A DNA stretch of 61,326 bases from Pseudomonadota bacterium (GTDB taxonomy: Bacteria; Pseudomonadota; Alphaproteobacteria; Sphingomonadales; SMXR01): contig JADFJJ010000006.1 of NCBI GenBank assembly GCA_022566215.1, positions 1-61,326 of the forward strand, given 5' to 3'. The notes beneath the pieces are model-generated. The model ran no database searches. It worked only from the letters and a program-made list of their open reading frames with translations, and was not told the origin of the DNA. Below, one piece after another: positions 1 through 61,326 of the stretch; position 1 is the first letter of the stretch; every line of letters starts with the position of its first letter. The translations under genes and the position numbers were made by a program.

Positions 1-1
1 C

Positions 2-1828
2 AAGCTTTTCCCCCATGAGTTGGCGCAAATCGCCGGGCGCGCCGGGCGGCACCTGAACAGCGGCACCTTCACGACGCTGGCTGAAATTGAAGGCGAAGGC
101 CTGAGCCCCGAGGATATCCGCAAAATTGAAAACCACTCCTTTGCCCCCTTGAAACGCCTGGAATGGCGCAACGCGGCGCTCAATTTCAAAACTCCGCTGG
201 CGCTGATCAAAAGCCTGGAGGAGGCCCCTGCCAACCCGCTGCTTAGCCCCGCCCGGGAAGCGCTGGACCTGAGGGCGCTTAAGACCCTTGTCGCCAGGGG
301 GGTGGAGGCAAATACCCCCGAGATGGTTCAAACTCTCTGGACAGTTTGTCAAATTCCGGATTTCCTGGGATTCTCCGAAAACCATCACTTTTCCCTGCTT
401 CAGACCCTGTTCGGGTTTTTGTCTTCTGCCTCCGGCAAAATCCCTCATGAGTGGATGGCCCGGCGGGTGGCCGAGCTGGATAACTTCCAGGGCGGCACCG
501 AGACCCTGATGCAAAGGATTGCCAGGATCAGGACCTGGACCTATATTTCGCACCGGGCCGACTGGCTGAAGGAGACCGATCATTGGGCCTATACTACCCG
601 GCGCCTGGAGGATAAACTCTCGGGCGCCCTGCATGAGCGGTTGCAGCAGCGTTTTGTCGACAAGCGGACCACCGCGCTGATGAGCAATATTAAAGGGAAA
701 CACGTGATGACCAAGGTTGACAGCGAGGGATTGGTGACGATCGAGGGGCAGCCGCTTGGCGCCCTCAAGGGGTTTTGCTTCCTGCCCGCCCGCGGCCTGG
801 AAGGGGAAGACGCCAAGGGGCACCTGAAAGAGGCTGAAAAGGGCCTGCGCCCGGTGATCGCCGCCAGGGCGGAAGAATTTACCGGGGCCGGGAATACGGA
901 CATCATTCTTGAGCTCTCGAACAGCTCCGGCCGCGCCCGGATCCTGTGGCGGGGCGACGTGATCGCCCGTCTGGTCAAGGGCCAAGGCATTTTAAGGCCT
1001 GGTATACAGCTGGCCGGCAACCCGTTGCTGGAAGACCAGGACCTAAAAGCAGTCAAGGGGCGATTGAAGGCCTGGTTCGAGGCCGAAATGGAGGCCCATC
1101 TCGGCCCCCTGCTCACTTTAAGCGAAGCCGTCGCCAGCCACCAGGCCGACCTGCCCGGCCTGACCCGCGGGATGGCTTTCAAAATGGTCGAGAATCTGGG
1201 CGTAAGCGCCAAGGCCTTTGTCCTTGATGACCTGAAAACCCTTAAGCCCGAGGATCGCAAGGCGCTCCATAAAGTAGGGTTCTGGTTCGGCGCGCACTTC
1301 GTTTATTTGCCCAAACTCCTCAAACCAGCGCCGACCAAATGGCGGCTGGCGCTGTGGGGCATCTGGGAAGAGATCAAAGGCTGGCCGGAAATACCCGAAG
1401 CCGGGGTCATGTGGGCGGAGACCCTGAAGGGGACCCCGCGCGGATTTTACCAGACGCTCGGCTACCGCCCGGCGGGGTCGAAGGCGGTCCGCATCGACTG
1501 CCTGGAGAGGCTGTTCGACGCGGTCCGGCCGCTCGGTATCAATAACAAGTTTTTCGCCGTCACACCCGAAATTATGGGCCTGGTGGGCCTATCGGGTGAG
1601 GATTTCGCCAACGTGATGAAGTTTCTCGGCTATTATTACAAAAAAGAGCTGCCCGGGGCCAAGCAGGGCGAAGAGGCCAAGCCCAAATACAGCTTCAAAT
1701 GGGACCTGAAAAAGACCGCGGCCAAAAAAGCCCAAGGACCGGGAAAACAGAAGCTGGAGGAGAGGAAAATCGAGGAAAGCCCCTTTGCCGAACTGAAACA
1801 CTTGAAATTTTCCAGCGGCAAATCCTGA
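2..1828 (+). CDS. Alphaproteobacterial SF2 (MgpS/Suv3-like) helicase, 3' part
   Basis: The reading frame is open from the first bases of the window, so only the C-terminal ~608 residues are present. They begin with HELAQIAGRAGR, the motif VI arginine-finger block of DExH/Suv3-type SF2 helicases, so the ATPase motifs I-V lie upstream of the window. The rest is a long alpha-helical C-terminal region of the kind seen in the MgpS-like helicases of Alphaproteobacteria. The last ~60 residues are lysine-rich (KKTAAKKAQGPGKQK) and look like a nucleic-acid-binding tail. The likely role is RNA unwinding; the substrate is unknown. The S4 RNA-binding gene follows after 6 bp, so the two are probably co-transcribed. 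An internal TTG at position 20 is not a real start, because motif VI cannot stand alone. Confidence 0.85.
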   Translation, partial: KLFPHELAQIAGRAGRHLNSGTFTTLAEIEGEGLSPEDIRKIENHSFAPLKRLEWRNAALNFKTPLALIKSLEEAPANPLLSPAREALDLRALKTLVARGVEANTPEMVQTLWTVCQIPDFLGFSENHHFSLLQTLFGFLSSASGKIPHEWMARRVAELDNFQGGTETLMQRIARIRTWTYISHRADWLKETDHWAYTTRRLEDKLSGALHERLQQRFVDKRTTALMSNIKGKHVMTKVDSEGLVTIEGQPLGALKGFCFLPARGLEGEDAKGHLKEAEKGLRPVIAARAEEFTGAGNTDIILELSNSSGRARILWRGDVIARLVKGQGILRPGIQLAGNPLLEDQDLKAVKGRLKAWFEAEMEAHLGPLLTLSEAVASHQADLPGLTRGMAFKMVENLGVSAKAFVLDDLKTLKPEDRKALHKVGFWFGAHFVYLPKLLKPAPTKWRLALWGIWEEIKGWPEIPEAGVMWAETLKGTPRGFYQTLGYRPAGSKAVRIDCLERLFDAVRPLGINNKFFAVTPEIMGLVGLSGEDFANVMKFLGYYYKKELPGAKQGEEAKPKYSFKWDLKKTAAKKAQGPGKQKLEERKIEESPFAELKHLKFSSGKS

Positions 1829-1834
1829 ATATAC

Positions 1835-2224
1835 ATGACCACCCCTCCCACAAAACAGCGCCTCGATCAATGGCTGTGGCGTGCCCGTTTTTTTAAAACC
1901 CGGACGCTGGCCAGCACCATCTGCCGAAAGGGGAAAATCCGCATCGATAGCGCCCCCCAGAGGAAGGCCGCAGCCAGCGTTGTTCCCGGCCAGGTCTTGA
2001 CCTTTCCGCAAGCCGGCGCGATCCGGGTTGTCAGAATCCTGAGCCTGAGCTGGCGGCGCGGCCCGGCTGTGGAGGCGGCGGCCCTTTATGAGGATTTGAC
2101 CCCGCCCCAGGAAAGGCTTAAAACGGGCCTTGGTCAAAGACGTGCGCCGCGCGGCGGCAGACGGCCGACAAAAAAAGACCGCCGGGCGATTGAACTGCTC
2201 AAGGCGGACCAGGTCACCACCTGA
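1835..2224 (+). CDS. S4-domain RNA-binding protein, Hsp15 family
   Basis: 129 residues. An S4 RNA-binding domain spans about residues 8-70, opening with RLDQWLWRARFFKTRTLA, the conserved Hsp15-family signature. Family members bind 50S subunits carrying stalled nascent chains and help recycle them. The tail is basic (RRAPRGGRRPTKKDRR) and suited to rRNA contact. The gene starts 6 bp after the helicase stop without a clear Shine-Dalgarno, which suggests translational coupling. The order helicase, S4 protein, fdxA, carD is common in Alphaproteobacteria; here it is interrupted by a repeat and a TerB-like gene. I leave the symbol blank because ribosome rescue is not shown for this branch. Confidence 0.88.
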   Translation: MTTPPTKQRLDQWLWRARFFKTRTLASTICRKGKIRIDSAPQRKAAASVVPGQVLTFPQAGAIRVVRILSLSWRRGPAVEAAALYEDLTPPQERLKTGLGQRRAPRGGRRPTKKDRRAIELLKADQVTT

Positions 2225-2238
2225 CAGACAGCGAGACT

Positions 2239-2503
2239 AGAGCACATTAGCCCCATCTGGAAGCCATTTGATGGCTTTGCTGCAAAGCATACAAAGGAGT
2301 GGTTTTGAACATGATGCGGGACATCATGGAAAAGCCACGGCACCTGTAGGGAAAGCAGCAAAGCCACGAAAGAAGCAGGGTTCTTTTTCTGCCTGGCGGC
2401 GTTAGCCCGGGACTTTTGGTGATCACACCAATTCGCCCGAACTGCCTGGCCAGGCAAAAAAATTTACCCTGTCAAATAATTCCAGTTGGGACTAATGTGC
2501 TCT
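2239..2503. repeat. Foldback (MITE-like) repeat, copy 1, with nested insertion
   Basis: The element is bounded by imperfect 24-bp terminal inverted repeats beginning AGAGCACATTAG (22 of 24 positions pair). Inside is a second inverted pair, GGCTTTGCTGC with GCAGCAAAGCC, and a central hairpin CATGATG/CATCATG. A 100-bp core starting TTTGATGGCTTT matches copy 2 (34826-34985) without gaps at 89 of 100 positions. The right arm is interrupted by a further palindrome (2367-2471). There is no transposase. The right end lies 2 bp before the next start codon. Confidence 0.8.
2367..2471. repeat. Nested palindromic insertion inside foldback copy 1
   Basis: Compared with copy 2, about 105 bp are inserted between GCCA and TCAAAT of the right arm. 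The insert is itself an imperfect hairpin: CAGGGT pairs with ACCCTG, GCCTGGC with GCCAGGC, and the centre is TTGGTG-ATCA-CACCAA. It looks like a second small palindromic element, or an expansion of the first. Confidence 0.6.
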
Positions 2504-2505
2504 GC

Positions 2506-2970
2506 ATGGTAAACCGCATCAAGGCCCTGTTTAACACCCTGAAAAATGAACCCGCCCCCGAAGCGGAGAGCTTTTCCGATAAGGAAATCGCCAGTGCGGC
2601 GCTATTGGTTGAGGCCGCCGTTATGGACGGCAATCTTGACAGGCGTGAAAAAGAGACCATTTCCAATTTGCTGGTCGGCCGCTTTCATTTATCCGGCGAA
2701 GAGGCGCAAGAGCTGTTCGCCCGGGCGCTAAGCGCCCAGAAAGACGCCACCCATCTGATGCGCTTCACCCGGACGGTCAAGGATAACTATTCGGAAGGAG
2801 GGCGCATAGACCTGATCGAAATGATGTGGGAAGTGGCTTTTGCCGACGGCATCATTCATGATTTTGAGGAAAACCTGATCCGCCGGGTGGCGGGCCTGAT
2901 TTATGTCTCCGACCGCGACCGCGGAGAGGCCAAAAAACGGGTCCGGGCTAGGTTTGAAAGCGGAAAATAA
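2506..2970 (+). CDS. TerB-like (tellurite-resistance TerB family) protein
   Basis: 154 residues, all-helical and acidic, with two TerB-type acidic motifs: MDGNLDRREKE at about residues 40-50 and FADGIIHDFEE at about 112-122. Such pairs bind divalent metal in TerB. The protein has no signal peptide, so it is cytosolic. I chose the ATG at 2506, where the family similarity begins. The open frame continues upstream to a TTG at 2416, but that part is encoded by the foldback repeat and is not protein-like. No Shine-Dalgarno is visible before 2506, because the right end of the repeat occupies that place. Single TerB-domain proteins are widespread and mostly uncharacterised; tellurite resistance should not be assumed. 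Confidence 0.75.
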   Translation: MVNRIKALFNTLKNEPAPEAESFSDKEIASAALLVEAAVMDGNLDRREKETISNLLVGRFHLSGEEAQELFARALSAQKDATHLMRFTRTVKDNYSEGGRIDLIEMMWEVAFADGIIHDFEENLIRRVAGLIYVSDRDRGEAKKRVRARFESGK

Positions 2971-3044
2971 AAGGGCTTGTCCGTTTTTAATTTTTCTTGC
3001 ATAACTCAAAAAAAATCCAGGGTCTACTATTCAAGGGAGTTAAG

Positions 3045-3383
3045 ATGACCTACGTCGTGACCGAAGCCTGCATCAAGTGCAAATACATGGACTGTGTGGA
3101 AGTTTGCCCGGTGGATTGTTTCTACGAAGGGGAAAATATGCTGGTCATTAACACCAGTGAATGCATCGATTGCGGCGTTTGTGAGCCGGAATGCCCGGCC
3201 GAAGCGATCCTGCCCGATACCGAAGATGGACTGGAGAAGTGGGTGGAACTGAATACCAAATACGGCGAAATCTGGCCCAACATCACGACCAAGAAAGAGT
3301 CGCCATCCGATGCCGAGGAGTTCCAGGGGGTTGACGACAAGTTTAAAAAATACTTCTCGGAAAAGCCCGGCGAAAGCAATTAA
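3045..3383 (+). CDS. fdxA: 7Fe ferredoxin FdxA
   Basis: 112 residues. Nine cysteines lie at 9, 12, 17, 21, 25, 40, 43, 46 and 50. The spacing matches seven-iron ferredoxins of the Azotobacter FdI/FdxA type: one [3Fe-4S] cluster (C9, C17, C50) and one [4Fe-4S] cluster (C21, C40, C43, C46). The ~60-residue C-terminal extension with [15 protein letters not shown] is typical of FdxA. It is a soluble low-potential electron carrier whose partner is not evident here. The start at 3045 has a good Shine-Dalgarno (AAGGGAG, 3033-3039); an in-frame ATG at 2997 is too far upstream. carD follows after 287 bp, a pairing common in Alphaproteobacteria. Confidence 0.95.
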
Positions 3384-3446
3384 TTTATAAAATCCGCTAA
3401 ACTCGGCTTACATCCGGCCGTTTGGCACTAAATTTCCATTCCGGGG

Positions 3447-3475
3447 TACAAAATTACAAAAAATTGTGTTATAGT
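3447..3475 (+). promoter_or_regulatory. Possible carD promoter
   Basis: An AT-rich stretch in the fdxA-carD gap contains TATAGT (3470-3475) as a good -10 candidate. The -35 position 17 bp upstream holds only TACAAA, so the match is partial. Downstream, CGCGGC/GCCGCG (3531-3548) can form a hairpin in the ~190-nt carD leader. No other gene is convincing in 3384-3670. Confidence 0.3.
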
Positions 3476-3670
3476 ACATACTTAGGCGGAAGCCTGGTGT
3501 GGCGAAAACACAATTTTAAGAGGATAAATGCGCGGCTCAGAGGCCGCGATTTGATGAAAAGTATCAGGACAGGGTTCACAATCTCAGTGACACTGCGGGG
3601 GGTTTTTGCGTCCCTGAATTGTCCGGATACCACACTGACAACCAGAGCAAGATGAGAAAAGAGTAACGGA

Positions 3671-4174
3671 ATGGCAAAAAAGAAGAAATATCCATTTTCG
3701 GATGGCGACTATGTTGTTTACCCCAAGCACGGGGTAGGCAAAGTGGTTGGAATTGAAAATCGTGAAATTTCCGGTGCAAAACTGGAATTGTACGTGGTTC
3801 GCTTTGAAAAAGAGCGCATGACCTTAAGGGTTCCGGTCCTCAAGGCGATAGCCTCGGGCATGCGCAGGCTTTCCAGTCAGGCAACCCTGGATGAGGCGTT
3901 TTTGACCCTCAAGGGCAAAGCGCGGGTCAAACGCACCATGTGGAGCCGGCGCGCCCAGGAATACGAAGCCAAGATCAATTCCGGCAGCCTGGTCTTAATC
4001 GCCGAAGTGGTCCGCGACCTGTTCCGGAAAGATGACCAGCCCGAACAGTCCTATTCCGAGCGCCAGATTTATGAAGCGGCGCTCACCCGGCTGGCCCGCG
4101 AGCTGGCCGCTGTTGAGGCCATCGACGAAGCGGAAGCGATGTCCAAGCTGGAAAAGGTCCTGATCGCGGCTTAA
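3671..4174 (+). CDS. carD: CarD/CdnL-family RNA polymerase-binding regulator
   Basis: 167 residues. The N-terminal RNA-polymerase-interacting domain (about 10-70) carries FSDGDYVVYPKHGVGKVVGI, the CarD/CdnL/TRCF signature that contacts the RNAP beta subunit. The C-terminal helical domain (about 75-167) carries the conserved MWSRRAQEYEAKINSG block that contacts the -10 region. CarD proteins stabilise open complexes, notably at rRNA promoters. Length and domain order are normal. The gene follows fdxA in the same orientation and is followed by a strong hairpin plus a T-rich tract at 4194-4244. Confidence 0.95.
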   Translation: MAKKKKYPFSDGDYVVYPKHGVGKVVGIENREISGAKLELYVVRFEKERMTLRVPVLKAIASGMRRLSSQATLDEAFLTLKGKARVKRTMWSRRAQEYEAKINSGSLVLIAEVVRDLFRKDDQPEQSYSERQIYEAALTRLARELAAVEAIDEAEAMSKLEKVLIAA

Positions 4175-4193
4175 AGCCTAAGTTTCAGATAAC

Positions 4194-4244
4194 AGGGCCA
4201 ACGCCCCACTTCCGAGTGGAACTGTGTTGGCCCTGATTTCTTTT
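4194..4244 (+). terminator. Probable carD terminator
   Basis: AGGGCCAAC (4194-4202) pairs with GTTGGCCCT (4226-4234), enclosing an inner hairpin CCACT-tccg-AGTGG. GATTTCTTTT follows. It lies 20 bp after the carD stop. The same arms also take part in longer-range inverted repeats. Confidence 0.55.
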
Positions 4245-4462
4245 CAGAACAGGCAAATTGTTGATAACGATATGGGGTATCGTTGAAAGATTTTAACGCA
4301 TTCTGAGAAGAAATCAGGGCCAATCCAATTTGGACCACGCCTAAATCGGGCAGGAAGGCGTCTAAACCGGTTCAAATAGTTGGCTAATCCTCACCGGCTT
4401 CTCCTATTCCTGACCGATTTCTGCTGTGGCACAGCCCTCATCGGAAGTGGGGCGTTGGCCCT
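4194..4462. repeat. Multi-arm inverted-repeat region downstream of carD
   Basis: A perfect 22-bp inverted repeat bounds the region: 4194-4215 against 4441-4462, starting AGGGCCAACGCCCC. Inside are 4227-4249 against 4301-4323 (TTGGCCCTGATTTCTT and its complement, near-perfect), AACGATA/TATCGTT at 4266-4284, and AAATCGGGCAGGAA (4343-4356) against TTCCTGACCGATTT (4407-4420). No plausible gene lies in it. It may be a structured RNA, a foldback element or a remnant. Confidence 0.65.
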
Positions 4463-4463
4463 A

Positions 4464-4488
4464 AGCCCGGGTTCGCCTGGGCTTTTTT
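4464..4488 (+). terminator. Intrinsic terminator
   Basis: AGCCC-G-GG, TTCG tetraloop, CC-T-GGGCT, then six T's: a canonical rho-independent terminator. It sits 290 nt after carD, immediately after the right arm of the inverted-repeat region. It would therefore end either a read-through carD transcript or a separate RNA from that region. Confidence 0.7.
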
Positions 4489-4492
4489 ATTT

Positions 4493-4625
4493 ACCCCCTC
4501 ACCCCAACCCTCTCCCTCGGCCTGTCCGCCATAGCCTTCGGCGGCGGCGGAAGGGGAGAGGGAGTAAAAGAAGTGCTCTGCCGAGGTCCCCTCTCTCTTG
4601 AGGGGAGAGGGCTAGGGTGAGGGTG
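4493..4625. repeat. CCCTCACCC-type intergenic palindromic repeat
   Basis: Begins ACCCCCTCACCCCAACCC and ends GGGCTAGGGTGAGGGTG, with internal CTCTCCC/GGGAGAGG blocks. This CCCTCACCCTAACCC...GGGTTAGGGTGAGGG style of dispersed repeat recurs in intergenic regions of many proteobacteria. The remaining bases to 4724 hold only a near-duplicate of about 20 bp (CCCCTGAGGCTTTTTTATCC and CCCCTGGGCTTTTTTTATCC). Confidence 0.7.
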
Positions 4626-4724
4626 ACATTTCTTAATATCGTCATGCTAGATTTAGTCCGGCATCTAGTGCCTTAAATATCTTTAGAAAACCCCTGAGGC
4701 TTTTTTATCCCCCCTGGGCTTTTT

Positions 4725-6212
4725 TTATCCTTCGATGACGATTTTAACGCGCTGGCCGGATGTCAGGGTCTCGCCATCACCAAGCCCGTTAAGGGCGCGG
4801 AACAGCTCTTCCCGGTACTCCCAAACCTCCATGCGCCCGGCCAGCGATGAGACGGTATCACCCGGTTGCACGGTAATAACCCTGATTCTCAATGGCCTGA
4901 TAGCCGCCGCTTCGCTGGACGACAGCTTCCTGAAGCTGTCGGTCATCTGGCCCAGGCGGGGGGCATACTTTGAGGTTCTGGCGGCCGGGATGATGAGGAC
5001 AAAATGATAAGCATGGGCGCCGTCATAGCGCCACGCCACCAGCCGGACATCCAGCTCCCCGCCCTCGGATGTAAGGCGGGCAATCCCGGTAATGCCGTCC
5101 ATGCCCCTTGAGGAAAGGGTGCGGATATTTCCCAAAGGCGCCGGCGGATCGCCCTCGAACAGCGAAGCCCAGGCCTGGTCGAGGTAAAAGCGGTTGGTGG
5201 TGTTGGGGGAAATTTCGCCGCCGGTAAAGAAAAACCGCACATCGTCGGGACCCAAGCCGACCACTACACTGGCGGTGTTCATCAAGGCGAAACCGGAAGG
5301 CGCGGTGAAGGCTAGCCGGAACCCTTTATGCAGGAAATCATCGCCGCGGATTACCCCCTGGGCCGGGTCATCGCCGAACATCATGCCATCAATGGCATCG
5401 AGATAGCGGTCGCGGTTTCTGTTCCGGGTGGTGGGCTGGGGGTCGAGCGCGTCAATGCGCGTTTGCTGGTCTTCGATACGCTTTGAGGTCAGTGGGTGGG
5501 TGCGAAACAAATTGGGCGTCTGGTCTGTTCCCCGGCCCTGTTTTTGGGCTTCATATGCCGCGGTCGTCTGCAAAGCCTCGAGCATCCGGACCGAACCCAT
5601 CGGGTCATGGGTGGTCTTCAGCATATATCTGAGCCCCAGTTCATCCGACTGTGATTCCTGTTTTCTGGAATAGGACAACAGGTAAAGCTGGGCGCCGCCG
5701 CCGACCAGGGAAGCCAAATCCTGGTTCTTGATCAGCCACCCGGCGCCCGCCGCCAAGCCCCCGAAAAATATGGATTTGGTATAGCGGTTAGCGGCGTGCC
5801 GGGCGGTGATGTGGCCAATCTCATGGCCCAGAACGCTGGCCATTTCCGCCTCGTCACTGAAGTAAGCCATCAGCCCGCGCGAGATATGGACATAGCCGCC
5901 CGGCAGCGCAAAAGCGTTGACAATTGGGCTGTTCAAGAGGGTAAACGAAAAGTCGGTACCGGGCATTTCCGAGGCCGCCGCCAGCCGGTCGCCGACCTCC
6001 TCGACATAAGCAGCCAGGACCTGATCCTCATATTTCCCGCCAAATTCAGCCACCAGTTTGGGGTGCTCCCGGGCGCCGATCGCGGCCTCCTGGGAGGGGG
6101 TCATGAAGGGGGTAAATTCCTTCTTGCCGGTGGCCGGGTTGACGGTACAGGCGCCAACCAACAGCAGCACCAAGACCACCGCAATGTGTTTTTTGTAAAT
6201 CGCTCCCGTCAT
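4725..6212 (-). CDS. M48-family zinc metalloprotease lipoprotein
   Basis: 495 residues. The N-terminal signal ends in lipobox LVGAC (Cys22), so it is a periplasm-facing lipoprotein. The M48 domain has HEIGH at 130-134 and the downstream glutamate in SRKQESQSDELG (about E186) as third zinc ligand. The C-terminal ~50 residues (ITVQPGDTVSSLAGRM...) resemble a LysM-like module. The overall plan resembles BepA/LoiP-type proteases involved in outer-membrane protein quality control, though the TPR domain of BepA is absent. I prefer the ATG at 6212, which overlaps the stop of the upstream nuclease-fold gene as ATGA and has AAGG upstream, over the in-frame ATG at 6221. Confidence 0.88.
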   Translation of the reverse strand: MTGAIYKKHIAVVLVLLLVGACTVNPATGKKEFTPFMTPSQEAAIGAREHPKLVAEFGGKYEDQVLAAYVEEVGDRLAAASEMPGTDFSFTLLNSPIVNAFALPGGYVHISRGLMAYFSDEAEMASVLGHEIGHITARHAANRYTKSIFFGGLAAGAGWLIKNQDLASLVGGGAQLYLLSYSRKQESQSDELGLRYMLKTTHDPMGSVRMLEALQTTAAYEAQKQGRGTDQTPNLFRTHPLTSKRIEDQQTRIDALDPQPTTRNRNRDRYLDAIDGMMFGDDPAQGVIRGDDFLHKGFRLAFTAPSGFALMNTASVVVGLGPDDVRFFFTGGEISPNTTNRFYLDQAWASLFEGDPPAPLGNIRTLSSRGMDGITGIARLTSEGGELDVRLVAWRYDGAHAYHFVLIIPAARTSKYAPRLGQMTDSFRKLSSSEAAAIRPLRIRVITVQPGDTVSSLAGRMEVWEYREELFRALNGLGDGETLTSGQRVKIVIEG

Positions 6213-6946
6213 GATCCGCACCTTTCTTCCTGCAGCCCAAAAGGCTGGTCCAGAAAACGGATCTGGACCGGGGTTTTGACCTCGATCATCGGTCCGCCGG
6301 AATAAAATACCCAGCCCCTGGCCTCGACCATAGTATCAGGTTCTGCGCCCTCCGTTAACCGGGTGATTTGGGCTCTGGTTTCCTCCGGCAGCCGCTTAAA
6401 GGAACTCCTGGTGAACTTGATGGTGAAATCCTTGCGGTAATCATCGCCGAAATTGAGGTAGATGGTGCCGCGCACATCGGCGGCCTCTGTGATACGCCCC
6501 TGGATGATGGCGAAGGTATCGAACGCCCTTTTTGCATTATCGGCGCACACCACCGGGCTTTTCCGCCACAGGCCGACCTTAGCCTCACGGGCGGCATCTT
6601 CGGCGGCAAGCAGTACCTGAAGCCGCTGATCGTCCCGCTCATAAACCGGCATAACGATCGCCCGGCCCTCTGACACCAGGGTATTTTGCAGCCAGGCGCC
6701 ATCGCTGAGGATCACATGGGCCAGCACCTCGCCGTAACGGGTGCGCCCATCCTTGGGTGAAAGAACCCTGAAAGACCCGTGCTTGATTTCTTCAGGCAGG
6801 GCCGCGGGGAAAACCCCGAGCAGGCGGATGGTTTCTCCATCCGAAACTTCTGTCCCCTCCAGGTCATTGAACAGACCGGCATCTTCGGCTCCAGCAGCCA
6901 CAGCCGCAACCAGCACAATCACTCCGGATAGTAGCCATCCTTTCAT
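6209..6946 (-). CDS. Secreted SNase-fold protein, probably non-catalytic
   Basis: 245 residues with an N-terminal signal peptide (hydrophobic 5-18, AAG-A cleavage region). The middle carries thermonuclease-family features: VSDGETIRLLGVFPAALPEE where active nucleases have R-L-I-G-I-D-A-P-E, then LVSEGRAIVMP and AREAKVGLWRKSP, typical of the second half of the SNase OB-fold. The catalytic Asp/Thr of the RLIGIDAPE segment is replaced (VFPAA), so I expect no or altered nuclease activity. A further ~90-residue C-terminal domain (IIQGRITEAADVRGTIYLNFG) is common in secreted SNase-like proteins of Alphaproteobacteria. The stop overlaps the M48 start, so the two are co-translated. Confidence 0.75.
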   Translation of the reverse strand: MKGWLLSGVIVLVAAVAAGAEDAGLFNDLEGTEVSDGETIRLLGVFPAALPEEIKHGSFRVLSPKDGRTRYGEVLAHVILSDGAWLQNTLVSEGRAIVMPVYERDDQRLQVLLAAEDAAREAKVGLWRKSPVVCADNAKRAFDTFAIIQGRITEAADVRGTIYLNFGDDYRKDFTIKFTRSSFKRLPEETRAQITRLTEGAEPDTMVEARGWVFYSGGPMIEVKTPVQIRFLDQPFGLQEERCGS

Positions 6947-6994
6947 GGCGGCAAGGCTAGCATTAAAGGGGGTTCGCGAAAAAGCTTAAAAAAG

Positions 6995-7023
6995 TTGAAC
7001 GGCGCACCTTTGCGGTATAGATA
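6995..7023 (+). promoter_or_regulatory. Possible tRNA-Arg promoter
   Basis: TTGAAC (6995-7000) is followed 15 or 17 bp later by TATAGA (7016-7021) or TAGATA (7018-7023). The site is 22-24 bp upstream of the mature tRNA 5' end, which fits a short leader. Confidence 0.4.
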
Positions 7024-7044
7024 GAGGACCGCTTATCCCAAGAC

Positions 7045-7121
7045 GCGCCCGTAGCTCAGTTGGATAGAGCACCAGATTCCTAATCTGGGGGCCGTGGGTT
7101 CAAGTCCCGCCGGGCGCACCA
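7045..7121 (+). tRNA. tRNA-Arg (anticodon CCT)
   Basis: 77 nt with encoded CCA. Acceptor GCGCCCG pairs with CGGGCGC. D-arm contains AGCTCAGTTGGATAGAGC. Anticodon stem CCAGA/TCTGG encloses TTCCTAA, giving anticodon CCT (7079-7081), which reads AGG. The T-arm contains GGGTTCAAGTCCC. Downstream, 7122-7325 holds no gene; it has two small hairpins (GCTAATTTTGCC with GGCAAAATTTAGC; AGACGGG with CCCGTCT). Confidence 0.97.
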
Positions 7122-7325
7122 TCCGTCTTCGCTAATTTTGCCTTGGCAAAATTTAGCTACGACGAGATTAATGAGGAGCAGCGTGCGAAGCGGATGCCTC
7201 GTCGAAGTGCAGCAGAGCGAAACGAAGACGGGCTTTACCCCGTCTGGCCCAAGAAGCCTTGAATTGTTAGCAGGAGTGTCACACCATAGCTTCACGTCAC
7301 GGCGGACTGGGTTAAATCCCGCCCC

Positions 7326-7847
7326 TTACTGTGTGGCGACGTAAGCGTTAAAGGCCGCGGAAAAGCCGGCGAACGAGACCGGCAGGGCGGTATTCTGCTC
7401 AACGTTGGGGCGGCCGAACACCAGGCGTCCCTCACCGGCGGCGCGCATCGCGGTAATAACCTCGGCGTTCAGCGGGAACTGCAGGCGGCAGCCATCGGCC
7501 AGACACATGGTATAGGTCAGGTTGTTGATGAATTGATCCTTGGCAACCTGGATGCCGGCGCCTTTTCTCAAATCAACACCAAGCGGCAACGTGACGATCA
7601 TGACATCGGTGCCGTTCGCCAGGCGGCGGATCTGAAGCCGGGCCAGCCGTTGTCTAGTTTCCTTGTTGACAATATTCTGGCTGAGCTGGCACACTTCCCG
7701 GCCTTCGGGCGCGATGCAGGTCAACAGCCAGTCCTGGTAATTGTCGCGCCGGGTGAATGTCCCTTCCTCTTCCTGGGCATTGAGGGTTGGCGTGGTGGCG
7801 ACCATAAAACTGACCGCCACGGCGCTGAAAAGATTAAATGTACCCAT
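7326..7847 (-). CDS. Invasion-associated locus B (IalB) family periplasmic protein
   Basis: 173 residues with an N-terminal signal peptide (about 1-24, ending LNAQ). The family signature is clear: YQDWLLTCIAPEGREVCQLSQ near residues 39-58, the VTLPLGVDLRKGAGIQV segment, and a second cysteine pair in MCLADGCRLQ. IalB proteins are small periplasmic beta proteins. In Bartonella they are linked to erythrocyte invasion, but they are widespread in free-living Alphaproteobacteria, where the role is unknown, so invasion should not be inferred. The start at 7847 has AAGGAC about 8 nt upstream. The gene is monocistronic between the tRNA and ygjP-type genes. Confidence 0.88.
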   Translation of the reverse strand: MGTFNLFSAVAVSFMVATTPTLNAQEEEGTFTRRDNYQDWLLTCIAPEGREVCQLSQNIVNKETRQRLARLQIRRLANGTDVMIVTLPLGVDLRKGAGIQVAKDQFINNLTYTMCLADGCRLQFPLNAEVITAMRAAGEGRLVFGRPNVEQNTALPVSFAGFSAAFNAYVATQ

Positions 7848-7910
7848 GGTATCAAGTCCTTATTGTTTAAGGTTTTTAAATTTCTGTTATAATCAAGGCC
7901 CTTGCCAGCC

Positions 7911-7961
7911 TTAAGGCCCTCTTTAGCACCAAATTTCCGGGATTAAAAGGGAGGGCCTTAA
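7911..7961. repeat. 11-bp perfect inverted repeat between ialB and the YgjP-type gene
   Basis: TTAAGGCCCTC (7911-7921) and GAGGGCCTTAA (7951-7961) form a stem with a 29-nt loop in the 133-bp gap downstream of the YgjP-type gene and upstream of ialB. There is no adjacent T-run on the minus strand. It may be a transcript-end hairpin or an operator. Confidence 0.5.
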
Positions 7962-7980
7962 TGTTGCGTTTTTTGATGTT

Positions 7981-8694
7981 TTACAAATCCCCTTTTAACA
8001 TTTTCCGACGCCCCTTCCAACCGGGCAGCATTTGATCCATCAGGGCGTAAAATTCCCGGCCGTGGTTCATATGCTCCATATGGCACAGTTCGTGGACGAT
8101 AACATAATCGATCAAACCGGTCTCCTTCAGCATCAGTTTAGCGTTCAGCGTCATGACGCCCTCACGGCCCATCGAACCCCAGCGGCTTTTCATCCAGCGG
8201 ATTTTAATCTCCGGCCGATCATGGTTGCGCCCGGCAAACGGCGGGAACAGTTTTGACAGCCGGTCCTCGAAAACACCCCTGGCCTCTTCGAGATACCAGG
8301 CCTTGAGCGCCCGTTCGATTTTTTCCGGGGCGGGAGCGCCGCGAAGCGTCAGGATAATAACCCCGTCCCTCAGCTCCGCCCGGTGGCGGACGCCCTTGAT
8401 GATGCCAAGCGGATACCTCGTCCCGAGGTAAAAGTGTGCCGCCCCATCGCGGTAGACCGGGGCATGCCCGGCGATTTTTTCAAAACGGTTTTGATGGCGT
8501 TCGATCCACCTGCGTTTTTTGAAAATCCAGTCCTCGATTTCCCGTAAAGGAGTGCGGTGCGGGGCGCGCACCACCAGCTCGCCGCCTTCCCTGATCTGCA
8601 ACGCCAGCGTACGCCGCGCCGAGCGCACCAGAGTGTAGTCCATCCCACCGGCCTTCCGGGCTGAGGTTTCGGGTTTTTTCTTCTTGAAGAACAT
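7981..8694 (-). CDS. YgjP-type (DUF45) metallopeptidase
   Basis: 237 residues with no signal peptide. The C-terminal catalytic motif is HELCH at 201-205, with H211 in MNHGREFYALM as third ligand: the H-E-L-x-H...N-H-G-x-x-F-W/Y arrangement of the DUF45/SprT-like family. The N-terminal half has VRSARRTLALQIREGGELVVRAP and WIFKKRRWIERH, also family-typical. In vivo substrates are not established; some members are annotated as UTP pyrophosphatase. The start codon overlaps the stop of the upstream PRPP synthetase gene by one base (TGATG), so the genes are translationally coupled. Confidence 0.88.
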   Translation of the reverse strand: MFFKKKKPETSARKAGGMDYTLVRSARRTLALQIREGGELVVRAPHRTPLREIEDWIFKKRRWIERHQNRFEKIAGHAPVYRDGAAHFYLGTRYPLGIIKGVRHRAELRDGVIILTLRGAPAPEKIERALKAWYLEEARGVFEDRLSKLFPPFAGRNHDRPEIKIRWMKSRWGSMGREGVMTLNAKLMLKETGLIDYVIVHELCHMEHMNHGREFYALMDQMLPGWKGRRKMLKGDL

Positions 8695-9584
8695 CAGCCC
8701 AAAGCCTCCGCAAAATAAGGCGCCAATACGACCGCATTGGAGGGATGCGGGATGCTGTCGGTGGAGACCACCGGGGCGATACCGGCGGCTTTGAAGGCTT
8801 TGGCCGCTTGCTCATCATAGAGAGCGTGGACCACCGCGGCGCTGACCGAGGCCGCCCCCGCCTCCAGCGCGGCCCGCGCGCAACCGATCACGGTCATGCC
8901 GGTGCTGATGACATCATCGATAATCAAAACCGGCCGCCCGGTCAGGGCTGAGCCTTCAAGGGTGACTTTGATGTCCCGGTCCCCGCGGCGTTTTTTCAGG
9001 GCGGTGATCCAGTCCAAACCAAGTGCCTCGGCAAACGGGCGGGCGATGTGGAAGGCCTCCTCATCGGGGCCGATAACAAGGGTATTTTTTTCAATCCCCC
9101 GGCCTTTGAAATAAGCCGCCAGCGGAACCGCCCCGGACAGCGCGCTCCCTTTGATGCCGGGAAAAATGCTTTCCATGGTGTGGCTTCTGTGCAGATGCGG
9201 CTCGACCGTGATCAGCCTGTCGATCCAGGGGGATATAACCCCGGCAAATATTTTTTGGCTGAGCGCTTCGCCTTTCCGGAACACCTTGTCCTGGCGCATG
9301 TAAGGCAGGTACGGCGCGACCAGCGTGATCCTGTCCGCCGCCAAATCCCTCACCGCCGAAGCCGCCTGGATGACCTCGAATATTTTCGCATTGGGATGAT
9401 GAAGGGGCCGGAATAAAATGGCCTCATCAGCCCCCTGCTCTATCCTGACCAGGGTTTCCCGGTCCGGGAAGGTATGAAGAGCAACCGAAAAATAAGGACA
9501 GCGGAGCACCGCCGCCAGCGCGCGCGCCTGGGTCTCGCATTCCGGGAAGCCATAAACGGCTTTGTGGTGTTTTGCTCCTGACAT
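8694..9584 (-). CDS. Ribose-phosphate pyrophosphokinase (PRPP synthetase), short form
   Basis: 296 residues, slightly shorter than classical Prs (~315). Recognisable blocks are FPDRETLVRI (39-48), PYLPYMRQDKVFRKGEALS (91-109, the ATP/ribose-5-phosphate loop), TVEPHLHR (127-133) and the PRPP loop VLIIDDVISTGMTV (219-232). The enzyme makes PRPP from ribose 5-phosphate and ATP for nucleotide, His and Trp synthesis. This short form resembles those often paired with AMP-phosphorylase-type enzymes, and here that gene lies 5 bp upstream. It may therefore be a second PRPP synthetase tied to nucleoside-phosphate recycling rather than the housekeeping copy. Cytosolic. Confidence 0.88.
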   Translation of the reverse strand: MSGAKHHKAVYGFPECETQARALAAVLRCPYFSVALHTFPDRETLVRIEQGADEAILFRPLHHPNAKIFEVIQAASAVRDLAADRITLVAPYLPYMRQDKVFRKGEALSQKIFAGVISPWIDRLITVEPHLHRSHTMESIFPGIKGSALSGAVPLAAYFKGRGIEKNTLVIGPDEEAFHIARPFAEALGLDWITALKKRRGDRDIKVTLEGSALTGRPVLIIDDVISTGMTVIGCARAALEAGAASVSAAVVHALYDEQAAKAFKAAGIAPVVSTDSIPHPSNAVVLAPYFAEALG

Positions 9585-9589
9585 GGCCT

Positions 9590-11083
9590 CTATCTGATTT
9601 TATACCCTGAATTCTCTTCCGCCATAGCCCGGGCGAAAGCGAAATCGGACCCGATCTCAGCATGGATACGGTATAGCGGCTCACCCTGTTTGACCTTTTC
9701 CCCGGTCTTTTTCAAAAGATCAACCCCGGCGCCCTTGAAATGAGGCGCGCCGGCGGCCCGGGCGATGCGCGCCAGACGCCCGCAATCAAGCGTTTTGACC
9801 TGGCCTGATTTTGGCGCCTTAACCTCGAAAACTTTGGTTCCGGGGTGCGTTTTTTCCGCCTTACCCTGATCACGGATAATGCCGGACATGGTCTCAAGCG
9901 CCTGGCCGCTCTCGAGAATTCTCTTGGCGGTCCGGTAGCCCTCGCCGCCCGGTAATTTGGCGTCAAACTCCAGGATCCGGCCCGCCAGCATCAAGGAGCG
10001 TTCGCGTAAGTCTTTCGGCCCGGCCTCGCGGCACGCCAGCACATCCATGACATCGCGCGCCTCAAGCACCGGGCCGATCCCGAAACCGACCGGCGCGGTC
10101 CCGTCAGTCAGGACCACGTCGACCACCATATCAATTCTCCGGGCGATATGTTCGAACAGCTTCCTCAGGCGCATCGCCTCTTTCCGGGTCTTGACCTTGG
10201 CGGTCGGGCCGACCGGGATATCGATCACCAGATGGCTGGAGCCGGCAGCGATTTTTTTCGACATGATCGAGGCCACCATCTGCTCCGGAGTGTCAATGCC
10301 AAGGGGCCTCTCGACCGAGATCATGATGTCATCGGCAGGCGACAGGTTGACCTTGCCGCCCCACACCAGGCAGCCATGGTGTTTGTGGACCACCTGCTTC
10401 ATTTTTTTCAGGTTCAAGTCGACCTCGGCCAATACCTCCATGGTATCGGCGGTCCCGGAGGGCGAGGTTATGGCGCGCGATGAGGTCTTGGGTATGGTCA
10501 GGCCGTAGGCCGCGACAATCGGCACAATCACCATCGAAGTGCGGTTCCCGGGCAAGCCGCCGACGCAGTGTTTGTCGACCACCAATGGGTAGGCGTGGTC
10601 CCAATCGAGGATATTCCCGGCCTTGGCCATGGCGACCGTCAGGTTGAAAATTTCCTCAACCGTCATGAAGCTGGCGCATGAGACCAGAAAAGCGGCGATC
10701 TCCATCTTGGAATAGCGGTAGGCGGCAATATCGTCGACGATCTCCCTGATCGCCCTGGCGCCCAGAACTTCGCCATAGATTTTGGCGCGGACATGATCAA
10801 GACTGGCCGGGGGGGTTGCCGGGGTGATCGAGACCTGGCCGCCCTCCTTGAGGCCAAGACGCCGGAATGCGGGGATTGAAAGCCCAAGCTCCATACACCC
10901 GAGGATCTTTTCATCTTCAACCACATTCAGGGTGGCAAGGATGGTTTTGCCGTGGCGGCCGGAAACTTCAACTTTGTTTAAGCCCAGAAACTCTTCGGGT
11001 TTGTAAATTTTGCAGGCGCACGAGAGATAGGCAATGTTCTCCCCGTAGGTATCAATTTTCAGGCATTTTACGCTTAGCGTCAT
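9590..11083 (-). CDS. Type-2 thymidine/AMP phosphorylase-like enzyme
   Basis: 497 residues, against ~440 for classical DeoA. An extra N-terminal beta domain of ~90 residues, ahead of the phosphorylase core, is the plan of archaeal AMP phosphorylases and bacterial type-2 thymidine phosphorylases. The phosphate-binding loop is VDKHCVGGLPGNRTSM (169-184). The PGN(R/K)T form is characteristic of the AMP-phosphorylase branch, whereas DeoA has KHSTGGVGDK. The signature TSSRAITSPSGTADTMEVLA follows. Likely reaction: phosphorolysis of a nucleoside 5'-phosphate to ribose 1,5-bisphosphate plus base, or of thymidine. The gene is first in an operon with PRPP synthetase and the YgjP-type protease. Confidence 0.82.
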   Translation of the reverse strand: MTLSVKCLKIDTYGENIAYLSCACKIYKPEEFLGLNKVEVSGRHGKTILATLNVVEDEKILGCMELGLSIPAFRRLGLKEGGQVSITPATPPASLDHVRAKIYGEVLGARAIREIVDDIAAYRYSKMEIAAFLVSCASFMTVEEIFNLTVAMAKAGNILDWDHAYPLVVDKHCVGGLPGNRTSMVIVPIVAAYGLTIPKTSSRAITSPSGTADTMEVLAEVDLNLKKMKQVVHKHHGCLVWGGKVNLSPADDIMISVERPLGIDTPEQMVASIMSKKIAAGSSHLVIDIPVGPTAKVKTRKEAMRLRKLFEHIARRIDMVVDVVLTDGTAPVGFGIGPVLEARDVMDVLACREAGPKDLRERSLMLAGRILEFDAKLPGGEGYRTAKRILESGQALETMSGIIRDQGKAEKTHPGTKVFEVKAPKSGQVKTLDCGRLARIARAAGAPHFKGAGVDLLKKTGEKVKQGEPLYRIHAEIGSDFAFARAMAEENSGYKIR

Positions 11084-11195
11084 GTCAGTCCCTGGAAGCC
11101 CTGGCCACTTGGCCCGTTGCTTTTCCGGTTAAGCGGTGTAAACTTAAATCACTCACATAAGAAAAAATGACGCAAAACCGCAAAAAGGTCAAACA

Positions 11196-11714
11196 ATGAA
11201 AATAAACCGGCTCTCTCAGTCCCTTGCCGCCCTGGCCCTGATTATCCTCAGCCCGGCCAAGGGATACGCCGCTGAGCCGGTTTTGTGGGAAACCTTCGAG
11301 AACTGGAAGGTATATTTGTCCACTACCGCTGGCGGGGATTTTGACCTTTGCATGGCCACCAGAACCTACCACAACGAGGAAATGCTGGTCTTTTACGCGG
11401 ATGCCAAAACCTCGGCGCTGGGCCTGTTTATCGAGGATTGGAAACTGGACGCACGCGACCGGTATCCGGTTCACCTGCAGTTTGACGGCGGACCGCTGAT
11501 CGAAACCGTTGCGATTGCCGATGAAACCAAGGAATCCGTTCTGTTCGACCTGAACCTGAACCAGCATATCCAGGCACTGACAGAGGCCGCGATAATGACG
11601 CTGCACACCGGCGCCGGAGCATTGGATTATGACTTAACAGGTGCTGAAGAGGCCATTAAAAGCGCTGCTATCTGCGCGGTGAACAATGCCCCGCCCGGCT
11701 CATTGGAGGAATAG
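11196..11714 (+). CDS. Secreted protein of unknown function
   Basis: 172 residues. A signal peptide covers about residues 1-25 (hydrophobic 9-20, cleavage near GYAAE). The mature protein begins with LWETFENWKVYLSTTAGGDFDLCMATR. A W-x-V...C arrangement of this kind recalls IalB-like or other small periplasmic beta proteins, but I cannot assign a family. Two mature cysteines (C52 and one near 163) could form a disulfide. The gene is divergent from the phosphorylase operon (112-bp gap) and followed by a short hairpin with a T-run at 11719-11742. Start ATG at 11196 follows AAAAGG. Confidence 0.7.
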   Translation: MKINRLSQSLAALALIILSPAKGYAAEPVLWETFENWKVYLSTTAGGDFDLCMATRTYHNEEMLVFYADAKTSALGLFIEDWKLDARDRYPVHLQFDGGPLIETVAIADETKESVLFDLNLNQHIQALTEAAIMTLHTGAGALDYDLTGAEEAIKSAAICAVNNAPPGSLEE

Positions 11715-11718
11715 CGGT

Positions 11719-11742
11719 TCTCCTTATTGGAGAGATTTTTTT
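11719..11742 (+). terminator. Intrinsic terminator
   Basis: TCTCC-ttatt-GGAGA (11719-11733) followed by GA and seven T's, directly after the stop of the secreted-protein gene. The stem is short but the T-run is strong. Confidence 0.5.
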
Positions 11743-11817
11743 CTGATCCCGTTTGACTCTTCCAAAAACCCCGATATAGTTTTTCACCGGCTAACAATTA
11801 ACACATCAGGGGATATT

Positions 11818-14800
11818 ATGACCGAGGTTTCTGTGAAAGGTCGGTTGACCAGAATTCTTATTTGCGCGGGCGTGGTTTTTACTGCTCTGTTGACCATTTC
11901 CGGCACGGCATTGGCCGAGGTCGATGAAAAATATTTTGAAGCGCTGGAATACCGCCTGGTCGGCCCGTTCCGGGGCGGGCGTTCGACAGCGGTTGCCGGG
12001 GATGTCCACAATCCCCTGACGTTTTACATGGGCGCCACCGGCGGCGGGGTATGGGTAACCCATAACGCCGGCCAGACCTGGGATAATATTTCCGACGGCC
12101 AGTTCAATGTCGGCTCAATCGGCGCGATTGCGGTTGCCCCCTCTGATCCAAACGTGATTTACGTCGGAACCGGCAGCGCTGGCATCCGCGGGGTTTCGGT
12201 CTCAACCGGCGACGGCGTCTACCGTTCAACCGACAAGGGCAAAACCTGGAAAAACGTTGGCCTTGCCAATTCAAGAACGATATCCGCGATTGTCATTCAC
12301 CCCGCCAATCCCGACCTTTTATATGTCGCCGTTCAAGGCTCATCATGGGGGCCGACCGAAGAGCGCGGCATTTACCGCTCAAAGGACGGCGGGGAAACCT
12401 GGGAAAATATCCTTTATGTCAATGACACCACCGGCGCATCCGATATCGTCATGGACCCGGCCAACACCAGGATCCTTTATGCCGGGATGTGGGATCACCT
12501 GAGGCGCCCCTGGGAAATCCGCTCCGGCGGGGAAGGCTCAGGTTTGCATAAATCAACCGATGGCGGCGATACCTGGGAGACAATAAATGAAGGTTTGCCG
12601 GAACTGATTGGTAAAACCGGGGTTTCCGTTTCGGCCAACCCGGACCGGATTTACGCCATCATTGAGGCCGAGGACAAAAAGGGCGGGCTTTACCGGTCTG
12701 AGAACGGCGGCGAGGATTGGACGCTGATTAACGATGATCGCAGGCTTTACCAGCGCGCCTGGTATTACACCCATGTGTTTGCCGATCCTGTTGACGAAAA
12801 CACTGTTTATGTCCTGGATGCGGGAGCGTCCAAATCGATCGATGGAGGGAAATCCTTTGAGAGTTTTGCGCAAGACGTCCACGGCGACCATCATGGCCTT
12901 TGGATTAATCCCGGGAATACCGACTTTATGATCAATGCCAACGACGGCGGCGGGACCGTTACGGTTGATGGCGGCAAAACCTGGAGCCGCCAGGATAACC
13001 AGCCCACCGCCCAATTTTACCGGGTCAATGCCGATCATGGCTACCCTTACAAAATTTATGGCGGTCAGCAGGACAATTCCAGCGTGGCGATTTACAGCCG
13101 CGGACCCGATGGCGGGATTGGCCGCGATGATTACGGGTCGGTGGGCGGGTGTGAAAGCGCCCATGTCGCCTTTGACCCGGATAATCCGCGCTATGTTTAC
13201 GCCGGGTGCTATCTGGGCTTGCTGTCCGAATATGACCAGGAAACCGGGCTCACCCGCGGGATTTCCCTGCTGCCCCATATCGGGGCCGGGGTTTCGCCGA
13301 GCGAGCGCGCATACCGCTTTAACTGGAATGCCCCGATTATTGTATCATCCCATGACCCAAACGTAATTTATTACGCCGGCAACGTCCTTTTCAAATCCAC
13401 CGACCGGGCCGAAAACTGGGAGGTTATAAGCCCCGACCTGACCCGCGATGATGAGGCGCATCAAGGCCCGATGGGCCAGCCCATCACCAACGAGGTGGCC
13501 GAGCATTACAATACCATTTTCGCACTGGTTGAATCACCCCATGATGCTGGCGTTCTTTATGTTGGCAGCGATGACGGCCTGGTAAACATCACCCGCGATG
13601 GCGGCGCCACCTGGCAGGACATCACCCCGAGACGGCTGGGCGAGGTGATGATCAATTCGATCGAGGTTTCCCCGCACACGCCCGGAACCGCTTATCTGGT
13701 CGCTACCGGCTATAAGAATAACGACCACGCGCCGATGATTTTCAAGACCACCAATTACGGGGCTAGATGGACCAATATTTCGGACGGCATTCCGGAACAT
13801 GAATTCGCCCGCGTGGTCCGCGAAGACACGGTCAGACCGGGGCTTCTTTTTGCCGGAACAGAGCGCGGTGTTCATATCTCCTTTGATGGCGGGAAAACCT
13901 GGCAGCCGTTCCAGCAGAACCTGCCCGCGGTTCCGGTCACCGACATCAAGGTCAATGGCAACGACCTGGTGCTTGCCACCCAGGGCCGCTCGTTCTGGGT
14001 GATGGATGATATCTCATCGCTGCGCGCCCACAACGAGGCCATGGAAGAGGCCAATATCACGCTTCTTGACCCGGCCGACGCGGCTTATTTCAATACCGTT
14101 GGCCAGGTCTATCGAAATCCGGTCCAGAACCCGGAAGACGGGGTTTATATCCATTTTGCCATCAACGACGTTGAGGCGGCCGGGGAAATGACCCTGGAAA
14201 TCCTCGATGAAAGTGGCGATGTGATCAGGACCTACCTCACCGAGGGCGAGGAAGAAACGGACTTTGAGACATTTGAGGCGGTAGAGGGGATGAACCGCCT
14301 GGTCTGGGATTATTCCGGCGAGCCGGTAAAACCTCTGGAAGGCTATTTTAATTATGCGAACTTCAGCCCCTCCTACCTGATGCCGCCCGGGAATTATTCG
14401 GTGCGGCTGTCATACGGTGAGGAAAGCCAGCAGCAAAGCTTTACGGTTTCCGATGATCCGCGCTCGCCAATCCCGGGTTTTATGAAGGGAGAACAGAATG
14501 AGCTTGTTCTCGACCTTTACAAACGGATTTATGAGCTTCATGAAAATATTCTAGACCTTCAGCTGGTCAAGGCCCAGGTGCAGGAAAAACTGGATCTGCC
14601 GGATGACATCGGCATGCCGGGCTCGGTGGTTGAAGCCGGCGAAGACCTGATTGAAAACATTGACGCCTGGATCGCCACCCTGATCAACAAAGAGCGGACA
14701 AACTTCCAGGACAGTCTCAATTGGGGAGATAAATACCTCGACCTCCTTCATTGGACATACATCAGCTTCCAATCGGAGGTTCCACCGCTGAACCGGAACC

Positions 14801-15006
14801 AGGTTTCCGAATATCACAATCTGGTTGGCCAGTGGGATGATATCGTGGCCGGGCGCGACCGGATAATTGCCGAGGATATTGTCAACTTCAACGCCCTTTA
14901 TTCCGAAAAAGAAATCCCTGCGCTTATTATGCCGGGGGTCCTTCCGGAGGAACCGGAAACGGACGACACCACCAAAGAAGAAACCGAAGAGAGCGAGGAT
15001 CAATAA
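11818..15006 (+). CDS. Large secreted BNR/VPS10-type beta-propeller protein (first of pair)
   Basis: 1062 residues with an N-terminal signal peptide (hydrophobic 12-30, cleavage near TALAE). The first ~720 residues carry repeated Asp-box/BNR motifs of S-x-D-G-G-x-T-W type: STDKGKTW, SKDGGETW, STDGGDTW, TVDGGKTW, TRDGGATW, SFDGGKTW. This is the multi-bladed propeller architecture of VPS10/sortilin-like or 'glycosyl hydrolase BNR' proteins. A fibronectin-like segment (MTLEILDESGDVIRTYLTEG) and a helical C-terminal part follow, ending in an acidic tail (EEPETDDTTKEETEESEDQ). No catalytic residues are evident and many such proteins lack glycosidase activity. I chose the ATG at 11818 because the signal peptide starts there and AGGGGA precedes it. 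The paralogue begins 1 bp downstream. Confidence 0.82.
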   Translation: MTEVSVKGRLTRILICAGVVFTALLTISGTALAEVDEKYFEALEYRLVGPFRGGRSTAVAGDVHNPLTFYMGATGGGVWVTHNAGQTWDNISDGQFNVGSIGAIAVAPSDPNVIYVGTGSAGIRGVSVSTGDGVYRSTDKGKTWKNVGLANSRTISAIVIHPANPDLLYVAVQGSSWGPTEERGIYRSKDGGETWENILYVNDTTGASDIVMDPANTRILYAGMWDHLRRPWEIRSGGEGSGLHKSTDGGDTWETINEGLPELIGKTGVSVSANPDRIYAIIEAEDKKGGLYRSENGGEDWTLINDDRRLYQRAWYYTHVFADPVDENTVYVLDAGASKSIDGGKSFESFAQDVHGDHHGLWINPGNTDFMINANDGGGTVTVDGGKTWSRQDNQPTAQFYRVNADHGYPYKIYGGQQDNSSVAIYSRGPDGGIGRDDYGSVGGCESAHVAFDPDNPRYVYAGCYLGLLSEYDQETGLTRGISLLPHIGAGVSPSERAYRFNWNAPIIVSSHDPNVIYYAGNVLFKSTDRAENWEVISPDLTRDDEAHQGPMGQPITNEVAEHYNTIFALVESPHDAGVLYVGSDDGLVNITRDGGATWQDITPRRLGEVMINSIEVSPHTPGTAYLVATGYKNNDHAPMIFKTTNYGARWTNISDGIPEHEFARVVREDTVRPGLLFAGTERGVHISFDGGKTWQPFQQNLPAVPVTDIKVNGNDLVLATQGRSFWVMDDISSLRAHNEAMEEANITLLDPADAAYFNTVGQVYRNPVQNPEDGVYIHFAINDVEAAGEMTLEILDESGDVIRTYLTEGEEETDFETFEAVEGMNRLVWDYSGEPVKPLEGYFNYANFSPSYLMPPGNYSVRLSYGEESQQQSFTVSDDPRSPIPGFMKGEQNELVLDLYKRIYELHENILDLQLVKAQVQEKLDLPDDIGMPGSVVEAGEDLIENIDAWIATLINKERTNFQDSLNWGDKYLDLLHWTYISFQSEVPPLNRNQVSEYHNLVGQWDDIVAGRDRIIAEDIVNFNALYSEKEIPALIMPGVLPEEPETDDTTKEETEESEDQ

Positions 15007-15007
15007 C

Positions 15008-18000
15008 ATGAGCACGACAAAAACCTTAAAAAAACTGTTGGGCTTCACGGCGCTGGCCGGGGCCGGCCTGTTCGCCTTGGCGGCCGCCGCCGAAATGGAT
15101 TCCGACCTGTTCGAGGGCATGAAAGCCCGCTCCATCGGCCCAGCCGGAATGAGCGGGCGTATCTCCATTGTCGAAGCAGTGGTCTCGGACCTCAATATTA
15201 TTTTCGCCGGGTCGGCTACCGGCGGGGTGTGGCGCTCCAGGGACGGCGGCATGACCTGGCAGCCGGTTTTTGATGATATGGATGTGGCCTCGATCGGCGC
15301 GCTGGCGATCAACCAGCAGAACCCGGATATTATCTGGGTCGGCTCGGGCGAGGGCAACCCCCGCAACTCCACCTCGATCGGGGCCGGGGTCTATAAATCA
15401 ATCGACGGCGGCGATACTTGGATCAAGGTAGGGCTGGAAAACTCCGAGCGCATCAACTGGATCCAGCTGCACCCAACCAACCCTGACATCGCCTATGTCG
15501 CGGCGTTGGGAACGCTTTGGGGTCCCAATCAGGAACGCGGCCTCTTCAAGACCACCGATGGCGGCAAGACCTGGAACAAAATCCTTTATGTCGATGAAAA
15601 CACCGGCGCCACCGATATCAAGATGGACCCTTCCAACCCCAACAAGCTGTATGCCGCGATGTGGGAGTTCCGGCGCTGGCCGTACTTCTTCAAATCCGGC
15701 GGCCCCGGCTCCAGCCTTTACAGATCCTACGACGGCGGGGAAAACTGGATAGAGATCACCGAGGAAGACGGCCTGCCGGGCGGCGAATGGGGCCGCGCTA
15801 GCTTTGCCATCGCCGCCAGCAACCCGGACAAGGTCTATCTGGTTCTGGAAACAGAGAAAAATAATGTCGCCGCCCGCTCGGATGACGGCGGCGTCACCTG
15901 GACGGTCACCAACGAAGAGATCAACAACACCGGCCGGCCCTTCTATTACACCGAAATCCAGGTCGACCCGAAAAACGAAAACCGGGTTTATAACATCCAG
16001 TCCACGGTTCACATGTCAATCGATGGCGCCAAGACTTTCGAGATGCTGCCGATGATCAACTGCTGTTCGGCGCCGAACGCTATCCATATCGATGTCCATT
16101 CCATGTGGATCAATCCCAATAACCCCGACCACATGATGCTCGGGAACGACGGCGGAATTGCCATTTCCTATGACATGGGGGCGACCTGGCGGCATGTCGC
16201 CAATCTGCCGCTGGCGCAGTTCTATCACATCAATGTCGACAACGATCATCCCTACAACATCTATGGCGGGTTGCAGGACAATGGCTCGTGGCGCGGCCCG
16301 TCCGAGGTTTGGGAAAACGGCGGCATCCGCAATTTCCACTGGCAGGAAGTATTCTTCGGTGATGGCTTTGACACCCTGCCCGACCCGGAAGATTCGATGC
16401 AAGGCTACGCCATGGCCCAGGGCGGCGCCCTGGTCCGCTGGGATATGCATACCGGTGAGACCCGCTTTATCGCCCCGACCCGGGTCGAGGAAGGGGTGGA
16501 TCTCCGCTTTAACTGGAGCGCCGGCCTGGCCCAGGATCCATTCGATCCAGCAACCATTTATTACGGCAGCCAGTATCTCCACAAATCCACCGACCGGGGC
16601 CTGACCTGGCAGGCGATCTCGGGCGACCTGACCACCAACAATCCCGAATGGCAGACCTTTAAAGAAACCGGCGGACTGACCCCGGACGTGACCGCGGCTG
16701 AGTTTTACACCACCATCACCGCGATCGCCCCAAGCCCGGTTGAGGAGGGGGTGATCTGGGTCGGCACCGATGACGGGCGGCTGCACATCACCCGTGACGG
16801 CGGAGCAACCTGGGAAAGCCTGGAGGGACGCCTGCGCGGGGTTCCCGACAATACCTGGATACCGCATATTGAACCCTCGCCCCACGACCCCTCGGTGGCC
16901 TTTATCGTCTTTGACAACCACCGCCGCTCCGACATGAAGCCTTACATCTACCGGGCCGATAACTATGGCCGGCGTTTCACCAATATCACGACCCGTGAGG
17001 TCAAGGGTTATGCGCTGTCTATCCAGCAGGATCATGTCGATCCTAACCTTTTGTTCCTGGGCACCGAGTTCGGCCTTTTTGTCTCCACCAATGGCGGCGA
17101 TGACTGGATGAAATGGACCGCTGGGGTTCCCACGGTTTCGGTCATGGACATGGCCATTCAGGAGCGCGAGAACGACCTGGTGCTGGGCACCCATGGCCGG
17201 GCCATTTTCGTTATAGACGATTACAGCGGCCTGCGCGGTCTGTCGGAAGACGATTTCGGGGAACGTTTCAAGCTGCTGTCTATGACCGAAGGCCAGCAGT
17301 ATTATTCCAAACAGTCGCCTTCGCTGCGTTTTGACGGGGCTACCGGCTATCGCGGCCCCAACGAGGCGCGCGGGGTGATGATCACCTTTATCGCCTCCGG
17401 TGATGACCTGACCCATCCGGATGCCGATCAGGAACGCGCCCGCAAGATTGCCCGGCGCAGCTCGGATGACGAGGCGGAAAAGCCTGGCCATGAAGGCAAG
17501 CTGACGGTCGAGGTGAGGAACGCCGGCGGCGAATTGCTCAGGACCTTCAAGCACGACCTTCACCAGGGTATCAACCGGATTGTCTGGGACATGCGGCGCG
17601 ATGGCTCGAAGCCTTTCCCGAACCCGGACAAGCCGCCCAAGGACACCCTGCCCCCCGGCCCTGAGGTGGTTCCCGGCGAATACCAGATCACGCTGAAGTT
17701 CGACGGCCAGGAAATCAGTGGCACGGCCACGGTCGCCGGCGACCCCAGGACCGGACTTTCGGCGGAAGCGCTTAAGGCCAATTACGATGCCGCGGTCGAG
17801 GTCGGTGAAATGCTGACCACCACCAGCGAGGCGCTGACCCGGTTGATCGAGGCCAGGGATGACATCGAGCTCCTGAAAGAATGGGCGGCCAAGGCCAAAA
17901 AAGCCTCCGGGGAAGAAAATGACAACCAGGAAGAAGATGTTTCCGAACAAGCAGCCGCTGATTCCACCGATAGCGGAGAAGAAAATGGGGAAGAAAACGA

Positions 18001-18349
18001 AACACCGGATAATCCTTATGACGCTTTCATCAAGGAGGCCGATGCCACGCTCGAAAAACTGAATGAGCTGGAGAAGAACATCTGGACGCCGCCCGATACC
18101 AAGGGCTTTGTCGATACCTCGTACAAGCTGACCAACTATATTTTCACGGCCTCTTTCTATGTTCAATCGAGCTATGATGCGCCCTCGGCAACCGCTAAGG
18201 CCGCCATGGAGGAAGCCCGCCGGAAACTGGCCGAGCGCATCGGTGAACTGGATGCTATCTTCGCCGGGGATATCGCCAATCTGAGGGATCAGGCGGCGGA
18301 GCTGGAGCTTGGCGTATTAAGGCCGGTTGAGCCTTTGGGAGACTCCTGA
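15008..18349 (+). CDS. Large secreted BNR/VPS10-type beta-propeller protein (second of pair)
   Basis: 1113 residues, a paralogue of the preceding gene with the same plan: signal peptide (about 1-28, cleavage after ALAAAA), repeated Asp boxes (SRDGGMTW, SIDGGDTW, TTDGGKTW, SYDGGENW, TRDGGATW, STNGGDDW), a beta-sandwich-like segment (LTVEVRNAGGELLRTFKHD) and a helical C-terminus. It differs by a charged low-complexity insert near residues 960-1000 (EENDNQEEDVSEQ... GEENGEENE). The start at 15008 leaves one base after the upstream stop, so translation is almost certainly coupled and the two products may act together. Predicted periplasmic or exported. Ligand or substrate unknown. Confidence 0.82.
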   Translation: MSTTKTLKKLLGFTALAGAGLFALAAAAEMDSDLFEGMKARSIGPAGMSGRISIVEAVVSDLNIIFAGSATGGVWRSRDGGMTWQPVFDDMDVASIGALAINQQNPDIIWVGSGEGNPRNSTSIGAGVYKSIDGGDTWIKVGLENSERINWIQLHPTNPDIAYVAALGTLWGPNQERGLFKTTDGGKTWNKILYVDENTGATDIKMDPSNPNKLYAAMWEFRRWPYFFKSGGPGSSLYRSYDGGENWIEITEEDGLPGGEWGRASFAIAASNPDKVYLVLETEKNNVAARSDDGGVTWTVTNEEINNTGRPFYYTEIQVDPKNENRVYNIQSTVHMSIDGAKTFEMLPMINCCSAPNAIHIDVHSMWINPNNPDHMMLGNDGGIAISYDMGATWRHVANLPLAQFYHINVDNDHPYNIYGGLQDNGSWRGPSEVWENGGIRNFHWQEVFFGDGFDTLPDPEDSMQGYAMAQGGALVRWDMHTGETRFIAPTRVEEGVDLRFNWSAGLAQDPFDPATIYYGSQYLHKSTDRGLTWQAISGDLTTNNPEWQTFKETGGLTPDVTAAEFYTTITAIAPSPVEEGVIWVGTDDGRLHITRDGGATWESLEGRLRGVPDNTWIPHIEPSPHDPSVAFIVFDNHRRSDMKPYIYRADNYGRRFTNITTREVKGYALSIQQDHVDPNLLFLGTEFGLFVSTNGGDDWMKWTAGVPTVSVMDMAIQERENDLVLGTHGRAIFVIDDYSGLRGLSEDDFGERFKLLSMTEGQQYYSKQSPSLRFDGATGYRGPNEARGVMITFIASGDDLTHPDADQERARKIARRSSDDEAEKPGHEGKLTVEVRNAGGELLRTFKHDLHQGINRIVWDMRRDGSKPFPNPDKPPKDTLPPGPEVVPGEYQITLKFDGQEISGTATVAGDPRTGLSAEALKANYDAAVEVGEMLTTTSEALTRLIEARDDIELLKEWAAKAKKASGEENDNQEEDVSEQAAADSTDSGEENGEENETPDNPYDAFIKEADATLEKLNELEKNIWTPPDTKGFVDTSYKLTNYIFTASFYVQSSYDAPSATAKAAMEEARRKLAERIGELDAIFAGDIANLRDQAAELELGVLRPVEPLGDS

Positions 18350-18381
18350 TACACAAACTTTGAATTTTCAGGAGCCCGGTC

Positions 18382-18924
18382 ATGAAACTGCCCATCCTTT
18401 TGCGGAAAATCCACCATTGGGGGTCGATCGTGATTGCGATCCCCCTGGTGGTCATGATCGGCGCCGGGATTTTCCTGCAATTAAAAAAGGAGATTGACTG
18501 GATCCAGCCGCCGAGCCGGACGGGGGTGGTCACCAACCAGGTTCCGCCAACCACGGTGGCGGAGCTTTTTGAGGCTGCGGCGGGGGTTCCCGAGGCCGGA
18601 ATCAACACCTGGAGCGACCTGGACCGGGTCGATTTCAAGCCTGACAGGGGAATTATAAAATTCATTTCGAAAAGCCGCTGGGAGGTCCAGGTGGACACCA
18701 CAACGGTCGAGGTGTTGCAGGTTTCCTACCGCCGGTCTGATCTGATTGAAAGTATTCACGACGGCTCGTTCTTCGCCGGGGAGGCGACCAAGCTTTATCT
18801 GTTCCTGCCGGCCGGTATCGCCCTGTTTGTTCTATGGCTGACCGGCCTATATATGTTTTTCCTGCCCTATTTTAAAAAAGCACAGAAAAAAAATAAGAAA
18901 AATAAGAAAAAGGCCAGAGTTTAA
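18382..18924 (+). CDS. PepSY-domain membrane protein
   Basis: 180 residues. The first TM helix (about 14-34) follows the RKIHHWGS motif (H11, H12) of PepSY-associated membrane proteins. A periplasmic PepSY-like domain (about 50-130) includes VDTTTVEVLQVSYRRSDLIESIHDGSFF. The second TM helix (about 136-160) is followed by a Lys/Asn-rich cytoplasmic tail (KKAQKKNKKNKKKARV). The two-helix form is half of the usual PepSY_TM ferric-reductase-like unit, so it may be a reduced relative; the paired histidines could bind haem. It lies 32 bp after the propeller pair with AGGAG ahead of the start. Its stop overlaps the convergent TadE-like gene by 4 bp. Confidence 0.78.
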   Translation: MKLPILLRKIHHWGSIVIAIPLVVMIGAGIFLQLKKEIDWIQPPSRTGVVTNQVPPTTVAELFEAAAGVPEAGINTWSDLDRVDFKPDRGIIKFISKSRWEVQVDTTTVEVLQVSYRRSDLIESIHDGSFFAGEATKLYLFLPAGIALFVLWLTGLYMFFLPYFKKAQKKNKKNKKKARV

Positions 18925-19364
18925 AGGATGGTCATGTTGGATTCGGCTGATATTGTGATGCCGGATACCGCCGCCGGAAAAAATCCTGAAACGAAGAATT
19001 GGAAATTATAGTTTATTTCCACCTCGATATTGCTTCCGGAAAAAGCGCTGGGGTTAAAAATGACGGTGACTGTCAATTCGTTTAAATCCATCCCCGTTGC
19101 CCGCCCCCTGACGTATGTGACCACTGCATCGGTGGTGGTGCTGGTCGGGCTTTCCGCTCCGCGGACACTGCCATAGCGCGCCCCCTCTGACGCCAGATGG
19201 TTAATAGTGGTCAGGACAAACAGCCCCCGGCCAATATCAAAAATCATCAGGGTTACGACAATCAGGATCGGAAAACTTAGGGCAAATTCTATCGCCGCAT
19301 TACCCCTGGCTTCACCCAAAGCGGCAAAAATCCTGATCCTTGATAAACGCTTTAATCCGGGCAT
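18921..19364 (-). CDS. TadE-like pilus-assembly pseudopilin (second)
   Basis: 147 residues from the ATG at 19364, which lies 4 bp after the stop of the preceding TadE-like gene. A short basic N-terminus is followed by EARGNAAIEFALSFPILIVVTLMIFDIG (about 15-42, one TM helix), the TadE N-terminal pattern with a conserved Glu in the hydrophobic segment. The mature C-terminal part is beta-rich. TadE/F pseudopilins are needed for Flp pilus assembly. No tadA/B/C, rcp or flp gene is present in the window, so the set is either orphan or works with a locus elsewhere. An in-frame ATG at 19415 would overlap the upstream gene by 47 bp and is less likely. Confidence 0.82.
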   Translation of the reverse strand: MPGLKRLSRIRIFAALGEARGNAAIEFALSFPILIVVTLMIFDIGRGLFVLTTINHLASEGARYGSVRGAESPTSTTTDAVVTYVRGRATGMDLNELTVTVIFNPSAFSGSNIEVEINYNFQFFVSGFFPAAVSGITISAESNMTIL

Positions 19365-19368
19365 CGTC

Positions 19369-19833
19369 TCACCTGATCCGCATGTTGGCTGAGCCGGAGA
19401 TGGTAAACGAACCAAAAACCACAGGTAAATTAAACAGGAATATAAACGGTTTGGTGACCGTTACACTGACATACATCAGGCTAATCGATCCATTGGAGCA
19501 GATATCACTGCAATTGTTGCCAGTGCCGTTCGGGCACTCACAAAACGTGGTTACGGTCACCGTTATCAAATCCGCTTCATCACCGGCCGCCTCCCTGGTC
19601 TCGGATATAATGGTAGCCGTATCCTGGGCATTCGGCTGGCCCAGAAGCGCATACTGGGCGCCCGAACGGGCCACCTGTTCCAGTTCATGGGTTTCTATCG
19701 CCATGCGGCTGATGTCGTACCCGCCCAGCATCAAAAGAATAAAGACCGACATTATGAGGGCCAGTTCAACGACCACGCTGCCGGACCGGTCCCGGACCAG
19801 CCCAAGAATGTAATTTTGCAAACGGTTTTTCAT
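19369..19833 (-). CDS. TadE-like pilus-assembly pseudopilin (first)
   Basis: 154 residues. The N-terminus is basic, followed by DRSGSVVVELALIMSVFILLMLGGYDISR (about 15-43, TM helix with the conserved glutamate), the TadE/TadG-type N-terminal module. The region after it contains four cysteines in a short stretch (FCECPNGTGNNCSDICSNGS, about residues 97-116), which suggests a disulfide-bonded knob on the extracytoplasmic side. It is the middle gene of a three-gene set, 5 bp after tadG-like and 4 bp before the second TadE-like gene. Confidence 0.82.
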   Translation of the reverse strand: MKNRLQNYILGLVRDRSGSVVVELALIMSVFILLMLGGYDISRMAIETHELEQVARSGAQYALLGQPNAQDTATIISETREAAGDEADLITVTVTTFCECPNGTGNNCSDICSNGSISLMYVSVTVTKPFIFLFNLPVVFGSFTISGSANMRIR

Positions 19834-19838
19834 AATGC

Positions 19839-21119
19839 TTATTCCACCAGTCTCGATTTGATCAGGAACGGGTTAAAGGTTATCAGATTGCCCTCCGGGT
19901 CGGTATTGGACATGAAACTGTTCCCGGTAAATGTTATGGTATCGGCAATAATAAAGGTGTTGGCATCCACAGAAGAACTGCCGCCGGTATAGGAAATATC
20001 CCCGTTGGGGGCATATATAATGCCATCAATATCCATGGAGGAGCCGCCGGTAAAGCCATGATTGACACCACTTTCATTTCTTGATTCAAAAAAGAATATC
20101 CCCTGATACACACCGCTGTCAGGGGCAGTAAAAGTAACACTGGCGCCGCCTGAAATATCAAAGTTGTTGGCAGTGCTGCTGGTGTTCACCATATAGAACA
20201 TGACATTGTCGCCGACAACGGTGGCCTGGGCGCCAATATGAAGCCCGGCGCCGTCCAGGATATAAATCCCCGGTTCAAATGTCACCGTGCCATTTGTCGT
20301 AATATTGATGTCGTTGCAATAAACCCCGGGCGATAAGGTTGCATCATTGTGGCCGCTGATCTGCGTTCTGCTGGTGAAATCACAACCGGAAACCTCGGGC
20401 TCCGGCATTGAACCCAGAGGATCCGCCTGGGACACCTTGACCACCGGAGCGGGGGAGATACAGTTTCCCGATACCCCGCCGGCAGCAGAAATCATGGTGG
20501 CGGTCAGGCAGGCCGCGCCATTTATCGTGATTGCGCTGGAATCACTGGAATTGGCGATAACTCCGCAACCCAAAATAACATCCGCTGTGCCGGTCACGGT
20601 TATGGTGCCTGATTCACTCGGGTTGAGGGCATAAAGGCAGCCTTCGCCAATCCCGGCGGTAGCGACCGCCCGGGAAGCGGCGGTTTTATCGGAAGTAGTC
20701 AGAAGCGCGGACAGGATCAGCGGCAGCGGGGTGGTGACAATCGCTTCTACGGCCATTTCATTCCCGAGCTCAGCGCCACTTAAGGGTGGACAATTAATGG
20801 TCAGGGTTTGGCCGAGGCCGGTATCGAAATTGTTTCTCTCAGCGGCTTCTTTTGCAGCATTAAAAATGCTTGGGCCGGACGAGCAATTGTCCGGGTCGCC
20901 GCTTTCTTCCTCGACGTTTCGGAAATGCTCCAGTGCTCCCGCAACCGCGGCAGAATCCGCCATGGTCTGGGTACGGCGCTTGTCGATATGCCACGAGGCA
21001 ATATCAAGTCCAAGCGCAATAAAACCGATGAAAACCGGCAGTAAAATGGCGGTATAGGCCAGGACAGCCCCGTCCTGCCGCTTCACGAACTTCCTGAAAA
21101 ATCCAATCATCTCAATCAC
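19839..21119 (-). CDS. TadG-like Flp pilus protein with long exported domain
   Basis: 426 residues. The N-terminal segment RQDGAVLAYTAILLPVFIGFIALGLDIASW (about 14-43) is the TadG-like module, followed by HIDKRRTQTMADSAAVAGA, the conserved post-TM block of TadG/vWA-less pilus proteins. The rest is a Ser/Thr/Asn/Gly-rich domain with many short beta-repeats, for example GTITVTGTADVILGCGVIAN, INITTNGTVTFEPGIYILDG and SMDIDGIIYAPNGDISYTGG. It resembles a right-handed beta-helix rather than the vWA domain of classical TadG. It probably anchors in the envelope and presents this domain outside. It is first in the operon with two TadE-like genes. Confidence 0.8.
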   Translation of the reverse strand: MIEMIGFFRKFVKRQDGAVLAYTAILLPVFIGFIALGLDIASWHIDKRRTQTMADSAAVAGALEHFRNVEEESGDPDNCSSGPSIFNAAKEAAERNNFDTGLGQTLTINCPPLSGAELGNEMAVEAIVTTPLPLILSALLTTSDKTAASRAVATAGIGEGCLYALNPSESGTITVTGTADVILGCGVIANSSDSSAITINGAACLTATMISAAGGVSGNCISPAPVVKVSQADPLGSMPEPEVSGCDFTSRTQISGHNDATLSPGVYCNDINITTNGTVTFEPGIYILDGAGLHIGAQATVVGDNVMFYMVNTSSTANNFDISGGASVTFTAPDSGVYQGIFFFESRNESGVNHGFTGGSSMDIDGIIYAPNGDISYTGGSSSVDANTFIIADTITFTGNSFMSNTDPEGNLITFNPFLIKSRLVE

Positions 21120-21274
21120 CCGTATGTTATTAGCAACAATTCCTCGCGCTTAAGGATAAGTAAAACAAGTTAAATAACTTCTAACAAATGGTTAACAGGT
21201 CCGGGAAAAACCAGGCATTGAAGGGTATTATGCCTGAAACAGGGCAAAATTTCAAAATAATCTTTCATTTTCCC

Positions 21275-22735
21275 CTAAAGATAGGGACTAAACAGCCAAA
21301 ACCAGCCGTAGGCGGCGCGCTTTATCCGAGGCATAGCCTTGATTTTTTCAAGCGTAATATGCTCTGATTTTTCTATCCTTTTCTTGACCATCCTTGTCAG
21401 GCGCCCAGCCAGGGCGGGGTTAAAAACCTCAACGTTAAATTCGAAATTCAGGCGAAAACTCCGGGGATCCCAGTTGGTTGATCCCAACAACAGCCAGCGA
21501 TCATCAACAATCAGGATTTTGCTGTGGTCAAAGGGCGGAGGGGAATGATAAATATTGCACCCCCCTTCCAGAACCTGTCCGTATTGCGCCTTGGACGCCC
21601 ACTGGACATATTTTAGATTATTCTTCTCGGGCAGCAGGATATCCACCCTGACCCCTCTGAGCGCGGCATGGTTCAGGGCCGAGACCAGTACCCGGTCGGG
21701 CAGAAAATATGGGGTCATGATGGTAACTGACTTTTGCGCCATACCGAGCGCGCTGAAAACCGCCCAGCGGGTTTTCTTGGCATCCTCGTCAGGACCATCA
21801 GCAATGCCCCGGGCATAGGCATTGCCCTGGTTGCGCTCTACCGGGATTTTTGGCAGCCAGGTTTTTTCATCCAGTATTTCGTCCGTGGCAAAGGCCCAAT
21901 CCGTGACAAACACCTCGGCAAGCTGGGTGGTAATGGGGCCGCTCAGCTGGAAGTGCAGGTCTTTAATCACCTTTTTCTGGTCGCCATGCTGAAAATTGCC
22001 CTGGCGGATATTCATTCCGCCGGTAAAAGCCAGCTTGCCATCAACAATCAGGATTTTGCGGTGGTTTCTCAAGTTGAGGTAAGCCATGCGCCAGGGGGAC
22101 AGGCTCCTGTTAAAGCGGGCGACCGGAACTCCCCGTTTTTTCAAAACCTTGATAATAGAGGGCCGGTAATAGAGGGCGCCAACGGTATCCACCAGCACCC
22201 GGACCTCAACCCCCCGCTTCACCGCCGCCTCCAGCGTATCGGCGAACATTTTTCCGGCCTGGTCATAATCAAAGATAAAGGTTTGCAGACCAACTGATTT
22301 TTTGGCGCCCGCTATCGCCTTGAGCATGGCGGAGAAAGCCTGTTCCCCGTTCAACAGGAAGTCCAGGGTGTTCCCGGGAACCAACGGGAAGTCATTGATG
22401 GCGTCCATTAACCTGATGTGGGACCTGATTTCAGGCCGCTTGAGGAGGGTTGAGGAAAGCGCTGTGCTGGTTTTCCCCCTTTTTCCGGCTGAGGCGGTTT
22501 TGGCTTTGCCGGCCCGGATCCTGGCGGCCTTTCTTTCAATCCGGTTGACCCCGAACAACAGGTAAAACAATGTGCCGAAATAGGGCGCCAGCCAGACCAC
22601 TCCGGACCAGCCGATCGCCGCCCGGACATCGCGTTTGGTGGTGACAATGTGGCTGAAGGCCAAAAAGGAAATGACCAGGGACAGGACAATCAGGATCAGC
22701 CAATAAAATTCCAGAATGGTTTCGATAAACTCCAC
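21275..22735 (-). CDS. Cardiolipin synthase (PLD superfamily)
   Basis: 486 residues. Two N-terminal TM helices (about 8-30 and 42-62) are followed by a PLD-type catalytic region with two HKD motifs: HRKILIVDGKLAFTGG starting at H225, and HSKILIVDDRWLLLGS near residue 405. Size, membrane anchor and motif spacing match ClsA-type synthases, which condense two phosphatidylglycerols into cardiolipin at the inner membrane. A Lys/Arg/Ala-rich linker (about 66-100) is somewhat longer than usual. The gene stands alone; the 155 bp upstream are AT-rich and shared with the tadG-like gene's end. Divergent lutA starts ~100 bp away. Confidence 0.9.
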   Translation of the reverse strand: MEFIETILEFYWLILIVLSLVISFLAFSHIVTTKRDVRAAIGWSGVVWLAPYFGTLFYLLFGVNRIERKAARIRAGKAKTASAGKRGKTSTALSSTLLKRPEIRSHIRLMDAINDFPLVPGNTLDFLLNGEQAFSAMLKAIAGAKKSVGLQTFIFDYDQAGKMFADTLEAAVKRGVEVRVLVDTVGALYYRPSIIKVLKKRGVPVARFNRSLSPWRMAYLNLRNHRKILIVDGKLAFTGGMNIRQGNFQHGDQKKVIKDLHFQLSGPITTQLAEVFVTDWAFATDEILDEKTWLPKIPVERNQGNAYARGIADGPDEDAKKTRWAVFSALGMAQKSVTIMTPYFLPDRVLVSALNHAALRGVRVDILLPEKNNLKYVQWASKAQYGQVLEGGCNIYHSPPPFDHSKILIVDDRWLLLGSTNWDPRSFRLNFEFNVEVFNPALAGRLTRMVKKRIEKSEHITLEKIKAMPRIKRAAYGWFWLFSPYL

Positions 22736-22833
22736 GCCGCCTCCTCGATTATTTTGTAAAGATAGCTTTTAATGCCATACTTTAGGCCATAAACTTGCCC
22801 GTGAAAAAATATTTATCAAGGGGTTTTAGCGCC

Positions 22834-23580
22834 ATGGCGGTAAATAAAGGTAAATCGGTGGCTTTGTTCGCCACCTGCCTGGTGGATTTGTGGCGTCCAG
22901 CGGTCGCCCGGGCGGCTGAACGCCTGCTGATAAAAGCCGGATTTAAGGTCGCGGTTCCAAGCGGCCAAACCTGTTGCGGCCAGGTCAATTACAACAGCGG
23001 GGATCAAAAAGGCGCCCGGAAACTGGCGCGCCGTCATATTATGCTTTTGGTGCCATTTGATTATGTGGTGGTGCCTTCCGGTTCGTGCGCGGACATGATC
23101 AAAAACCATTACCCCGCTCTCTTTGGCAACGATCTGGATGTGCAAAAGACGGCTCAAGTCCTTTCCGGCAAAACCTATGAGTTGACGGAATTCCTGGTTA
23201 GAATCGCCAGGTGGAAACCGTCCAGGGCCGGAGGGGTAAAAAGGAAACTGGTCTATCACGATTCCTGTTCGTGCCAGCGGAGTTTAAGGATTTACAAGGA
23301 GCCACGGCTGCTGCTGGAGGCGCAGGGAAAATATGACCTTCAGGCGCTCACCGGCGAAGACCGGTGCTGTGGCTTCGGCGGTCTTTTCTCCGTTAAATAC
23401 GGTGAAGTTTCCTCCCACATGGCGGGCAAGAAAACCGCCGCCATCGCAGCAACAGAAGCAGAAATTCTGACCGGCGCCGATCTTGGCTGCCTTTTGAACC
23501 TTTCCGGCAAGCTGAAAGCCGAAGGCTCTGCTTGCGAAGTCCGGCACATCGCGGAAATTTTGGCGGAGGAAGAGGCATGA
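22834..23580 (+). CDS. lutA: LutA-type (Fe-S)-binding lactate-utilisation protein
   Basis: 248 residues with two CCG (heterodisulfide-reductase) modules: TCCGQVNYN near residue 46 and DRCCGFGGLFSVKYGEVS near 187. The CxxC-type DSCSCQRSL motif lies between. It is the first of the LutABC set for L-lactate oxidation via iron-sulfur proteins. I start at the ATG at 22834, preceded by AAGGGG, rather than the in-frame TTG at 22795. The stop overlaps the lutB start as ATGA, so the operon is translationally coupled. The lactate permease or regulator usual in some species is not in the window. Confidence 0.92.
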   Translation: MAVNKGKSVALFATCLVDLWRPAVARAAERLLIKAGFKVAVPSGQTCCGQVNYNSGDQKGARKLARRHIMLLVPFDYVVVPSGSCADMIKNHYPALFGNDLDVQKTAQVLSGKTYELTEFLVRIARWKPSRAGGVKRKLVYHDSCSCQRSLRIYKEPRLLLEAQGKYDLQALTGEDRCCGFGGLFSVKYGEVSSHMAGKKTAAIAATEAEILTGADLGCLLNLSGKLKAEGSACEVRHIAEILAEEEA

Positions 23581-24974
23581 GCGAAACCCCGCTGGATTTT
23601 GAAAAGGGCGCCCACGAAGCCTTGGGGTCCGCCACCCTGCAGCAGGCGCTGGGCAAGTTCCAGACGGGATATCCGCTGTTGCGGGCGCGGGCGATGCAGT
23701 CCCTGCCCGACTTTGAGAAGGTGCGCACCAAAGCCGCAAGGATCAAGGACTTTTCACTCAAAAACCTGGACAAACTGACCGACCAGTACCGGGAAAAGGT
23801 CGAAGCCAATGGCGGCACTGTTCACATCTGCGAAACAGCAGCGGACGCCCGTAAAACCGTGGTGGAGATTTGCCGTCAGGCGGAGGCCAAAAAAATCACC
23901 AAATCAAAATCGATGGTGACCGAGGAACTGGCCCTCAATGACGCCCTTGAGGCTGCCGGGATGGAGGTTCTTGAGACCGATCTTGGCGAATATATCATCC
24001 AACTGGCGGGGGAACGGCCCAGCCATATTGTTGGCCCGGCGCTGCATAAAACCAAGGAAGAAGTGGCCCAGCTTTTCAAGGCTCATCACAAAACCAGGCG
24101 CAAGCGGGAAACCGGCGAGCAGCTGGTGCGCGAGGCGCGGGAGGTTCTGCGCGAGAAATACTTCGCCTCGGAGGTCGGCATAACCGGGGCCAATTTCCTG
24201 ATCGCCGAGACCGGCACGGCGGTGATCGTCACCAACGAGGGGAATGCGGATCTGTGCCGCATTCTGCCCAACACCCACATCGTCGTCACCAGCATGGAAA
24301 AGGTGATCCCGACGCTGGATGATTTATCGGTATTCCTGCGGCTGCTGGCCCGTTCCGCCTCGGGCCAGGAGATGACCTCTTACACCACCCTGGTCAGCGG
24401 GCCGCGGGGGCCGGGCGAGAGCGAAGGGCCGTCCAGCTTTCATGTCGTGATCGTAGATGGCGGGCGCAGCAAACTTTTGGGCACCGACCAGCAGGCGCTG
24501 CTGCGCTGCATCAAATGCGGCGCGTGTATGAACGTCTGCCCGGTCTATATGTCGGTCGGCGGCCACACCTACGGCTGGGTTTATCCGGGGCCGATCGGGG
24601 CGGTGTTGAACCCGGTGCTGAACGGCTTTGGAACGATGTATCACAATTACCAGGCCTCGACCTTTTGCGGGGCCTGTGAAGAGGTGTGTCCGGTCAAAAT
24701 TCCATTGACAAAAATCATGCGCGACTGGCGTACCCGGGCCTTCCAGGAACGTATTCCGGGCCTCGGCGCGCGGCTGGCCTTGTGGCTGTGGGCGGCAATC
24801 GCCGCCAACCCGTTCCTCTATAACCTGGCGGCGGGAGCCGGGATTCCAATCCTCAGGGCGCTGGCGGGCAAAAAAGGCGTTTTGAAATCCCTTCCCCTGG
24901 CCAAAGGGTGGATGAAGGGCCGGGTGCTTGATGCCCCCGAAGGGGGGCGTTTTGTCAGGGGCAGGAAGCGATGA
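23577..24974 (+). CDS. lutB: LutB-type iron-sulfur lactate-utilisation protein
   Basis: 465 residues. The N-terminal LUD-like domain (about 60-290) includes TGANFLIAETGTAVIVTNEG. A ferredoxin-like domain follows with two cysteine clusters, CIKCGACMNVCPVY and CGACEEVCPVKIPL (about residues 310-385), each giving [4Fe-4S] ligation. The C-terminus is basic. This is the LutB/YkgF layout. LutB passes electrons from lactate oxidation within the LutABC complex. The start overlaps the lutA stop (ATGA) and the stop overlaps the lutC start (ATGA). Confidence 0.93.
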   Translation: MSETPLDFEKGAHEALGSATLQQALGKFQTGYPLLRARAMQSLPDFEKVRTKAARIKDFSLKNLDKLTDQYREKVEANGGTVHICETAADARKTVVEICRQAEAKKITKSKSMVTEELALNDALEAAGMEVLETDLGEYIIQLAGERPSHIVGPALHKTKEEVAQLFKAHHKTRRKRETGEQLVREAREVLREKYFASEVGITGANFLIAETGTAVIVTNEGNADLCRILPNTHIVVTSMEKVIPTLDDLSVFLRLLARSASGQEMTSYTTLVSGPRGPGESEGPSSFHVVIVDGGRSKLLGTDQQALLRCIKCGACMNVCPVYMSVGGHTYGWVYPGPIGAVLNPVLNGFGTMYHNYQASTFCGACEEVCPVKIPLTKIMRDWRTRAFQERIPGLGARLALWLWAAIAANPFLYNLAAGAGIPILRALAGKKGVLKSLPLAKGWMKGRVLDAPEGGRFVRGRKR

Positions 24975-25486
24975 AAACGCGCGCTGAGACCTTCGCCTGG
25001 AATGTCAAGAATCAACTCGGGAAGGTACACCGGGTAGCTTCGCTTGAAAAAGTGCCGGCGCTGGTGCGGCGGCTGGCCGAGCAATTGGGGCTGGAACCAA
25101 AAGCAGTCGTCGCTGCGGCCTCCGACCTGAAAGATCTCAACTGGAAAGGGCTGGAAGTTGAGCACCGTCCGGCGGGAATCGAGGATGTTCTGGGAATCTC
25201 ACGGGCAATGGCGGGAATTGCCGAAACCGGCACGCTGGTTTTCGCCTCGGGGAAATCCAACCCGCCGTCGCTTAATTTCATTCCTGAATACAGCATCGCC
25301 ATTGTCCGCGAGAGTGAGCTGGTTGATACCTCCGAGGAGGTTTGGGTCATCCTCAGGGAAAAGCAGCCGTTTCCCGCCACCATCAATATGGTCACGGGCC
25401 CGTCGCGCACCGGCGACATCGAGCAAACCTTGTTTCTCGGCGCTCATGGGCCGCGTGAGCTGCATGTGGTTATGGTAAAATCCTAA
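24971..25486 (+). CDS. lutC: LutC-type LUD-domain protein
   Basis: 171 residues, a single LUD domain. Typical blocks are GIAETGTLVFASG (about 78-90) and TGPSRTGDIEQTLFLGAHGPRE (about 140-161), the latter being the family signature. Slightly shorter than Bacillus LutC (~240) because the N-terminal region is short, which is usual in proteobacterial LutC/YkgG. Third gene of the lut operon. Its stop overlaps by 4 bp the stop of the convergent MBL hydrolase gene. Confidence 0.9.
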   Translation: MKTRAETFAWNVKNQLGKVHRVASLEKVPALVRRLAEQLGLEPKAVVAAASDLKDLNWKGLEVEHRPAGIEDVLGISRAMAGIAETGTLVFASGKSNPPSLNFIPEYSIAIVRESELVDTSEEVWVILREKQPFPATINMVTGPSRTGDIEQTLFLGAHGPRELHVVMVKS

Positions 25487-26337
25487 AAGGCGTTCAAGGG
25501 CAGTTTCAGGTAAGAAAGACCGTTGTCTTCGGCTTTCGGGAAGTGGCCGGCGCGCATGTTGATCTGGACCGACGGCAGAATTAATTCCGGCATGGAAAGC
25601 GTGGCATCCCGGGTCTGGCGCATTTTGATATAATCGGCCTCGGGGGTGCCGCCGCCAACGTGGATGTTGCCTGCCTTTTGCTCGGCCACCGTGGTCACCC
25701 AGGCGGCATCGCGTTTGCCATCCGCGCCATAGTCGTGGCACATATAAAGCGTGGTCTGGTCCGGGAGGCTAAAAATTTTCCGGATCGAGGCATAAAGCGT
25801 CGCCGCGTCGCCGCCCGGAAAATCACAGCGCGCGGTGCCGCTGTCCGGCATAAGGATGGTATCGCCGACAAACGCCGCAGCGCCCACCACAAACGTCATG
25901 CAGGCCGGGGTATGACCGGGAGTGGCGATGGCCCTGATGGTCAGGCCGCCCAGCGGAAGTTCCTGGCGATCGCTCAGGTAAAGGTCAAAATCCGCTTCCT
26001 TTTGAACCTCGGCCGCATCGAGGTTGAAGATTTTGGCGAACACCCGCTGGACGCTTTTAATATTTTCGCTGATGCCAATCCGGCCGCCGAGCGTCTTGCG
26101 GAGGTATTGCGAAGCGGTAACGTGATCGGCATGGACATGAGTCTCCAGGATATAAAGGAGCTCTAACCCGTTATCTTTGATAAAAGAAATCACCTGGTCG
26201 GCTGACGCCGTACTGGTGCCCCCGGAAGCCGGATCAAAATCAAGGACGGAATCGATCACAGCGGCTTTTCCGCCATCCCAGACCACATAGGTGATGGTAA
26301 AGGTGGCGGGATCGAAAAAAGATTTTACGTTTTCCAT
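25483..26337 (-). CDS. MBL-fold hydrolase, persulfide-dioxygenase/Blh-like
   Basis: 284 residues. The opening SFFDPATFTITYVVWDGGKAAVIDSVLDFDP is typical of bacterial ETHE1/Blh-like metallo-beta-lactamase-fold proteins. The metal motif is THVHADHVTA (H-x-H-x-D-H). Further blocks are IATPGHTPACMTFVVG and FVGDTILMPDSGTARCDFPGG, the sulfur-dioxygenase-type pattern in which D and H complete a mono-iron site. The likely role is oxidation of glutathione persulfide or a related thiol ester; glyoxalase-II-like activity is the alternative. No rhodanese or SQR is adjacent. Start at 26337 has AGGAAGG upstream. Confidence 0.82.
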   Translation of the reverse strand: MENVKSFFDPATFTITYVVWDGGKAAVIDSVLDFDPASGGTSTASADQVISFIKDNGLELLYILETHVHADHVTASQYLRKTLGGRIGISENIKSVQRVFAKIFNLDAAEVQKEADFDLYLSDRQELPLGGLTIRAIATPGHTPACMTFVVGAAAFVGDTILMPDSGTARCDFPGGDAATLYASIRKIFSLPDQTTLYMCHDYGADGKRDAAWVTTVAEQKAGNIHVGGGTPEADYIKMRQTRDATLSMPELILPSVQINMRAGHFPKAEDNGLSYLKLPLNAF

Positions 26338-26358
26338 AGCCCTTCCTATCACATTTGC

Positions 26359-26982
26359 TCACAGTGGCGGGTTGGAATAAAAATGCCACAGGAAAACCGC
26401 TACCGATGCGCGGTGCGGGCGCCAGGGTTCGGCAATTTCATCCATTTTCTTCTGTTTTGGGCGCTCTTTCAAATTTTTCAATTTTTTGACCGCCTCCTGG
26501 ATCGCCAGGTCATCGGCGGGCCAGATGTCCGGCCGGCCAAGCGAAAACATCAAAAACATCTCCGCCGACCAGCGCCCGAAACCCTTTAATGCGGTGATGG
26601 TCTCGAGCACCTCCTGATCGGACTTTTTTATCAGATCCTTGGGCCTGAACCCGTCCAGAACCGCTTTAGATAATCCCCGCCCATATTCAATTTTTTGCCA
26701 GGACAAGCCAAACTCCCTCAACTCCTGATCGGATTTATCCAGAAAATTTTCCGGGATAACCTCTCCCATCGCCGCTTCCACCCGGTCATAGATGGTCGCT
26801 GCCGCTTTAACGGATAATTGCTGGCCGACAATAATGCGCAACAGGTGTTCAAAGGATGGCCCGCCCGAACGGCGCTCAACCGGATAACCCACCACCTTCA
26901 GGGCCGCACGGATATCCTTATCCTTTCTCGCCACCTTATCGAGGGCGATTTTCAAGTCCTTAGTCGTCAGCCGGAATTCCAT
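26359..26982 (-). CDS. AlkA-type DNA-3-methyladenine glycosylase II
   Basis: 207 residues, an HhH-GPD base-excision glycosylase. FEHLLRIIVGQQLSVKAAATIYDRV is the family's N-terminal helix pair. The helix-hairpin-helix is LKGFGRWSAEMFLMF, followed by the catalytic aspartate in WPADDLAIQEAV. The C-terminus AEPWRPHRASVAVFLWHF is typical of the AlkA/Mag branch. It removes 3-alkyladenine from DNA. It is the short bacterial form without the N-terminal AlkA domain. The start at 26982 avoids a longer overlap with the MATE gene, whose stop is 5 bp upstream, so the two probably share a transcript. Confidence 0.88.
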   Translation of the reverse strand: MEFRLTTKDLKIALDKVARKDKDIRAALKVVGYPVERRSGGPSFEHLLRIIVGQQLSVKAAATIYDRVEAAMGEVIPENFLDKSDQELREFGLSWQKIEYGRGLSKAVLDGFRPKDLIKKSDQEVLETITALKGFGRWSAEMFLMFSLGRPDIWPADDLAIQEAVKKLKNLKERPKQKKMDEIAEPWRPHRASVAVFLWHFYSNPPL

Positions 26983-26986
26983 GCCA

Positions 26987-28375
26987 TCACCTTTTGTCAA
27001 TCAATGGATAGGCGGCCCGGGTGCGCTGCAGGAAATGCCCGCCCTGCAGGGCCACCGAAACAATACTGGCGTAAAGCACCGCTTCCAGCAGCCCTAGCAC
27101 TCCTCTGCCAAGCGGGATCGCCAGATAGTAACTCAAGGGGGTCATGATAATGACATAGACAAAGGTCTGTATGCCGGTCGGGATCCAGGTCTCGCCCAGG
27201 CCCCTGAGGGCGTTCCCCAGCACCATCTGCAGGCCATCGAAAAAAATCACGTATGCGGTAAAGGCGATGAACGGGAGTGAAAACAAAATCAGCGCCGCGT
27301 CGTCGGTATAAAACGAAAATATCTCCCGATCGAACAGATAAATTACCGCCCCGGAGAGCAACAGGACCGCCACCCCCAGGCCAAACCCGGTTAGCCCCGC
27401 CAGCGCGGTATCCTTGGCATCGCCCCTCCCTTTGGCCATGCCGACGCGGATCGCCGTGGCGGCCCCCAGTCCCGCGGTGATCATGAAGGGTACGGTCATG
27501 ATGTTGAAAATCACTCCGTAAGCGGCCAGCGCCATTTTGCCGATCCACCCGGCAAAGATGGTCAGGGCGGCGAACGCCACCACCTCGACGCCAAGGCTAA
27601 GACCGGCGGCATGGCCTTTTTCCCGCTGCGCCCGCCATGAGCTCCACGCCTCTTTCCGGTAGCTGTGAAGCCGGTAGCGATGAAATGTTGGTGAGGTGAA
27701 CAGGTACAAAACGGTGGCTCCTCCCATTAAAAGCCTTAAAATCGTGGTCGCCCAGGCGGACCCCACCGCGCCCATTTCCGGGAAACCCAGCTTGCCGAAA
27801 ATCAGCACATAGTTTAGCCCGAGGTTCAGGATATTCCCAACCGTCATGATAACCACAGCCGGTTTTGGCCGGCCCAGCCCTTCGAGGAAAAATATTCCGT
27901 TCACATAAAGCAAATGGCCAACCAAACCAAAGCTCAAGACCGTCATCACCTTGCCGCCCTCGGCCGCCAGCTCTGGAGTTTGTCCGGCCAGGGTGAAGTA
28001 AAATTCACCGGGCAGCAGCAGGACCGTACAGGTCAGCCCGATCCAGATAGAATAAGGCAGCGAGCGCCGGAACACCCGCCCGCATTCGTCGTAATCCCCG
28101 GCCCCGAAAGCATGTGAGGTATGGATCAGGGTGCCCATCAGCAAGCCGATCGCCATCACCAGCACCACCATGATGAAGGTGCCGTTGCCAAGGTTGAGGT
28201 AGGCCAGGGCATCGGTCGAATAAATCCCGACCATGATGGTATCAACGATAATCAGGACAACGATGCCGAGGCGGGACAGCATCACCGGCCAGGCGAGCCG
28301 GAACAGCTCGCGGCTATGGCGCTTGAAACGCTTCCTCAACCACCCGGCGTCATGGATTTCCGCAGGCTTGTTCAT
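26987..28375 (-). CDS. MATE-family multidrug/cation antiporter
   Basis: 462 residues with twelve predicted TM helices in two related halves. Conserved MATE features include LFRLAWPVMLSRLGIVVLIIVDTIMVG at the start of the first half and VEVVAFAALTIFAGWIGKMALAAYGV at the start of the second. It exports cationic drugs or metabolites against Na+ or H+; the substrate cannot be inferred. It lies 20 bp after the aminopeptidase P gene and just before the alkA-type gene, in the same orientation, so a three-gene operon is likely. Confidence 0.9.
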   Translation of the reverse strand: MNKPAEIHDAGWLRKRFKRHSRELFRLAWPVMLSRLGIVVLIIVDTIMVGIYSTDALAYLNLGNGTFIMVVLVMAIGLLMGTLIHTSHAFGAGDYDECGRVFRRSLPYSIWIGLTCTVLLLPGEFYFTLAGQTPELAAEGGKVMTVLSFGLVGHLLYVNGIFFLEGLGRPKPAVVIMTVGNILNLGLNYVLIFGKLGFPEMGAVGSAWATTILRLLMGGATVLYLFTSPTFHRYRLHSYRKEAWSSWRAQREKGHAAGLSLGVEVVAFAALTIFAGWIGKMALAAYGVIFNIMTVPFMITAGLGAATAIRVGMAKGRGDAKDTALAGLTGFGLGVAVLLLSGAVIYLFDREIFSFYTDDAALILFSLPFIAFTAYVIFFDGLQMVLGNALRGLGETWIPTGIQTFVYVIIMTPLSYYLAIPLGRGVLGLLEAVLYASIVSVALQGGHFLQRTRAAYPLIDKR

Positions 28376-28395
28376 ATCCAGGGTCTGTCCTTGTA

Positions 28396-30189
28396 TCAGC
28401 CGGTAATCGGCGCTGTCGCCTCTTTCAGCCAGTCCCTGGTCTCTTTAGAAACCAGCGGGTTCAGTTTTTCCCAAACTTCGGCATGGTAGTCGTTGAGCCA
28501 CTTAATCTCGCCCCCGGTCATAATCCCGGTTTTCACCAGGCGCTTGTCGATCGGGCAGAAGGTGATGGTCTCGAACCCCAGCATGTCCTGTTCACCATTC
28601 ATTTTTTCTTCCTGAACAATGATAAGGTTCTCGATCCGGATGCCGTATTCGCCGGCCTTGTAGTAGCCGGGCTCGTTGGAATAGATCATTCCCGGCTCCA
28701 GAGCTATGGTGTTCTGGACCTTGGCGATCCGCCCCGGCCCCTCATGGACAGCCAGAAAACACCCGACCCCATGGCCGGTGCCGTGATCATAATCAAGGCC
28801 CACCTCCCACAAAGGCCGGCGGGCGAAACTGTCCAGCTCAGGACCGGTCGTGCCTTTCGGGAATTTGGCGGTGGCGAGCGCGATATGCCCCTTGAGGACA
28901 CGGGTGAAGCGGTCCTTTTCCTCGTCGCCCACTTCGCCGATCGGCACCGTGCGGGTGATATCGGTGGTGCCGTCGAGATACTGGCCGCCGCTATCAATCA
29001 GGTAAAGGCTGCCCGGCTTGATCGGCAAATTGCTTTCCCTGGTCAGTTTGTAATGGCAGATCGCCCCGTTCGGGCCAAAAGCGGAAATGGTGTCAAAGCT
29101 GAGGTCCAGCAAATCCCCGTTCACCTTCCTGAAGGCCAGAAGTTTGTCGCGGGCGGTCATTTCGTCCAGTTGGCCTTTCGGCGCCTCAAGCGAAATCCAG
29201 TGCAGGAAATTGGCCACCGCCGCGCCGTCTCTGATATGGGTGGCGCGGGTGCCGTTCAGCTCCACCCGGTTCTTTCTGGCTTTGGGAAGAGCGCACGGGT
29301 CGGCCGCCTTGATGATCCTGGCGCCGCTTTCCTTCAAAGTATCGAAAATCGCCGACGAGGCGGTATTGGGGTCGGCCAGCACCTTCTTGCCGGCTTTCCC
29401 CAGCGCCTTGACGCCTTCAAGAAAATCGCTCTTGGGGGCAATTCCAACTTCGTTTCCAAGATGGGCCTTGAGCGCGGCGTTGACCTTGACGTCATCGATA
29501 TAAAGGGTCGCCTTGCCGTCGGCATCCAGCACCGTATAGGCCAGCGAGACCGGGGTGTGCAGGACATCGTTTGAGCGGATATTGAACAGCCAGGCGATGC
29601 TGTCCAGCTGGGTAATAATCGCAACCTCGGCCCCCGTTTCCCTGATCGCGGCGGCGATTTGTTTGCGTTTGTCCTGATGACTGAGGCCGGCATACTTGAC
29701 ATCGTGGGGATGGACCGGGGTGTTGGGCTCACCGGGCTGGTCATCCCAGACGGCATCGATGGGATTGCCCCGGGTTAATACCAGTTCGGCATCGTGGATG
29801 GCCAGTTTGGTGCGCGCCTCCTTGACCCAGCCGATGGTGTGCAGGAAGGGATCGTAGCCGATTTTCCGGCCCCCGGTGAGGTTTTTCCCAAGCCATTTCA
29901 GAGGCGAGGTTCCGGGCACCCCGCAAATCTCAAAAAGCTTCGGGTCAACCTGCTTGTTCACCTGGATGGTATAGCGCCCGTCGACAAAGATCGCCGCCTG
30001 GTCCGCCATCACCACGGCGAAGCCGGCCGAGCCGGTAAAACCGGTGATCCAGGCCAGCCGCTGGGCGTAGGACGCAACGTATTCACTGGCGTGTTCGTCG
30101 GTCAGCGGCACGACGAAACCGTCCAGGTTTCTTTTTTTCATTTCTTCACGAAGCGCTTCCAGGCGGTCTTCGATTTTTAGGATCGGCAT
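28396..30189 (-). CDS. Aminopeptidase P family (Xaa-Pro) protein, M24B
   Basis: 597 residues, the long three-domain form (creatinase_N, creatinase_N2, M24 catalytic, C-terminal M24_C) like eukaryotic XPNPEP1 rather than the ~440-aa E. coli PepP. Metal ligands are visible in order: two Asp in DSGGQYLDGTTDITRTV, His in HGTGHGVGCFLAVHEGPG, Glu in GMIYSNEPGYY and Glu in GIRIENLIIV. It removes N-terminal residues ahead of proline from peptides. No signal peptide, so cytosolic. The C-terminal domain has FCPIDKRLVKTGIMTGGEIKWLNDYHAEVWEKL. It is divergent from oligopeptidase B (88-bp gap). Confidence 0.93.
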   Translation of the reverse strand: MPILKIEDRLEALREEMKKRNLDGFVVPLTDEHASEYVASYAQRLAWITGFTGSAGFAVVMADQAAIFVDGRYTIQVNKQVDPKLFEICGVPGTSPLKWLGKNLTGGRKIGYDPFLHTIGWVKEARTKLAIHDAELVLTRGNPIDAVWDDQPGEPNTPVHPHDVKYAGLSHQDKRKQIAAAIRETGAEVAIITQLDSIAWLFNIRSNDVLHTPVSLAYTVLDADGKATLYIDDVKVNAALKAHLGNEVGIAPKSDFLEGVKALGKAGKKVLADPNTASSAIFDTLKESGARIIKAADPCALPKARKNRVELNGTRATHIRDGAAVANFLHWISLEAPKGQLDEMTARDKLLAFRKVNGDLLDLSFDTISAFGPNGAICHYKLTRESNLPIKPGSLYLIDSGGQYLDGTTDITRTVPIGEVGDEEKDRFTRVLKGHIALATAKFPKGTTGPELDSFARRPLWEVGLDYDHGTGHGVGCFLAVHEGPGRIAKVQNTIALEPGMIYSNEPGYYKAGEYGIRIENLIIVQEEKMNGEQDMLGFETITFCPIDKRLVKTGIMTGGEIKWLNDYHAEVWEKLNPLVSKETRDWLKEATAPITG

Positions 30190-30277
30190 CGCTTTCTCCC
30201 GGTTTTCCCTTTGATGATGCGGAAATCTGTTTTAAAAGGTTGAGAGTAAAGACGAAAGCAAAAACTGCGGGGGGAGC

Positions 30278-32494
30278 ATGAACAAGAAAAAAGAAGCGCC
30301 TAAAGATCCGGATTCCATGAGCTGGCTTGGCAAGCTGGCGGCGGTTTTACTGCTGCTGCTGTTCGCCGTGTATTTGATCTTTTTTTCCACCCCAGCCGAC
30401 AAACCGGAAAGCGAAATGAAACAAAGCATGACCAAAATCAGTCCTCCCGTGGCCAAGGTCGTGGACCACACCTTCAGCCATCACGGCATTACCGTTGAAG
30501 ATCCTTACGCCTGGCTTTACGACAAAAGCTACCCGACGATTGACGATGAGGATGTTTTGTCCTACCTGCGCGCCGAAAACGCTTATACCGAATCGGTGAT
30601 GGCTCCTTATAAGGGTTTTTCCGAAACTCTTTTCCGGGAAATGAAAGGCCGCATTGCCGAAGAGGATGAAGGGGTTCCGGCCAAGGATGGCCCTTATTTT
30701 TACAGTTGGCGCTATTCCGGGGGAACCCAGTACAAGGTCTGGCTCAGGAACCCGGCCGGAGGGGGGAATGAGGAAATTATCCTTGATGAGAACGCAAGGG
30801 CAAAAGACAAGGACTATTACCGCCTGGGCGGCCTGGCGGTCAGCCCCGATCATTCCCTGCTGGCGTGGTCGGAGGATTTCAACGGGTCCGAGCGCTTTAC
30901 CACCCGCATCAAGAACCTGAAAACCGGCCAGGTTTTTGCCGAAGAAATTCCTGAGACCATCGGCCCGGCGGTCTGGTCTTCGGACCGCCAGTACCTTTTT
31001 TACACCGTCGTTGATGAACACTGGCGGCCCTATGAAATCCGCCGGCACAAAATCGGCGCCCCAGTGAAAGAGGACGTGGCCATCTATGCCGAACAGGACC
31101 CGGGGTTTTTCTTAAGCGTTTCCAGGACCCACAGCCGCGAATTTATCGTCATCACTGCCGGAACCCAGGTAACCTCGGAAATTTATGTTTTCCCTGCGGG
31201 TGAAAACGGCGGCGATCTGACCCTGGTATCCAAAAGACGTGAAGGCCATCGGTATGACCTGGATCACGCCAACGGCAAGTTTTACATCCGCACCAATGAT
31301 CACCACGTTAATTTCCGGGTGGTCAGCGCTCCTGAGCAAACCCCTGGTGAAGAAAACTGGCGCGAGGTCATCGCGGCCAAGGACAGCGATTATATTCGCG
31401 CCTTGATTGCCTTTAAGGATTTTCTGGCGATTCAGCAAAAAGTTGGCGGGATTGATCAGATCCGTATCCGCTTCTACAGCGGCGAGGAGCATTTCGTCGG
31501 TTTCCCGGAAAGCGTTTATGCCGCCGGGTTCGGCAATACCCCGGAATTTGAAACCAATACCGTTCGCCTTAACTATGAATCCATGATCACCCCGGAGACG
31601 GTATATGATTACCATGTCGCCGGGCGGGAACTTGAAACCCGCAAAGTTCAGGAAATTCCCTCAGGTTATGACCGAAGCCAGTACCAGACCGTGCGTCTGA
31701 TGGCTCCGGTCCGGGACGGGGTGCTGGTTCCAGTGACCCTTCTTTATAAAAAGGGGATGAAACAGGACGGCGGCAACCCGCTTCACCTTTATGGCTATGG
31801 CGCCTATGGGTACGGCATGCCACCCGGATTTATCACCAATGCCTTCAGCCTGGTGGACCGCGGGTTTGTTTACGCCATCGCCCATGTCCGGGGCGGTGAC
31901 GAGCTGGGCTATCAGTGGTATCTGGATGGCAAGCTGGAGAAACGCGCCAACACTTTTAACGATTTTGTCGATGTCGCCCGCTTCCTGATTAATGAAAATT
32001 ACACCCGGGCCGGAAATATTTCGATTGAGGGGCGGAGCGCCGGCGGCGAGCTGATGGGGGTGGTGATCAATCAGGCGCCGGAACTGTGGCGGGTCGCCCT
32101 GGTTGGCGTGCCGTTTGTCGATGTCCTCAATACCATGCTGAACGATGAACTTCCCCTGACCCCGCCCGAGTGGCCGGAATGGGGCAACCCGATCACCGAC
32201 CAGGCGGCGTTCGAGCTGATCCGCTCTTACAGCCCCTATGACAATATCGCGTCCAAGGATTACCCGGCGCAATACGTCTCGGGCGGGTTGAATGACCCGC
32301 GTGTGACCTATTGGGAACCGGCCAAGTGGACCGCCAAAATGCGCGCCCTGAAAACCGATAGTAATCCGCTGGTCATGAAAATAAACATGGGCGCCGGGCA
32401 TGCCGGCAAAAGCGGCCGTTTCACACGCCTGAAGGAACGGGCCGAGGAATATGCCTTCCTGCTGGCCCAGTTCGGAATGGCGGAAAAGAATTAA
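30278..32494 (+). CDS. ptrB: Oligopeptidase B (S9A), membrane-anchored
   Basis: 738 residues. Catalytic triad S587 (in GRSAGGELMG), D673 (in GGLNDPRV) and H708 (in GAGHAGKSGR). The seven-bladed propeller occupies about residues 60-470. VPFVDVLNTMLNDELPLT is characteristic of OpB, which cleaves after basic residues in short peptides. Unusually, the first ~45 residues add a lysine-rich start and one TM segment (LAAVLLLLLFAVYLIFF, about 22-38). That should anchor the enzyme in the inner membrane facing the periplasm, whereas E. coli PtrB is soluble. The start at 30278 has GGGGGAG as Shine-Dalgarno. The stop overlaps bioA's stop by 4 bp. Confidence 0.92.
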   Translation: MNKKKEAPKDPDSMSWLGKLAAVLLLLLFAVYLIFFSTPADKPESEMKQSMTKISPPVAKVVDHTFSHHGITVEDPYAWLYDKSYPTIDDEDVLSYLRAENAYTESVMAPYKGFSETLFREMKGRIAEEDEGVPAKDGPYFYSWRYSGGTQYKVWLRNPAGGGNEEIILDENARAKDKDYYRLGGLAVSPDHSLLAWSEDFNGSERFTTRIKNLKTGQVFAEEIPETIGPAVWSSDRQYLFYTVVDEHWRPYEIRRHKIGAPVKEDVAIYAEQDPGFFLSVSRTHSREFIVITAGTQVTSEIYVFPAGENGGDLTLVSKRREGHRYDLDHANGKFYIRTNDHHVNFRVVSAPEQTPGEENWREVIAAKDSDYIRALIAFKDFLAIQQKVGGIDQIRIRFYSGEEHFVGFPESVYAAGFGNTPEFETNTVRLNYESMITPETVYDYHVAGRELETRKVQEIPSGYDRSQYQTVRLMAPVRDGVLVPVTLLYKKGMKQDGGNPLHLYGYGAYGYGMPPGFITNAFSLVDRGFVYAIAHVRGGDELGYQWYLDGKLEKRANTFNDFVDVARFLINENYTRAGNISIEGRSAGGELMGVVINQAPELWRVALVGVPFVDVLNTMLNDELPLTPPEWPEWGNPITDQAAFELIRSYSPYDNIASKDYPAQYVSGGLNDPRVTYWEPAKWTAKMRALKTDSNPLVMKINMGAGHAGKSGRFTRLKERAEEYAFLLAQFGMAEKN

Positions 32495-33741
32495 CCCTTG
32501 AGGACTTCGTGGATGGCGCTGGTCAGGCGGCTTAAGTCGTCGGCCCCGATGATATATGACGGGGTCAGGTAGACAATATTGCCGAACGGTCTGATCCAGC
32601 AGCCCTTCTCGACAAAGGCCCGGCCCAGAGCTTCATGATCAGGTGTTTCTTTTAACTCAACCACCCCAATCGCCCCCTTGACGCGGACATTCTTAACCCC
32701 CCGGATATTCTGGCAATATTGCAATTCGTGCTCCATTTGACCGGAAATCGCCTGGATCTGCTCCAGCCGGGGCTCGGATTCAAACAAATCCAGCGAGGCA
32801 TTGGCGGCGGCGCAGCCGAGCGCGTTTCCCATATAGGTCGGGCCATGCATGAAGGCCTTGGCCGGATCGTCGGAAAGGAACGCCTCAAAGACATGCTCGC
32901 GGACAATCGCCGCCGAAAGCGGCATGACCCCGCCGGTCAGCGCTTTCGACAGGCACATAATGTCGGGGACGATCCCGGCCTGGTCACAGGCGAACAGGGC
33001 GCCGGTGCGCCCGAAGCCGGTAAAGATTTCATCGGCAATCAGAAGAAGATCATGACGGTCCGCCGCCGCCCTGATTTTTTTCAGGGTTCCGGGATCGTGG
33101 AATTTCATACCGCCCGCGCCTTGCACCAGGGGCTCGGTAATCAATGCGGCGATCTGGCCGCCATGCTTTTTCAAAAGAGCTTCCAGCGCCGCTTCGGTTT
33201 TTTCATCTTCAGGCAATCTGGCAAAAATCTCACCCGGAACAAAATCGGCGAAGGCGCGGTGCATGCCGCCCGGATCAGTGACCGCCATGGCCATGGTGGT
33301 ATCGCCATGATAGCCGCCCAAGAAGGAAAGGAATTTGGTGCGGCCCGGCTCGCCTTTATTGTTCCAGTACTGGACCGCCATTTTGATCGCAATCTCGACC
33401 GAGACCGACCCGGATTCGGCGAAAAAGACTTTGTTGAGGTCCCCGGGGGTGATATCGGCCAGGCGTTTGGCCAAGCGGAGCGCCGGTTTGTTGACCAGCC
33501 CGCCCATCATCACATGGGGCAACGCCTGGGCTTGTTTTTTGATCGCCGCCACGATCTGGGGATGGTTATAGCCGTGGGCGGCGGTCCACCAGCCGGCAAT
33601 GCCGTCGATCAGTTCCCGGCCGTCTTCCAGTTTCAGGCGCACCCCCCCGGCGCCCACCACCGCCAAGGGTTTGCCCGCCGTTTTCATCTGGGAATAGGGC
33701 AGCCAGAGGTGTTCCAGTCCTTCGCTGTACCAGGAGCTCAT
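32491..33741 (-). CDS. bioA: Adenosylmethionine-8-amino-7-oxononanoate aminotransferase
   Basis: 416 residues, class-III PLP aminotransferase. Recognisable blocks: HLWLPYSQMK near the N-terminus (BioA substrate region), GIAGWWTAAHGYNHP, ADEIFTGFGRTGALFAC, and the PLP lysine in CLSKALTGGVMPL. It makes 7,8-diaminopelargonate from KAPA with SAM as amino donor. The start at 33741 is 1 bp after the bioB stop. An in-frame ATG at 33774 would overlap bioB. Expected to be co-transcribed with bioB, away from bioF-bioD. Confidence 0.95.
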   Translation of the reverse strand: MSSWYSEGLEHLWLPYSQMKTAGKPLAVVGAGGVRLKLEDGRELIDGIAGWWTAAHGYNHPQIVAAIKKQAQALPHVMMGGLVNKPALRLAKRLADITPGDLNKVFFAESGSVSVEIAIKMAVQYWNNKGEPGRTKFLSFLGGYHGDTTMAMAVTDPGGMHRAFADFVPGEIFARLPEDEKTEAALEALLKKHGGQIAALITEPLVQGAGGMKFHDPGTLKKIRAAADRHDLLLIADEIFTGFGRTGALFACDQAGIVPDIMCLSKALTGGVMPLSAAIVREHVFEAFLSDDPAKAFMHGPTYMGNALGCAAANASLDLFESEPRLEQIQAISGQMEHELQYCQNIRGVKNVRVKGAIGVVELKETPDHEALGRAFVEKGCWIRPFGNIVYLTPSYIIGADDLSRLTSAIHEVLKG

Positions 33742-33742
33742 G

Positions 33743-34744
33743 TTATGATTTGGGCCGGATCCCAAGGCGTTCAAAAAGTTTCAGATCCTCATTGCCGGCC
33801 GGGTTCGGGGTGGTCAGCAGTTTCTCGCCATAAAAAATCGAGTTGGCGCCGGCCAGGAAACACAGCGCCTGCATTTCATCGGACATATCCTCGCGCCCCG
33901 CCGATAATCTGACATAGGACATCGGCATCACGATCCGGGCCACGGCGATAGTGCGGACAAATTCCAGCGGGTCCAGCTCATCGGCGCCGGCCAGCGGGGT
34001 GCCTTCGATTTGAACCAGCAGGTTGATCGGCACCGATTCGGGATGCTTTTCCATGGTTGCCAGCGTCTCCAGCATGCCGGCGCGGTCGTCACGCCCCTCA
34101 CCCATACCCACGATGCCCCCGGAGCAAACCTTCATGCCCGCCTCCCTGACAAAGCCAAGCGTGTCCAGGCGGTCCTGGTAACAGCGGGTGGTGATGATCT
34201 GGCCGTAATATTCGGGCGAGGTATCGATATTATGGTTGTAATAATCAAGCCCGGCGTCTTTAAGGCGGAGCGCCTGTTGCTGGTCCAGCATGCCGAGGGT
34301 CAGACAGGTCTCAAGCCCCATTTTCTTGACCCCCTTGACCATCTCGATTACCTGATCCAGGTCTTTGTCCTTGGGCCGCGACCAGGCGGCTCCCATGCAA
34401 TAGCGGGTGGCGCCAGCCTCTTGTGCTTTTTTGGCGTCTCTCAAAACCTTTTCGACATCCATCAGTTTTTCGGCCTCAAGCCCGGTTTCTTTTTTGTATT
34501 TGGCGGATTGCGGGCAGTAGGCGCAGTCTTCGGGGCAGCCGCCGGTTTTGATCGACAGAAGCTGCGATAATTGCACTTCATTGGGGTCAAAATAGCGCCG
34601 GTGCAGGGTCGCCGCCTTGAAAATCAGGTCTGCGAATGGCAGCTCGAAAAGCTCAAGTATTTCGCCCCTTCGCCAGTCATGACGGAGGTCTGATTTGTTG
34701 GGCTCCGGAGCCCCGGCGGTTTCAATTTGATGCACCCGGCTCAT
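33743..34744 (-). CDS. bioB: Biotin synthase
   Basis: 333 residues, radical-SAM. The [4Fe-4S] motif CxxxCxxC is in [16 protein letters not shown]. Further BioB blocks are [20 protein letters not shown] and [18 protein letters not shown], and the terminal [18 protein letters not shown]. It inserts sulfur into dethiobiotin. The start is uncertain: 34744 gives the normal N-terminus; an in-frame ATG at 34786 would add 14 residues. Neither has a clear Shine-Dalgarno. It is divergent from bioF across a 250-bp gap that contains foldback repeat copy 2. Confidence 0.95.
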
Positions 34745-34825
34745 GAGGGGGAGAGAACCCCAAAGGCACATGAAAGTCAAGGACAAGCACCCCTAATTTT
34801 CCTTGGCGCAAGGGTCAGACATGTA

Positions 34826-34985
34826 AGAGCAACTTAACCTCAAATGGAAACAATTTGATGGCTTTACTGCACAGCATAGAAAGGAGAGGTTTTGAACATG
34901 ATGTGGTGCATCATGGAAGAACCACGACACCTGTAGGCAAAGCAGCAAAGCCATCAAATGGTTTCATTTGAGGTTAAGTTGCTCT
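34826..34985. repeat. Foldback (MITE-like) repeat, copy 2
   Basis: 160 bp, almost entirely palindromic. The ends start AGAGCAACTTAACCTCAAAT and are perfectly complementary for 20-21 bp; after a small slip another 13 bp pair (ATTTGATGGCTTT). The centre is the hairpin CATGATG/CATCATG and CTGC/GCAG. It is the uninterrupted form of the element at 2239-2503, 89 of 100 identical in the core. It lies in the bioB/bioF divergent promoter region and ends 12 bp before the bioF ATG. Confidence 0.85.
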
Positions 34986-34997
34986 AGGTTGCGCCCC

Positions 34998-36140
34998 ATG
35001 GACTCACTTTCCAAATTCGCCCGGAAAAAGCTTGCTGAAACCAGGGTCAAAGGGCTCTACCGCCAGACCATTCCCACCCGCCACAAGGACCCGGTTCATG
35101 TGGAGCGGGGGGATAAGATTTATGTCTCTTTTTCCGGCAATGACTATCTCGGGTTGTCCCGGCACCGGAGAGTGATCGCCGCCGCCGCCCGGGCGGCGGA
35201 AAAGTTTGGAGCGGGGGCCGGAGCCTCGCGTCTGGTGACCGGCGATCATCCGCTCTATCAGGAGCTGGAGACCGGGATCGCCACCTTCAAGGAAGCCGAA
35301 GCGGCGCTGGTTTTCGGCAGCGGTTATTTGACCAACCTTGGGGTTATCCCAGTGCTGGCGGGTGAAGGCGATTTGATCCTGGCCGACCGGCTGTGCCATG
35401 CCTGCCTGTTTGCCGGAAGCGATCTGTCGAAAGCGGCATTGAAGGTTTACCGCCACAATGACCTCGACCACCTGCGGGAAATCCTGGACGGCCAGCGGAG
35501 CAAATACCGCCATACCCTGATCCTGACCGATGGCGTCTTCAGCATGGATGGCGACCGGGCTCCGGTCGAGGAAATGACCGCGCTGGCCCGCAAGTTTGAT
35601 GCCTGGCTGATGGTCGATGACGCTCACGGCCTGGGCGTTGTCGAGCAAGGCAAAGGCTCAACCTTCAAGAACGGTCACCGGCTGGATGTCCCGTTGCAGA
35701 TGGGCACCCTGTCCAAATCGGTGGGGGCGTATGGCGGGTATATCGCGGCCGATGCGGTTGTGATCGACCTGATTAAAAACCGCGCCCGTTCCCTGATTTA
35801 TACCACCGGGTTGCCGCCGGCGGTGGTGGGAGCGGCGCTTGAGGGGCTCAAGATCATTAAAAACAATCCCGGGCTTTGTAACAAACCGATCCAAAAGGCC
35901 ACCCTGTTTTGCCGCGAGTTGGACCTTCCCGCGCCGCAATCCTCGATCGTGCCGATGATTTTTGGGGATATCGAGAAAACCATGCAGACCGCGGATAGAT
36001 TGGCCGAACAAGGGTTTCTGGTTCACCCGATCCGCCCGCCGACCGTGCCCGATGGCACCGCGCGCTTGCGTTTTTCATTTTCCGCCGCCCATCAGGATAA
36101 AGACATACTTAATCTGGCTGAGGTAATCAGGGGGCTATGA
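34998..36140 (+). CDS. bioF: 8-amino-7-oxononanoate synthase (KAPA synthase)
   Basis: 380 residues, alpha-oxoamine synthase family. SGNDYLGLSRHRRV is the N-terminal family motif, FGAGAGASRLVTGDHPLYQELE the substrate loop, DDAHGLGVV the PLP-pyridine aspartate site and GTLSKSVGAYGGY carries the PLP lysine. It condenses pimeloyl-CoA/ACP with alanine. Start at 34998; an in-frame start at 34968 would lie inside the foldback repeat. No clear Shine-Dalgarno precedes the ATG. The stop overlaps bioD by 4 bp (ATGA). No bioC/bioH is visible nearby. Confidence 0.95.
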   Translation: MDSLSKFARKKLAETRVKGLYRQTIPTRHKDPVHVERGDKIYVSFSGNDYLGLSRHRRVIAAAARAAEKFGAGAGASRLVTGDHPLYQELETGIATFKEAEAALVFGSGYLTNLGVIPVLAGEGDLILADRLCHACLFAGSDLSKAALKVYRHNDLDHLREILDGQRSKYRHTLILTDGVFSMDGDRAPVEEMTALARKFDAWLMVDDAHGLGVVEQGKGSTFKNGHRLDVPLQMGTLSKSVGAYGGYIAADAVVIDLIKNRARSLIYTTGLPPAVVGAALEGLKIIKNNPGLCNKPIQKATLFCRELDLPAPQSSIVPMIFGDIEKTMQTADRLAEQGFLVHPIRPPTVPDGTARLRFSFSAAHQDKDILNLAEVIRGL

Positions 36141-36808
36141 GCGCACTTTTTATTACCGCCACCGGGACCGGGATCGGCAAGACTTTGGTGACCGCGGCGC
36201 TCACCTTCCAGCTCAAGCAAAAAGGCCATAACGCCATTGCCTTAAAGCCTGTCATCAGCGGCTTTGAGGACGGGGGAAAACCCAACGACACCACAATCCT
36301 GGCGGCAGCCGCGGGACTAGACATTGGCCCGGCAACGATTGAGAGGATCTCTCCATGGCGTTTCAAGGCGCCGCTTTCCCCCAACATCGCCGCCGCCCGC
36401 GAGGGCCGGGAAATTCCGATCGAAGAGCTGGTCGCCTTTTGCAAAAAGACCATCGCCGGGAATGACTACACCCTGATCGAGGGGATCGGCGGCAGCCATG
36501 TTCCGCTGGCCCGGGGATATCTTGTGGCCGACTGGATCAAGGCGCTTGAGATCCCGGCGCTGGTGGTGACGGGAAGCTATCTGGGCACCCTCAGCCATAC
36601 CCTGACAACTTTAAGGGCGCTCAAGGCGGACCGCATCCCGGTCGCCGGGGTGGTGGTCAGCGCATCCCGGGAAGAGCCGATGGCCCTGGCCGAGACGGTG
36701 ACAGCGCTTAAGGACCAGTCGCCGGATACCAAAATTTTCCCCCTGAAGCGGATCCTGGAAGAACCGCTCTGGAAACACGCGCCAGACCTGATCCGGGTTT
36801 TTGAATAA
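36137..36808 (+). CDS. bioD: Dethiobiotin synthetase
   Basis: 223 residues. P-loop TATGTGIGKTLVTAAL (about 8-23), KPVISGFEDGGKPNDT (substrate lysine region, about 37-52) and the acidic metal site in LIEGIGGSHVPLA. It carboxylates 7,8-diaminopelargonate to form dethiobiotin using ATP and CO2. Its translation is coupled to bioF by an ATGA overlap. It converges with the TIGR02186 gene after 1 bp. Confidence 0.95.
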   Translation: MSALFITATGTGIGKTLVTAALTFQLKQKGHNAIALKPVISGFEDGGKPNDTTILAAAAGLDIGPATIERISPWRFKAPLSPNIAAAREGREIPIEELVAFCKKTIAGNDYTLIEGIGGSHVPLARGYLVADWIKALEIPALVVTGSYLGTLSHTLTTLRALKADRIPVAGVVVSASREEPMALAETVTALKDQSPDTKIFPLKRILEEPLWKHAPDLIRVFE

Positions 36809-36809
36809 C

Positions 36810-37562
36810 CTATCCCAGCCTTGATTTCGGACGGGTGATGAAGCCCGCCAGCCAGCCCGCCAGCAGCGCAATGATGATCGCCATAAGGCCATAAAGATGG
36901 GGCTGGTTCTGCGCCAGGCTGTAGACCACCCGCTCAAACCCGGCCTTGCCGATCCGGATTTCCTTGTCGGAACGGCCAATCAGCCGGCCCTCCCGGAACA
37001 AATAGGCCGAAGCGGTATAGGCACCGCTCGGGACATTGGCGGGAAAGAAAAAATCGGCCCGGAAAAGCGTCTCTGACTGGATCTCCATCGCCTCCGTGGC
37101 CACCTGATAAAGTCCCGCCCCTTGCTTGACCCGGATCAGTCCGGCCGCGTAATCCTCGAGCCCCGGCTGGCGGGCAAAATCCTGTTGGGCAAGGCCGATC
37201 TTCAGTCTGGCCAATTCTTTCTCCGGTGCAATCGCCAGCAACGGACGGGTGCTGGCCAGCGCATAATATTCCGGCACGCCCTGGAGGAGTTTGCCGCCGG
37301 TGTTGACCCAAAACCCCATAACCCGTTCTTTTTTGCGGACCATATGGGGGCGCTTTTCCCCGGTGATGACAATGACAATGTCATATCTTTCTCCGGCCAT
37401 GGTCTCACCGCGCTTGATGGCGCCGAACAGTAATAGTTCCTGTCCGGTAAAACTGTGGCGCAGCTCGATGTCATATTGGGAAAGATCGGTGACGATATCC
37501 TGGGCCCGCGCCGCCGGCGCCAACGCCATCAGGAAAGCTGTCAGGAATACCAGCCGTTTCAT
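36810..37562 (-). CDS. TIGR02186-family transmembrane protein
   Basis: 250 residues. Signal peptide about 1-20 (ALAPAARAQ). The exported domain begins DIVTDLSQYDIELRHSFTGQELLLFGAI and includes VRKKERVMGFWVNTGG. One TM helix near the C-terminus (LYGLMAIIIALLAGWLAGFI, about 222-241) is followed by a short basic tail. This matches the TIGR02186 family of conserved alphaproteobacterial proteins, nearly always found beside a TauE/SafE exporter, as here with a 4-bp overlap. A role as a periplasmic partner of that exporter is an inference from context. Confidence 0.85.
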   Translation of the reverse strand: MKRLVFLTAFLMALAPAARAQDIVTDLSQYDIELRHSFTGQELLLFGAIKRGETMAGERYDIVIVITGEKRPHMVRKKERVMGFWVNTGGKLLQGVPEYYALASTRPLLAIAPEKELARLKIGLAQQDFARQPGLEDYAAGLIRVKQGAGLYQVATEAMEIQSETLFRADFFFPANVPSGAYTASAYLFREGRLIGRSDKEIRIGKAGFERVVYSLAQNQPHLYGLMAIIIALLAGWLAGFITRPKSRLG

Positions 37563-38479
37563 CGCGCCACCTCGATCACTGAATAAAGCTCAGCCGGGGT
37601 GGTGAAGAGGTCCCAGCCCATTTTGAAGCAAACCACCAGCACCAGCACCGCCAGCCCGGTGCGAAACTGTTCCGCTTTTAACTTATAACCTGCCCGCGCC
37701 CCCAGCTGGGCGCCGATAACCCCGCCGCTCAGCAACACCAGCGCCATCACCACATCAACCGTCTGGGTGTTGACCGAATGAAAGAACGTAACCATGGCGG
37801 TGACAAAAACAATTTGAAATAACGAGGTGCCGACGACAACGTTGCCGGGCATGCCGAGGATGTAGATCAGCGCCGGGATCATCACAAACCCGCCGCCGAC
37901 CCCCATGATCGCCGCCAGTACGCCGACCACAAAGCCAATTAAAATCGGCAGGTAGATACTGACCACCAGGTGAGATTTTTTGAACTTCATTTTGTGTGGC
38001 CAGGCGTGTATCCAGGCCGGGTGGCGCTTGCGGCGGCGGCGAACCCTGCGCCCGCTTTTTCTGGCCAGCCATGGAGAAACATTTTCCCACAACATCAGCG
38101 AGCCGATGGTGCCGAGGAAAAAAACGTAAGCCAGTGAAATCATAAGGTCGACCTGACCAATACTATTAAGATACGAGAAAATTTCCGCACCAACGTAGCT
38201 GCCCCCAAGGCCCCCGGCCATAAGCACCAGGCCCATCTTGATATCGATCCCGCTGCGCCTGAAATGCGCCAGCGCGCCGGAGACCGAGGATGCGGTAATC
38301 TGGTTGGCCTCGGTGGCCACCGCCACCGCCGGCGGAACGCCGGTAAAAATCAGCAATGGGGTCATCAGAAAACCGCCGCCAATCCCGAACATGCCGGACA
38401 AAAAACCGACCCCGCCGCCCATAAACAGCAACAGCAGAACATTCAATGACATCTCAGCGATCGGAAAGTATAATGACAT
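37559..38479 (-). CDS. TauE/SafE-family sulfite/organosulfonate exporter
   Basis: 306 residues with about eight TM helices. Family features are the two half-repeats each opening with a glycine-rich G-G-G-x-x-x-P motif: FGIGGGFLMTPLLIFTGVPP in the first half and MGVGGGFVMIPALIYILGMP in the second. A basic cytoplasmic loop (KSGRRVRRRRKRHPAW) separates them. Members export sulfite, sulfoacetate and similar anions; the substrate here is open. Translationally coupled to the TIGR02186 gene (ATGA overlap), and no sulfur-oxidation genes are adjacent. Confidence 0.88.
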   Translation of the reverse strand: MSLYFPIAEMSLNVLLLLFMGGGVGFLSGMFGIGGGFLMTPLLIFTGVPPAVAVATEANQITASSVSGALAHFRRSGIDIKMGLVLMAGGLGGSYVGAEIFSYLNSIGQVDLMISLAYVFFLGTIGSLMLWENVSPWLARKSGRRVRRRRKRHPAWIHAWPHKMKFKKSHLVVSIYLPILIGFVVGVLAAIMGVGGGFVMIPALIYILGMPGNVVVGTSLFQIVFVTAMVTFFHSVNTQTVDVVMALVLLSGGVIGAQLGARAGYKLKAEQFRTGLAVLVLVVCFKMGWDLFTTPAELYSVIEVAR

Positions 38480-38590
38480 CGATTTTATCTTTCCCCGGCA
38501 GTGATTGCCTCAGGCCGATACTTTTGCACGAAAGGCGTGGAAAAATCCAGAAAAGTCGCCCATATAGTATTTAAGCAGGAGGAGAATTAC

Positions 38591-40360
38591 ATGCCAACCT
38601 ACAAAGCCCCGGTCAAGGACATGCTGTTTGTCCTGAACGATGTCCTGAAACTCGAGAGATATTCCAACCTGGAAAGTTTCGCCGAGGCGACCCCGGACAT
38701 CATCGCCGCGATCGTGAAACAAGGCGGCAAATTCTGTGAGGAGGTTTTGCAGCCCATTAACCTGTCCGGTGATAAGGAAGGCTGCATCCGGCATGAGGAT
38801 GGCAGCGTCACAACCCCGAAGGGCTTCAAGGAAGCCTACGACCTTTATTGTCAGGGCGGCTGGGGCGGTCTGACCGCGCCAACCGAATTTGGCGGCCAGG
38901 GACTGCCGTGGGTTTTGAGTGTCATCATTCAGGAATTGACCGCCTCCGCCAATCTGGGGTTTTCATTGTACCCGTTCCTGACCGCGGGCGTGGCCGGGCT
39001 TTTGAACAAAATTGGCACTGACGAGCAAAAAAAGACTTATCTGCCGAACATGATATCTGGCAAATGGACCGGAACCATGAACCTGACCGAGCCGCAATGC
39101 GGCACCGATCTTCGGCTGTTGCGCACCAAGGCCGAGCCTCAGGACGATGGTTCCTACAAGATCACCGGCACCAAGATTTTTATTTCCGCTGGTGAACATG
39201 ACCTGTCGGAAAACATCATTCACCTGGTGCTGGCCAGGATTCCCGGCGGGCCGGAGGGTGTCAAGGGCATCAGCCTGTTTCTGGTTCCCAAATTGATCGA
39301 CGGCAAGCCGAACCGGGTAAGCTGCGGCTCGATTGAGGAAAAGATGGGCATTCATTCCAATTCCACCTGCCTGTTGAATTACGACGGCGCCACCGGTTCT
39401 CTGGTCGGCAAGGAGCATGAAGGCCTGAGGGGCATGTTCGTATTGATGAACGCGGCCCGCCTGGGCACCGGTCTGCAGGCCCTGGGCCTTTCGGAAGTGG
39501 CCACCCAGAACGCCGCCGATTACGCCAGAGACCGCCTGCAGGGACGCTCACTGACCGGCGTCAAGTTTCCCGACAAGGTGGCGGACCCGATTATTGTTCA
39601 TGCAGATGTCCGGCGCATGTTGATGAATGCCCGCTGTTTTAACGAAGGCGGGCGCGCCCTGGCGCTGTGGATCGGCCTGCAGATGGATCTGGAGGAAAAA
39701 GCGGAAACGGAAGATGAGCGCAAGACGGCCAAGAACCTGCTGGCGCTGATGATCCCGACCGCCAAGGGGGTGATGTCGGACCTGGGCTACGCCAACGCCA
39801 CCAATGCCCAGCAGGTGTTCGGCGGCCACGGCTATATCCATGAATGGGGCATGGAACAATTCGTCCGCGATGCCCGCATTACCATGCTGTACGAAGGCAC
39901 CAACGGCATCCAGGCGATGGACCTGGTGGGCCGCAAGCTGCCCAAGGATAATGGCGAGGCGATCCGCGCCTATTTCCAGATGATTGAAGGTTATTGCAAG
40001 GAGTATGAGAAGGACTATGCCGAGTTTACCGATCCCCTGAAAAAAGCGTTGGGGGATTTGCAGCAGGCGGCCATGTGGCTGATGCAAAACGCCGTCAAAA
40101 ACCCTGATAACGCCGGGGCAGCGGCGACCAGTTTTATGCACCTGATGGGCCTGGTGGCGCTCGGCCATATGTGGGCGTGGATGGCGGTCACCTCTGATCA
40201 GGCCCTGAAAGCCGGCGCCAGCGACAAGGCCTTTCACGAAGCCAAACTGATCACCGCCAGATATTTCATGAACCGCCATTTGCCCCAGACCGGAAGTTAC
40301 TATAAGAAAATCGAGGCCGGGTCCGAATTTATGATGGCCCTGCCCGCTGAAGCCTTTTAA
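38591..40360 (+). CDS. Acyl-CoA dehydrogenase, DmdC-like long form
   Basis: 589 residues. The start MPTYKAPVKDMLFVLNDV and the C-terminal extension are typical of the ~590-aa branch that includes 3-methylmercaptopropionyl-CoA dehydrogenase (DmdC) and many fatty-acyl-CoA dehydrogenases. The FAD site is in GTMNLTEPQCGTDLRLLRTKA; the catalytic glutamate lies in MLYEGTNGIQAMDLVGRKL. First of a beta-oxidation operon with thiolase and FadB-like genes, which favours general fatty-acid oxidation over DMSP breakdown; no dmdB/D lies next to it. Start at 38591 has AGGAGGAG as Shine-Dalgarno. Confidence 0.9.
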   Translation: MPTYKAPVKDMLFVLNDVLKLERYSNLESFAEATPDIIAAIVKQGGKFCEEVLQPINLSGDKEGCIRHEDGSVTTPKGFKEAYDLYCQGGWGGLTAPTEFGGQGLPWVLSVIIQELTASANLGFSLYPFLTAGVAGLLNKIGTDEQKKTYLPNMISGKWTGTMNLTEPQCGTDLRLLRTKAEPQDDGSYKITGTKIFISAGEHDLSENIIHLVLARIPGGPEGVKGISLFLVPKLIDGKPNRVSCGSIEEKMGIHSNSTCLLNYDGATGSLVGKEHEGLRGMFVLMNAARLGTGLQALGLSEVATQNAADYARDRLQGRSLTGVKFPDKVADPIIVHADVRRMLMNARCFNEGGRALALWIGLQMDLEEKAETEDERKTAKNLLALMIPTAKGVMSDLGYANATNAQQVFGGHGYIHEWGMEQFVRDARITMLYEGTNGIQAMDLVGRKLPKDNGEAIRAYFQMIEGYCKEYEKDYAEFTDPLKKALGDLQQAAMWLMQNAVKNPDNAGAAATSFMHLMGLVALGHMWAWMAVTSDQALKAGASDKAFHEAKLITARYFMNRHLPQTGSYYKKIEAGSEFMMALPAEAF

Positions 40361-40391
40361 AGCCGAAGCCTATTAAGGAAAGAGAGCAACC

Positions 40392-41600
40392 ATGACCGAA
40401 GCCTATATCTATGACGCCGTCCGGACCCCCCGCGGCCGGGGCAAAAAAGACGGCTCGCTCCACGAAATCACGCCGATCCAGCTGGCTACCCAAGCGCTGG
40501 AGGCGGTGCGCGACCGCACTAAGCTTGATACCGCGCTGATTGATGATGTGGTGCTGGGCTGTGTCGGGCCGGTCGGCGAACAGGGGGCCAACATCGCCCG
40601 GGTGGCGGCCTTGAATGCCGGGTTCGACAACGGGGTCGCGGGGTTCCAGATCAACCGCTTTTGTGCTTCCGGCCTTGAGGCCGTCAATATCGCCGCCGCC
40701 AAGGTCATTTCAGGCGAGGCCGATTTCGTTATCGGCGGCGGGGTTGAGAGCATGAGCCGGGTGCCGATGGGATCCGACGGCGGGGCCATGGCGACCGACC
40801 CGGCGGTGGCGTTCAAAACCTATTTCGTCCCGCAGGGAATATCCGCCGACCTGATCGCCACCAAGTACGGTTATTCCCGCGATGATGTCGACGCTTATGC
40901 GGTCGAAAGCCAGAAGCGCGCCGGAGAATCCTGGGATCAGGAGCGGTTCAAGAACTCGATCATCCCGGTCAAGGACGTGATCGGCCTTACCGTGCTTGAT
41001 CATGACGAGAACCGGCGGCCCGAAACCGATATGCAGTCGCTGGCCGCCCTCAAACCGTCGTTCGCCGACATGGGCCAGAATTACGGCTTTGATTCGGTGG
41101 CGATCCAGAAATATCCGGAATTTGAGGCGATTAACCATGTCCATCACGCCGGCAATTCCTCCGCCATCGTCGATGGCGCCGCCGCGGTGCTGGTCGGCAG
41201 CAAGGAAGCGGGCGGGAAAGCGGGCTTGAAGCCCCGCGCCCGGTTAAAAGCGTTCGCCTCGGTCGGCACCGAACCGACCATCATGCTGACCGGTCCTTCG
41301 TTCGCCGCCGAAAAAGCCCTAAAAAAAGCCGGCATGGCCGTCTCCGACATCGATTTGTGGGAGATCAACGAGGCCTTCTCGGCGGTGGTCCTGCGCTTTA
41401 TGGAGGCAATGTCGGTTGACCATTCGGTCCTCAACGTCTGCGGCGGGGCGATTGCCCTCGGCCATCCCCTCGGGGCGACCGGGGCGATGATCCTGGGGAC
41501 CGTTCTTGATGAGCTGGAGCGGACCGGCAAATCAACTGCGGTGATCGCGTTGTGCATCGGCGCCGGGATGGGCACAGCAACAATTATTGAACGGGTTTAG
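40392..41600 (+). CDS. Acetyl-CoA C-acyltransferase (thiolase)
   Basis: 402 residues. Thiolase residues are visible: nucleophilic cysteine in INRFCASGLEAVN (about C90), histidine in GGAIALGHPLGATGAM and second cysteine in ALCIGAGMGTA. The N-terminus EAYIYDAVRTPRGRGKKDGS is typical of the FadA/FadI-like branch used with FadB/J enzymes in Alphaproteobacteria. Reaction: thiolytic cleavage of 3-ketoacyl-CoA. Lies 31 bp after the dehydrogenase, with AAAGAGAG upstream, and 10 bp before the FadB-like gene. Confidence 0.92.
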   Translation: MTEAYIYDAVRTPRGRGKKDGSLHEITPIQLATQALEAVRDRTKLDTALIDDVVLGCVGPVGEQGANIARVAALNAGFDNGVAGFQINRFCASGLEAVNIAAAKVISGEADFVIGGGVESMSRVPMGSDGGAMATDPAVAFKTYFVPQGISADLIATKYGYSRDDVDAYAVESQKRAGESWDQERFKNSIIPVKDVIGLTVLDHDENRRPETDMQSLAALKPSFADMGQNYGFDSVAIQKYPEFEAINHVHHAGNSSAIVDGAAAVLVGSKEAGGKAGLKPRARLKAFASVGTEPTIMLTGPSFAAEKALKKAGMAVSDIDLWEINEAFSAVVLRFMEAMSVDHSVLNVCGGAIALGHPLGATGAMILGTVLDELERTGKSTAVIALCIGAGMGTATIIERV

Positions 41601-41610
41601 GGGGAGCATC

Positions 41611-43767
41611 ATGACCAAAACTATCAAATTCTCCATTGATGCGGACGGCATCGCCACTCTCGTTATCGATGTTCCCGATCATTCCATGAATGTCCTGAAC
41701 CGGGAATGCATTGAAGACCTGGACAGCCTGGTCGATAAGGTTATCGCCGATGATAAAATCAAGGGGGCGATCATCACCTCGGGAAAAGACAGTGGTTTTG
41801 TCGCCGGGGCGGATATTTCCCTGATCAATGAGCTGATCCAACTGGCCAAAAAAGAAGACGCGGCCACAACCTTTGAAAACCAGTTCACCCTGAATGCGCT
41901 GTTCCGCAAGATCGAGACCTGCGGCAAGCCGTTTGCCGCCGCCGTCAACGGCCTGACGCTGGGCGGCGGGTTCGAGCTGGCGCTGTGCTGCCATTACCGC
42001 ATTTGCGCTGACGACCCCTTTATCAAGATCGGTTTTCCCGAGGTGATGCTGGGGATTCTGCCCGGCGCCGGGGGCACCCAGCGATTGCCGCGCCTGGCCG
42101 GGTTTATGGTCGCGCTGCAGTACATGACCACCGGCAAAAACATGAGCCCGCAGGAAGCCAAGGCGTTCGGCATTTTCCAGGAACTGGCGCCCCGCGGCAA
42201 ACTGCTTGAGGCGGCCAAAAAATGGCTGATGGAAAGCCCTGATCCGGTGGCGCCGTGGGACAAGAAGGGCTTCAGGTATCCAGGCGGTGGCGGCGCCATG
42301 CACCCGAAAGCGGTACAGACCATGATCGGCGCGGCCGCCATGGCCCAGGACAAGACCTTCCATAACTATCCGGCGGTCGAGGCGATCCTCAGTTGCGTTT
42401 ACGAGGGCAGCATCGTTCCTTTCGATACCGGCATCAGGATTGAAAGCAAGTATTTCACCAAGCTGCTGCTGGGGCCGGAGCCGGGCAACATGGTGCGCAC
42501 CCTTTTCATCAACAAACAGGCGGCTGAGAAAGGCATGGCCCGGCCCGAAGGCGTACCCGAAATGAACACAAAAAAACTCGGCATGCTGGGCGCCGGCATG
42601 ATGGGGGCGGGGATTGCTTACGTCTCAGCGCGCGCCGGGATCGACGTGGTGCTGTTTGACCGCACCATGGAGGAGGCCGAAAAGGGCAAGGATTATTCCC
42701 GCAAACTGGTGGAAAAGGGCATCAAGCGCAAAAAAACCACCAAGGAAAAGGGCGCGGCGCTGCTCGCCCGCATCCACCCCACCGACAGCTACGATGACCT
42801 TAAAGGCTGTGACCTGATTATTGAGGCGGTGTTCGAAGACCCCAAGATCAAGGCCGGCGTGATCAAGAAGACCGAGGCGGTTATCCCCAAGGACTGTTTT
42901 TTCGCCTCCAATACCTCGACCCTGCCGATCACCGGGCTGGCGGAAAATTCCCAGCGCCCGGAACAGTTCATCGGCGTCCACTTTTTTTCTCCCGTAGACA
43001 AGATGATGCTGGTGGAGATAATTCTCGGCAAAAAAACCGGCGACGAGGTTCTGGCCAAGGCGCTGGATTACGTCCGTCAGATCCGGAAAATCCCGATCGT
43101 GGTTAACGATTCCCGCGGTTTTTACACCACCCGGTGTTTTTCCACCTATGTCCAGGAAGGGGTCGCCATGGTCAAGGAGGGGGTCAAGCCCGCACTGATC
43201 GAAAACGCCGCCAAAATGGCCGGCATGCCGGTCGGACCATTAGCGATTGGCGACGAAGTATCGATCGAGCTGATGTACAATATCCAGAAATCCACCAAAG
43301 CCGGGGAAGGAAAGAACTATAAACCTCACCCTGCCGATGAGGTGGCGAAGCTGTTCGTGGAAAAGCTGGGGCGCCTGGGGCGCAAGAACGGCAAAGGGTT
43401 CTATGACTACCCCGAAGGCGGCAAAAAGCACCTGTGGCCGGGCTTGGCTGAGCATTTTCCGGTCTCAAAAACCCAGCCAACCCTGGATGAAGTGCAAAAA
43501 CGGCTGCTGTACCGCCAAGCGATCGAGGTCACCCGCTGCCTTGAGGAAGGCGTTTTGCGCGATGTGCCCTCCGCTGATGTCGGCTCGATCTTCGGCTGGG
43601 GCTTCGCTCCGTTTAGCGGCGGGGTTTTGTCCTATATCGACACCGTCGGGGCTAAAGCCTTCGTCACCGAAGCCGAACGGCTGGCGAAAACCTACGGCGA
43701 GCGTTTTTCCCCGCCCAAAGGTCTGAAAAAAATGGCCGAAGCCGGGGAAACCTATTATCCGGCATGA
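41611..43767 (+). CDS. Bifunctional enoyl-CoA hydratase/3-hydroxyacyl-CoA dehydrogenase (FadB/FadJ-like)
   Basis: 718 residues. N-terminal crotonase domain (about 1-190) with SGFVAGADISLI and ALNGLTLGGGFELALCCHYR-type oxyanion-hole sequence. The NAD-binding domain begins at about 325 with MLGAGMMGAGIAYVSARAG; the HADH catalytic histidine is in GVHFFSPVDKMMLVEII. C-terminal HADH domains end in GWGFAPFSGGVLSYID. It catalyses the hydration and oxidation steps before the thiolase. The start at 41611 has GGGGAG upstream. The stop overlaps yjbQ by 4 bp. Confidence 0.93.
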   Translation: MTKTIKFSIDADGIATLVIDVPDHSMNVLNRECIEDLDSLVDKVIADDKIKGAIITSGKDSGFVAGADISLINELIQLAKKEDAATTFENQFTLNALFRKIETCGKPFAAAVNGLTLGGGFELALCCHYRICADDPFIKIGFPEVMLGILPGAGGTQRLPRLAGFMVALQYMTTGKNMSPQEAKAFGIFQELAPRGKLLEAAKKWLMESPDPVAPWDKKGFRYPGGGGAMHPKAVQTMIGAAAMAQDKTFHNYPAVEAILSCVYEGSIVPFDTGIRIESKYFTKLLLGPEPGNMVRTLFINKQAAEKGMARPEGVPEMNTKKLGMLGAGMMGAGIAYVSARAGIDVVLFDRTMEEAEKGKDYSRKLVEKGIKRKKTTKEKGAALLARIHPTDSYDDLKGCDLIIEAVFEDPKIKAGVIKKTEAVIPKDCFFASNTSTLPITGLAENSQRPEQFIGVHFFSPVDKMMLVEIILGKKTGDEVLAKALDYVRQIRKIPIVVNDSRGFYTTRCFSTYVQEGVAMVKEGVKPALIENAAKMAGMPVGPLAIGDEVSIELMYNIQKSTKAGEGKNYKPHPADEVAKLFVEKLGRLGRKNGKGFYDYPEGGKKHLWPGLAEHFPVSKTQPTLDEVQKRLLYRQAIEVTRCLEEGVLRDVPSADVGSIFGWGFAPFSGGVLSYIDTVGAKAFVTEAERLAKTYGERFSPPKGLKKMAEAGETYYPA

Positions 43768-44186
43768 CCCAGCTGTTTCAGGAAACGCTGGTCATTACGG
43801 GCAAGGGGCCGGGGCTTCACGACATCACCGGCGAGGTTGCCGGCTGGCTGCACGGACTTTCGGTCGATGCCGGGCTCCTTACCCTTTTTATCGCCCATAC
43901 CTCGGCCTCGCTGACCATTCAGGAGAACGCCGATGCGGATGTCTGCCGCGACCTGGAGGATTTCTTCGATAATCTTGTGAAGCGCGATCCCTCCCTTTAC
44001 CGCCACGGCGCGGAGGGGCTGGACGACATGCCGGCCCATATCAGATCGGCGCTGACCAGCACCTCCTTAAGCATTCCGGTCAAGGGAGGCAAACCGATGC
44101 TGGGGGTGTGGCAGGGGATTTACCTGTTTGAGCACCGCGACCGCCCGCAGCCGCGCAAGATACACCTCTCATTTCAGGGAAATTAG
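43764..44186 (+). CDS. yjbQ: YjbQ/UPF0047-family protein
   Basis: 140 residues, single-domain YjbQ fold. Family signatures: LLTLFIAHTSASLTIQENAD (about 39-58), the conserved acidic/His cluster in DPSLYRHGAEGLDDMPAHIR, and LGVWQGIYLFEHRDRP. Some members show weak thiamine-phosphate-synthase-like activity, but the true role is unknown. The start overlaps the FadB-like stop (ATGA), so it ends the beta-oxidation operon, followed by a strong terminator. No functional link with fatty-acid oxidation is known. Confidence 0.92.
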   Translation: MTQLFQETLVITGKGPGLHDITGEVAGWLHGLSVDAGLLTLFIAHTSASLTIQENADADVCRDLEDFFDNLVKRDPSLYRHGAEGLDDMPAHIRSALTSTSLSIPVKGGKPMLGVWQGIYLFEHRDRPQPRKIHLSFQGN

Positions 44187-44216
44187 GAATTCGGGCGGCA
44201 ATCGGTCTCTTTAAAC

Positions 44217-44247
44217 GCAAAAAAGCGGCTTAGGTGCCGCTTTTTGC
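44217..44247. terminator. Strong bidirectional terminator
   Basis: GCAAAAAAGCGGC, loop TTAGGT, GCCGCTTTTTGC: GC-rich stem flanked by A and T tracts, so it can work on both strands. It closes the beta-oxidation/yjbQ operon on plus and the 34-aa gene on minus. Confidence 0.85.
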
Positions 44248-44295
44248 AAATCTTCCGGTCTTTTCAGCCCGGTTTTGAGGAGAATAGCTGGTTTC

Positions 44296-44400
44296 TTAAA
44301 AAACCTGGGCGAACAGATTGATCAGGTGGTAGGAAAAAGTGGTCCAGTAAACGCCGGTGTAGGCCGTTACGATCATTAAGATGGGGTATGAGACGTTCAT
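44296..44400 (-). CDS. 34-aa single-helix membrane protein (twin A)
   Basis: A 35-codon frame (34 residues plus TAA) starts with ATG preceded by AGAGGAG at 8-nt spacing. The product begins MNVSYPILMIV, is hydrophobic throughout except the ends, has YWTTF in the middle, then conserved H25 and N28, and ends in F. It should form one membrane helix (about 5-32). It is homologous to the gene at 46250-46354: 20 of 34 positions are identical, with the same length and no gaps, and 11 of the 20 shared residues use different codons, strong evidence that it is translated and selected. I do not recognise the family. A terminator lies 49 bp downstream. The 278 bp from here to 44678 hold no gene I can support. 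Confidence 0.75.
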   Translation of the reverse strand: MNVSYPILMIVTAYTGVYWTTFSYHLINLFAQVF

Positions 44401-44678
44401 TGCTTTGCTCCTCTTGTGTTGATTTAAGAGTAGCAACGCTTGTTAAATATCCCCTTAAGGATCAGTTAATCAAAGCTTAACGGGGGCAAAAAAATGAGGG
44501 CCGGTTTTGAGCCTTTAAAAAGTTCAATAAATGGCGGATTTGTGCGCCCTGTGTGGTCTTTCCGGGCAGTCCACAAATCAAGGATCACAGAAAAATAACC
44601 GGAGTTGAGTGATTAATTTCATTAAGATTTGCTAATGGGCGGAGCGTTGAAGTCCCGATTCTCTCCCTGCCTTTCGCC

Positions 44679-45206
44679 CTAAAAGGTTTTGAACCGGCCC
44701 TTGTGAAACAAAAGCGGCGGTTTATCTGTTTCCCGGTAGCGCACCACTTTGGCGACGATGATGATATGATCCCCCCCGGGATAGGTTTTTTCCACCACAC
44801 AGTTCAGGATGCCGCTGCAATTCTCCAAAAGCGGGACCCCTTCGCGGTCCGGGTGGGCCGCCACATCCTCAAAACGGTCCTGGCTGGGCCGGGCGAATTT
44901 CAGCGCCAGCTCCTCCTGGTCCTTACCCAGAATATTGAGGTTGAATTTCTCACCGGGCTTGAAAGAGTCCACCAGACCCGATTCCAGCGTCAGGCACCAC
45001 AAAATCAACGGCGGATCCAGGCTGAGCGAGGAAAAACTGTTGACCGTCAGGCCCGCCCAATGGCCCCCGGGCGCCAGCGAAGTGACGATTGTGACCCCGG
45101 TGGCGAATCCGCCCAGTGCATCCCTGAGTTTCCTGGCAACCTCCGGCAGCCCGGCGCTGTCAGAATCCTCCAGGTCGTACAGGGTGATATGCTCAGGGTT
45201 TTTCAA
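44679..45206 (-). CDS. Flavin reductase-like (FMN-binding split-barrel) protein
   Basis: 175 residues. Family features: RDALGGFATGVTIVTS (about 27-42, FMN phosphate region), GLTVNSFSSLSLDPPLILWCL (about 52-72) and FNLNILGKDQEELALKFA. This is the flavin-reductase/HpaC-like domain, which usually supplies reduced FMN to a monooxygenase or reduces flavin with NAD(P)H. No monooxygenase partner is adjacent. Its start overlaps the upstream MBL hydrolase stop (ATGA), so the two are co-translated. Confidence 0.88.
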   Translation of the reverse strand: MKNPEHITLYDLEDSDSAGLPEVARKLRDALGGFATGVTIVTSLAPGGHWAGLTVNSFSSLSLDPPLILWCLTLESGLVDSFKPGEKFNLNILGKDQEELALKFARPSQDRFEDVAAHPDREGVPLLENCSGILNCVVEKTYPGGDHIIIVAKVVRYRETDKPPLLFHKGRFKTF

Positions 45207-46090
45207 GGGGCCTCAGCCCAATCTTCCATGGTGTTGTAAAGGGTGGTGACAAACCTCTCGCCATTAATGAAAGACCAGCTCCAAACTTCATCAAATTCCG
45301 CGGCCGGATTGGCTGCCAGGACTTCCTCAAGGGTTTTGCCGGAGCTTTTCAGGGATCGAACGCGGCCTCCGATGGTTACCAGCATGTCCAGATATGTCTC
45401 AAGGCCCGCCTTGTCAGTAACCGGGCCATGGCCCGGAATAACAATTGTTTCCTCGTCAATCTTTGCCAGAACCCCTTCAATGGCGGGGATCAGTCCCTTA
45501 AAGCTGCCGCCGCTGTTGGTATCTATGAAGGGAAAGCAGGTGTTGAACATGATATCCCCTACATGCACCACATTGGCTCCTTTGAAATAAATGATGCTGT
45601 CACCGTCGGTGTGTGCGTTCTCGACATGGACGGCCCTGGCCTCAATGCCATTGATGTGAATAGAGACCTGGTCGTTAAAAGTGAGGACCGGGAGGGCGCC
45701 CGCGGAGACCTCTCGCTCAATCAGGCGGGTTCTGACATTGTCATGCGCCAGGATGACCGCCCCCTCCCGGCCAAGGTTTTCATTTCCGCCGGTGTGATCG
45801 CCATGGAGGTGGGTATTCAGGACAAACCGAATGGGGCCGTCATTAACCTCACCGATAAGGGCCAGAATTTCAGGGGTCAGGGGAGCCGTTTGATCATCGA
45901 TTAAAAACACCCCGTCCTCTCCGGCCGACACGCCGATATTGCCGCCCCCGCCAGATATGACGTAAAAATTATCTTTCAGGCGCTCCATCCTGACATCGCT
46001 AAAATCACAGACATGGGCGTTGGCCGGCTGGGTCATTAACACCGGACCACCCAGCATTAAGGCGAATAAACCTCTATTGAATATCTTCAT
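45203..46090 (-). CDS. Exported MBL-fold hydrolase
   Basis: 295 residues with a signal peptide (about 1-25, ending QPANAH). The metal motif is LNTHLHGDHTGGNENLG (H-x-H-x-D-H), with further ligands in HVENAHTDGDSIIYF, VVHVGDIMFN and VIPGHGPVTDK. It belongs to the periplasmic SoxH/quinoprotein-relay-like or B3-like MBL hydrolases often annotated as beta-lactamase-like; no evidence points to beta-lactam hydrolysis. The substrate is unknown. Co-translated with the flavin reductase, with the two 34-aa membrane proteins on either side. Confidence 0.85.
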   Translation of the reverse strand: MKIFNRGLFALMLGGPVLMTQPANAHVCDFSDVRMERLKDNFYVISGGGGNIGVSAGEDGVFLIDDQTAPLTPEILALIGEVNDGPIRFVLNTHLHGDHTGGNENLGREGAVILAHDNVRTRLIEREVSAGALPVLTFNDQVSIHINGIEARAVHVENAHTDGDSIIYFKGANVVHVGDIMFNTCFPFIDTNSGGSFKGLIPAIEGVLAKIDEETIVIPGHGPVTDKAGLETYLDMLVTIGGRVRSLKSSGKTLEEVLAANPAAEFDEVWSWSFINGERFVTTLYNTMEDWAEAP

Positions 46091-46249
46091 CGGCGGCTCC
46101 TGTCTTTGATGGTGTGCGCCATGAAGATTGACCCACCCGGGTTATTTTTTCAAGACAACAAACACCAAATAAGGCTAGAAGCCTGTAGCAAGTTTAATCG
46201 AGGAGGAAATTTATGAAAGGAAACCAACGGGCTGAAGCCCTGGCGCGAG

Positions 46250-46354
46250 TTAGAATATCGCAGCCAGCATATTAACGAAGTGCAGCGTAAATGTCGTCCA
46301 ATAGAGGCCGGCATAAAGCGCAACGATCATCAATATTTTAAAACTTACGTTCAC
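46250..46354 (-). CDS. 34-aa single-helix membrane protein (twin B)
   Basis: A 35-codon frame (34 residues plus TAA) with GTG start and GGAGAG upstream. The product begins MNVSFKILMIV, has YWTTF at the centre and ends in F, matching twin A (44296-44400) at 20 of 34 positions without a gap. The invariant residues are M1-S4, I7-V11, Y14, G16, Y18-F22, H25, N28, A31 and F34. Differences elsewhere are conservative (V/L, L/F, I/V). One membrane helix is predicted. It is on the same strand and directly upstream of the MBL hydrolase/flavin reductase pair, so it could share their transcript. Confidence 0.75.
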   Translation of the reverse strand: MNVSFKILMIVALYAGLYWTTFTLHFVNMLAAIF

Positions 46355-46705
46355 AGCAAAGCTCTCCGTTTTCTAATGCGCCCGTAAAATTAAACGTCAA
46401 AACTTAAAAAAATATTAACTTCTTTTATGGGTTTGCATTTTTCTAATATCCTGAATACTTTAAAATAGTAGATAAATAGTTAACAAAACAAATAATTTTA
46501 AAAATTATTACTTTATGAATTAATATTTACATAGACGAAAAGGTGATTTTTTCTATAAAATACTTGGTTTTTCAGGCAAAAAGCCATTTTTTTTACTTGC
46601 TTAATAAATAAAGTTACAGAAAAATCATAATCTTCGGAGAAATAAATTTCAAATTTCTGCCATTATTAGGTAGATAAGTTACATAAATCAACGGTATCGA
46701 CTAAT
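46355..46705. other. AT-rich gene-free stretch upstream of ddl-like gene
   Basis: No convincing gene. From about 46420 to 46700 the sequence is far richer in A and T than the rest of the window, with many A/T runs. A short hairpin GGC-AAAAA-GCC followed by ATTTTTTTT (about 46577-46595) is a weak terminator candidate. It must hold the promoter for the Ddl-like operon and that for the minus-strand 34-aa gene, but no single -35/-10 pair stands out. Confidence 0.6.
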
Positions 46706-47914
46706 ATGAAAACAATAGCGGTTATCTTCGGCGGAGAAAGTGTTGAGCACGATGTAAGCATCTTGACTGCCCTGCAATTCATGAATGCCATGGACCCGGA
46801 AAAATATTTATCCCTGCCGGTCTATGTCGCCCCGGACGGGGTCTGGTGGAGTGGTGAGAAGTTGCGGAAAAAGGACTTCTACCCGCTCACCCAGGCGGGA
46901 AAAAAGGACTTAACACCCCTGACCTTGCCGTTTGAAAGTTTCCGGCGCCAAAAACCTTACTTTTTGGCCAATCAAAGAAGCAAATTTAAAAAACAGAAAA
47001 AAATTCCCTTTGATTTGATAGTTCCGGCCATTCACGGCAGCCACGGCGAGGATGGCACCTTGCAGGGACTATTTGAATTCACGGGACTTCCTTACGCTGG
47101 ATCCGGGGTTCTGGCAGCGGCGGCGGCGATGGACAAGGCCTTTACAAAGACACACCTGAGCGGTTTAGGGATACCCGTTCTTCCCCATATTCTGGTCAAA
47201 AAGCCGGATGAAGGCACATTTATCAGCCCGGATGAGCTGGCCAAGGGGATCAAACAGGCTTTCGGTGCAAAACCGTATCCAGTGATTGTCAAACCCTGCC
47301 ATTTGGGCAGCAGCATCGGGGTGACGCCAGCTGAAAACATGGATGATGTCATAGCCGGCCTGCTGTTTTGCTTTCGCATCGATACCGCGGCAATACTCGA
47401 GCCGTTCGTCGACAATCTGGTGGAATATAATGTAGCGGTCTCCAGGGCTTTTGGGAGCCTGAGGACCTCAGTCATCGAACGCCCGTTGAAAGAAAGAGAA
47501 TTTCTGGCGTTCTGTGACAAATACCTGACCGGCGACAAGGACGGGCTGAAAACCGGGACGGCATCGGCTGAGGGCATGGCTTCCCTAAACCGGGTGATTA
47601 ACCCGGGTGAGCTGGGCAAAGCCAAAACGGAAAAGATCAAAACCTGGGCTTTGAGCGCCTTTAAAGAGTTGAATTTAGCCGGATCGGTGCGGATCGATTT
47701 TCTCGGCAATGAAAAAACCGGAGAATTATGGCTGAACGAAATCAATACCATTCCCGGCTCGTTTGCCTATTACCTTTGGCAGGAAAGTGAGCCTTCGGTC
47801 AGCTTCACCAACTTGACCACGGCCATTATCGAAGAGGGCCTTCGTCAAAGCGCCGCTAAATCCTTTGATACCGACCGCACTCTGGGCGGGGCAGCAATTT
47901 TCAAGAATGACTAG
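46706..47914 (+). CDS. D-alanine--D-alanine ligase-like ATP-grasp enzyme
   Basis: 402 residues, longer than housekeeping Ddl (~305-370). Ddl signatures are MKTIAVIFGGESVEHDVSIL at the N-terminus, VPAIHGSHGEDGTLQGLFE, LAAAAAMDKAFTK and the terminal metal/substrate site WLNEINTIPGSFAYYLW. The FCDKYLTG segment keeps the K-Y pair of the Ddl substrate loop. It should join two D-amino acids, or a D-amino acid to a related acid, using ATP. It is not in the usual mra/ftsQAZ cluster. Instead it heads an operon with an alpha/beta hydrolase (32 bp later) and a membrane Mur ligase, so it is probably a second, dedicated ligase. No obvious Shine-Dalgarno. Confidence 0.85.
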   Translation: MKTIAVIFGGESVEHDVSILTALQFMNAMDPEKYLSLPVYVAPDGVWWSGEKLRKKDFYPLTQAGKKDLTPLTLPFESFRRQKPYFLANQRSKFKKQKKIPFDLIVPAIHGSHGEDGTLQGLFEFTGLPYAGSGVLAAAAAMDKAFTKTHLSGLGIPVLPHILVKKPDEGTFISPDELAKGIKQAFGAKPYPVIVKPCHLGSSIGVTPAENMDDVIAGLLFCFRIDTAAILEPFVDNLVEYNVAVSRAFGSLRTSVIERPLKEREFLAFCDKYLTGDKDGLKTGTASAEGMASLNRVINPGELGKAKTEKIKTWALSAFKELNLAGSVRIDFLGNEKTGELWLNEINTIPGSFAYYLWQESEPSVSFTNLTTAIIEEGLRQSAAKSFDTDRTLGGAAIFKND

Positions 47915-47946
47915 GGTCTGAACCCAATTGAGGTATAAGGCCCACC

Positions 47947-48729
47947 ATGGCAACAAATAAAAACACCGCGCTGTTTAAAAAAGAGCTGCCCTTCCCGGGA
48001 AAGGGAAAAGCGCCCGAAATTATCTGGTTGCATGGCTGGGGCCAGGATCACAGAAGTCTGCTGCGGTTGGCATCGCTTTATAAAAACCAGGCCAGAAACA
48101 CCCTTTACGATCTTCCCGGGTTTGGAAAATCGGCAATGCTGGAACCCGGGGCGGGGACCGCGGACTATGCCGATGCCATCATCAGGGACCTGCGGAAGGT
48201 TGGACCCGGCCACAGAATAGTCGCCGGACACTCCTTCGGGTGCCGGGTCGCCTTGAGAATAGCCGACCAGGCGCCGGAGTTGGTGGCGGGCCTGGTTTTG
48301 ATCTCGGCCGCCGGCCTGCGCCGTAAACGGGGACTTTTCTGGACCCTCAAGAGCCTGGGCTTAAAGCTACTCGGTAAAATAGCGCATTTATCCGACCGGG
48401 TTTTCAATACCGCCCTGAAGGCTAAATACAGTAAGAGGTTCGGCAGCCACGATTACAAGGCCGCTGGGCCTTTGCGTCCGACGCTGGTTGCAACCGTTAC
48501 CGAAGATCTGTCAGAAATATCCACCCGGCTAGGAACAAATGTGCTTCTTTTATACGGGGATGAGGACACCGAAACTCCGCCCGAGCTGGGGATTCAATAC
48601 CATAAACTTCTGGCCAACAGCTGCTTTAGGATTCTAAAGGGGTTTGGACACTTAAATATCTTGACCACGGGCGCTCACCAGTGTCAGCATAGTATTAATC
48701 AATTTATCAGGGATCTGGGGGGAAAATGA
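47947..48729 (+). CDS. Alpha/beta-hydrolase between Ddl-like and Mur-ligase genes
   Basis: 260 residues. Catalytic triad: serine in VAGHSFGCRVALR (nucleophile elbow G-H-S-F-G), aspartate in LLLYGDEDTETPPE and histidine in LKGFGHLNIL. The oxyanion region is IIWLHGWGQDHRS. No signal peptide, so cytosolic. The stop overlaps the Mur-ligase start by 4 bp (ATGA). By position it could trim, transfer or release the dipeptide or ester product made by the two ligases; that is inference. Members of this superfamily range from esterases to thioesterases and acyltransferases. Confidence 0.8.
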   Translation: MATNKNTALFKKELPFPGKGKAPEIIWLHGWGQDHRSLLRLASLYKNQARNTLYDLPGFGKSAMLEPGAGTADYADAIIRDLRKVGPGHRIVAGHSFGCRVALRIADQAPELVAGLVLISAAGLRRKRGLFWTLKSLGLKLLGKIAHLSDRVFNTALKAKYSKRFGSHDYKAAGPLRPTLVATVTEDLSEISTRLGTNVLLLYGDEDTETPPELGIQYHKLLANSCFRILKGFGHLNILTTGAHQCQHSINQFIRDLGGK

Positions 48730-50390
48730 GTTCAGGGCTTTTCTTTTATGGCAGCGTCCTAGGATTCTTTCTTTTTGCTGCAATATTAAGCTTTGTCTAT
48801 TACCGCGGCACGGCCCTGTTGCATTTTCTCCAGCAGGAAGAATACGACAATGACCGCTTTTTGCGCTGGCTGTTCCGCCGCCGGGTGTTTGATAAAAAAG
48901 CCACTTTGCTGATTCTGATTTCCTTCATTTTATGGTATTTTCTCAAGGAACAGAACCCGCCGCTTTACAATTTTATCCTGCTCACTTTGTTCATTCCGGC
49001 CCTCATTATTGGCATCATGACAAGCCGGCCTACTAAAAAAGCAAAAAAACCGCTGGTCATGACCGCCCGCGCCCAGCGTATTTTATATACCTATTTGGTG
49101 TTGATCGGATTTTATTTCTCCGGCATTTTGCTAACCTTTGAAAAGGAAAATTTAACGGCATTGATGCTTTCGTTTGTGGTCTTTTTCCAATGGCCTCCAT
49201 TTTTCCTGGTGGCGGCAAATTTTATCCTTATCCCGGTCGAAGAAATCATTGCCGCGCGTTATGTGAAACAGGCCCGGAATAAAATGAAAGACCTGAACCC
49301 GGTGATTATTGCCGTTACCGGGTCTTATGGGAAAACCTCCATCAAGCATCTTCTTTCCCACATTCTCTCCAGCATGGCGCCCACCCTGGCAACGCCAGGC
49401 AGCGTCAACACGATCATGGGGGTTACCCGCATTATTCGCGAAAATCTGGAGAAAAAACACCGCTATTTTGTGGTTGAAATGGGCGCTTACGGTTCTGGTT
49501 CCATAAAAAAGCTCTGCCAGCTTGCGCCGCCGCAGCTTGGTATTATTTCCGGTGTCGGCCTGGCGCATTTCGAGCGCTTCAAATCCTTAAGGACAGTGTT
49601 CAAATCCAAGTTCGAGATGGCCAATGACCTGAACGCGAGAGACAAAAAAACCATTATTAATGGCTCGGAGATTCCGGATTATCTGTTAAAACCATACATG
49701 AAACAAAACCAGCATCTGGTGGTGTGCGGGTCCCCGGAGGAGCCAAATCCGGGAGCGGTAAATTTAGTAAAATGCCGGCAGACCACAGACGGCCTTGAGA
49801 TTGAGTTGAAGGTTTCCAGCAATGGAAGCTCCAAAATAATGGCCCTAAAAGTCCCCCTTTACGGCGAACACCAGGGGACAAACGTGATGCTGGCGGCAGC
49901 GGCCGCCTTGAACATAGGGGTTCCAATGGAAGTGATTAAGGCATCCCTCAAAACCATGCCGCAAATCCGCCATCGCCTGGAAGTAACCCGCACCAAAGCG
50001 GGCCCATTAATCATTGATGACGCCTACAATTCCAACCCAACCGGATTTGCCAGCGCACTTGAGACCCTGAAAGTGTTAAAGAATCCTGGCGGGCGGGCCA
50101 TCCTGATTACCCCCGGGATGGTGGAATTGGGCAAAAAACACGGCGCCCAGCACCATAGACTTGGCGAGGAAGCCGGAAAAATCGTGAACGTGGCGCTTGT
50201 TGTCGGCCCGGCCAGGATAAAAAGCTTTATCGAAGGTTTTCAAAAAACCGCCCCCAAGAGCAGTGTATTGAAGACATTTGAAACCCAAAAGGAGGCCGAG
50301 GATTGGGTCAATGAAAACGCCCGCAAGAATGATGTTGTCCTGTTTGAAAACAACCTTCCTGATATTTACGAGGCCGAGATCAGGTATTAA
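48726..50390 (+). CDS. Mur ligase (MurF-like) with N-terminal polytopic membrane domain
   Basis: 554 residues. The first ~175 residues contain about five hydrophobic segments (about 6-26, 60-75, 82-99, 118-137 and 143-171). The Mur-ligase core follows: P-loop AVTGSYGKTSIKHLL (about 196-210), EMGAYGSGSIKKLCQLAPP, GVGLAHFERFKS and IIDDAYNSNPTGFASALETLK (the MurF-type central/C-terminal motif), then GGRAILITPGMVELG. Classical MurF is soluble (~450 aa) and lacks membrane segments. It probably ligates a dipeptide from the adjacent Ddl-like enzyme onto a membrane-bound acceptor. Last gene of the operon; converges with a sulfotransferase-like gene 7 bp away. Confidence 0.82.
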   Translation: MSSGLFFYGSVLGFFLFAAILSFVYYRGTALLHFLQQEEYDNDRFLRWLFRRRVFDKKATLLILISFILWYFLKEQNPPLYNFILLTLFIPALIIGIMTSRPTKKAKKPLVMTARAQRILYTYLVLIGFYFSGILLTFEKENLTALMLSFVVFFQWPPFFLVAANFILIPVEEIIAARYVKQARNKMKDLNPVIIAVTGSYGKTSIKHLLSHILSSMAPTLATPGSVNTIMGVTRIIRENLEKKHRYFVVEMGAYGSGSIKKLCQLAPPQLGIISGVGLAHFERFKSLRTVFKSKFEMANDLNARDKKTIINGSEIPDYLLKPYMKQNQHLVVCGSPEEPNPGAVNLVKCRQTTDGLEIELKVSSNGSSKIMALKVPLYGEHQGTNVMLAAAAALNIGVPMEVIKASLKTMPQIRHRLEVTRTKAGPLIIDDAYNSNPTGFASALETLKVLKNPGGRAILITPGMVELGKKHGAQHHRLGEEAGKIVNVALVVGPARIKSFIEGFQKTAPKSSVLKTFETQKEAEDWVNENARKNDVVLFENNLPDIYEAEIRY

Positions 50391-50397
50391 CCCTCGA

Positions 50398-51456
50398 TTA
50401 CAGCGGATTTGAAAGACCACTTTCAAAATCGAGCCCAAGTGACCTCGCCCAGGTTATGGTTTCTCGAATATCTTCCCCGAAGATGTTAAGGATATTTTTC
50501 TTTTCTTTGATTTGTTTGCTTCTGGAAAATATTATCCTTGGGTCTTTGGAATGCATATTAAATGTTGGTCCATTTAAAATTTCCGCCTGTTCTCTCCTGG
50601 AAAATTCCAAATCATAAAAATCACTTAATTTTTCCAGAGTTTCCTCGGGGTTCCGCAGAAAAGTAGCGCTTTTGAGAGATTTTACTTTTTGGCCACTATC
50701 CAGAACTATGGTATGTTGAAGAAATTTCATTTGCAAACCCCATCCCAGAGATATTTTCTGCAAACCAGTTAAAGGCCTTATTTGTTCAAGTTCGAGGGGT
50801 AAATTATCTGCAAAATCCCGAACCAAATCTTCAAGGATGTGGGCAATCGAAGCAGCCCGCTCATTTCCGCCATGCAAAATAGATATCAAAAAACTTTCCA
50901 GGTCGTCGTACAAAATCAGAACCCTTTCAGTTTGGGGACAATCAAGAATTTCCGGCAAAAGATTATTGGCCCCGTTAGAAGGTTTAAAAAGTATTTTTTC
51001 ACCCTTGTGAAAAGAACGGGATAGTAAATATAGCGTTATATCCCTTAAGTTTTTCCAGTTCGGATCAGCCGGATCAAAATTGGCTGAAAGCCGCTTGAAG
51101 GCGGCAAGCCCTAACAAGGCATGGGGTTCTTTCAGTGATAAATTCTTGCCCGGCAAATCCAGACATCTGGCCACCAATGTCGAACAGCAAAAAGAGGTAT
51201 GGAAAAGATAATTGGCTCGATTAGATTTTTGATGAAATTTGGCACTGTGGAGGGCCTGGATAATCTGAGGTGCTGGAATAACATCTTTCTTTTCGTTCTG
51301 GCCCAGGGTTCTGTAATCCAAAAAGGAAAGCGTCGACAGCTCTGACCTGGTTGTCGCTACAAATTCAAAAAGTCCTTTTTGCAAATCCATGGAAAAAAGG
51401 AAATTGTTTGGATCTGACACAAAGCTGACCATTTGATCCCGAATATCAGTCATCAT
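50398..51456 (-). CDS. Sulfotransferase-like P-loop protein (tandem copy 1)
   Basis: 352 residues, no signal peptide. The segment NYLFHTSFCCSTLVARCLD (about 105-123) looks like a modified 5'-phosphosulfate-binding loop, followed by LSLKEPHALLG and FKPSNGANNLLPEIL. This family is usually called hypothetical or sulfotransferase-like; PAPS binding is likely but not certain. It is a paralogue of 51562-52605 with the same ending (GLDF..GLSNPL against GLDY..GLSNPL). Composition is less GC-rich than its neighbours. A second ATG follows the first and either may be used. It is convergent with the Mur-ligase operon. Confidence 0.6.
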   Translation of the reverse strand: MMTDIRDQMVSFVSDPNNFLFSMDLQKGLFEFVATTRSELSTLSFLDYRTLGQNEKKDVIPAPQIIQALHSAKFHQKSNRANYLFHTSFCCSTLVARCLDLPGKNLSLKEPHALLGLAAFKRLSANFDPADPNWKNLRDITLYLLSRSFHKGEKILFKPSNGANNLLPEILDCPQTERVLILYDDLESFLISILHGGNERAASIAHILEDLVRDFADNLPLELEQIRPLTGLQKISLGWGLQMKFLQHTIVLDSGQKVKSLKSATFLRNPEETLEKLSDFYDLEFSRREQAEILNGPTFNMHSKDPRIIFSRSKQIKEKKNILNIFGEDIRETITWARSLGLDFESGLSNPL

Positions 51457-51561
51457 TATTCCTCAATTCATACTTCAATAAAACAGTCATTTATTTTTCA
51501 AAGGCTACTGCATTCAGTTTCTACTGAACAAGCGATCAATGGTAAAAATTGGCAGAAATTT

Positions 51562-52605
51562 CTACAGCGGGTTTGAAAGACCTCCTTTATAATCAAGCCC
51601 CAGATCACGGCACCATTTGGCGGCCTCGGTAAACTCTTTCTGGTTTTCCAGGATAATTTTCAGGGTTTCCTTATTTTGGGTCTGCGGCGAATAGGCCTTG
51701 CCGGGCTCCTTTGAATGCGCTGTCATGACCGGCCCGGAGGCGACAGCTTCAAGGTCTTTCCGGGCAAAGCCCAAATCATAAAACGCATTCAGCCGGATTA
51801 AAATATTCGCGGGATCATCCAGAAATCTTTGGCAATCAAGGGTCGTTACTTTTTCAGGAAAAGACCCGGCTGCAGCCTCAAAAGCTTTCATCTGCAGGGT
51901 CCAGGCCAAAGCTGCCCGTTGCAGCGCCGTCAGCTCCGAAGGATCCGCCAGATCAACACCTTCGCCGAAATCCCTGATAAACAATTTCAGGATTCCACTG
52001 GCATAACTGAAACGGTCTTCGCCGCCGCTGATCACCGCCGCCAGAAAATGGTCCAATGAGCTGTATAAAAGCACCACTTTATCAGTACCCGGATAATCCA
52101 GAATTTCCGGCAGGATATTGTTTGCCCCGTTTGAGGGTTTCAGCAAAATCCCCTCACCCTCGACGAACCGCCGCGACAAAAGCCTTAAAGTCAGGTCGCA
52201 CCAATTATTCCACTGGTTGCTCCGGGCATCAAAATTTTTATTGCGGCGTTTGAACCCGGAAAGACCCAGCAGAGCAAAGGGCTCTTTAAGTGAAAGGTTT
52301 ATCCCAGGCGTATCCAGGCACCGGGCTATCAGGGTTGAGCAGCAAAACGAAGTATGAAAAAGGTAGCACGCCTTAAGGAGGGGCTGTTTGGTCATTTCCC
52401 CTCTCAGGGTTTCCAGGACCGCCGCACCCGGCAATTCTGTTTTTTTATGCCGGGCCTCGATTGCCCTAGTATCAAGGAAGGCCTTATTCGATACTTCCTG
52501 GCGGGACATACGGATAAATTGAAACCTTCCTTGTCCCAGGTCGAGGCCAATCAGAAAATTGGCCGGGTCCGCCAAAAATGCCGTTATCTGTTCCGGGGCC
52601 GCCAC
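51562..52605 (-). CDS. Sulfotransferase-like P-loop protein (tandem copy 2)
   Basis: 347 residues, paralogous to the preceding entry along its whole length: CYLFHTSFCCSTLIARCLD (about 102-120), INLSLKEPFALLGLSGFKRR, LLKPSNGANNILPEILDYPG, and the same GLSNPL end. The two genes are 105 bp apart in the same orientation, so a tandem duplication is clear. The divergence at many positions suggests it is old, and the two may have different acceptors. No obvious acceptor gene is adjacent, apart from the Ddl/Mur-ligase cassette downstream on the opposite strand. Confidence 0.6.
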   Translation of the reverse strand: MAAPEQITAFLADPANFLIGLDLGQGRFQFIRMSRQEVSNKAFLDTRAIEARHKKTELPGAAVLETLRGEMTKQPLLKACYLFHTSFCCSTLIARCLDTPGINLSLKEPFALLGLSGFKRRNKNFDARSNQWNNWCDLTLRLLSRRFVEGEGILLKPSNGANNILPEILDYPGTDKVVLLYSSLDHFLAAVISGGEDRFSYASGILKLFIRDFGEGVDLADPSELTALQRAALAWTLQMKAFEAAAGSFPEKVTTLDCQRFLDDPANILIRLNAFYDLGFARKDLEAVASGPVMTAHSKEPGKAYSPQTQNKETLKIILENQKEFTEAAKWCRDLGLDYKGGLSNPL

Positions 52606-52832
52606 GGTTATGCACCTTTTTTCTTGTTTCCTAAAAAAATTGCAGTCCAGACCCTACCGCCACTGTTATCCGGAAACAAGCCGAAGGGCCTACTTCTGAC
52701 GTTTAGAGGTGCAATGTTTCTGTTTACTTGAATTTCAAAACTCCCTACTCTGCGCCTATGAATTTCGGATCATTTTTTTAGAAGAAACCCGGTATAACAA
52801 TAAAATCCCATGAGCACACAACAGGATCTGGC

Positions 52833-53669
52833 ATGATAGAATTTATTTCCGGCTTGCACCCGTTTTTTGTCTATTTCACGATAGGTTTGCTGAGCACTTC
52901 AGCGATCCTTTATCTGGTGGGATATATCCTGAAAAAGCAGGATGCGAAAAAGGCCGTCCAGAATATGGCCTTGTGGCTCTTGTGGGGGGGCGCAGGGGTA
53001 ACGGTTCTGGCCATCGCCAGCGGCTTTTGGGCCTATTCAGCGCCTGACCTGGACAGCCCTGCAAACCTGGCGGTGAAGGGGCACCGCAACTGGGCGCTGG
53101 GAACGGCGATCCTGTTTTTCGCCCTGGCGGGATGGACCTGGTCATTTGTCCGCAAGGGCAAGATGATCCCGTTTTATTTTCCGGCGCTTTTGTTTGCCGG
53201 CGCGCTTTTAATCGGGATCACCGGCTGGAAGGGCGGTGATCTGGTATCCAGTTACCAAAACGGTAGCGAAGAGGCGGCTGCACTCCTTAACGCCGCAGCG
53301 CCTGATGAGGCGGTTGATGCCTTTTTTGCCGGGCTTATGGCGGGTGATGTGGAGGCCATCAGGGCGGTGACCGCGGCCGATGTTCTGATCCTGGAATCGG
53401 GCTGGGCCGGGCGTTCGCTGGCCGAATACGAGAGCCATCACATGCCCTCCGATATGGCATTTCTGGCCGCTATGGAGCGCGAAATTCTCAACCGTGAGAT
53501 AAAGGTTCTGGGCAAGACCGCATTTGTCGCAACCGAAAGCCGCTTATCCGGCGCCTTTCGCGAGACCGAATATAACCTCATGAGCGCCGAGACCATGGTG
53601 CTTGAATTTAACGGCGCGGACTGGAAGATTATACACATCCACTGGTCGTCCCGGCCGATCCGGGAATAA
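52833..53669 (+). CDS. DUF2231 membrane domain fused to SnoaL/NTF2-like domain
   Basis: 278 residues. The first ~135 residues form a four-helix membrane domain with LHPFFVYFTIGLLSTSAILY at the start and GHRNWALGTAILFFAL, matching DUF2231-type proteins (LHP...H motifs, possible haem ligands). From about residue 150 on there is a SnoaL/DUF4440-like domain: DEAVDAFFAGLMAGDVEAIRAV, ESHHMPSDMAFLAAME and MVLEFNGADWKIIHIHWSSR. DUF2231 proteins normally stop after the membrane part, so the fusion is unusual. It converges with oxyR (7-bp gap). Confidence 0.75.
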   Translation: MIEFISGLHPFFVYFTIGLLSTSAILYLVGYILKKQDAKKAVQNMALWLLWGGAGVTVLAIASGFWAYSAPDLDSPANLAVKGHRNWALGTAILFFALAGWTWSFVRKGKMIPFYFPALLFAGALLIGITGWKGGDLVSSYQNGSEEAAALLNAAAPDEAVDAFFAGLMAGDVEAIRAVTAADVLILESGWAGRSLAEYESHHMPSDMAFLAAMEREILNREIKVLGKTAFVATESRLSGAFRETEYNLMSAETMVLEFNGADWKIIHIHWSSRPIRE

Positions 53670-53676
53670 GGGCCGG

Positions 53677-54582
53677 TCAGCCGGGCTGCATCACTTTACC
53701 GATCAAACTGCCGAGAAGCCGGAATTCCTCGAAGCGGGCGCTGGAGGAGCGCCAAGCCAAGCCGATCTGCCGCCCGGTGACGGTTCCCGTCAAGGGCACG
53801 GTTTTAACCCTTTTCCCCTTCAACAGTCCGGCGTTGATCGCCAGCATCGGGACCAGGGTCAGTCCCAGGCCCTCTTCGACCATCAGCACCAGGGTTTCCA
53901 GGCTGGTCGCCCTGAATTCCTCGCGGCTGGAAAGATGATGAAACTTGCAAACGCTGAGCGCGTGGTCGCGCAGGCAATGGCCCTCTTCCATCAACAGCAG
54001 GTTTTCCTTCTCCAGGCTTGAGGCGGCGATCTGCCGCCGTGACGCCAGCGGGTGGCCAGCCGGACATAACAAGGCAAATTCGTCGCTCCCGAGGATATCA
54101 ACCTCAAGGCCGCGCGACGGATAGGGAAACGCCAGCAGCCCGACATCCAGAAACCCCCGGGACAACAGCCCCAGGGTTTCTTCCGTTTGCCCCTCGCGCA
54201 AATAAACCTTCAGCGTTGGATAATTTTTTCTGAGGGCTTTCAAAAGCCTGGGCAGAACATACGGCCCGATGGTCGGGATCGCGCCCAGACGAATTTCTCC
54301 GGAAAGCGGCTCCCCGGCGCTTTTAACCAAATCCACCAGATCATCGGTGCGGGCCAGAATGTCCTCGGCGCGGTGCACCACATCAAGGCCGAGTGCAGTA
54401 AACCTGACCATCCTCTTGGTGCGCTCAATCAACGGCGCGCCGAGCAAACGCTCAAGCTCCATGATCCCTGCCGAGAGCGTACTCTGGGTGACAAAGCAGG
54501 CCTCAGCCGCGCGGCTGAAGTTCTGGTGTTCGGCGACCGCCACAAGATAGAAAAGCTGGCGAAGCGTTGGTTTGTATTTCAT
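53677..54582 (-). CDS. oxyR: OxyR-type LysR regulator of peroxide response
   Basis: 301 residues. The LysR HTH is at about 6-60 (LRQLFYLVAVAEHQNFSRAA). The redox pair is C203 and C212 in EEGHCLRDHALSVC, the same C-x8-C spacing as E. coli C199/C208, embedded in the same G-H-C-L-R-D context. H2O2 should form a disulfide that switches the protein on. It is divergent from dps and the peroxiredoxin gene, with an OxyR-type site between, so it probably regulates both and itself. Start at 54582 is 9 bp from the site. Confidence 0.93.
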   Translation of the reverse strand: MKYKPTLRQLFYLVAVAEHQNFSRAAEACFVTQSTLSAGIMELERLLGAPLIERTKRMVRFTALGLDVVHRAEDILARTDDLVDLVKSAGEPLSGEIRLGAIPTIGPYVLPRLLKALRKNYPTLKVYLREGQTEETLGLLSRGFLDVGLLAFPYPSRGLEVDILGSDEFALLCPAGHPLASRRQIAASSLEKENLLLMEEGHCLRDHALSVCKFHHLSSREEFRATSLETLVLMVEEGLGLTLVPMLAINAGLLKGKRVKTVPLTGTVTGRQIGLAWRSSSARFEEFRLLGSLIGKVMQPG

Positions 54583-54591
54583 GACCTATAT

Positions 54592-54628
54592 ATCGTTTTT
54601 TTCTATAATTATGATGGAAATTATCAAT
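54592..54628. promoter_or_regulatory. OxyR binding site, four tetrads with exact N7 spacing
   Basis: ATCG-N7-CTAT-N7-ATGG-N7-CAAT matches the OxyR consensus ATAG-N7-CTAT-N7-ATAG-N7-CTAT at 13 of 16 defined bases with every spacer exactly seven. It lies just upstream of the dps -35 and 9 bp before the oxyR start, as expected for activation of dps and autorepression of oxyR. Confidence 0.75.
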
Positions 54629-54657
54629 TTTACAAAAATAAATCAAGGTAGTATATT
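54629..54657 (+). promoter_or_regulatory. dps-prx promoter
   Basis: TTTACA (54629-54634), 17-bp spacer, TATATT (54652-54657). The -35 begins directly after the last OxyR tetrad, the usual arrangement for OxyR activation by contact with RNA polymerase. About 40 bp remain to the dps start. Confidence 0.65.
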
Positions 54658-54697
54658 AGGATCAACAAATGCAGAAAGGTTTTCAGGGAGATGCGAT

Positions 54698-55147
54698 ATG
54701 ACAGATGAACCCAACAGTTCACAGATTACCAAAGGCCTGTCCCGGCTTTTGGCGGATACCTATACCCTTTATCTGAAAACCCACAATTTCCACTGGAACG
54801 TTACCGGGCCGCAGTTCCGCTCGCTCCATTTGTTGTTCGAGGAGCAGTATACCGAACTGGCGCTGGCGGTCGATATGATTGCCGAGCGTATCCGCACGCT
54901 TGGTGTGCGGGCGCCCGGAAGTTACAGTGAATTTGCTGAATTGGCCACCATTGAGGAAGCCACCAGCGCTCCCAAGGCTGAAGGTATGGTGCGGCAGCTT
55001 GCTGCCGACCAGGATAAAGTTGTCAAAACCATCAGAAGCGTCTGGAAAGCCGCCGAGGAAGCTGGCGACGAAGGCACAATTGATTTGCTTTCAACCCGGC
55101 TTGCGGTACACGAAAAAGCCGCCTGGATGCTGAAAAGTTCACTTTAA
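54698..55147 (+). CDS. dps: Dps-family DNA-binding/ferritin-like protein
   Basis: 149 residues. Ferroxidase residues sit between subunits: H32 in [12 protein letters not shown]44 in [11 protein letters not shown], and D59/E63 in [12 protein letters not shown]. The length and the four-helix-bundle pattern fit Dps/MrgA. It binds Fe(II), oxidises it with H2O2 and stores it, which protects DNA. Start at 54698 with AGGGAG; the frame runs further upstream without a plausible start. The peroxiredoxin gene is 19 bp downstream. Under a clear OxyR site. Confidence 0.93.
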
Positions 55148-55166
55148 ATTTAACAAGGAGAAGAAA

Positions 55167-55691
55167 ATGCCAAACACAGTTCCCAATGTAACCTTCAAGA
55201 CCCGGGTTCGTAACGATGCCCTTGAAGGACCCAACCCGTTCGAGTGGAAAGAGCTGACCACGGACGAGATTTTCAAGGGCAAAAAGGTTGTCCTGTTCGC
55301 CCTGCCCGGCGCTTTTACCCCGACCTGTTCCTCGACCCACTTGCCGGGCTATGAAGACAACGGCGGGGAATTTAAAAAGCTCGGCATCGATAAGGTGATC
55401 TGCCTCTCCGTCAACGATGCCTTTGTCATGTACCAGTGGGGCCAGCACCAGGGGGCGAAGAATGTCTTTCTGCTGCCGGACGGCTCGGGCGAATTTTCCC
55501 GCAAGATGGGGATGCTGGTGAAAAAGGATAACGTCGGGTTCGGCGACCGAAGCTGGCGCTATTCGATGTTTGTCGATAACGGCGAGATCAAAAAGATGTT
55601 CATCGAGCCGGGTTTCGAGGACAATTGCGGCTCGGACCCGTTCGAGGTCTCGGACGCCGCCACCATGCTGGACTATTTGAAAAACAATTAA
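55167..55691 (+). CDS. Peroxiredoxin, Prx5-like
   Basis: 174 residues, thioredoxin fold of the Prx5/hybrid type. The peroxidatic cysteine is C54 in [18 protein letters not shown] with the catalytic T51. [16 protein letters not shown] and [18 protein letters not shown] are typical of Prx5. A second cysteine at about 152 ([14 protein letters not shown]) corresponds to the Prx5-type C-terminal position and may resolve the sulfenate. It reduces H2O2 and alkyl hydroperoxides. Shine-Dalgarno AAGGAG. Co-transcribed with dps, hence in the OxyR response. Confidence 0.92.
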
Positions 55692-55718
55692 ATTCCAGAT
55701 CACTCTTTGATTACCAAC

Positions 55719-55765
55719 GCCGGTGCAGACATTTCCTCCCCCCGTTTGCACCGGCAATCTTTTCC
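55719..55765 (+). terminator. Probable dps-prx terminator
   Basis: GCCGGTGCA (55719-55727) pairs perfectly with TGCACCGGC (55747-55755), a 9-bp stem with a 19-nt loop, followed by AATCTTTT. It lies 28 bp after the peroxiredoxin stop. The T-run is modest. Confidence 0.5.
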
Positions 55766-55819
55766 TGAAAACAAACCTTCTCTTTTGTGGTATGATTAAT
55801 TTCTTTAAGGGGTTTGCGT

Positions 55820-56359
55820 ATGCCCAAAAGACCCGGTGAAAACAGGATCGGCCCGGTTTGGACCGGCCTTGGCCTGTCGCTGATAGCCGGCGGCGCGTTG
55901 ATCGGCGCAACTTTTCTGGGTGACGCCCCGGCCAGCGCCCGGGGCGGCGCCGGGACCTATGCCCTAAACACCCTGCCTGATAATTATGGAACAACAGACC
56001 TGTTCTCAGGGAACCCGGTAGGCGGGGTCCGGCAGGCCTACCACTGTTATTATTATTCCAGCTATGATGAATGCTGCTATTATTACAGCGGCAGCAGTTA
56101 TTATTATTGCTGTTATTATTACGGTTATGACTATTGCTACGGCTCCAAATCCTCACGCTCGGACGAGAATCTCAATGAGGGCAATGGCTTTGCCGCCTTG
56201 CGGCCGGCCAAAGCGCCCGCCAGAAAACCCGTCAACGTCGGCGGTTTCACGGCGCTGGAAAAAGAGGCCAATGCCGGAAGCCTGGCTCTGGATAGCGGCG
56301 GTTTTGCCGGCGGCGGCAACCCGTCCGGGGCGGCCGGTTATGACAACACCTTTCTTTAA
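55820..56359 (+). CDS. Secreted protein with three Cys-bounded tyrosine loops
   Basis: 179 residues; no family recognised. The N-terminal segment WTGLGLSLIAGGALIGATFL (14-33) followed by APASARGG is a signal peptide or anchor. Residues 74-107 contain 17 Tyr and 6 Cys, arranged as three consecutive units that each start CYYY and end in Cys: CYYYSSYDEC, CYYYSGSSYYYC, CYYYGYDYC. The rest is Gly/Ala/Asn-rich, ending in a Gly-rich tail. Start ATG at 55820 with AAGGGG; a TTG two codons upstream is less likely. A long frame on the opposite strand is a shadow. The convergent gene 6 bp away is a sulfotransferase. Confidence 0.72.
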   Translation: MPKRPGENRIGPVWTGLGLSLIAGGALIGATFLGDAPASARGGAGTYALNTLPDNYGTTDLFSGNPVGGVRQAYHCYYYSSYDECCYYYSGSSYYYCCYYYGYDYCYGSKSSRSDENLNEGNGFAALRPAKAPARKPVNVGGFTALEKEANAGSLALDSGGFAGGGNPSGAAGYDNTFL

Positions 56360-56365
56360 GCTCCT

Positions 56366-57178
56366 TTACCAGATGGTCACGCCCCTGGGATTATCGCCCT
56401 TGTCCCAGAACGACTGGTCGTTGAAACGCTTGAAGAGATCGGGCGGCAGGATGGTTTTGCGCACCGTCTTGGTGACCTTGGGCCGGACCGTATGCAGCCC
56501 CGGGGTGCCAAGCCACGAATCATACACCGGCTCGGAATAGTCCAGGTTCTCAAAATCGTGCTTAAAGGGTTTTTCACCAACCAGGGCGTAAATCTTTTCC
56601 ATGATCCCGCCCGGGTCTTCCGCCAGACTGTCATAGCGGATGATCACCAGCTGGCCGGACTGCTCGCCGTAAAACGCTTCGCGGATAGCGTTGTGGGCAA
56701 AGCCGACCATGCCGGCGCCCCCGGCCAGGCCCTCGATCCGCCCGTAGACCGTGTTGGAGCGCTCAAAATTGTAAATCCGCGACAGGTCGAAGGCGTTTTT
56801 CCGGATCAGGCGCTCCATGCTGTCCATGATCCAGGCCAGGTTCCTGACACAGCAAAAGAAGTAAGAGTTGGGGAACAGTTTGGTCAGCGCCGGCAGCTTG
56901 GCGCACCACACCCGGTTGGTATCGAAGATCATCTTCTGTTTGCCGATCTCGCGGTAATGGACTTCGAACACCGACCTGAGATGATCTTCCTTTTGCTGGG
57001 AATCCATGAACAGCGCGAACTCGTTGGCGTTGCTGAGGGCCCCCAGCATGGCCATGTAAATGCCCCCGACCGGCCCCGACATGCGGGCGTAAATCTTCGG
57101 GTTCTGGCGCAGGATCGCGGCCAGCAAGGTCGAGCCCGCCCGCGGCAGGCCGGAAATAAAATGAATGCCGTTTTCCAT
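56366..57178 (-). CDS. Sulfotransferase family protein
   Basis: 270 residues, cytosolic. The 5'-phosphosulfate loop is ISGLPRAGSTLLAAILRQNP (8-27), the P-R-x-G-S/T-T-L-L pattern of PAPS-dependent sulfotransferases, including tyrosylprotein and RaxST-like members. A 3'-phosphate region is likely in FFCCVRNLAWIMDSMERLI (about 107-125), and IRYDSLAEDPGGIMEKIYALVG is the typical C-terminal helix. The acceptor is unknown. It converges with the CYYY-loop protein, with 6 bp between stops; a PAPS-supplying enzyme is not visible in the window. A separate family from the tandem copies at 50.4-52.6 kb. Confidence 0.85.
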   Translation of the reverse strand: MENGIHFISGLPRAGSTLLAAILRQNPKIYARMSGPVGGIYMAMLGALSNANEFALFMDSQQKEDHLRSVFEVHYREIGKQKMIFDTNRVWCAKLPALTKLFPNSYFFCCVRNLAWIMDSMERLIRKNAFDLSRIYNFERSNTVYGRIEGLAGGAGMVGFAHNAIREAFYGEQSGQLVIIRYDSLAEDPGGIMEKIYALVGEKPFKHDFENLDYSEPVYDSWLGTPGLHTVRPKVTKTVRKTILPPDLFKRFNDQSFWDKGDNPRGVTIW

Positions 57179-57329
57179 GATCTCTCATTCCCCGATGCGC
57201 CCTTCAAGGCTAACAGCGGGACAGGCGTAAATCAATGGAAGGGAATAAATTCTTAAGCTTTGCGGGAAAGTTCCGCTTCCAGTTCCTTGGGGCTTTTTTC
57301 ATTTTTCGCCGGCGCCGGGGACAAATTCG

Positions 57330-58229
57330 CTACGGGTTAATGTAGTGGCATCCTTCGCCGCCATGGTAAAAACCGTTTGAAAAGGCAACGTTCCCGGAAA
57401 GGGTTTCGAGCTGGTTTTGCCCCTCCCCGGGATCTAGCCTGTGATCCAGAACCTGGCGAAAGATTTGTGCAACCCCTACCATATCCACATCCTGGGGCGA
57501 CAAACGAAAACGGTAAACGCCGATATCCTGAAGCTCTCGAAGTTCTGCCAGCAAGCTGACGTAACTGTGGGACATGGTCTGAATTCCGTTGATGGTTAAA
57601 AACCCGTCACCCTCCAGTGTTTCAACGCTTCTGCCGTCGGGATCCTGATCACACACAAACTGGCACCCGTCTTTATGCAAGCTGTGCAGGCGCGCGTGGT
57701 AACACCGGGCCGATAATGCCAGCGGCATACGGCCAAAAACCTGAAGTTCCAACGGAACAGTGCTGTGTTCCGCCAAAATGCGGATAGACCTGGAAGGCAA
57801 CTCACAAGTCAGGCAAATCCGGTCAGCGCCGCAGCCAATCAGATAATCCATGGTTGCTTCGTTATAGACATTGATAAACGGACCAACCGCAAAGCGGCGG
57901 CCTTTGAGGCAGGATATGGCCGAGGTGTCATTGGCTTCAATATAAAATTCGGGCTTCTGGCTCAGCGCGTAAATGGCGCTTACTTCGCGTTCGTTCATGA
58001 CCAGCGCCAGCGTGGAAAATATAACTTCTTTGCCGGAGGCTTCCAATCGTTCGGCAATATCCGGAATTAGTCCTTCATAAAAAGGCAGGCGTTTTGAGCA
58101 AATGACCTCGCCCAGGCAAACGGTATCCACCGGCGCCTGATCGGCGATGCGAAAGTAAAAGTCGCGCAGTTTTTCAGGCGCCCAGTTAAAGAACACCGGC
58201 CCCAGGGTCAGTTTGCTGGTTGTTTCCAT
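57330..58229 (-). CDS. ubiV: UbiV, O2-independent ubiquinone hydroxylation (U32 family)
   Basis: 299 residues. Four cysteines C38, C176, C189 and C193 match the [4Fe-4S] ligands of E. coli UbiV (C39, C180, C193, C197) with identical spacing of the last three. The C176-YHARLHSLHKDGCQFVC block is diagnostic. UbiU and UbiV form a heterodimer that hydroxylates ubiquinone precursors without O2, using prephenate as oxygen donor. The start is probably METTSKLTLG at 58229; an in-frame start at 58265 would overlap ubiU by 26 bp. Confidence 0.95.
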   Translation of the reverse strand: METTSKLTLGPVFFNWAPEKLRDFYFRIADQAPVDTVCLGEVICSKRLPFYEGLIPDIAERLEASGKEVIFSTLALVMNEREVSAIYALSQKPEFYIEANDTSAISCLKGRRFAVGPFINVYNEATMDYLIGCGADRICLTCELPSRSIRILAEHSTVPLELQVFGRMPLALSARCYHARLHSLHKDGCQFVCDQDPDGRSVETLEGDGFLTINGIQTMSHSYVSLLAELRELQDIGVYRFRLSPQDVDMVGVAQIFRQVLDHRLDPGEGQNQLETLSGNVAFSNGFYHGGEGCHYINP

Positions 58230-58239
58230 TGTCACGTTT

Positions 58240-59229
58240 CTATTTCCATGATTTTTTATAAACACCAGCGGTCTGGCGCTGGCCTTCGGCGATCATCTCA
58301 AGCCCCGATGAGGGCATCATGTCTCCTTTTGCGGCAGCATCAACCATGCTGCGAATTTCCGGGATCAATTTCGAAAGATAGGCCTTGCCGCGCTGGCGGC
58401 CTTCAATTTTGATGGCGCAAACACCGGCCTCCATTAACGCCGGGATTAAATCCAGCGCATTAAGACTGGTAGGGTCTTCAAAAAGGTAGCTTGCTTTCCC
58501 CCCGGTGACGAACCGGCCCTTGCACAGGGTGGGATATCCGGCGGCCTCCCCCGCCTTGAAAGCATTGATAATATAGCCGCCAAGGCGCGAGATCAGTTGC
58601 CCCCCCTCCTCGGAATAACGCACATGGCTGGCGGGGGAGCAAACCCCTTCCTTATTCGGGGAAATGCCGGTAATATAGGACGACAGGCTGCACCGCCCCT
58701 CAGCCATGGGACAAAGACCGCCGAAGATAAAGACCTCGGTTTCGATGTTGATTTCCTGGTTCAGCTCCGTAATTTCCCCGACCGTCAGAACCCGCGGCAA
58801 AACCACGCGGCTGATACCAAACTCTTGTTGGTAAAACTTAATTGCCTGAGCGGTACTGGCCGAGGCCTGAACCGACAGGTGGCGCCGTAATTGTGGCTGG
58901 TGTTTTACAGCATATTCCAGAACACCGATATCGGCCACGATGATAGCATCAACACCGCAGGCGGCGGCATCGTCTACCGCGCGAAACCACGCTATCATGT
59001 TGCCTGCCGTGGCATACGTGTTGATAGCCACCAACACCTTCCGCCCCCGGTCATGGGTGAAGCGGACGGCCTCTGACAGCTCACTCCGGCTGAAATTCAG
59101 CCCCGGAAAGTTACGGGCATTTGTTTCGTCGCGAAAGCCCAGATAAATTGAATCTGCACCGGCATCTATTCCCACCTTCAAGGCTGCCGGTGTTCCTGCC
59201 GGGCAAACGATTTCAAGCGGCGAATTCAT
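58240..59229 (-). CDS. ubiU: UbiU, O2-independent ubiquinone hydroxylation (U32 family)
   Basis: 329 residues. Cysteines C173, C180, C197 and C236 have spacings 7, 17 and 39, the same as the [4Fe-4S] ligands of E. coli UbiU (169, 176, 193, 232). MNSPLEIVCPAGTPAALKVG is the U32-family N-terminus and FGGLCPMAEGRCSLSSYITG the cluster region. Partner of UbiV. The start overlaps the ubiT stop by 4 bp and ubiV follows after 10 bp, so the three are one operon under the FNR-type box at 60022. Confidence 0.96.
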   Translation of the reverse strand: MNSPLEIVCPAGTPAALKVGIDAGADSIYLGFRDETNARNFPGLNFSRSELSEAVRFTHDRGRKVLVAINTYATAGNMIAWFRAVDDAAACGVDAIIVADIGVLEYAVKHQPQLRRHLSVQASASTAQAIKFYQQEFGISRVVLPRVLTVGEITELNQEINIETEVFIFGGLCPMAEGRCSLSSYITGISPNKEGVCSPASHVRYSEEGGQLISRLGGYIINAFKAGEAAGYPTLCKGRFVTGGKASYLFEDPTSLNALDLIPALMEAGVCAIKIEGRQRGKAYLSKLIPEIRSMVDAAAKGDMMPSSGLEMIAEGQRQTAGVYKKSWK

Positions 59230-59900
59230 GATATTATTTCTCTGCCAGAACGGGTTTTGGCAGTTTTTTCCAAATCATGAACCCGCCCCTGAAGCGATTT
59301 AAACTCATCCCCCTGTGCCGCCGTTTTCTGTTGAATAGGTCTGAAAGCGGCGTTGCGAAAAACTTCAAGATCGTCGTCTAAGCGATTAAATATGCGGCCC
59401 ATTATTCCGACCGAGGCTTGCAGGGGTTTTGCAAAAAGTCCCAAGCTGCCGAAAATGTCGTCCATAAGATTAATATCCGAGGCATCAATGGCATTGCGCA
59501 AGATCAGAACGGCTTCGGTGTCCCCCTCGATAACCAGATCGCGTGAGAAGGCCAGCGCATCGCCGTCGCACTTTCCTTCCAGCAATCCTATGAGCTGTAG
59601 GAAAGACGAACGGATGGTTGCAACCGGCTTCACCTTTGACGGATCACTAATGGTGCGCAAACTGGGGTGTTTTGGGCCTGGACGCAGCAAGAACGCAAAA
59701 GGCAAATCAATCGGATCAATCAAAAAGACCGGATCATCTAGCTCGGCCAACCGCTCAAATATCTCGGGGTGCCGGTTTCTCATGATCACCAAAGCGCGCC
59801 CCAACAGCGGGTTCAGCAGCGCCGGCGGCAGGGGTCTTAATGCCAGCCCCAAAAGCAGGACCGGTGAGAACGGCGGTGAAAATTGTTTGCTGAATGTCAT
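59226..59900 (-). CDS. ubiT: UbiT, SCP2-domain lipid-binding accessory protein
   Basis: 224 residues. The SCP2 sterol-carrier-like domain spans about residues 35-140 and includes GDALAFSRDLVIEGDTEAVLILRNAID. The N-terminus is proline-rich and hydrophobic (PVLLLGLALRPLPPALLNPLLG), and the C-terminus is charged. UbiT binds isoprenoid lipids and is needed for anaerobic ubiquinone synthesis with UbiU and UbiV. First gene of the operon. The start at 59900 lies 122 bp from the FNR-type box. The SCP2 domain alone is less specific, but the gene order makes the call firm. Confidence 0.93.
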   Translation of the reverse strand: MTFSKQFSPPFSPVLLLGLALRPLPPALLNPLLGRALVIMRNRHPEIFERLAELDDPVFLIDPIDLPFAFLLRPGPKHPSLRTISDPSKVKPVATIRSSFLQLIGLLEGKCDGDALAFSRDLVIEGDTEAVLILRNAIDASDINLMDDIFGSLGLFAKPLQASVGIMGRIFNRLDDDLEVFRNAAFRPIQQKTAAQGDEFKSLQGRVHDLEKTAKTRSGREIIS

Positions 59901-60021
59901 GTGTTATCCAACGCCCTGGGTTCAAATCTTAATAACCCCACCTGGGCGGCACCCTGACCGACGCCCTGGTCTGCAGCCTGGCTTTCATCAAAGCACTTAA
60001 AAGAAGCTGGCCACCGTGTCC

Positions 60022-60035
60022 TTGATCTTAATCAA
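60022..60035. promoter_or_regulatory. FNR/FixK-type binding site upstream of ubiTUV
   Basis: TTGATCTTAATCAA is a perfect TTGAT-N4-ATCAA palindrome. On the minus strand, TTAAGT (59995-60000) sits at about the right distance downstream to be the -10 of an FNR class-II promoter for ubiT. It is also 126 bp upstream of the divergent gene at 60162. It implies induction when O2 is low, which fits O2-independent ubiquinone synthesis. Confidence 0.85.
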
Positions 60036-60161
60036 GTAGTTCAGGACGGACTGCGAAAGACGGGTGGATTGCCGGTAAATATTTTATGACATTCTTGAGG
60101 CAAATCAAATTCAGAAATTTCCTTTTGCGGTAACCTTCATTTTTTTGCAGGAGAGCACTGC

Positions 60162-60971
60162 ATGATCGGGAAACGATCCACTGTCAACCTTGAAAAATAC
60201 ACTGTAAAAGACCTGAAAAATATGGTCGAAGCGGGCTTGAAAGTTGTTGAATGGCACAGATTTCTGGTCAAGAATAATGTACAACTTGTCAAAAATTTGC
60301 TGCCCAGGAAAGAGGCATTCTACCAATTTGATCTATCCCCCTCAAGCAATGCCGCCGGCTATGAAAGCCCCTCTCAGTTATCCTGCCACGCCCTCCGGAC
60401 CGGCAAACATGCGCACTTTCACATTTTTTTGCGGGATAAGACCATACCTCAAAATCACCGGTCAACCGGACGATTCGCAGTGAACGGCACGGATCAGCAT
60501 AACGGCAAAATCTGCCACCTTTTTGCTATTTCCATGGATCCTTACGGAATTCCAATCCGCCTTTTCACAACCAACCTGTCGATCACCGGAGAGAATTGGC
60601 GCCCGGCCCGGGATATTTTAACCAAGGCTGAACGTTTCCAGTTCGACCCCGCCCAGCCGTCCTGGGTGGTGAGCCGGTGGGTGACTGCCATGTTGCGCTT
60701 GTTTCGACCCCAAATCAGGGAAATGTTGGAGGAAAGAGATAGGGCCGTTGCAAAATGGAAAAGAAAACGCGCAGGCAAATACATTTTTGGAAATTGGGAG
60801 CTTTGTTTTTCTTCAATAAAGGAGATTTCCATTGAGGAACAAAACGATGCTCTGCTGAAAGAGTTGTCCAAACGCCTGGTCACCCACAGCAGTAATATGA
60901 GGGTTGGCAAACAAAGAAATCCTGGGGCAAGGCCGCAGGACCGGACAAACATCAACAAAACCTGCACTTGA
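60162..60971 (+). CDS. Conserved-looking protein of unknown function, divergent from ubiTUV
   Basis: 269 residues; family not recognised. No signal peptide or TM segment. A helical N-terminus (LEKYTVKDLKNMVEAGLKVVEWHRFLV) is followed by a central, probably beta-rich region with several His and aromatic residues (HALRTGKHAHFHIFLRDK; HLFAISMDPYGIPIRLFTTNLS), then a basic helical stretch (RAVAKWKRKRAGK). The histidine cluster could bind metal or haem, but no motif is exact. Good Shine-Dalgarno AGGAGAG before the ATG. Chorismate mutase follows after 10 bp. The FNR-type box is shared with ubiT, so it may be another low-O2 gene. Confidence 0.75.
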   Translation: MIGKRSTVNLEKYTVKDLKNMVEAGLKVVEWHRFLVKNNVQLVKNLLPRKEAFYQFDLSPSSNAAGYESPSQLSCHALRTGKHAHFHIFLRDKTIPQNHRSTGRFAVNGTDQHNGKICHLFAISMDPYGIPIRLFTTNLSITGENWRPARDILTKAERFQFDPAQPSWVVSRWVTAMLRLFRPQIREMLEERDRAVAKWKRKRAGKYIFGNWELCFSSIKEISIEEQNDALLKELSKRLVTHSSNMRVGKQRNPGARPQDRTNINKTCT

Positions 60972-60981
60972 GAGACTTATC

Positions 60982-61269
60982 ATGAAACAATGCACAACCT
61001 TGGAAGAGGTCCGTAGCGAGATTGACCAGATCGATAGGGGGGTCGTCGTGTTGATCACCGAGCGTCTCGAATACGTCCGCCAGGCCGGACATATCAAACA
61101 GAACCGCACCGAGATCCGCGACCCGGCGCGGGTCGATGACATTATCACCAAGGTAATGGCCGAGACGCGCCGCAGTGGCGGCAACCATAAACTCATGGCG
61201 CTCATTTACCGGGTCATGGTTGAATGGTGTATCACCTACGAACTGGCCGTCTTTGATAACAGCAGATGA
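60982..61269 (+). CDS. Chorismate mutase-type (AroQ) protein
   Basis: 95 residues, the length of single-domain AroQ/PchB enzymes. Helix 1 carries EEVRSEIDQIDRGVVVLITERLEYVRQAGHIK with the conserved R11, R28 and K40 type residues. DPARVDDIITKVMAE and the C-terminal helix complete the AroQ bundle. It could convert chorismate to prephenate, or act as an isochorismate-pyruvate lyase. I start at the ATG at 60982 with GAGAG upstream; the frame continues to 60904 inside the previous gene. Prephenate is the oxygen donor used by UbiU/UbiV, which makes the location suggestive. Only the first ~57 bp after it are visible, with no gene. Confidence 0.85.
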   Translation: MKQCTTLEEVRSEIDQIDRGVVVLITERLEYVRQAGHIKQNRTEIRDPARVDDIITKVMAETRRSGGNHKLMALIYRVMVEWCITYELAVFDNSR

Positions 61270-61326
61270 ATACGCGGAGGATTTTGAGGGCGGGAACAAA
61301 ATTGAAGAACGCAGGATGCCGAAATT

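Follow-up and report, generated by a model that had tools for sequence, protein, structure and literature searches.

A small, apparently genus-specific family of unannotated 34-residue putative membrane peptides with CtrA-type promoter boxes

Two frames of 34 codons, here called alpha and beta, were found in the window, which is the whole 61,326-bp stretch of DNA analysed. On sequence evidence these are real genes, and they belong to a family that has been unannotated until now and has no relative seen outside the genus. The best reading is that alpha and beta are members of a small genus-specific multi-copy family, and that each is a free-standing transcription unit. Their function is proposed tentatively. 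At a little less than an even chance, the products are genus-specific, stand-alone, CtrA-controlled single-helix membrane micropeptides, which might modulate a membrane partner in the cell cycle. Proteins of fewer than 50 residues are routinely missed and are hard to prove. Here, joint selection on the protein and the promoter supports the two genes, and suggests a regulator from sequence alone.

The two genes and their relatives

The genes and their associated features are listed in Table 1. A preliminary description of this DNA had reported the two frames with their strand, length, start codons and Shine-Dalgarno sites, and all of these are present. It had also reported 20 gapless matches in 34 positions. 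In the ungapped alignment, 20/34 columns are identical when the GTG start of beta is read as Met, and 19/34 when it is read literally. Different codons are used at 11 of the 19 non-start residues shared by alpha and beta. When the genome was searched with alpha as the query, beta was found with an E value of 1.3e-9, and the alignment score of the pair is 10.8 SD above shuffles. Therefore, the resemblance is not due to chance.

Table 1. Coordinates of the two genes and of the features around them in the window.
Feature	Position	Strand	Details
Alpha gene	44296..44400	-	34 codons + stop, ATG start; product MNVSYPILMIVTAYTGVYWTTFSYHLINLFAQVF
Alpha Shine-Dalgarno site	44408..44413	-	GAGGAG; identical in the G001 orthologue
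Alpha promoter/leader	44401..44485	-	85 bp; 0 substitutions and one 1-bp indel vs G001
Alpha CtrA full-site consensus	44455..44469	-	TTAACTGATCCTTAA; 5' end at -69 from ATG
Alpha second, overlapping site	44466..44480	-	TTAAGCTTTGATTAA; 5' end at -80
Hairpin between alpha and yjbQ	44219..44245	.	GC hairpin flanked by A-run/T-run; bidirectional terminator by inspection
Beta gene	46250..46354	-	34 codons + stop, GTG start; product V/MNVSFKILMIVALYAGLYWTTFTLHFVNMLAAIF
Beta Shine-Dalgarno site	46362..46367	-	GGAGAG
Beta possible -10 element	46387..46392	-	TAATTT, inferred; lies 11 bp past the CtrA-type site; conserved in G002
Beta CtrA full-site consensus	46404..46418	-	TTAATATTTTTTTAA; 5' end at -64

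The window belongs to genome G000 (1.89 Mb, 100 contigs). The other genomes of the genus compared were G001 (MAG B28T1B5) and G002 (MAG N074bin56), which are both incomplete. A third G000 copy, alpha' (contig C43, 180-281), is 97% identical to alpha. The surrounding block of ~333 bp, which takes in the upstream region, shares 95% identity with window positions 44248-44580, but its flanks differ. In G001, an alpha orthologue adjoins yjbQ, and a second copy that has diverged further, delta, is flanked by dcd and a TIR-domain gene. In G002, a beta orthologue lies upstream of the ddl-like gene, as it does in G000, and a further copy, gamma, is broken (the dcd, TIR and ddl-like labels were assigned by reading translations). 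The start codon position is common to all intact copies. Among the findings that would speak against the genes, the preliminary description had named a lack of homologues elsewhere and a broken frame in conserved DNA. Homologues were found in both G001 and G002, and the frame is kept in every intact copy; gamma has a TAA stop at codon 18.

Relatives were also searched for beyond the genus. An order-wide search of 401 genomes found no homologue, and its one chance-level match (E 0.039) lay within a 461-codon frame. A class-wide search of 385 genomes found none that was convincing; the weak partial matches had E values of at least 0.008. The only matches of a GTDB-wide pattern scan were the two genus-mates. 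No family relatives were found in IMG/VR viral contigs, phages and plasmids. Five other genera of the taxonomic family gave no relative, and no convincing small hydrophobic frame at the syntenic place upstream of ddl; this synteny test was limited in genomes G005 and G007, whose contigs carry only part of ddl. The 34-residue products had no match to Pfam, NCBIfam or PADLOC profiles. The best PHROGs match (E = 0.04) was at chance level, no relative was found among solved structures by PDB sequence search, and Rfam gave nothing above its gathering score. These protein searches bear out the earlier statement that the family has no known match.

Selection and predicted structure

Judged from the codon changes, natural selection maintains the peptide sequence. 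Between G000 and G002, beta has 15.5 synonymous changes at 22.5 sites and 8.5 nonsynonymous changes at 76.5 sites (dS 1.88, dN 0.12, dN/dS 0.06, Fisher P about 1e-6). Alpha has a dN/dS of 0.05 between G000 and G001 (P 0.002), and the ratio for the G002 beta vs delta is 0.13. It had been claimed that the protein is conserved rather than the DNA. This held when tested on both orthologue pairs (dN/dS 0.05-0.06). In the more divergent pairs, the DNA similarity detected by blastn ends at the frame edge. Beta matched locus L009 over exactly the frame 46250-46354, separately from the ddl match, and its match to locus L010 lies wholly inside the frame (46265-46354).

AlphaFold2 with the family alignment predicted one helix (residues 5-33, mean pLDDT 90). 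The best 19-residue Kyte-Doolittle mean is 1.0-1.6, and with such moderate hydrophobicity, a membrane helix is probable rather than certain. By these predictions, the 34-residue product is probably a membrane-embedded helix. The polar residues Y14, Y18, T21, H25 and N28 are visible by eye on one side of the helix. The conservation moment of the helix is not significant (p = 0.47), and the conserved residues form no statistically distinct face. Thus, from the earlier picture of a single hydrophobic helix with a polar face, the single helix is retained as a prediction and the face is not.

Promoter regions and CtrA

In Caulobacter, TTAA-N7-TTAA is the full CtrA motif, and such a site is interpreted as an activating one when its 5' nucleotide is at -39 (PMC4287350). 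Sites of this consensus, which the preliminary description had not mentioned, were found upstream of both genes (Table 1). The two alpha sites share one half site, which gives three TTAA boxes with an 11-bp period. The beta orthologue in G002 has the site TTAATTGTTTTTTAA, likewise at exactly -64. The window holds three matches to TTAA-N7-TTAA, all 50-80 bp upstream of alpha or beta; chance alone would give 0.76 matches over its whole length. Local dinucleotide shuffling gave P = 0.0002 for the alpha double site; the sites of beta and of its orthologue had P values of 0.046 and 0.018, respectively. The box of beta begins ~38 bp before the transcription start inferred from TAATTT, which agrees with the activating position described for Caulobacter (PMC4287350). 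The two genes are therefore like the CtrA regulon genes of that study in their full-site consensus, and beta is also like them in this spacing. The papers searched described no comparable 34-residue membrane peptide; for alpha and beta the control is predicted.

The promoters are also conserved. In the two genes neighbouring alpha, 11-14% of synonymous sites differ between G000 and G001, vs no substitutions in the 85-bp promoter. The chance of zero substitutions is about 1e-5 by our own arithmetic, with a uniform rate assumed. Between beta and its orthologue, the three TTAA boxes are identical at 12/12 bases, and the remaining upstream positions at 18/43 (hypergeometric about 2e-4, also our own arithmetic); ddl is saturated at synonymous sites between the same genomes (0.73). 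As expected for CtrA-regulated genes, the boxes lie close upstream of the start, they are conserved beyond their surroundings between orthologues, and the genome encodes CtrA (see below). Delta and the broken gamma have no TTAA-N7-TTAA upstream. The motif is not enriched genome-wide in G000, with 34 sites vs 55 for the reversed pattern used as the control. One site alone would be weak evidence, because the motif is short and AT-rich, and the region upstream of beta is AT-rich too.

CtrA itself is encoded in G000 (G000:C8:4703-5380), with a match above cutoff to the NCBIfam equivalog NF045991. It shares 69% identity with Caulobacter CtrA, and the NCBIfam match serves as an independent check. 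Sites of the same form were found in G000 135 bp before ctrA, 169 bp before mraZ, and immediately ahead of a CcrM-like gene (CcrM was its best-matching model, below cutoff). CtrA was not found in G001 or G002, both incomplete genomes.

An exact block, TTGTTAACTATTTATCTA, is common to G000 (window 46460-46485) and G002 (L009, ~2750). It lies between beta and ddl in diverged surroundings, and is possibly a promoter element of ddl.

Genomic context

Neither alpha nor beta lies in a conserved operon, since the flanking genes differ between genomes. Alpha is followed by the hairpin and the convergent yjbQ, with no co-directional gene downstream; the hairpin was not among the results of a consensus scan. 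The flavin reductase gene lies 280 bp upstream of alpha, and a YceI-like gene takes that position in G001. Beta is divergent from ddl. Downstream of beta is an MBL gene in G000 (~160 bp away), and a convergent Mur-ligase-like gene in G002. No genes of any complex are linked in the flanks of alpha, beta, alpha', delta or gamma. The preliminary description had noted that the two frames flank a flavin reductase/MBL pair. A functional link to this pair was rejected, as neither gene keeps the pair as a neighbour in the relatives. The pair is incidental, because the G001 alpha adjoins the YceI-like gene and the G002 beta has neither of the two.

In locus L008 (6197-6743), an RNase HII-like N-terminal part is fused to the C-terminus of the flavin reductase at a shared IVAKV stretch. 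The fusion frame is probably a misassembly in that MAG.

Alternative explanations

Type I toxins such as Ldr, Ibs and TisB are short, hydrophobic and often multi-copy. Alpha and beta might likewise be short membrane toxins, present in several copies and silenced by antisense RNA. The short hydrophobic peptide, the several dispersed copies per genome, the intergenic positions, the one recent 333-bp duplication with its upstream region and the broken gamma are all consistent with such a system. It is nevertheless unlikely. The peptides have a near-neutral charge and no Lys-rich tail, and they are under strong purifying selection at the protein level. The inferred 5' leader is short, Rfam gave no match at its gathering score, no sign of an antisense promoter was found, and the boxes resemble a transcription-factor promoter. 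The small membrane subunits of the CydX/KdpF type have a comparable length and a single helix, and the peptides could be accessory subunits of a respiratory or transport complex. A single helix in which aromatic and polar residues are conserved, together with selection on the protein sequence, would fit this role. However, no operon link to any complex was found in any genome compared, and the family is missing from the other genera of the taxonomic family, although such complexes are widespread. Several copies that differ markedly from each other occur per genome, and searches of PDB, Pfam and NCBIfam gave no match. Because the genes are genus-restricted, multi-copy and stand-alone, a small-subunit role is disfavoured and seems quite improbable.

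The peptides might also be real membrane proteins with another function, for example a stress-related one, under another regulator, the CtrA-type boxes being due to chance. A short, AT-rich motif that is not enriched genome-wide and is missing at delta points in this direction. The boxes of both promoters are conserved, with fixed positions while other sequence diverges, which makes chance an unlikely source. Leader or attenuator peptides that govern a downstream gene would be short intergenic frames too, and beta lies before the MBL gene. This reading was rejected as highly improbable, since alpha faces the convergent yjbQ with no co-directional gene downstream, and the gene downstream of beta is not kept in G002.

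Proposed function

CtrA control of alpha and beta is most likely, because their promoters carry CtrA-type boxes, and a regulatory role is favoured over a subunit role for the same reason. Thus, of the small-subunit or regulator roles offered in the preliminary description, the multi-copy, stand-alone genes argue against the former and the boxes point to the latter. In the mechanism proposed here, in which CtrA binding, the direction of regulation, insertion in the membrane, the partner and any effect are all inferred, each gene would form its own transcription unit and yield one 34-residue membrane-helix peptide. CtrA would most likely turn the genes on (or off) at a particular cell-cycle stage. 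The peptide would most likely enter the inner membrane as a single helix and bind a membrane partner through its conserved Y14...YWTTF...N28 stretch. Envelope growth or division would then be modulated in the manner of SidA.

SidA of Caulobacter crescentus is a 29-residue inner-membrane division inhibitor, which binds FtsW and is SOS-induced (PMC4211646). Alpha and beta are similar to it in size and in their alphaproteobacterial origin, and would also be similar in the single membrane helix predicted for them. However, SidA is SOS-induced and belongs to Caulobacter, whereas alpha and beta have CtrA-type boxes and several copies. Any functional likeness is conjectural. By this analogy, a regulatory peptide acting on a membrane protein, as SidA acts on FtsW, is the mechanism held most likely. 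If CtrA drives alpha and beta, there would be a direct link between the cell-cycle master regulator and a very small effector in the membrane. The family would then be a test case for the recruitment of new micropeptide genes into an old regulatory circuit. It is conceivable, though rather doubtful, that these lineage-specific membrane micropeptides, driven by CtrA, make up a hitherto unseen branch of output from the alphaproteobacterial cell-cycle circuit, and that once in every cycle they directly control either the divisome or a membrane enzyme.

Other observations

A plus-strand frame of 42 residues, MLNRLNYVAVRDYQKVKFSDYSLLQRLYREPVFKKTRVKSAA, lies just 3' of alpha' (L011, G000:C43, 348-473). 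Weak relatives with E values of about 3e-4, which have an RLxREPVF motif in common, lie at G000:C40:22231 and G001:C54:7441. The frame may represent another small-protein family of this genus that has escaped annotation. In the window, two adjacent minus-strand genes (50398-51456 and 51562-52605) encode similar proteins of ~350 residues, which are tandem paralogues by inspection.
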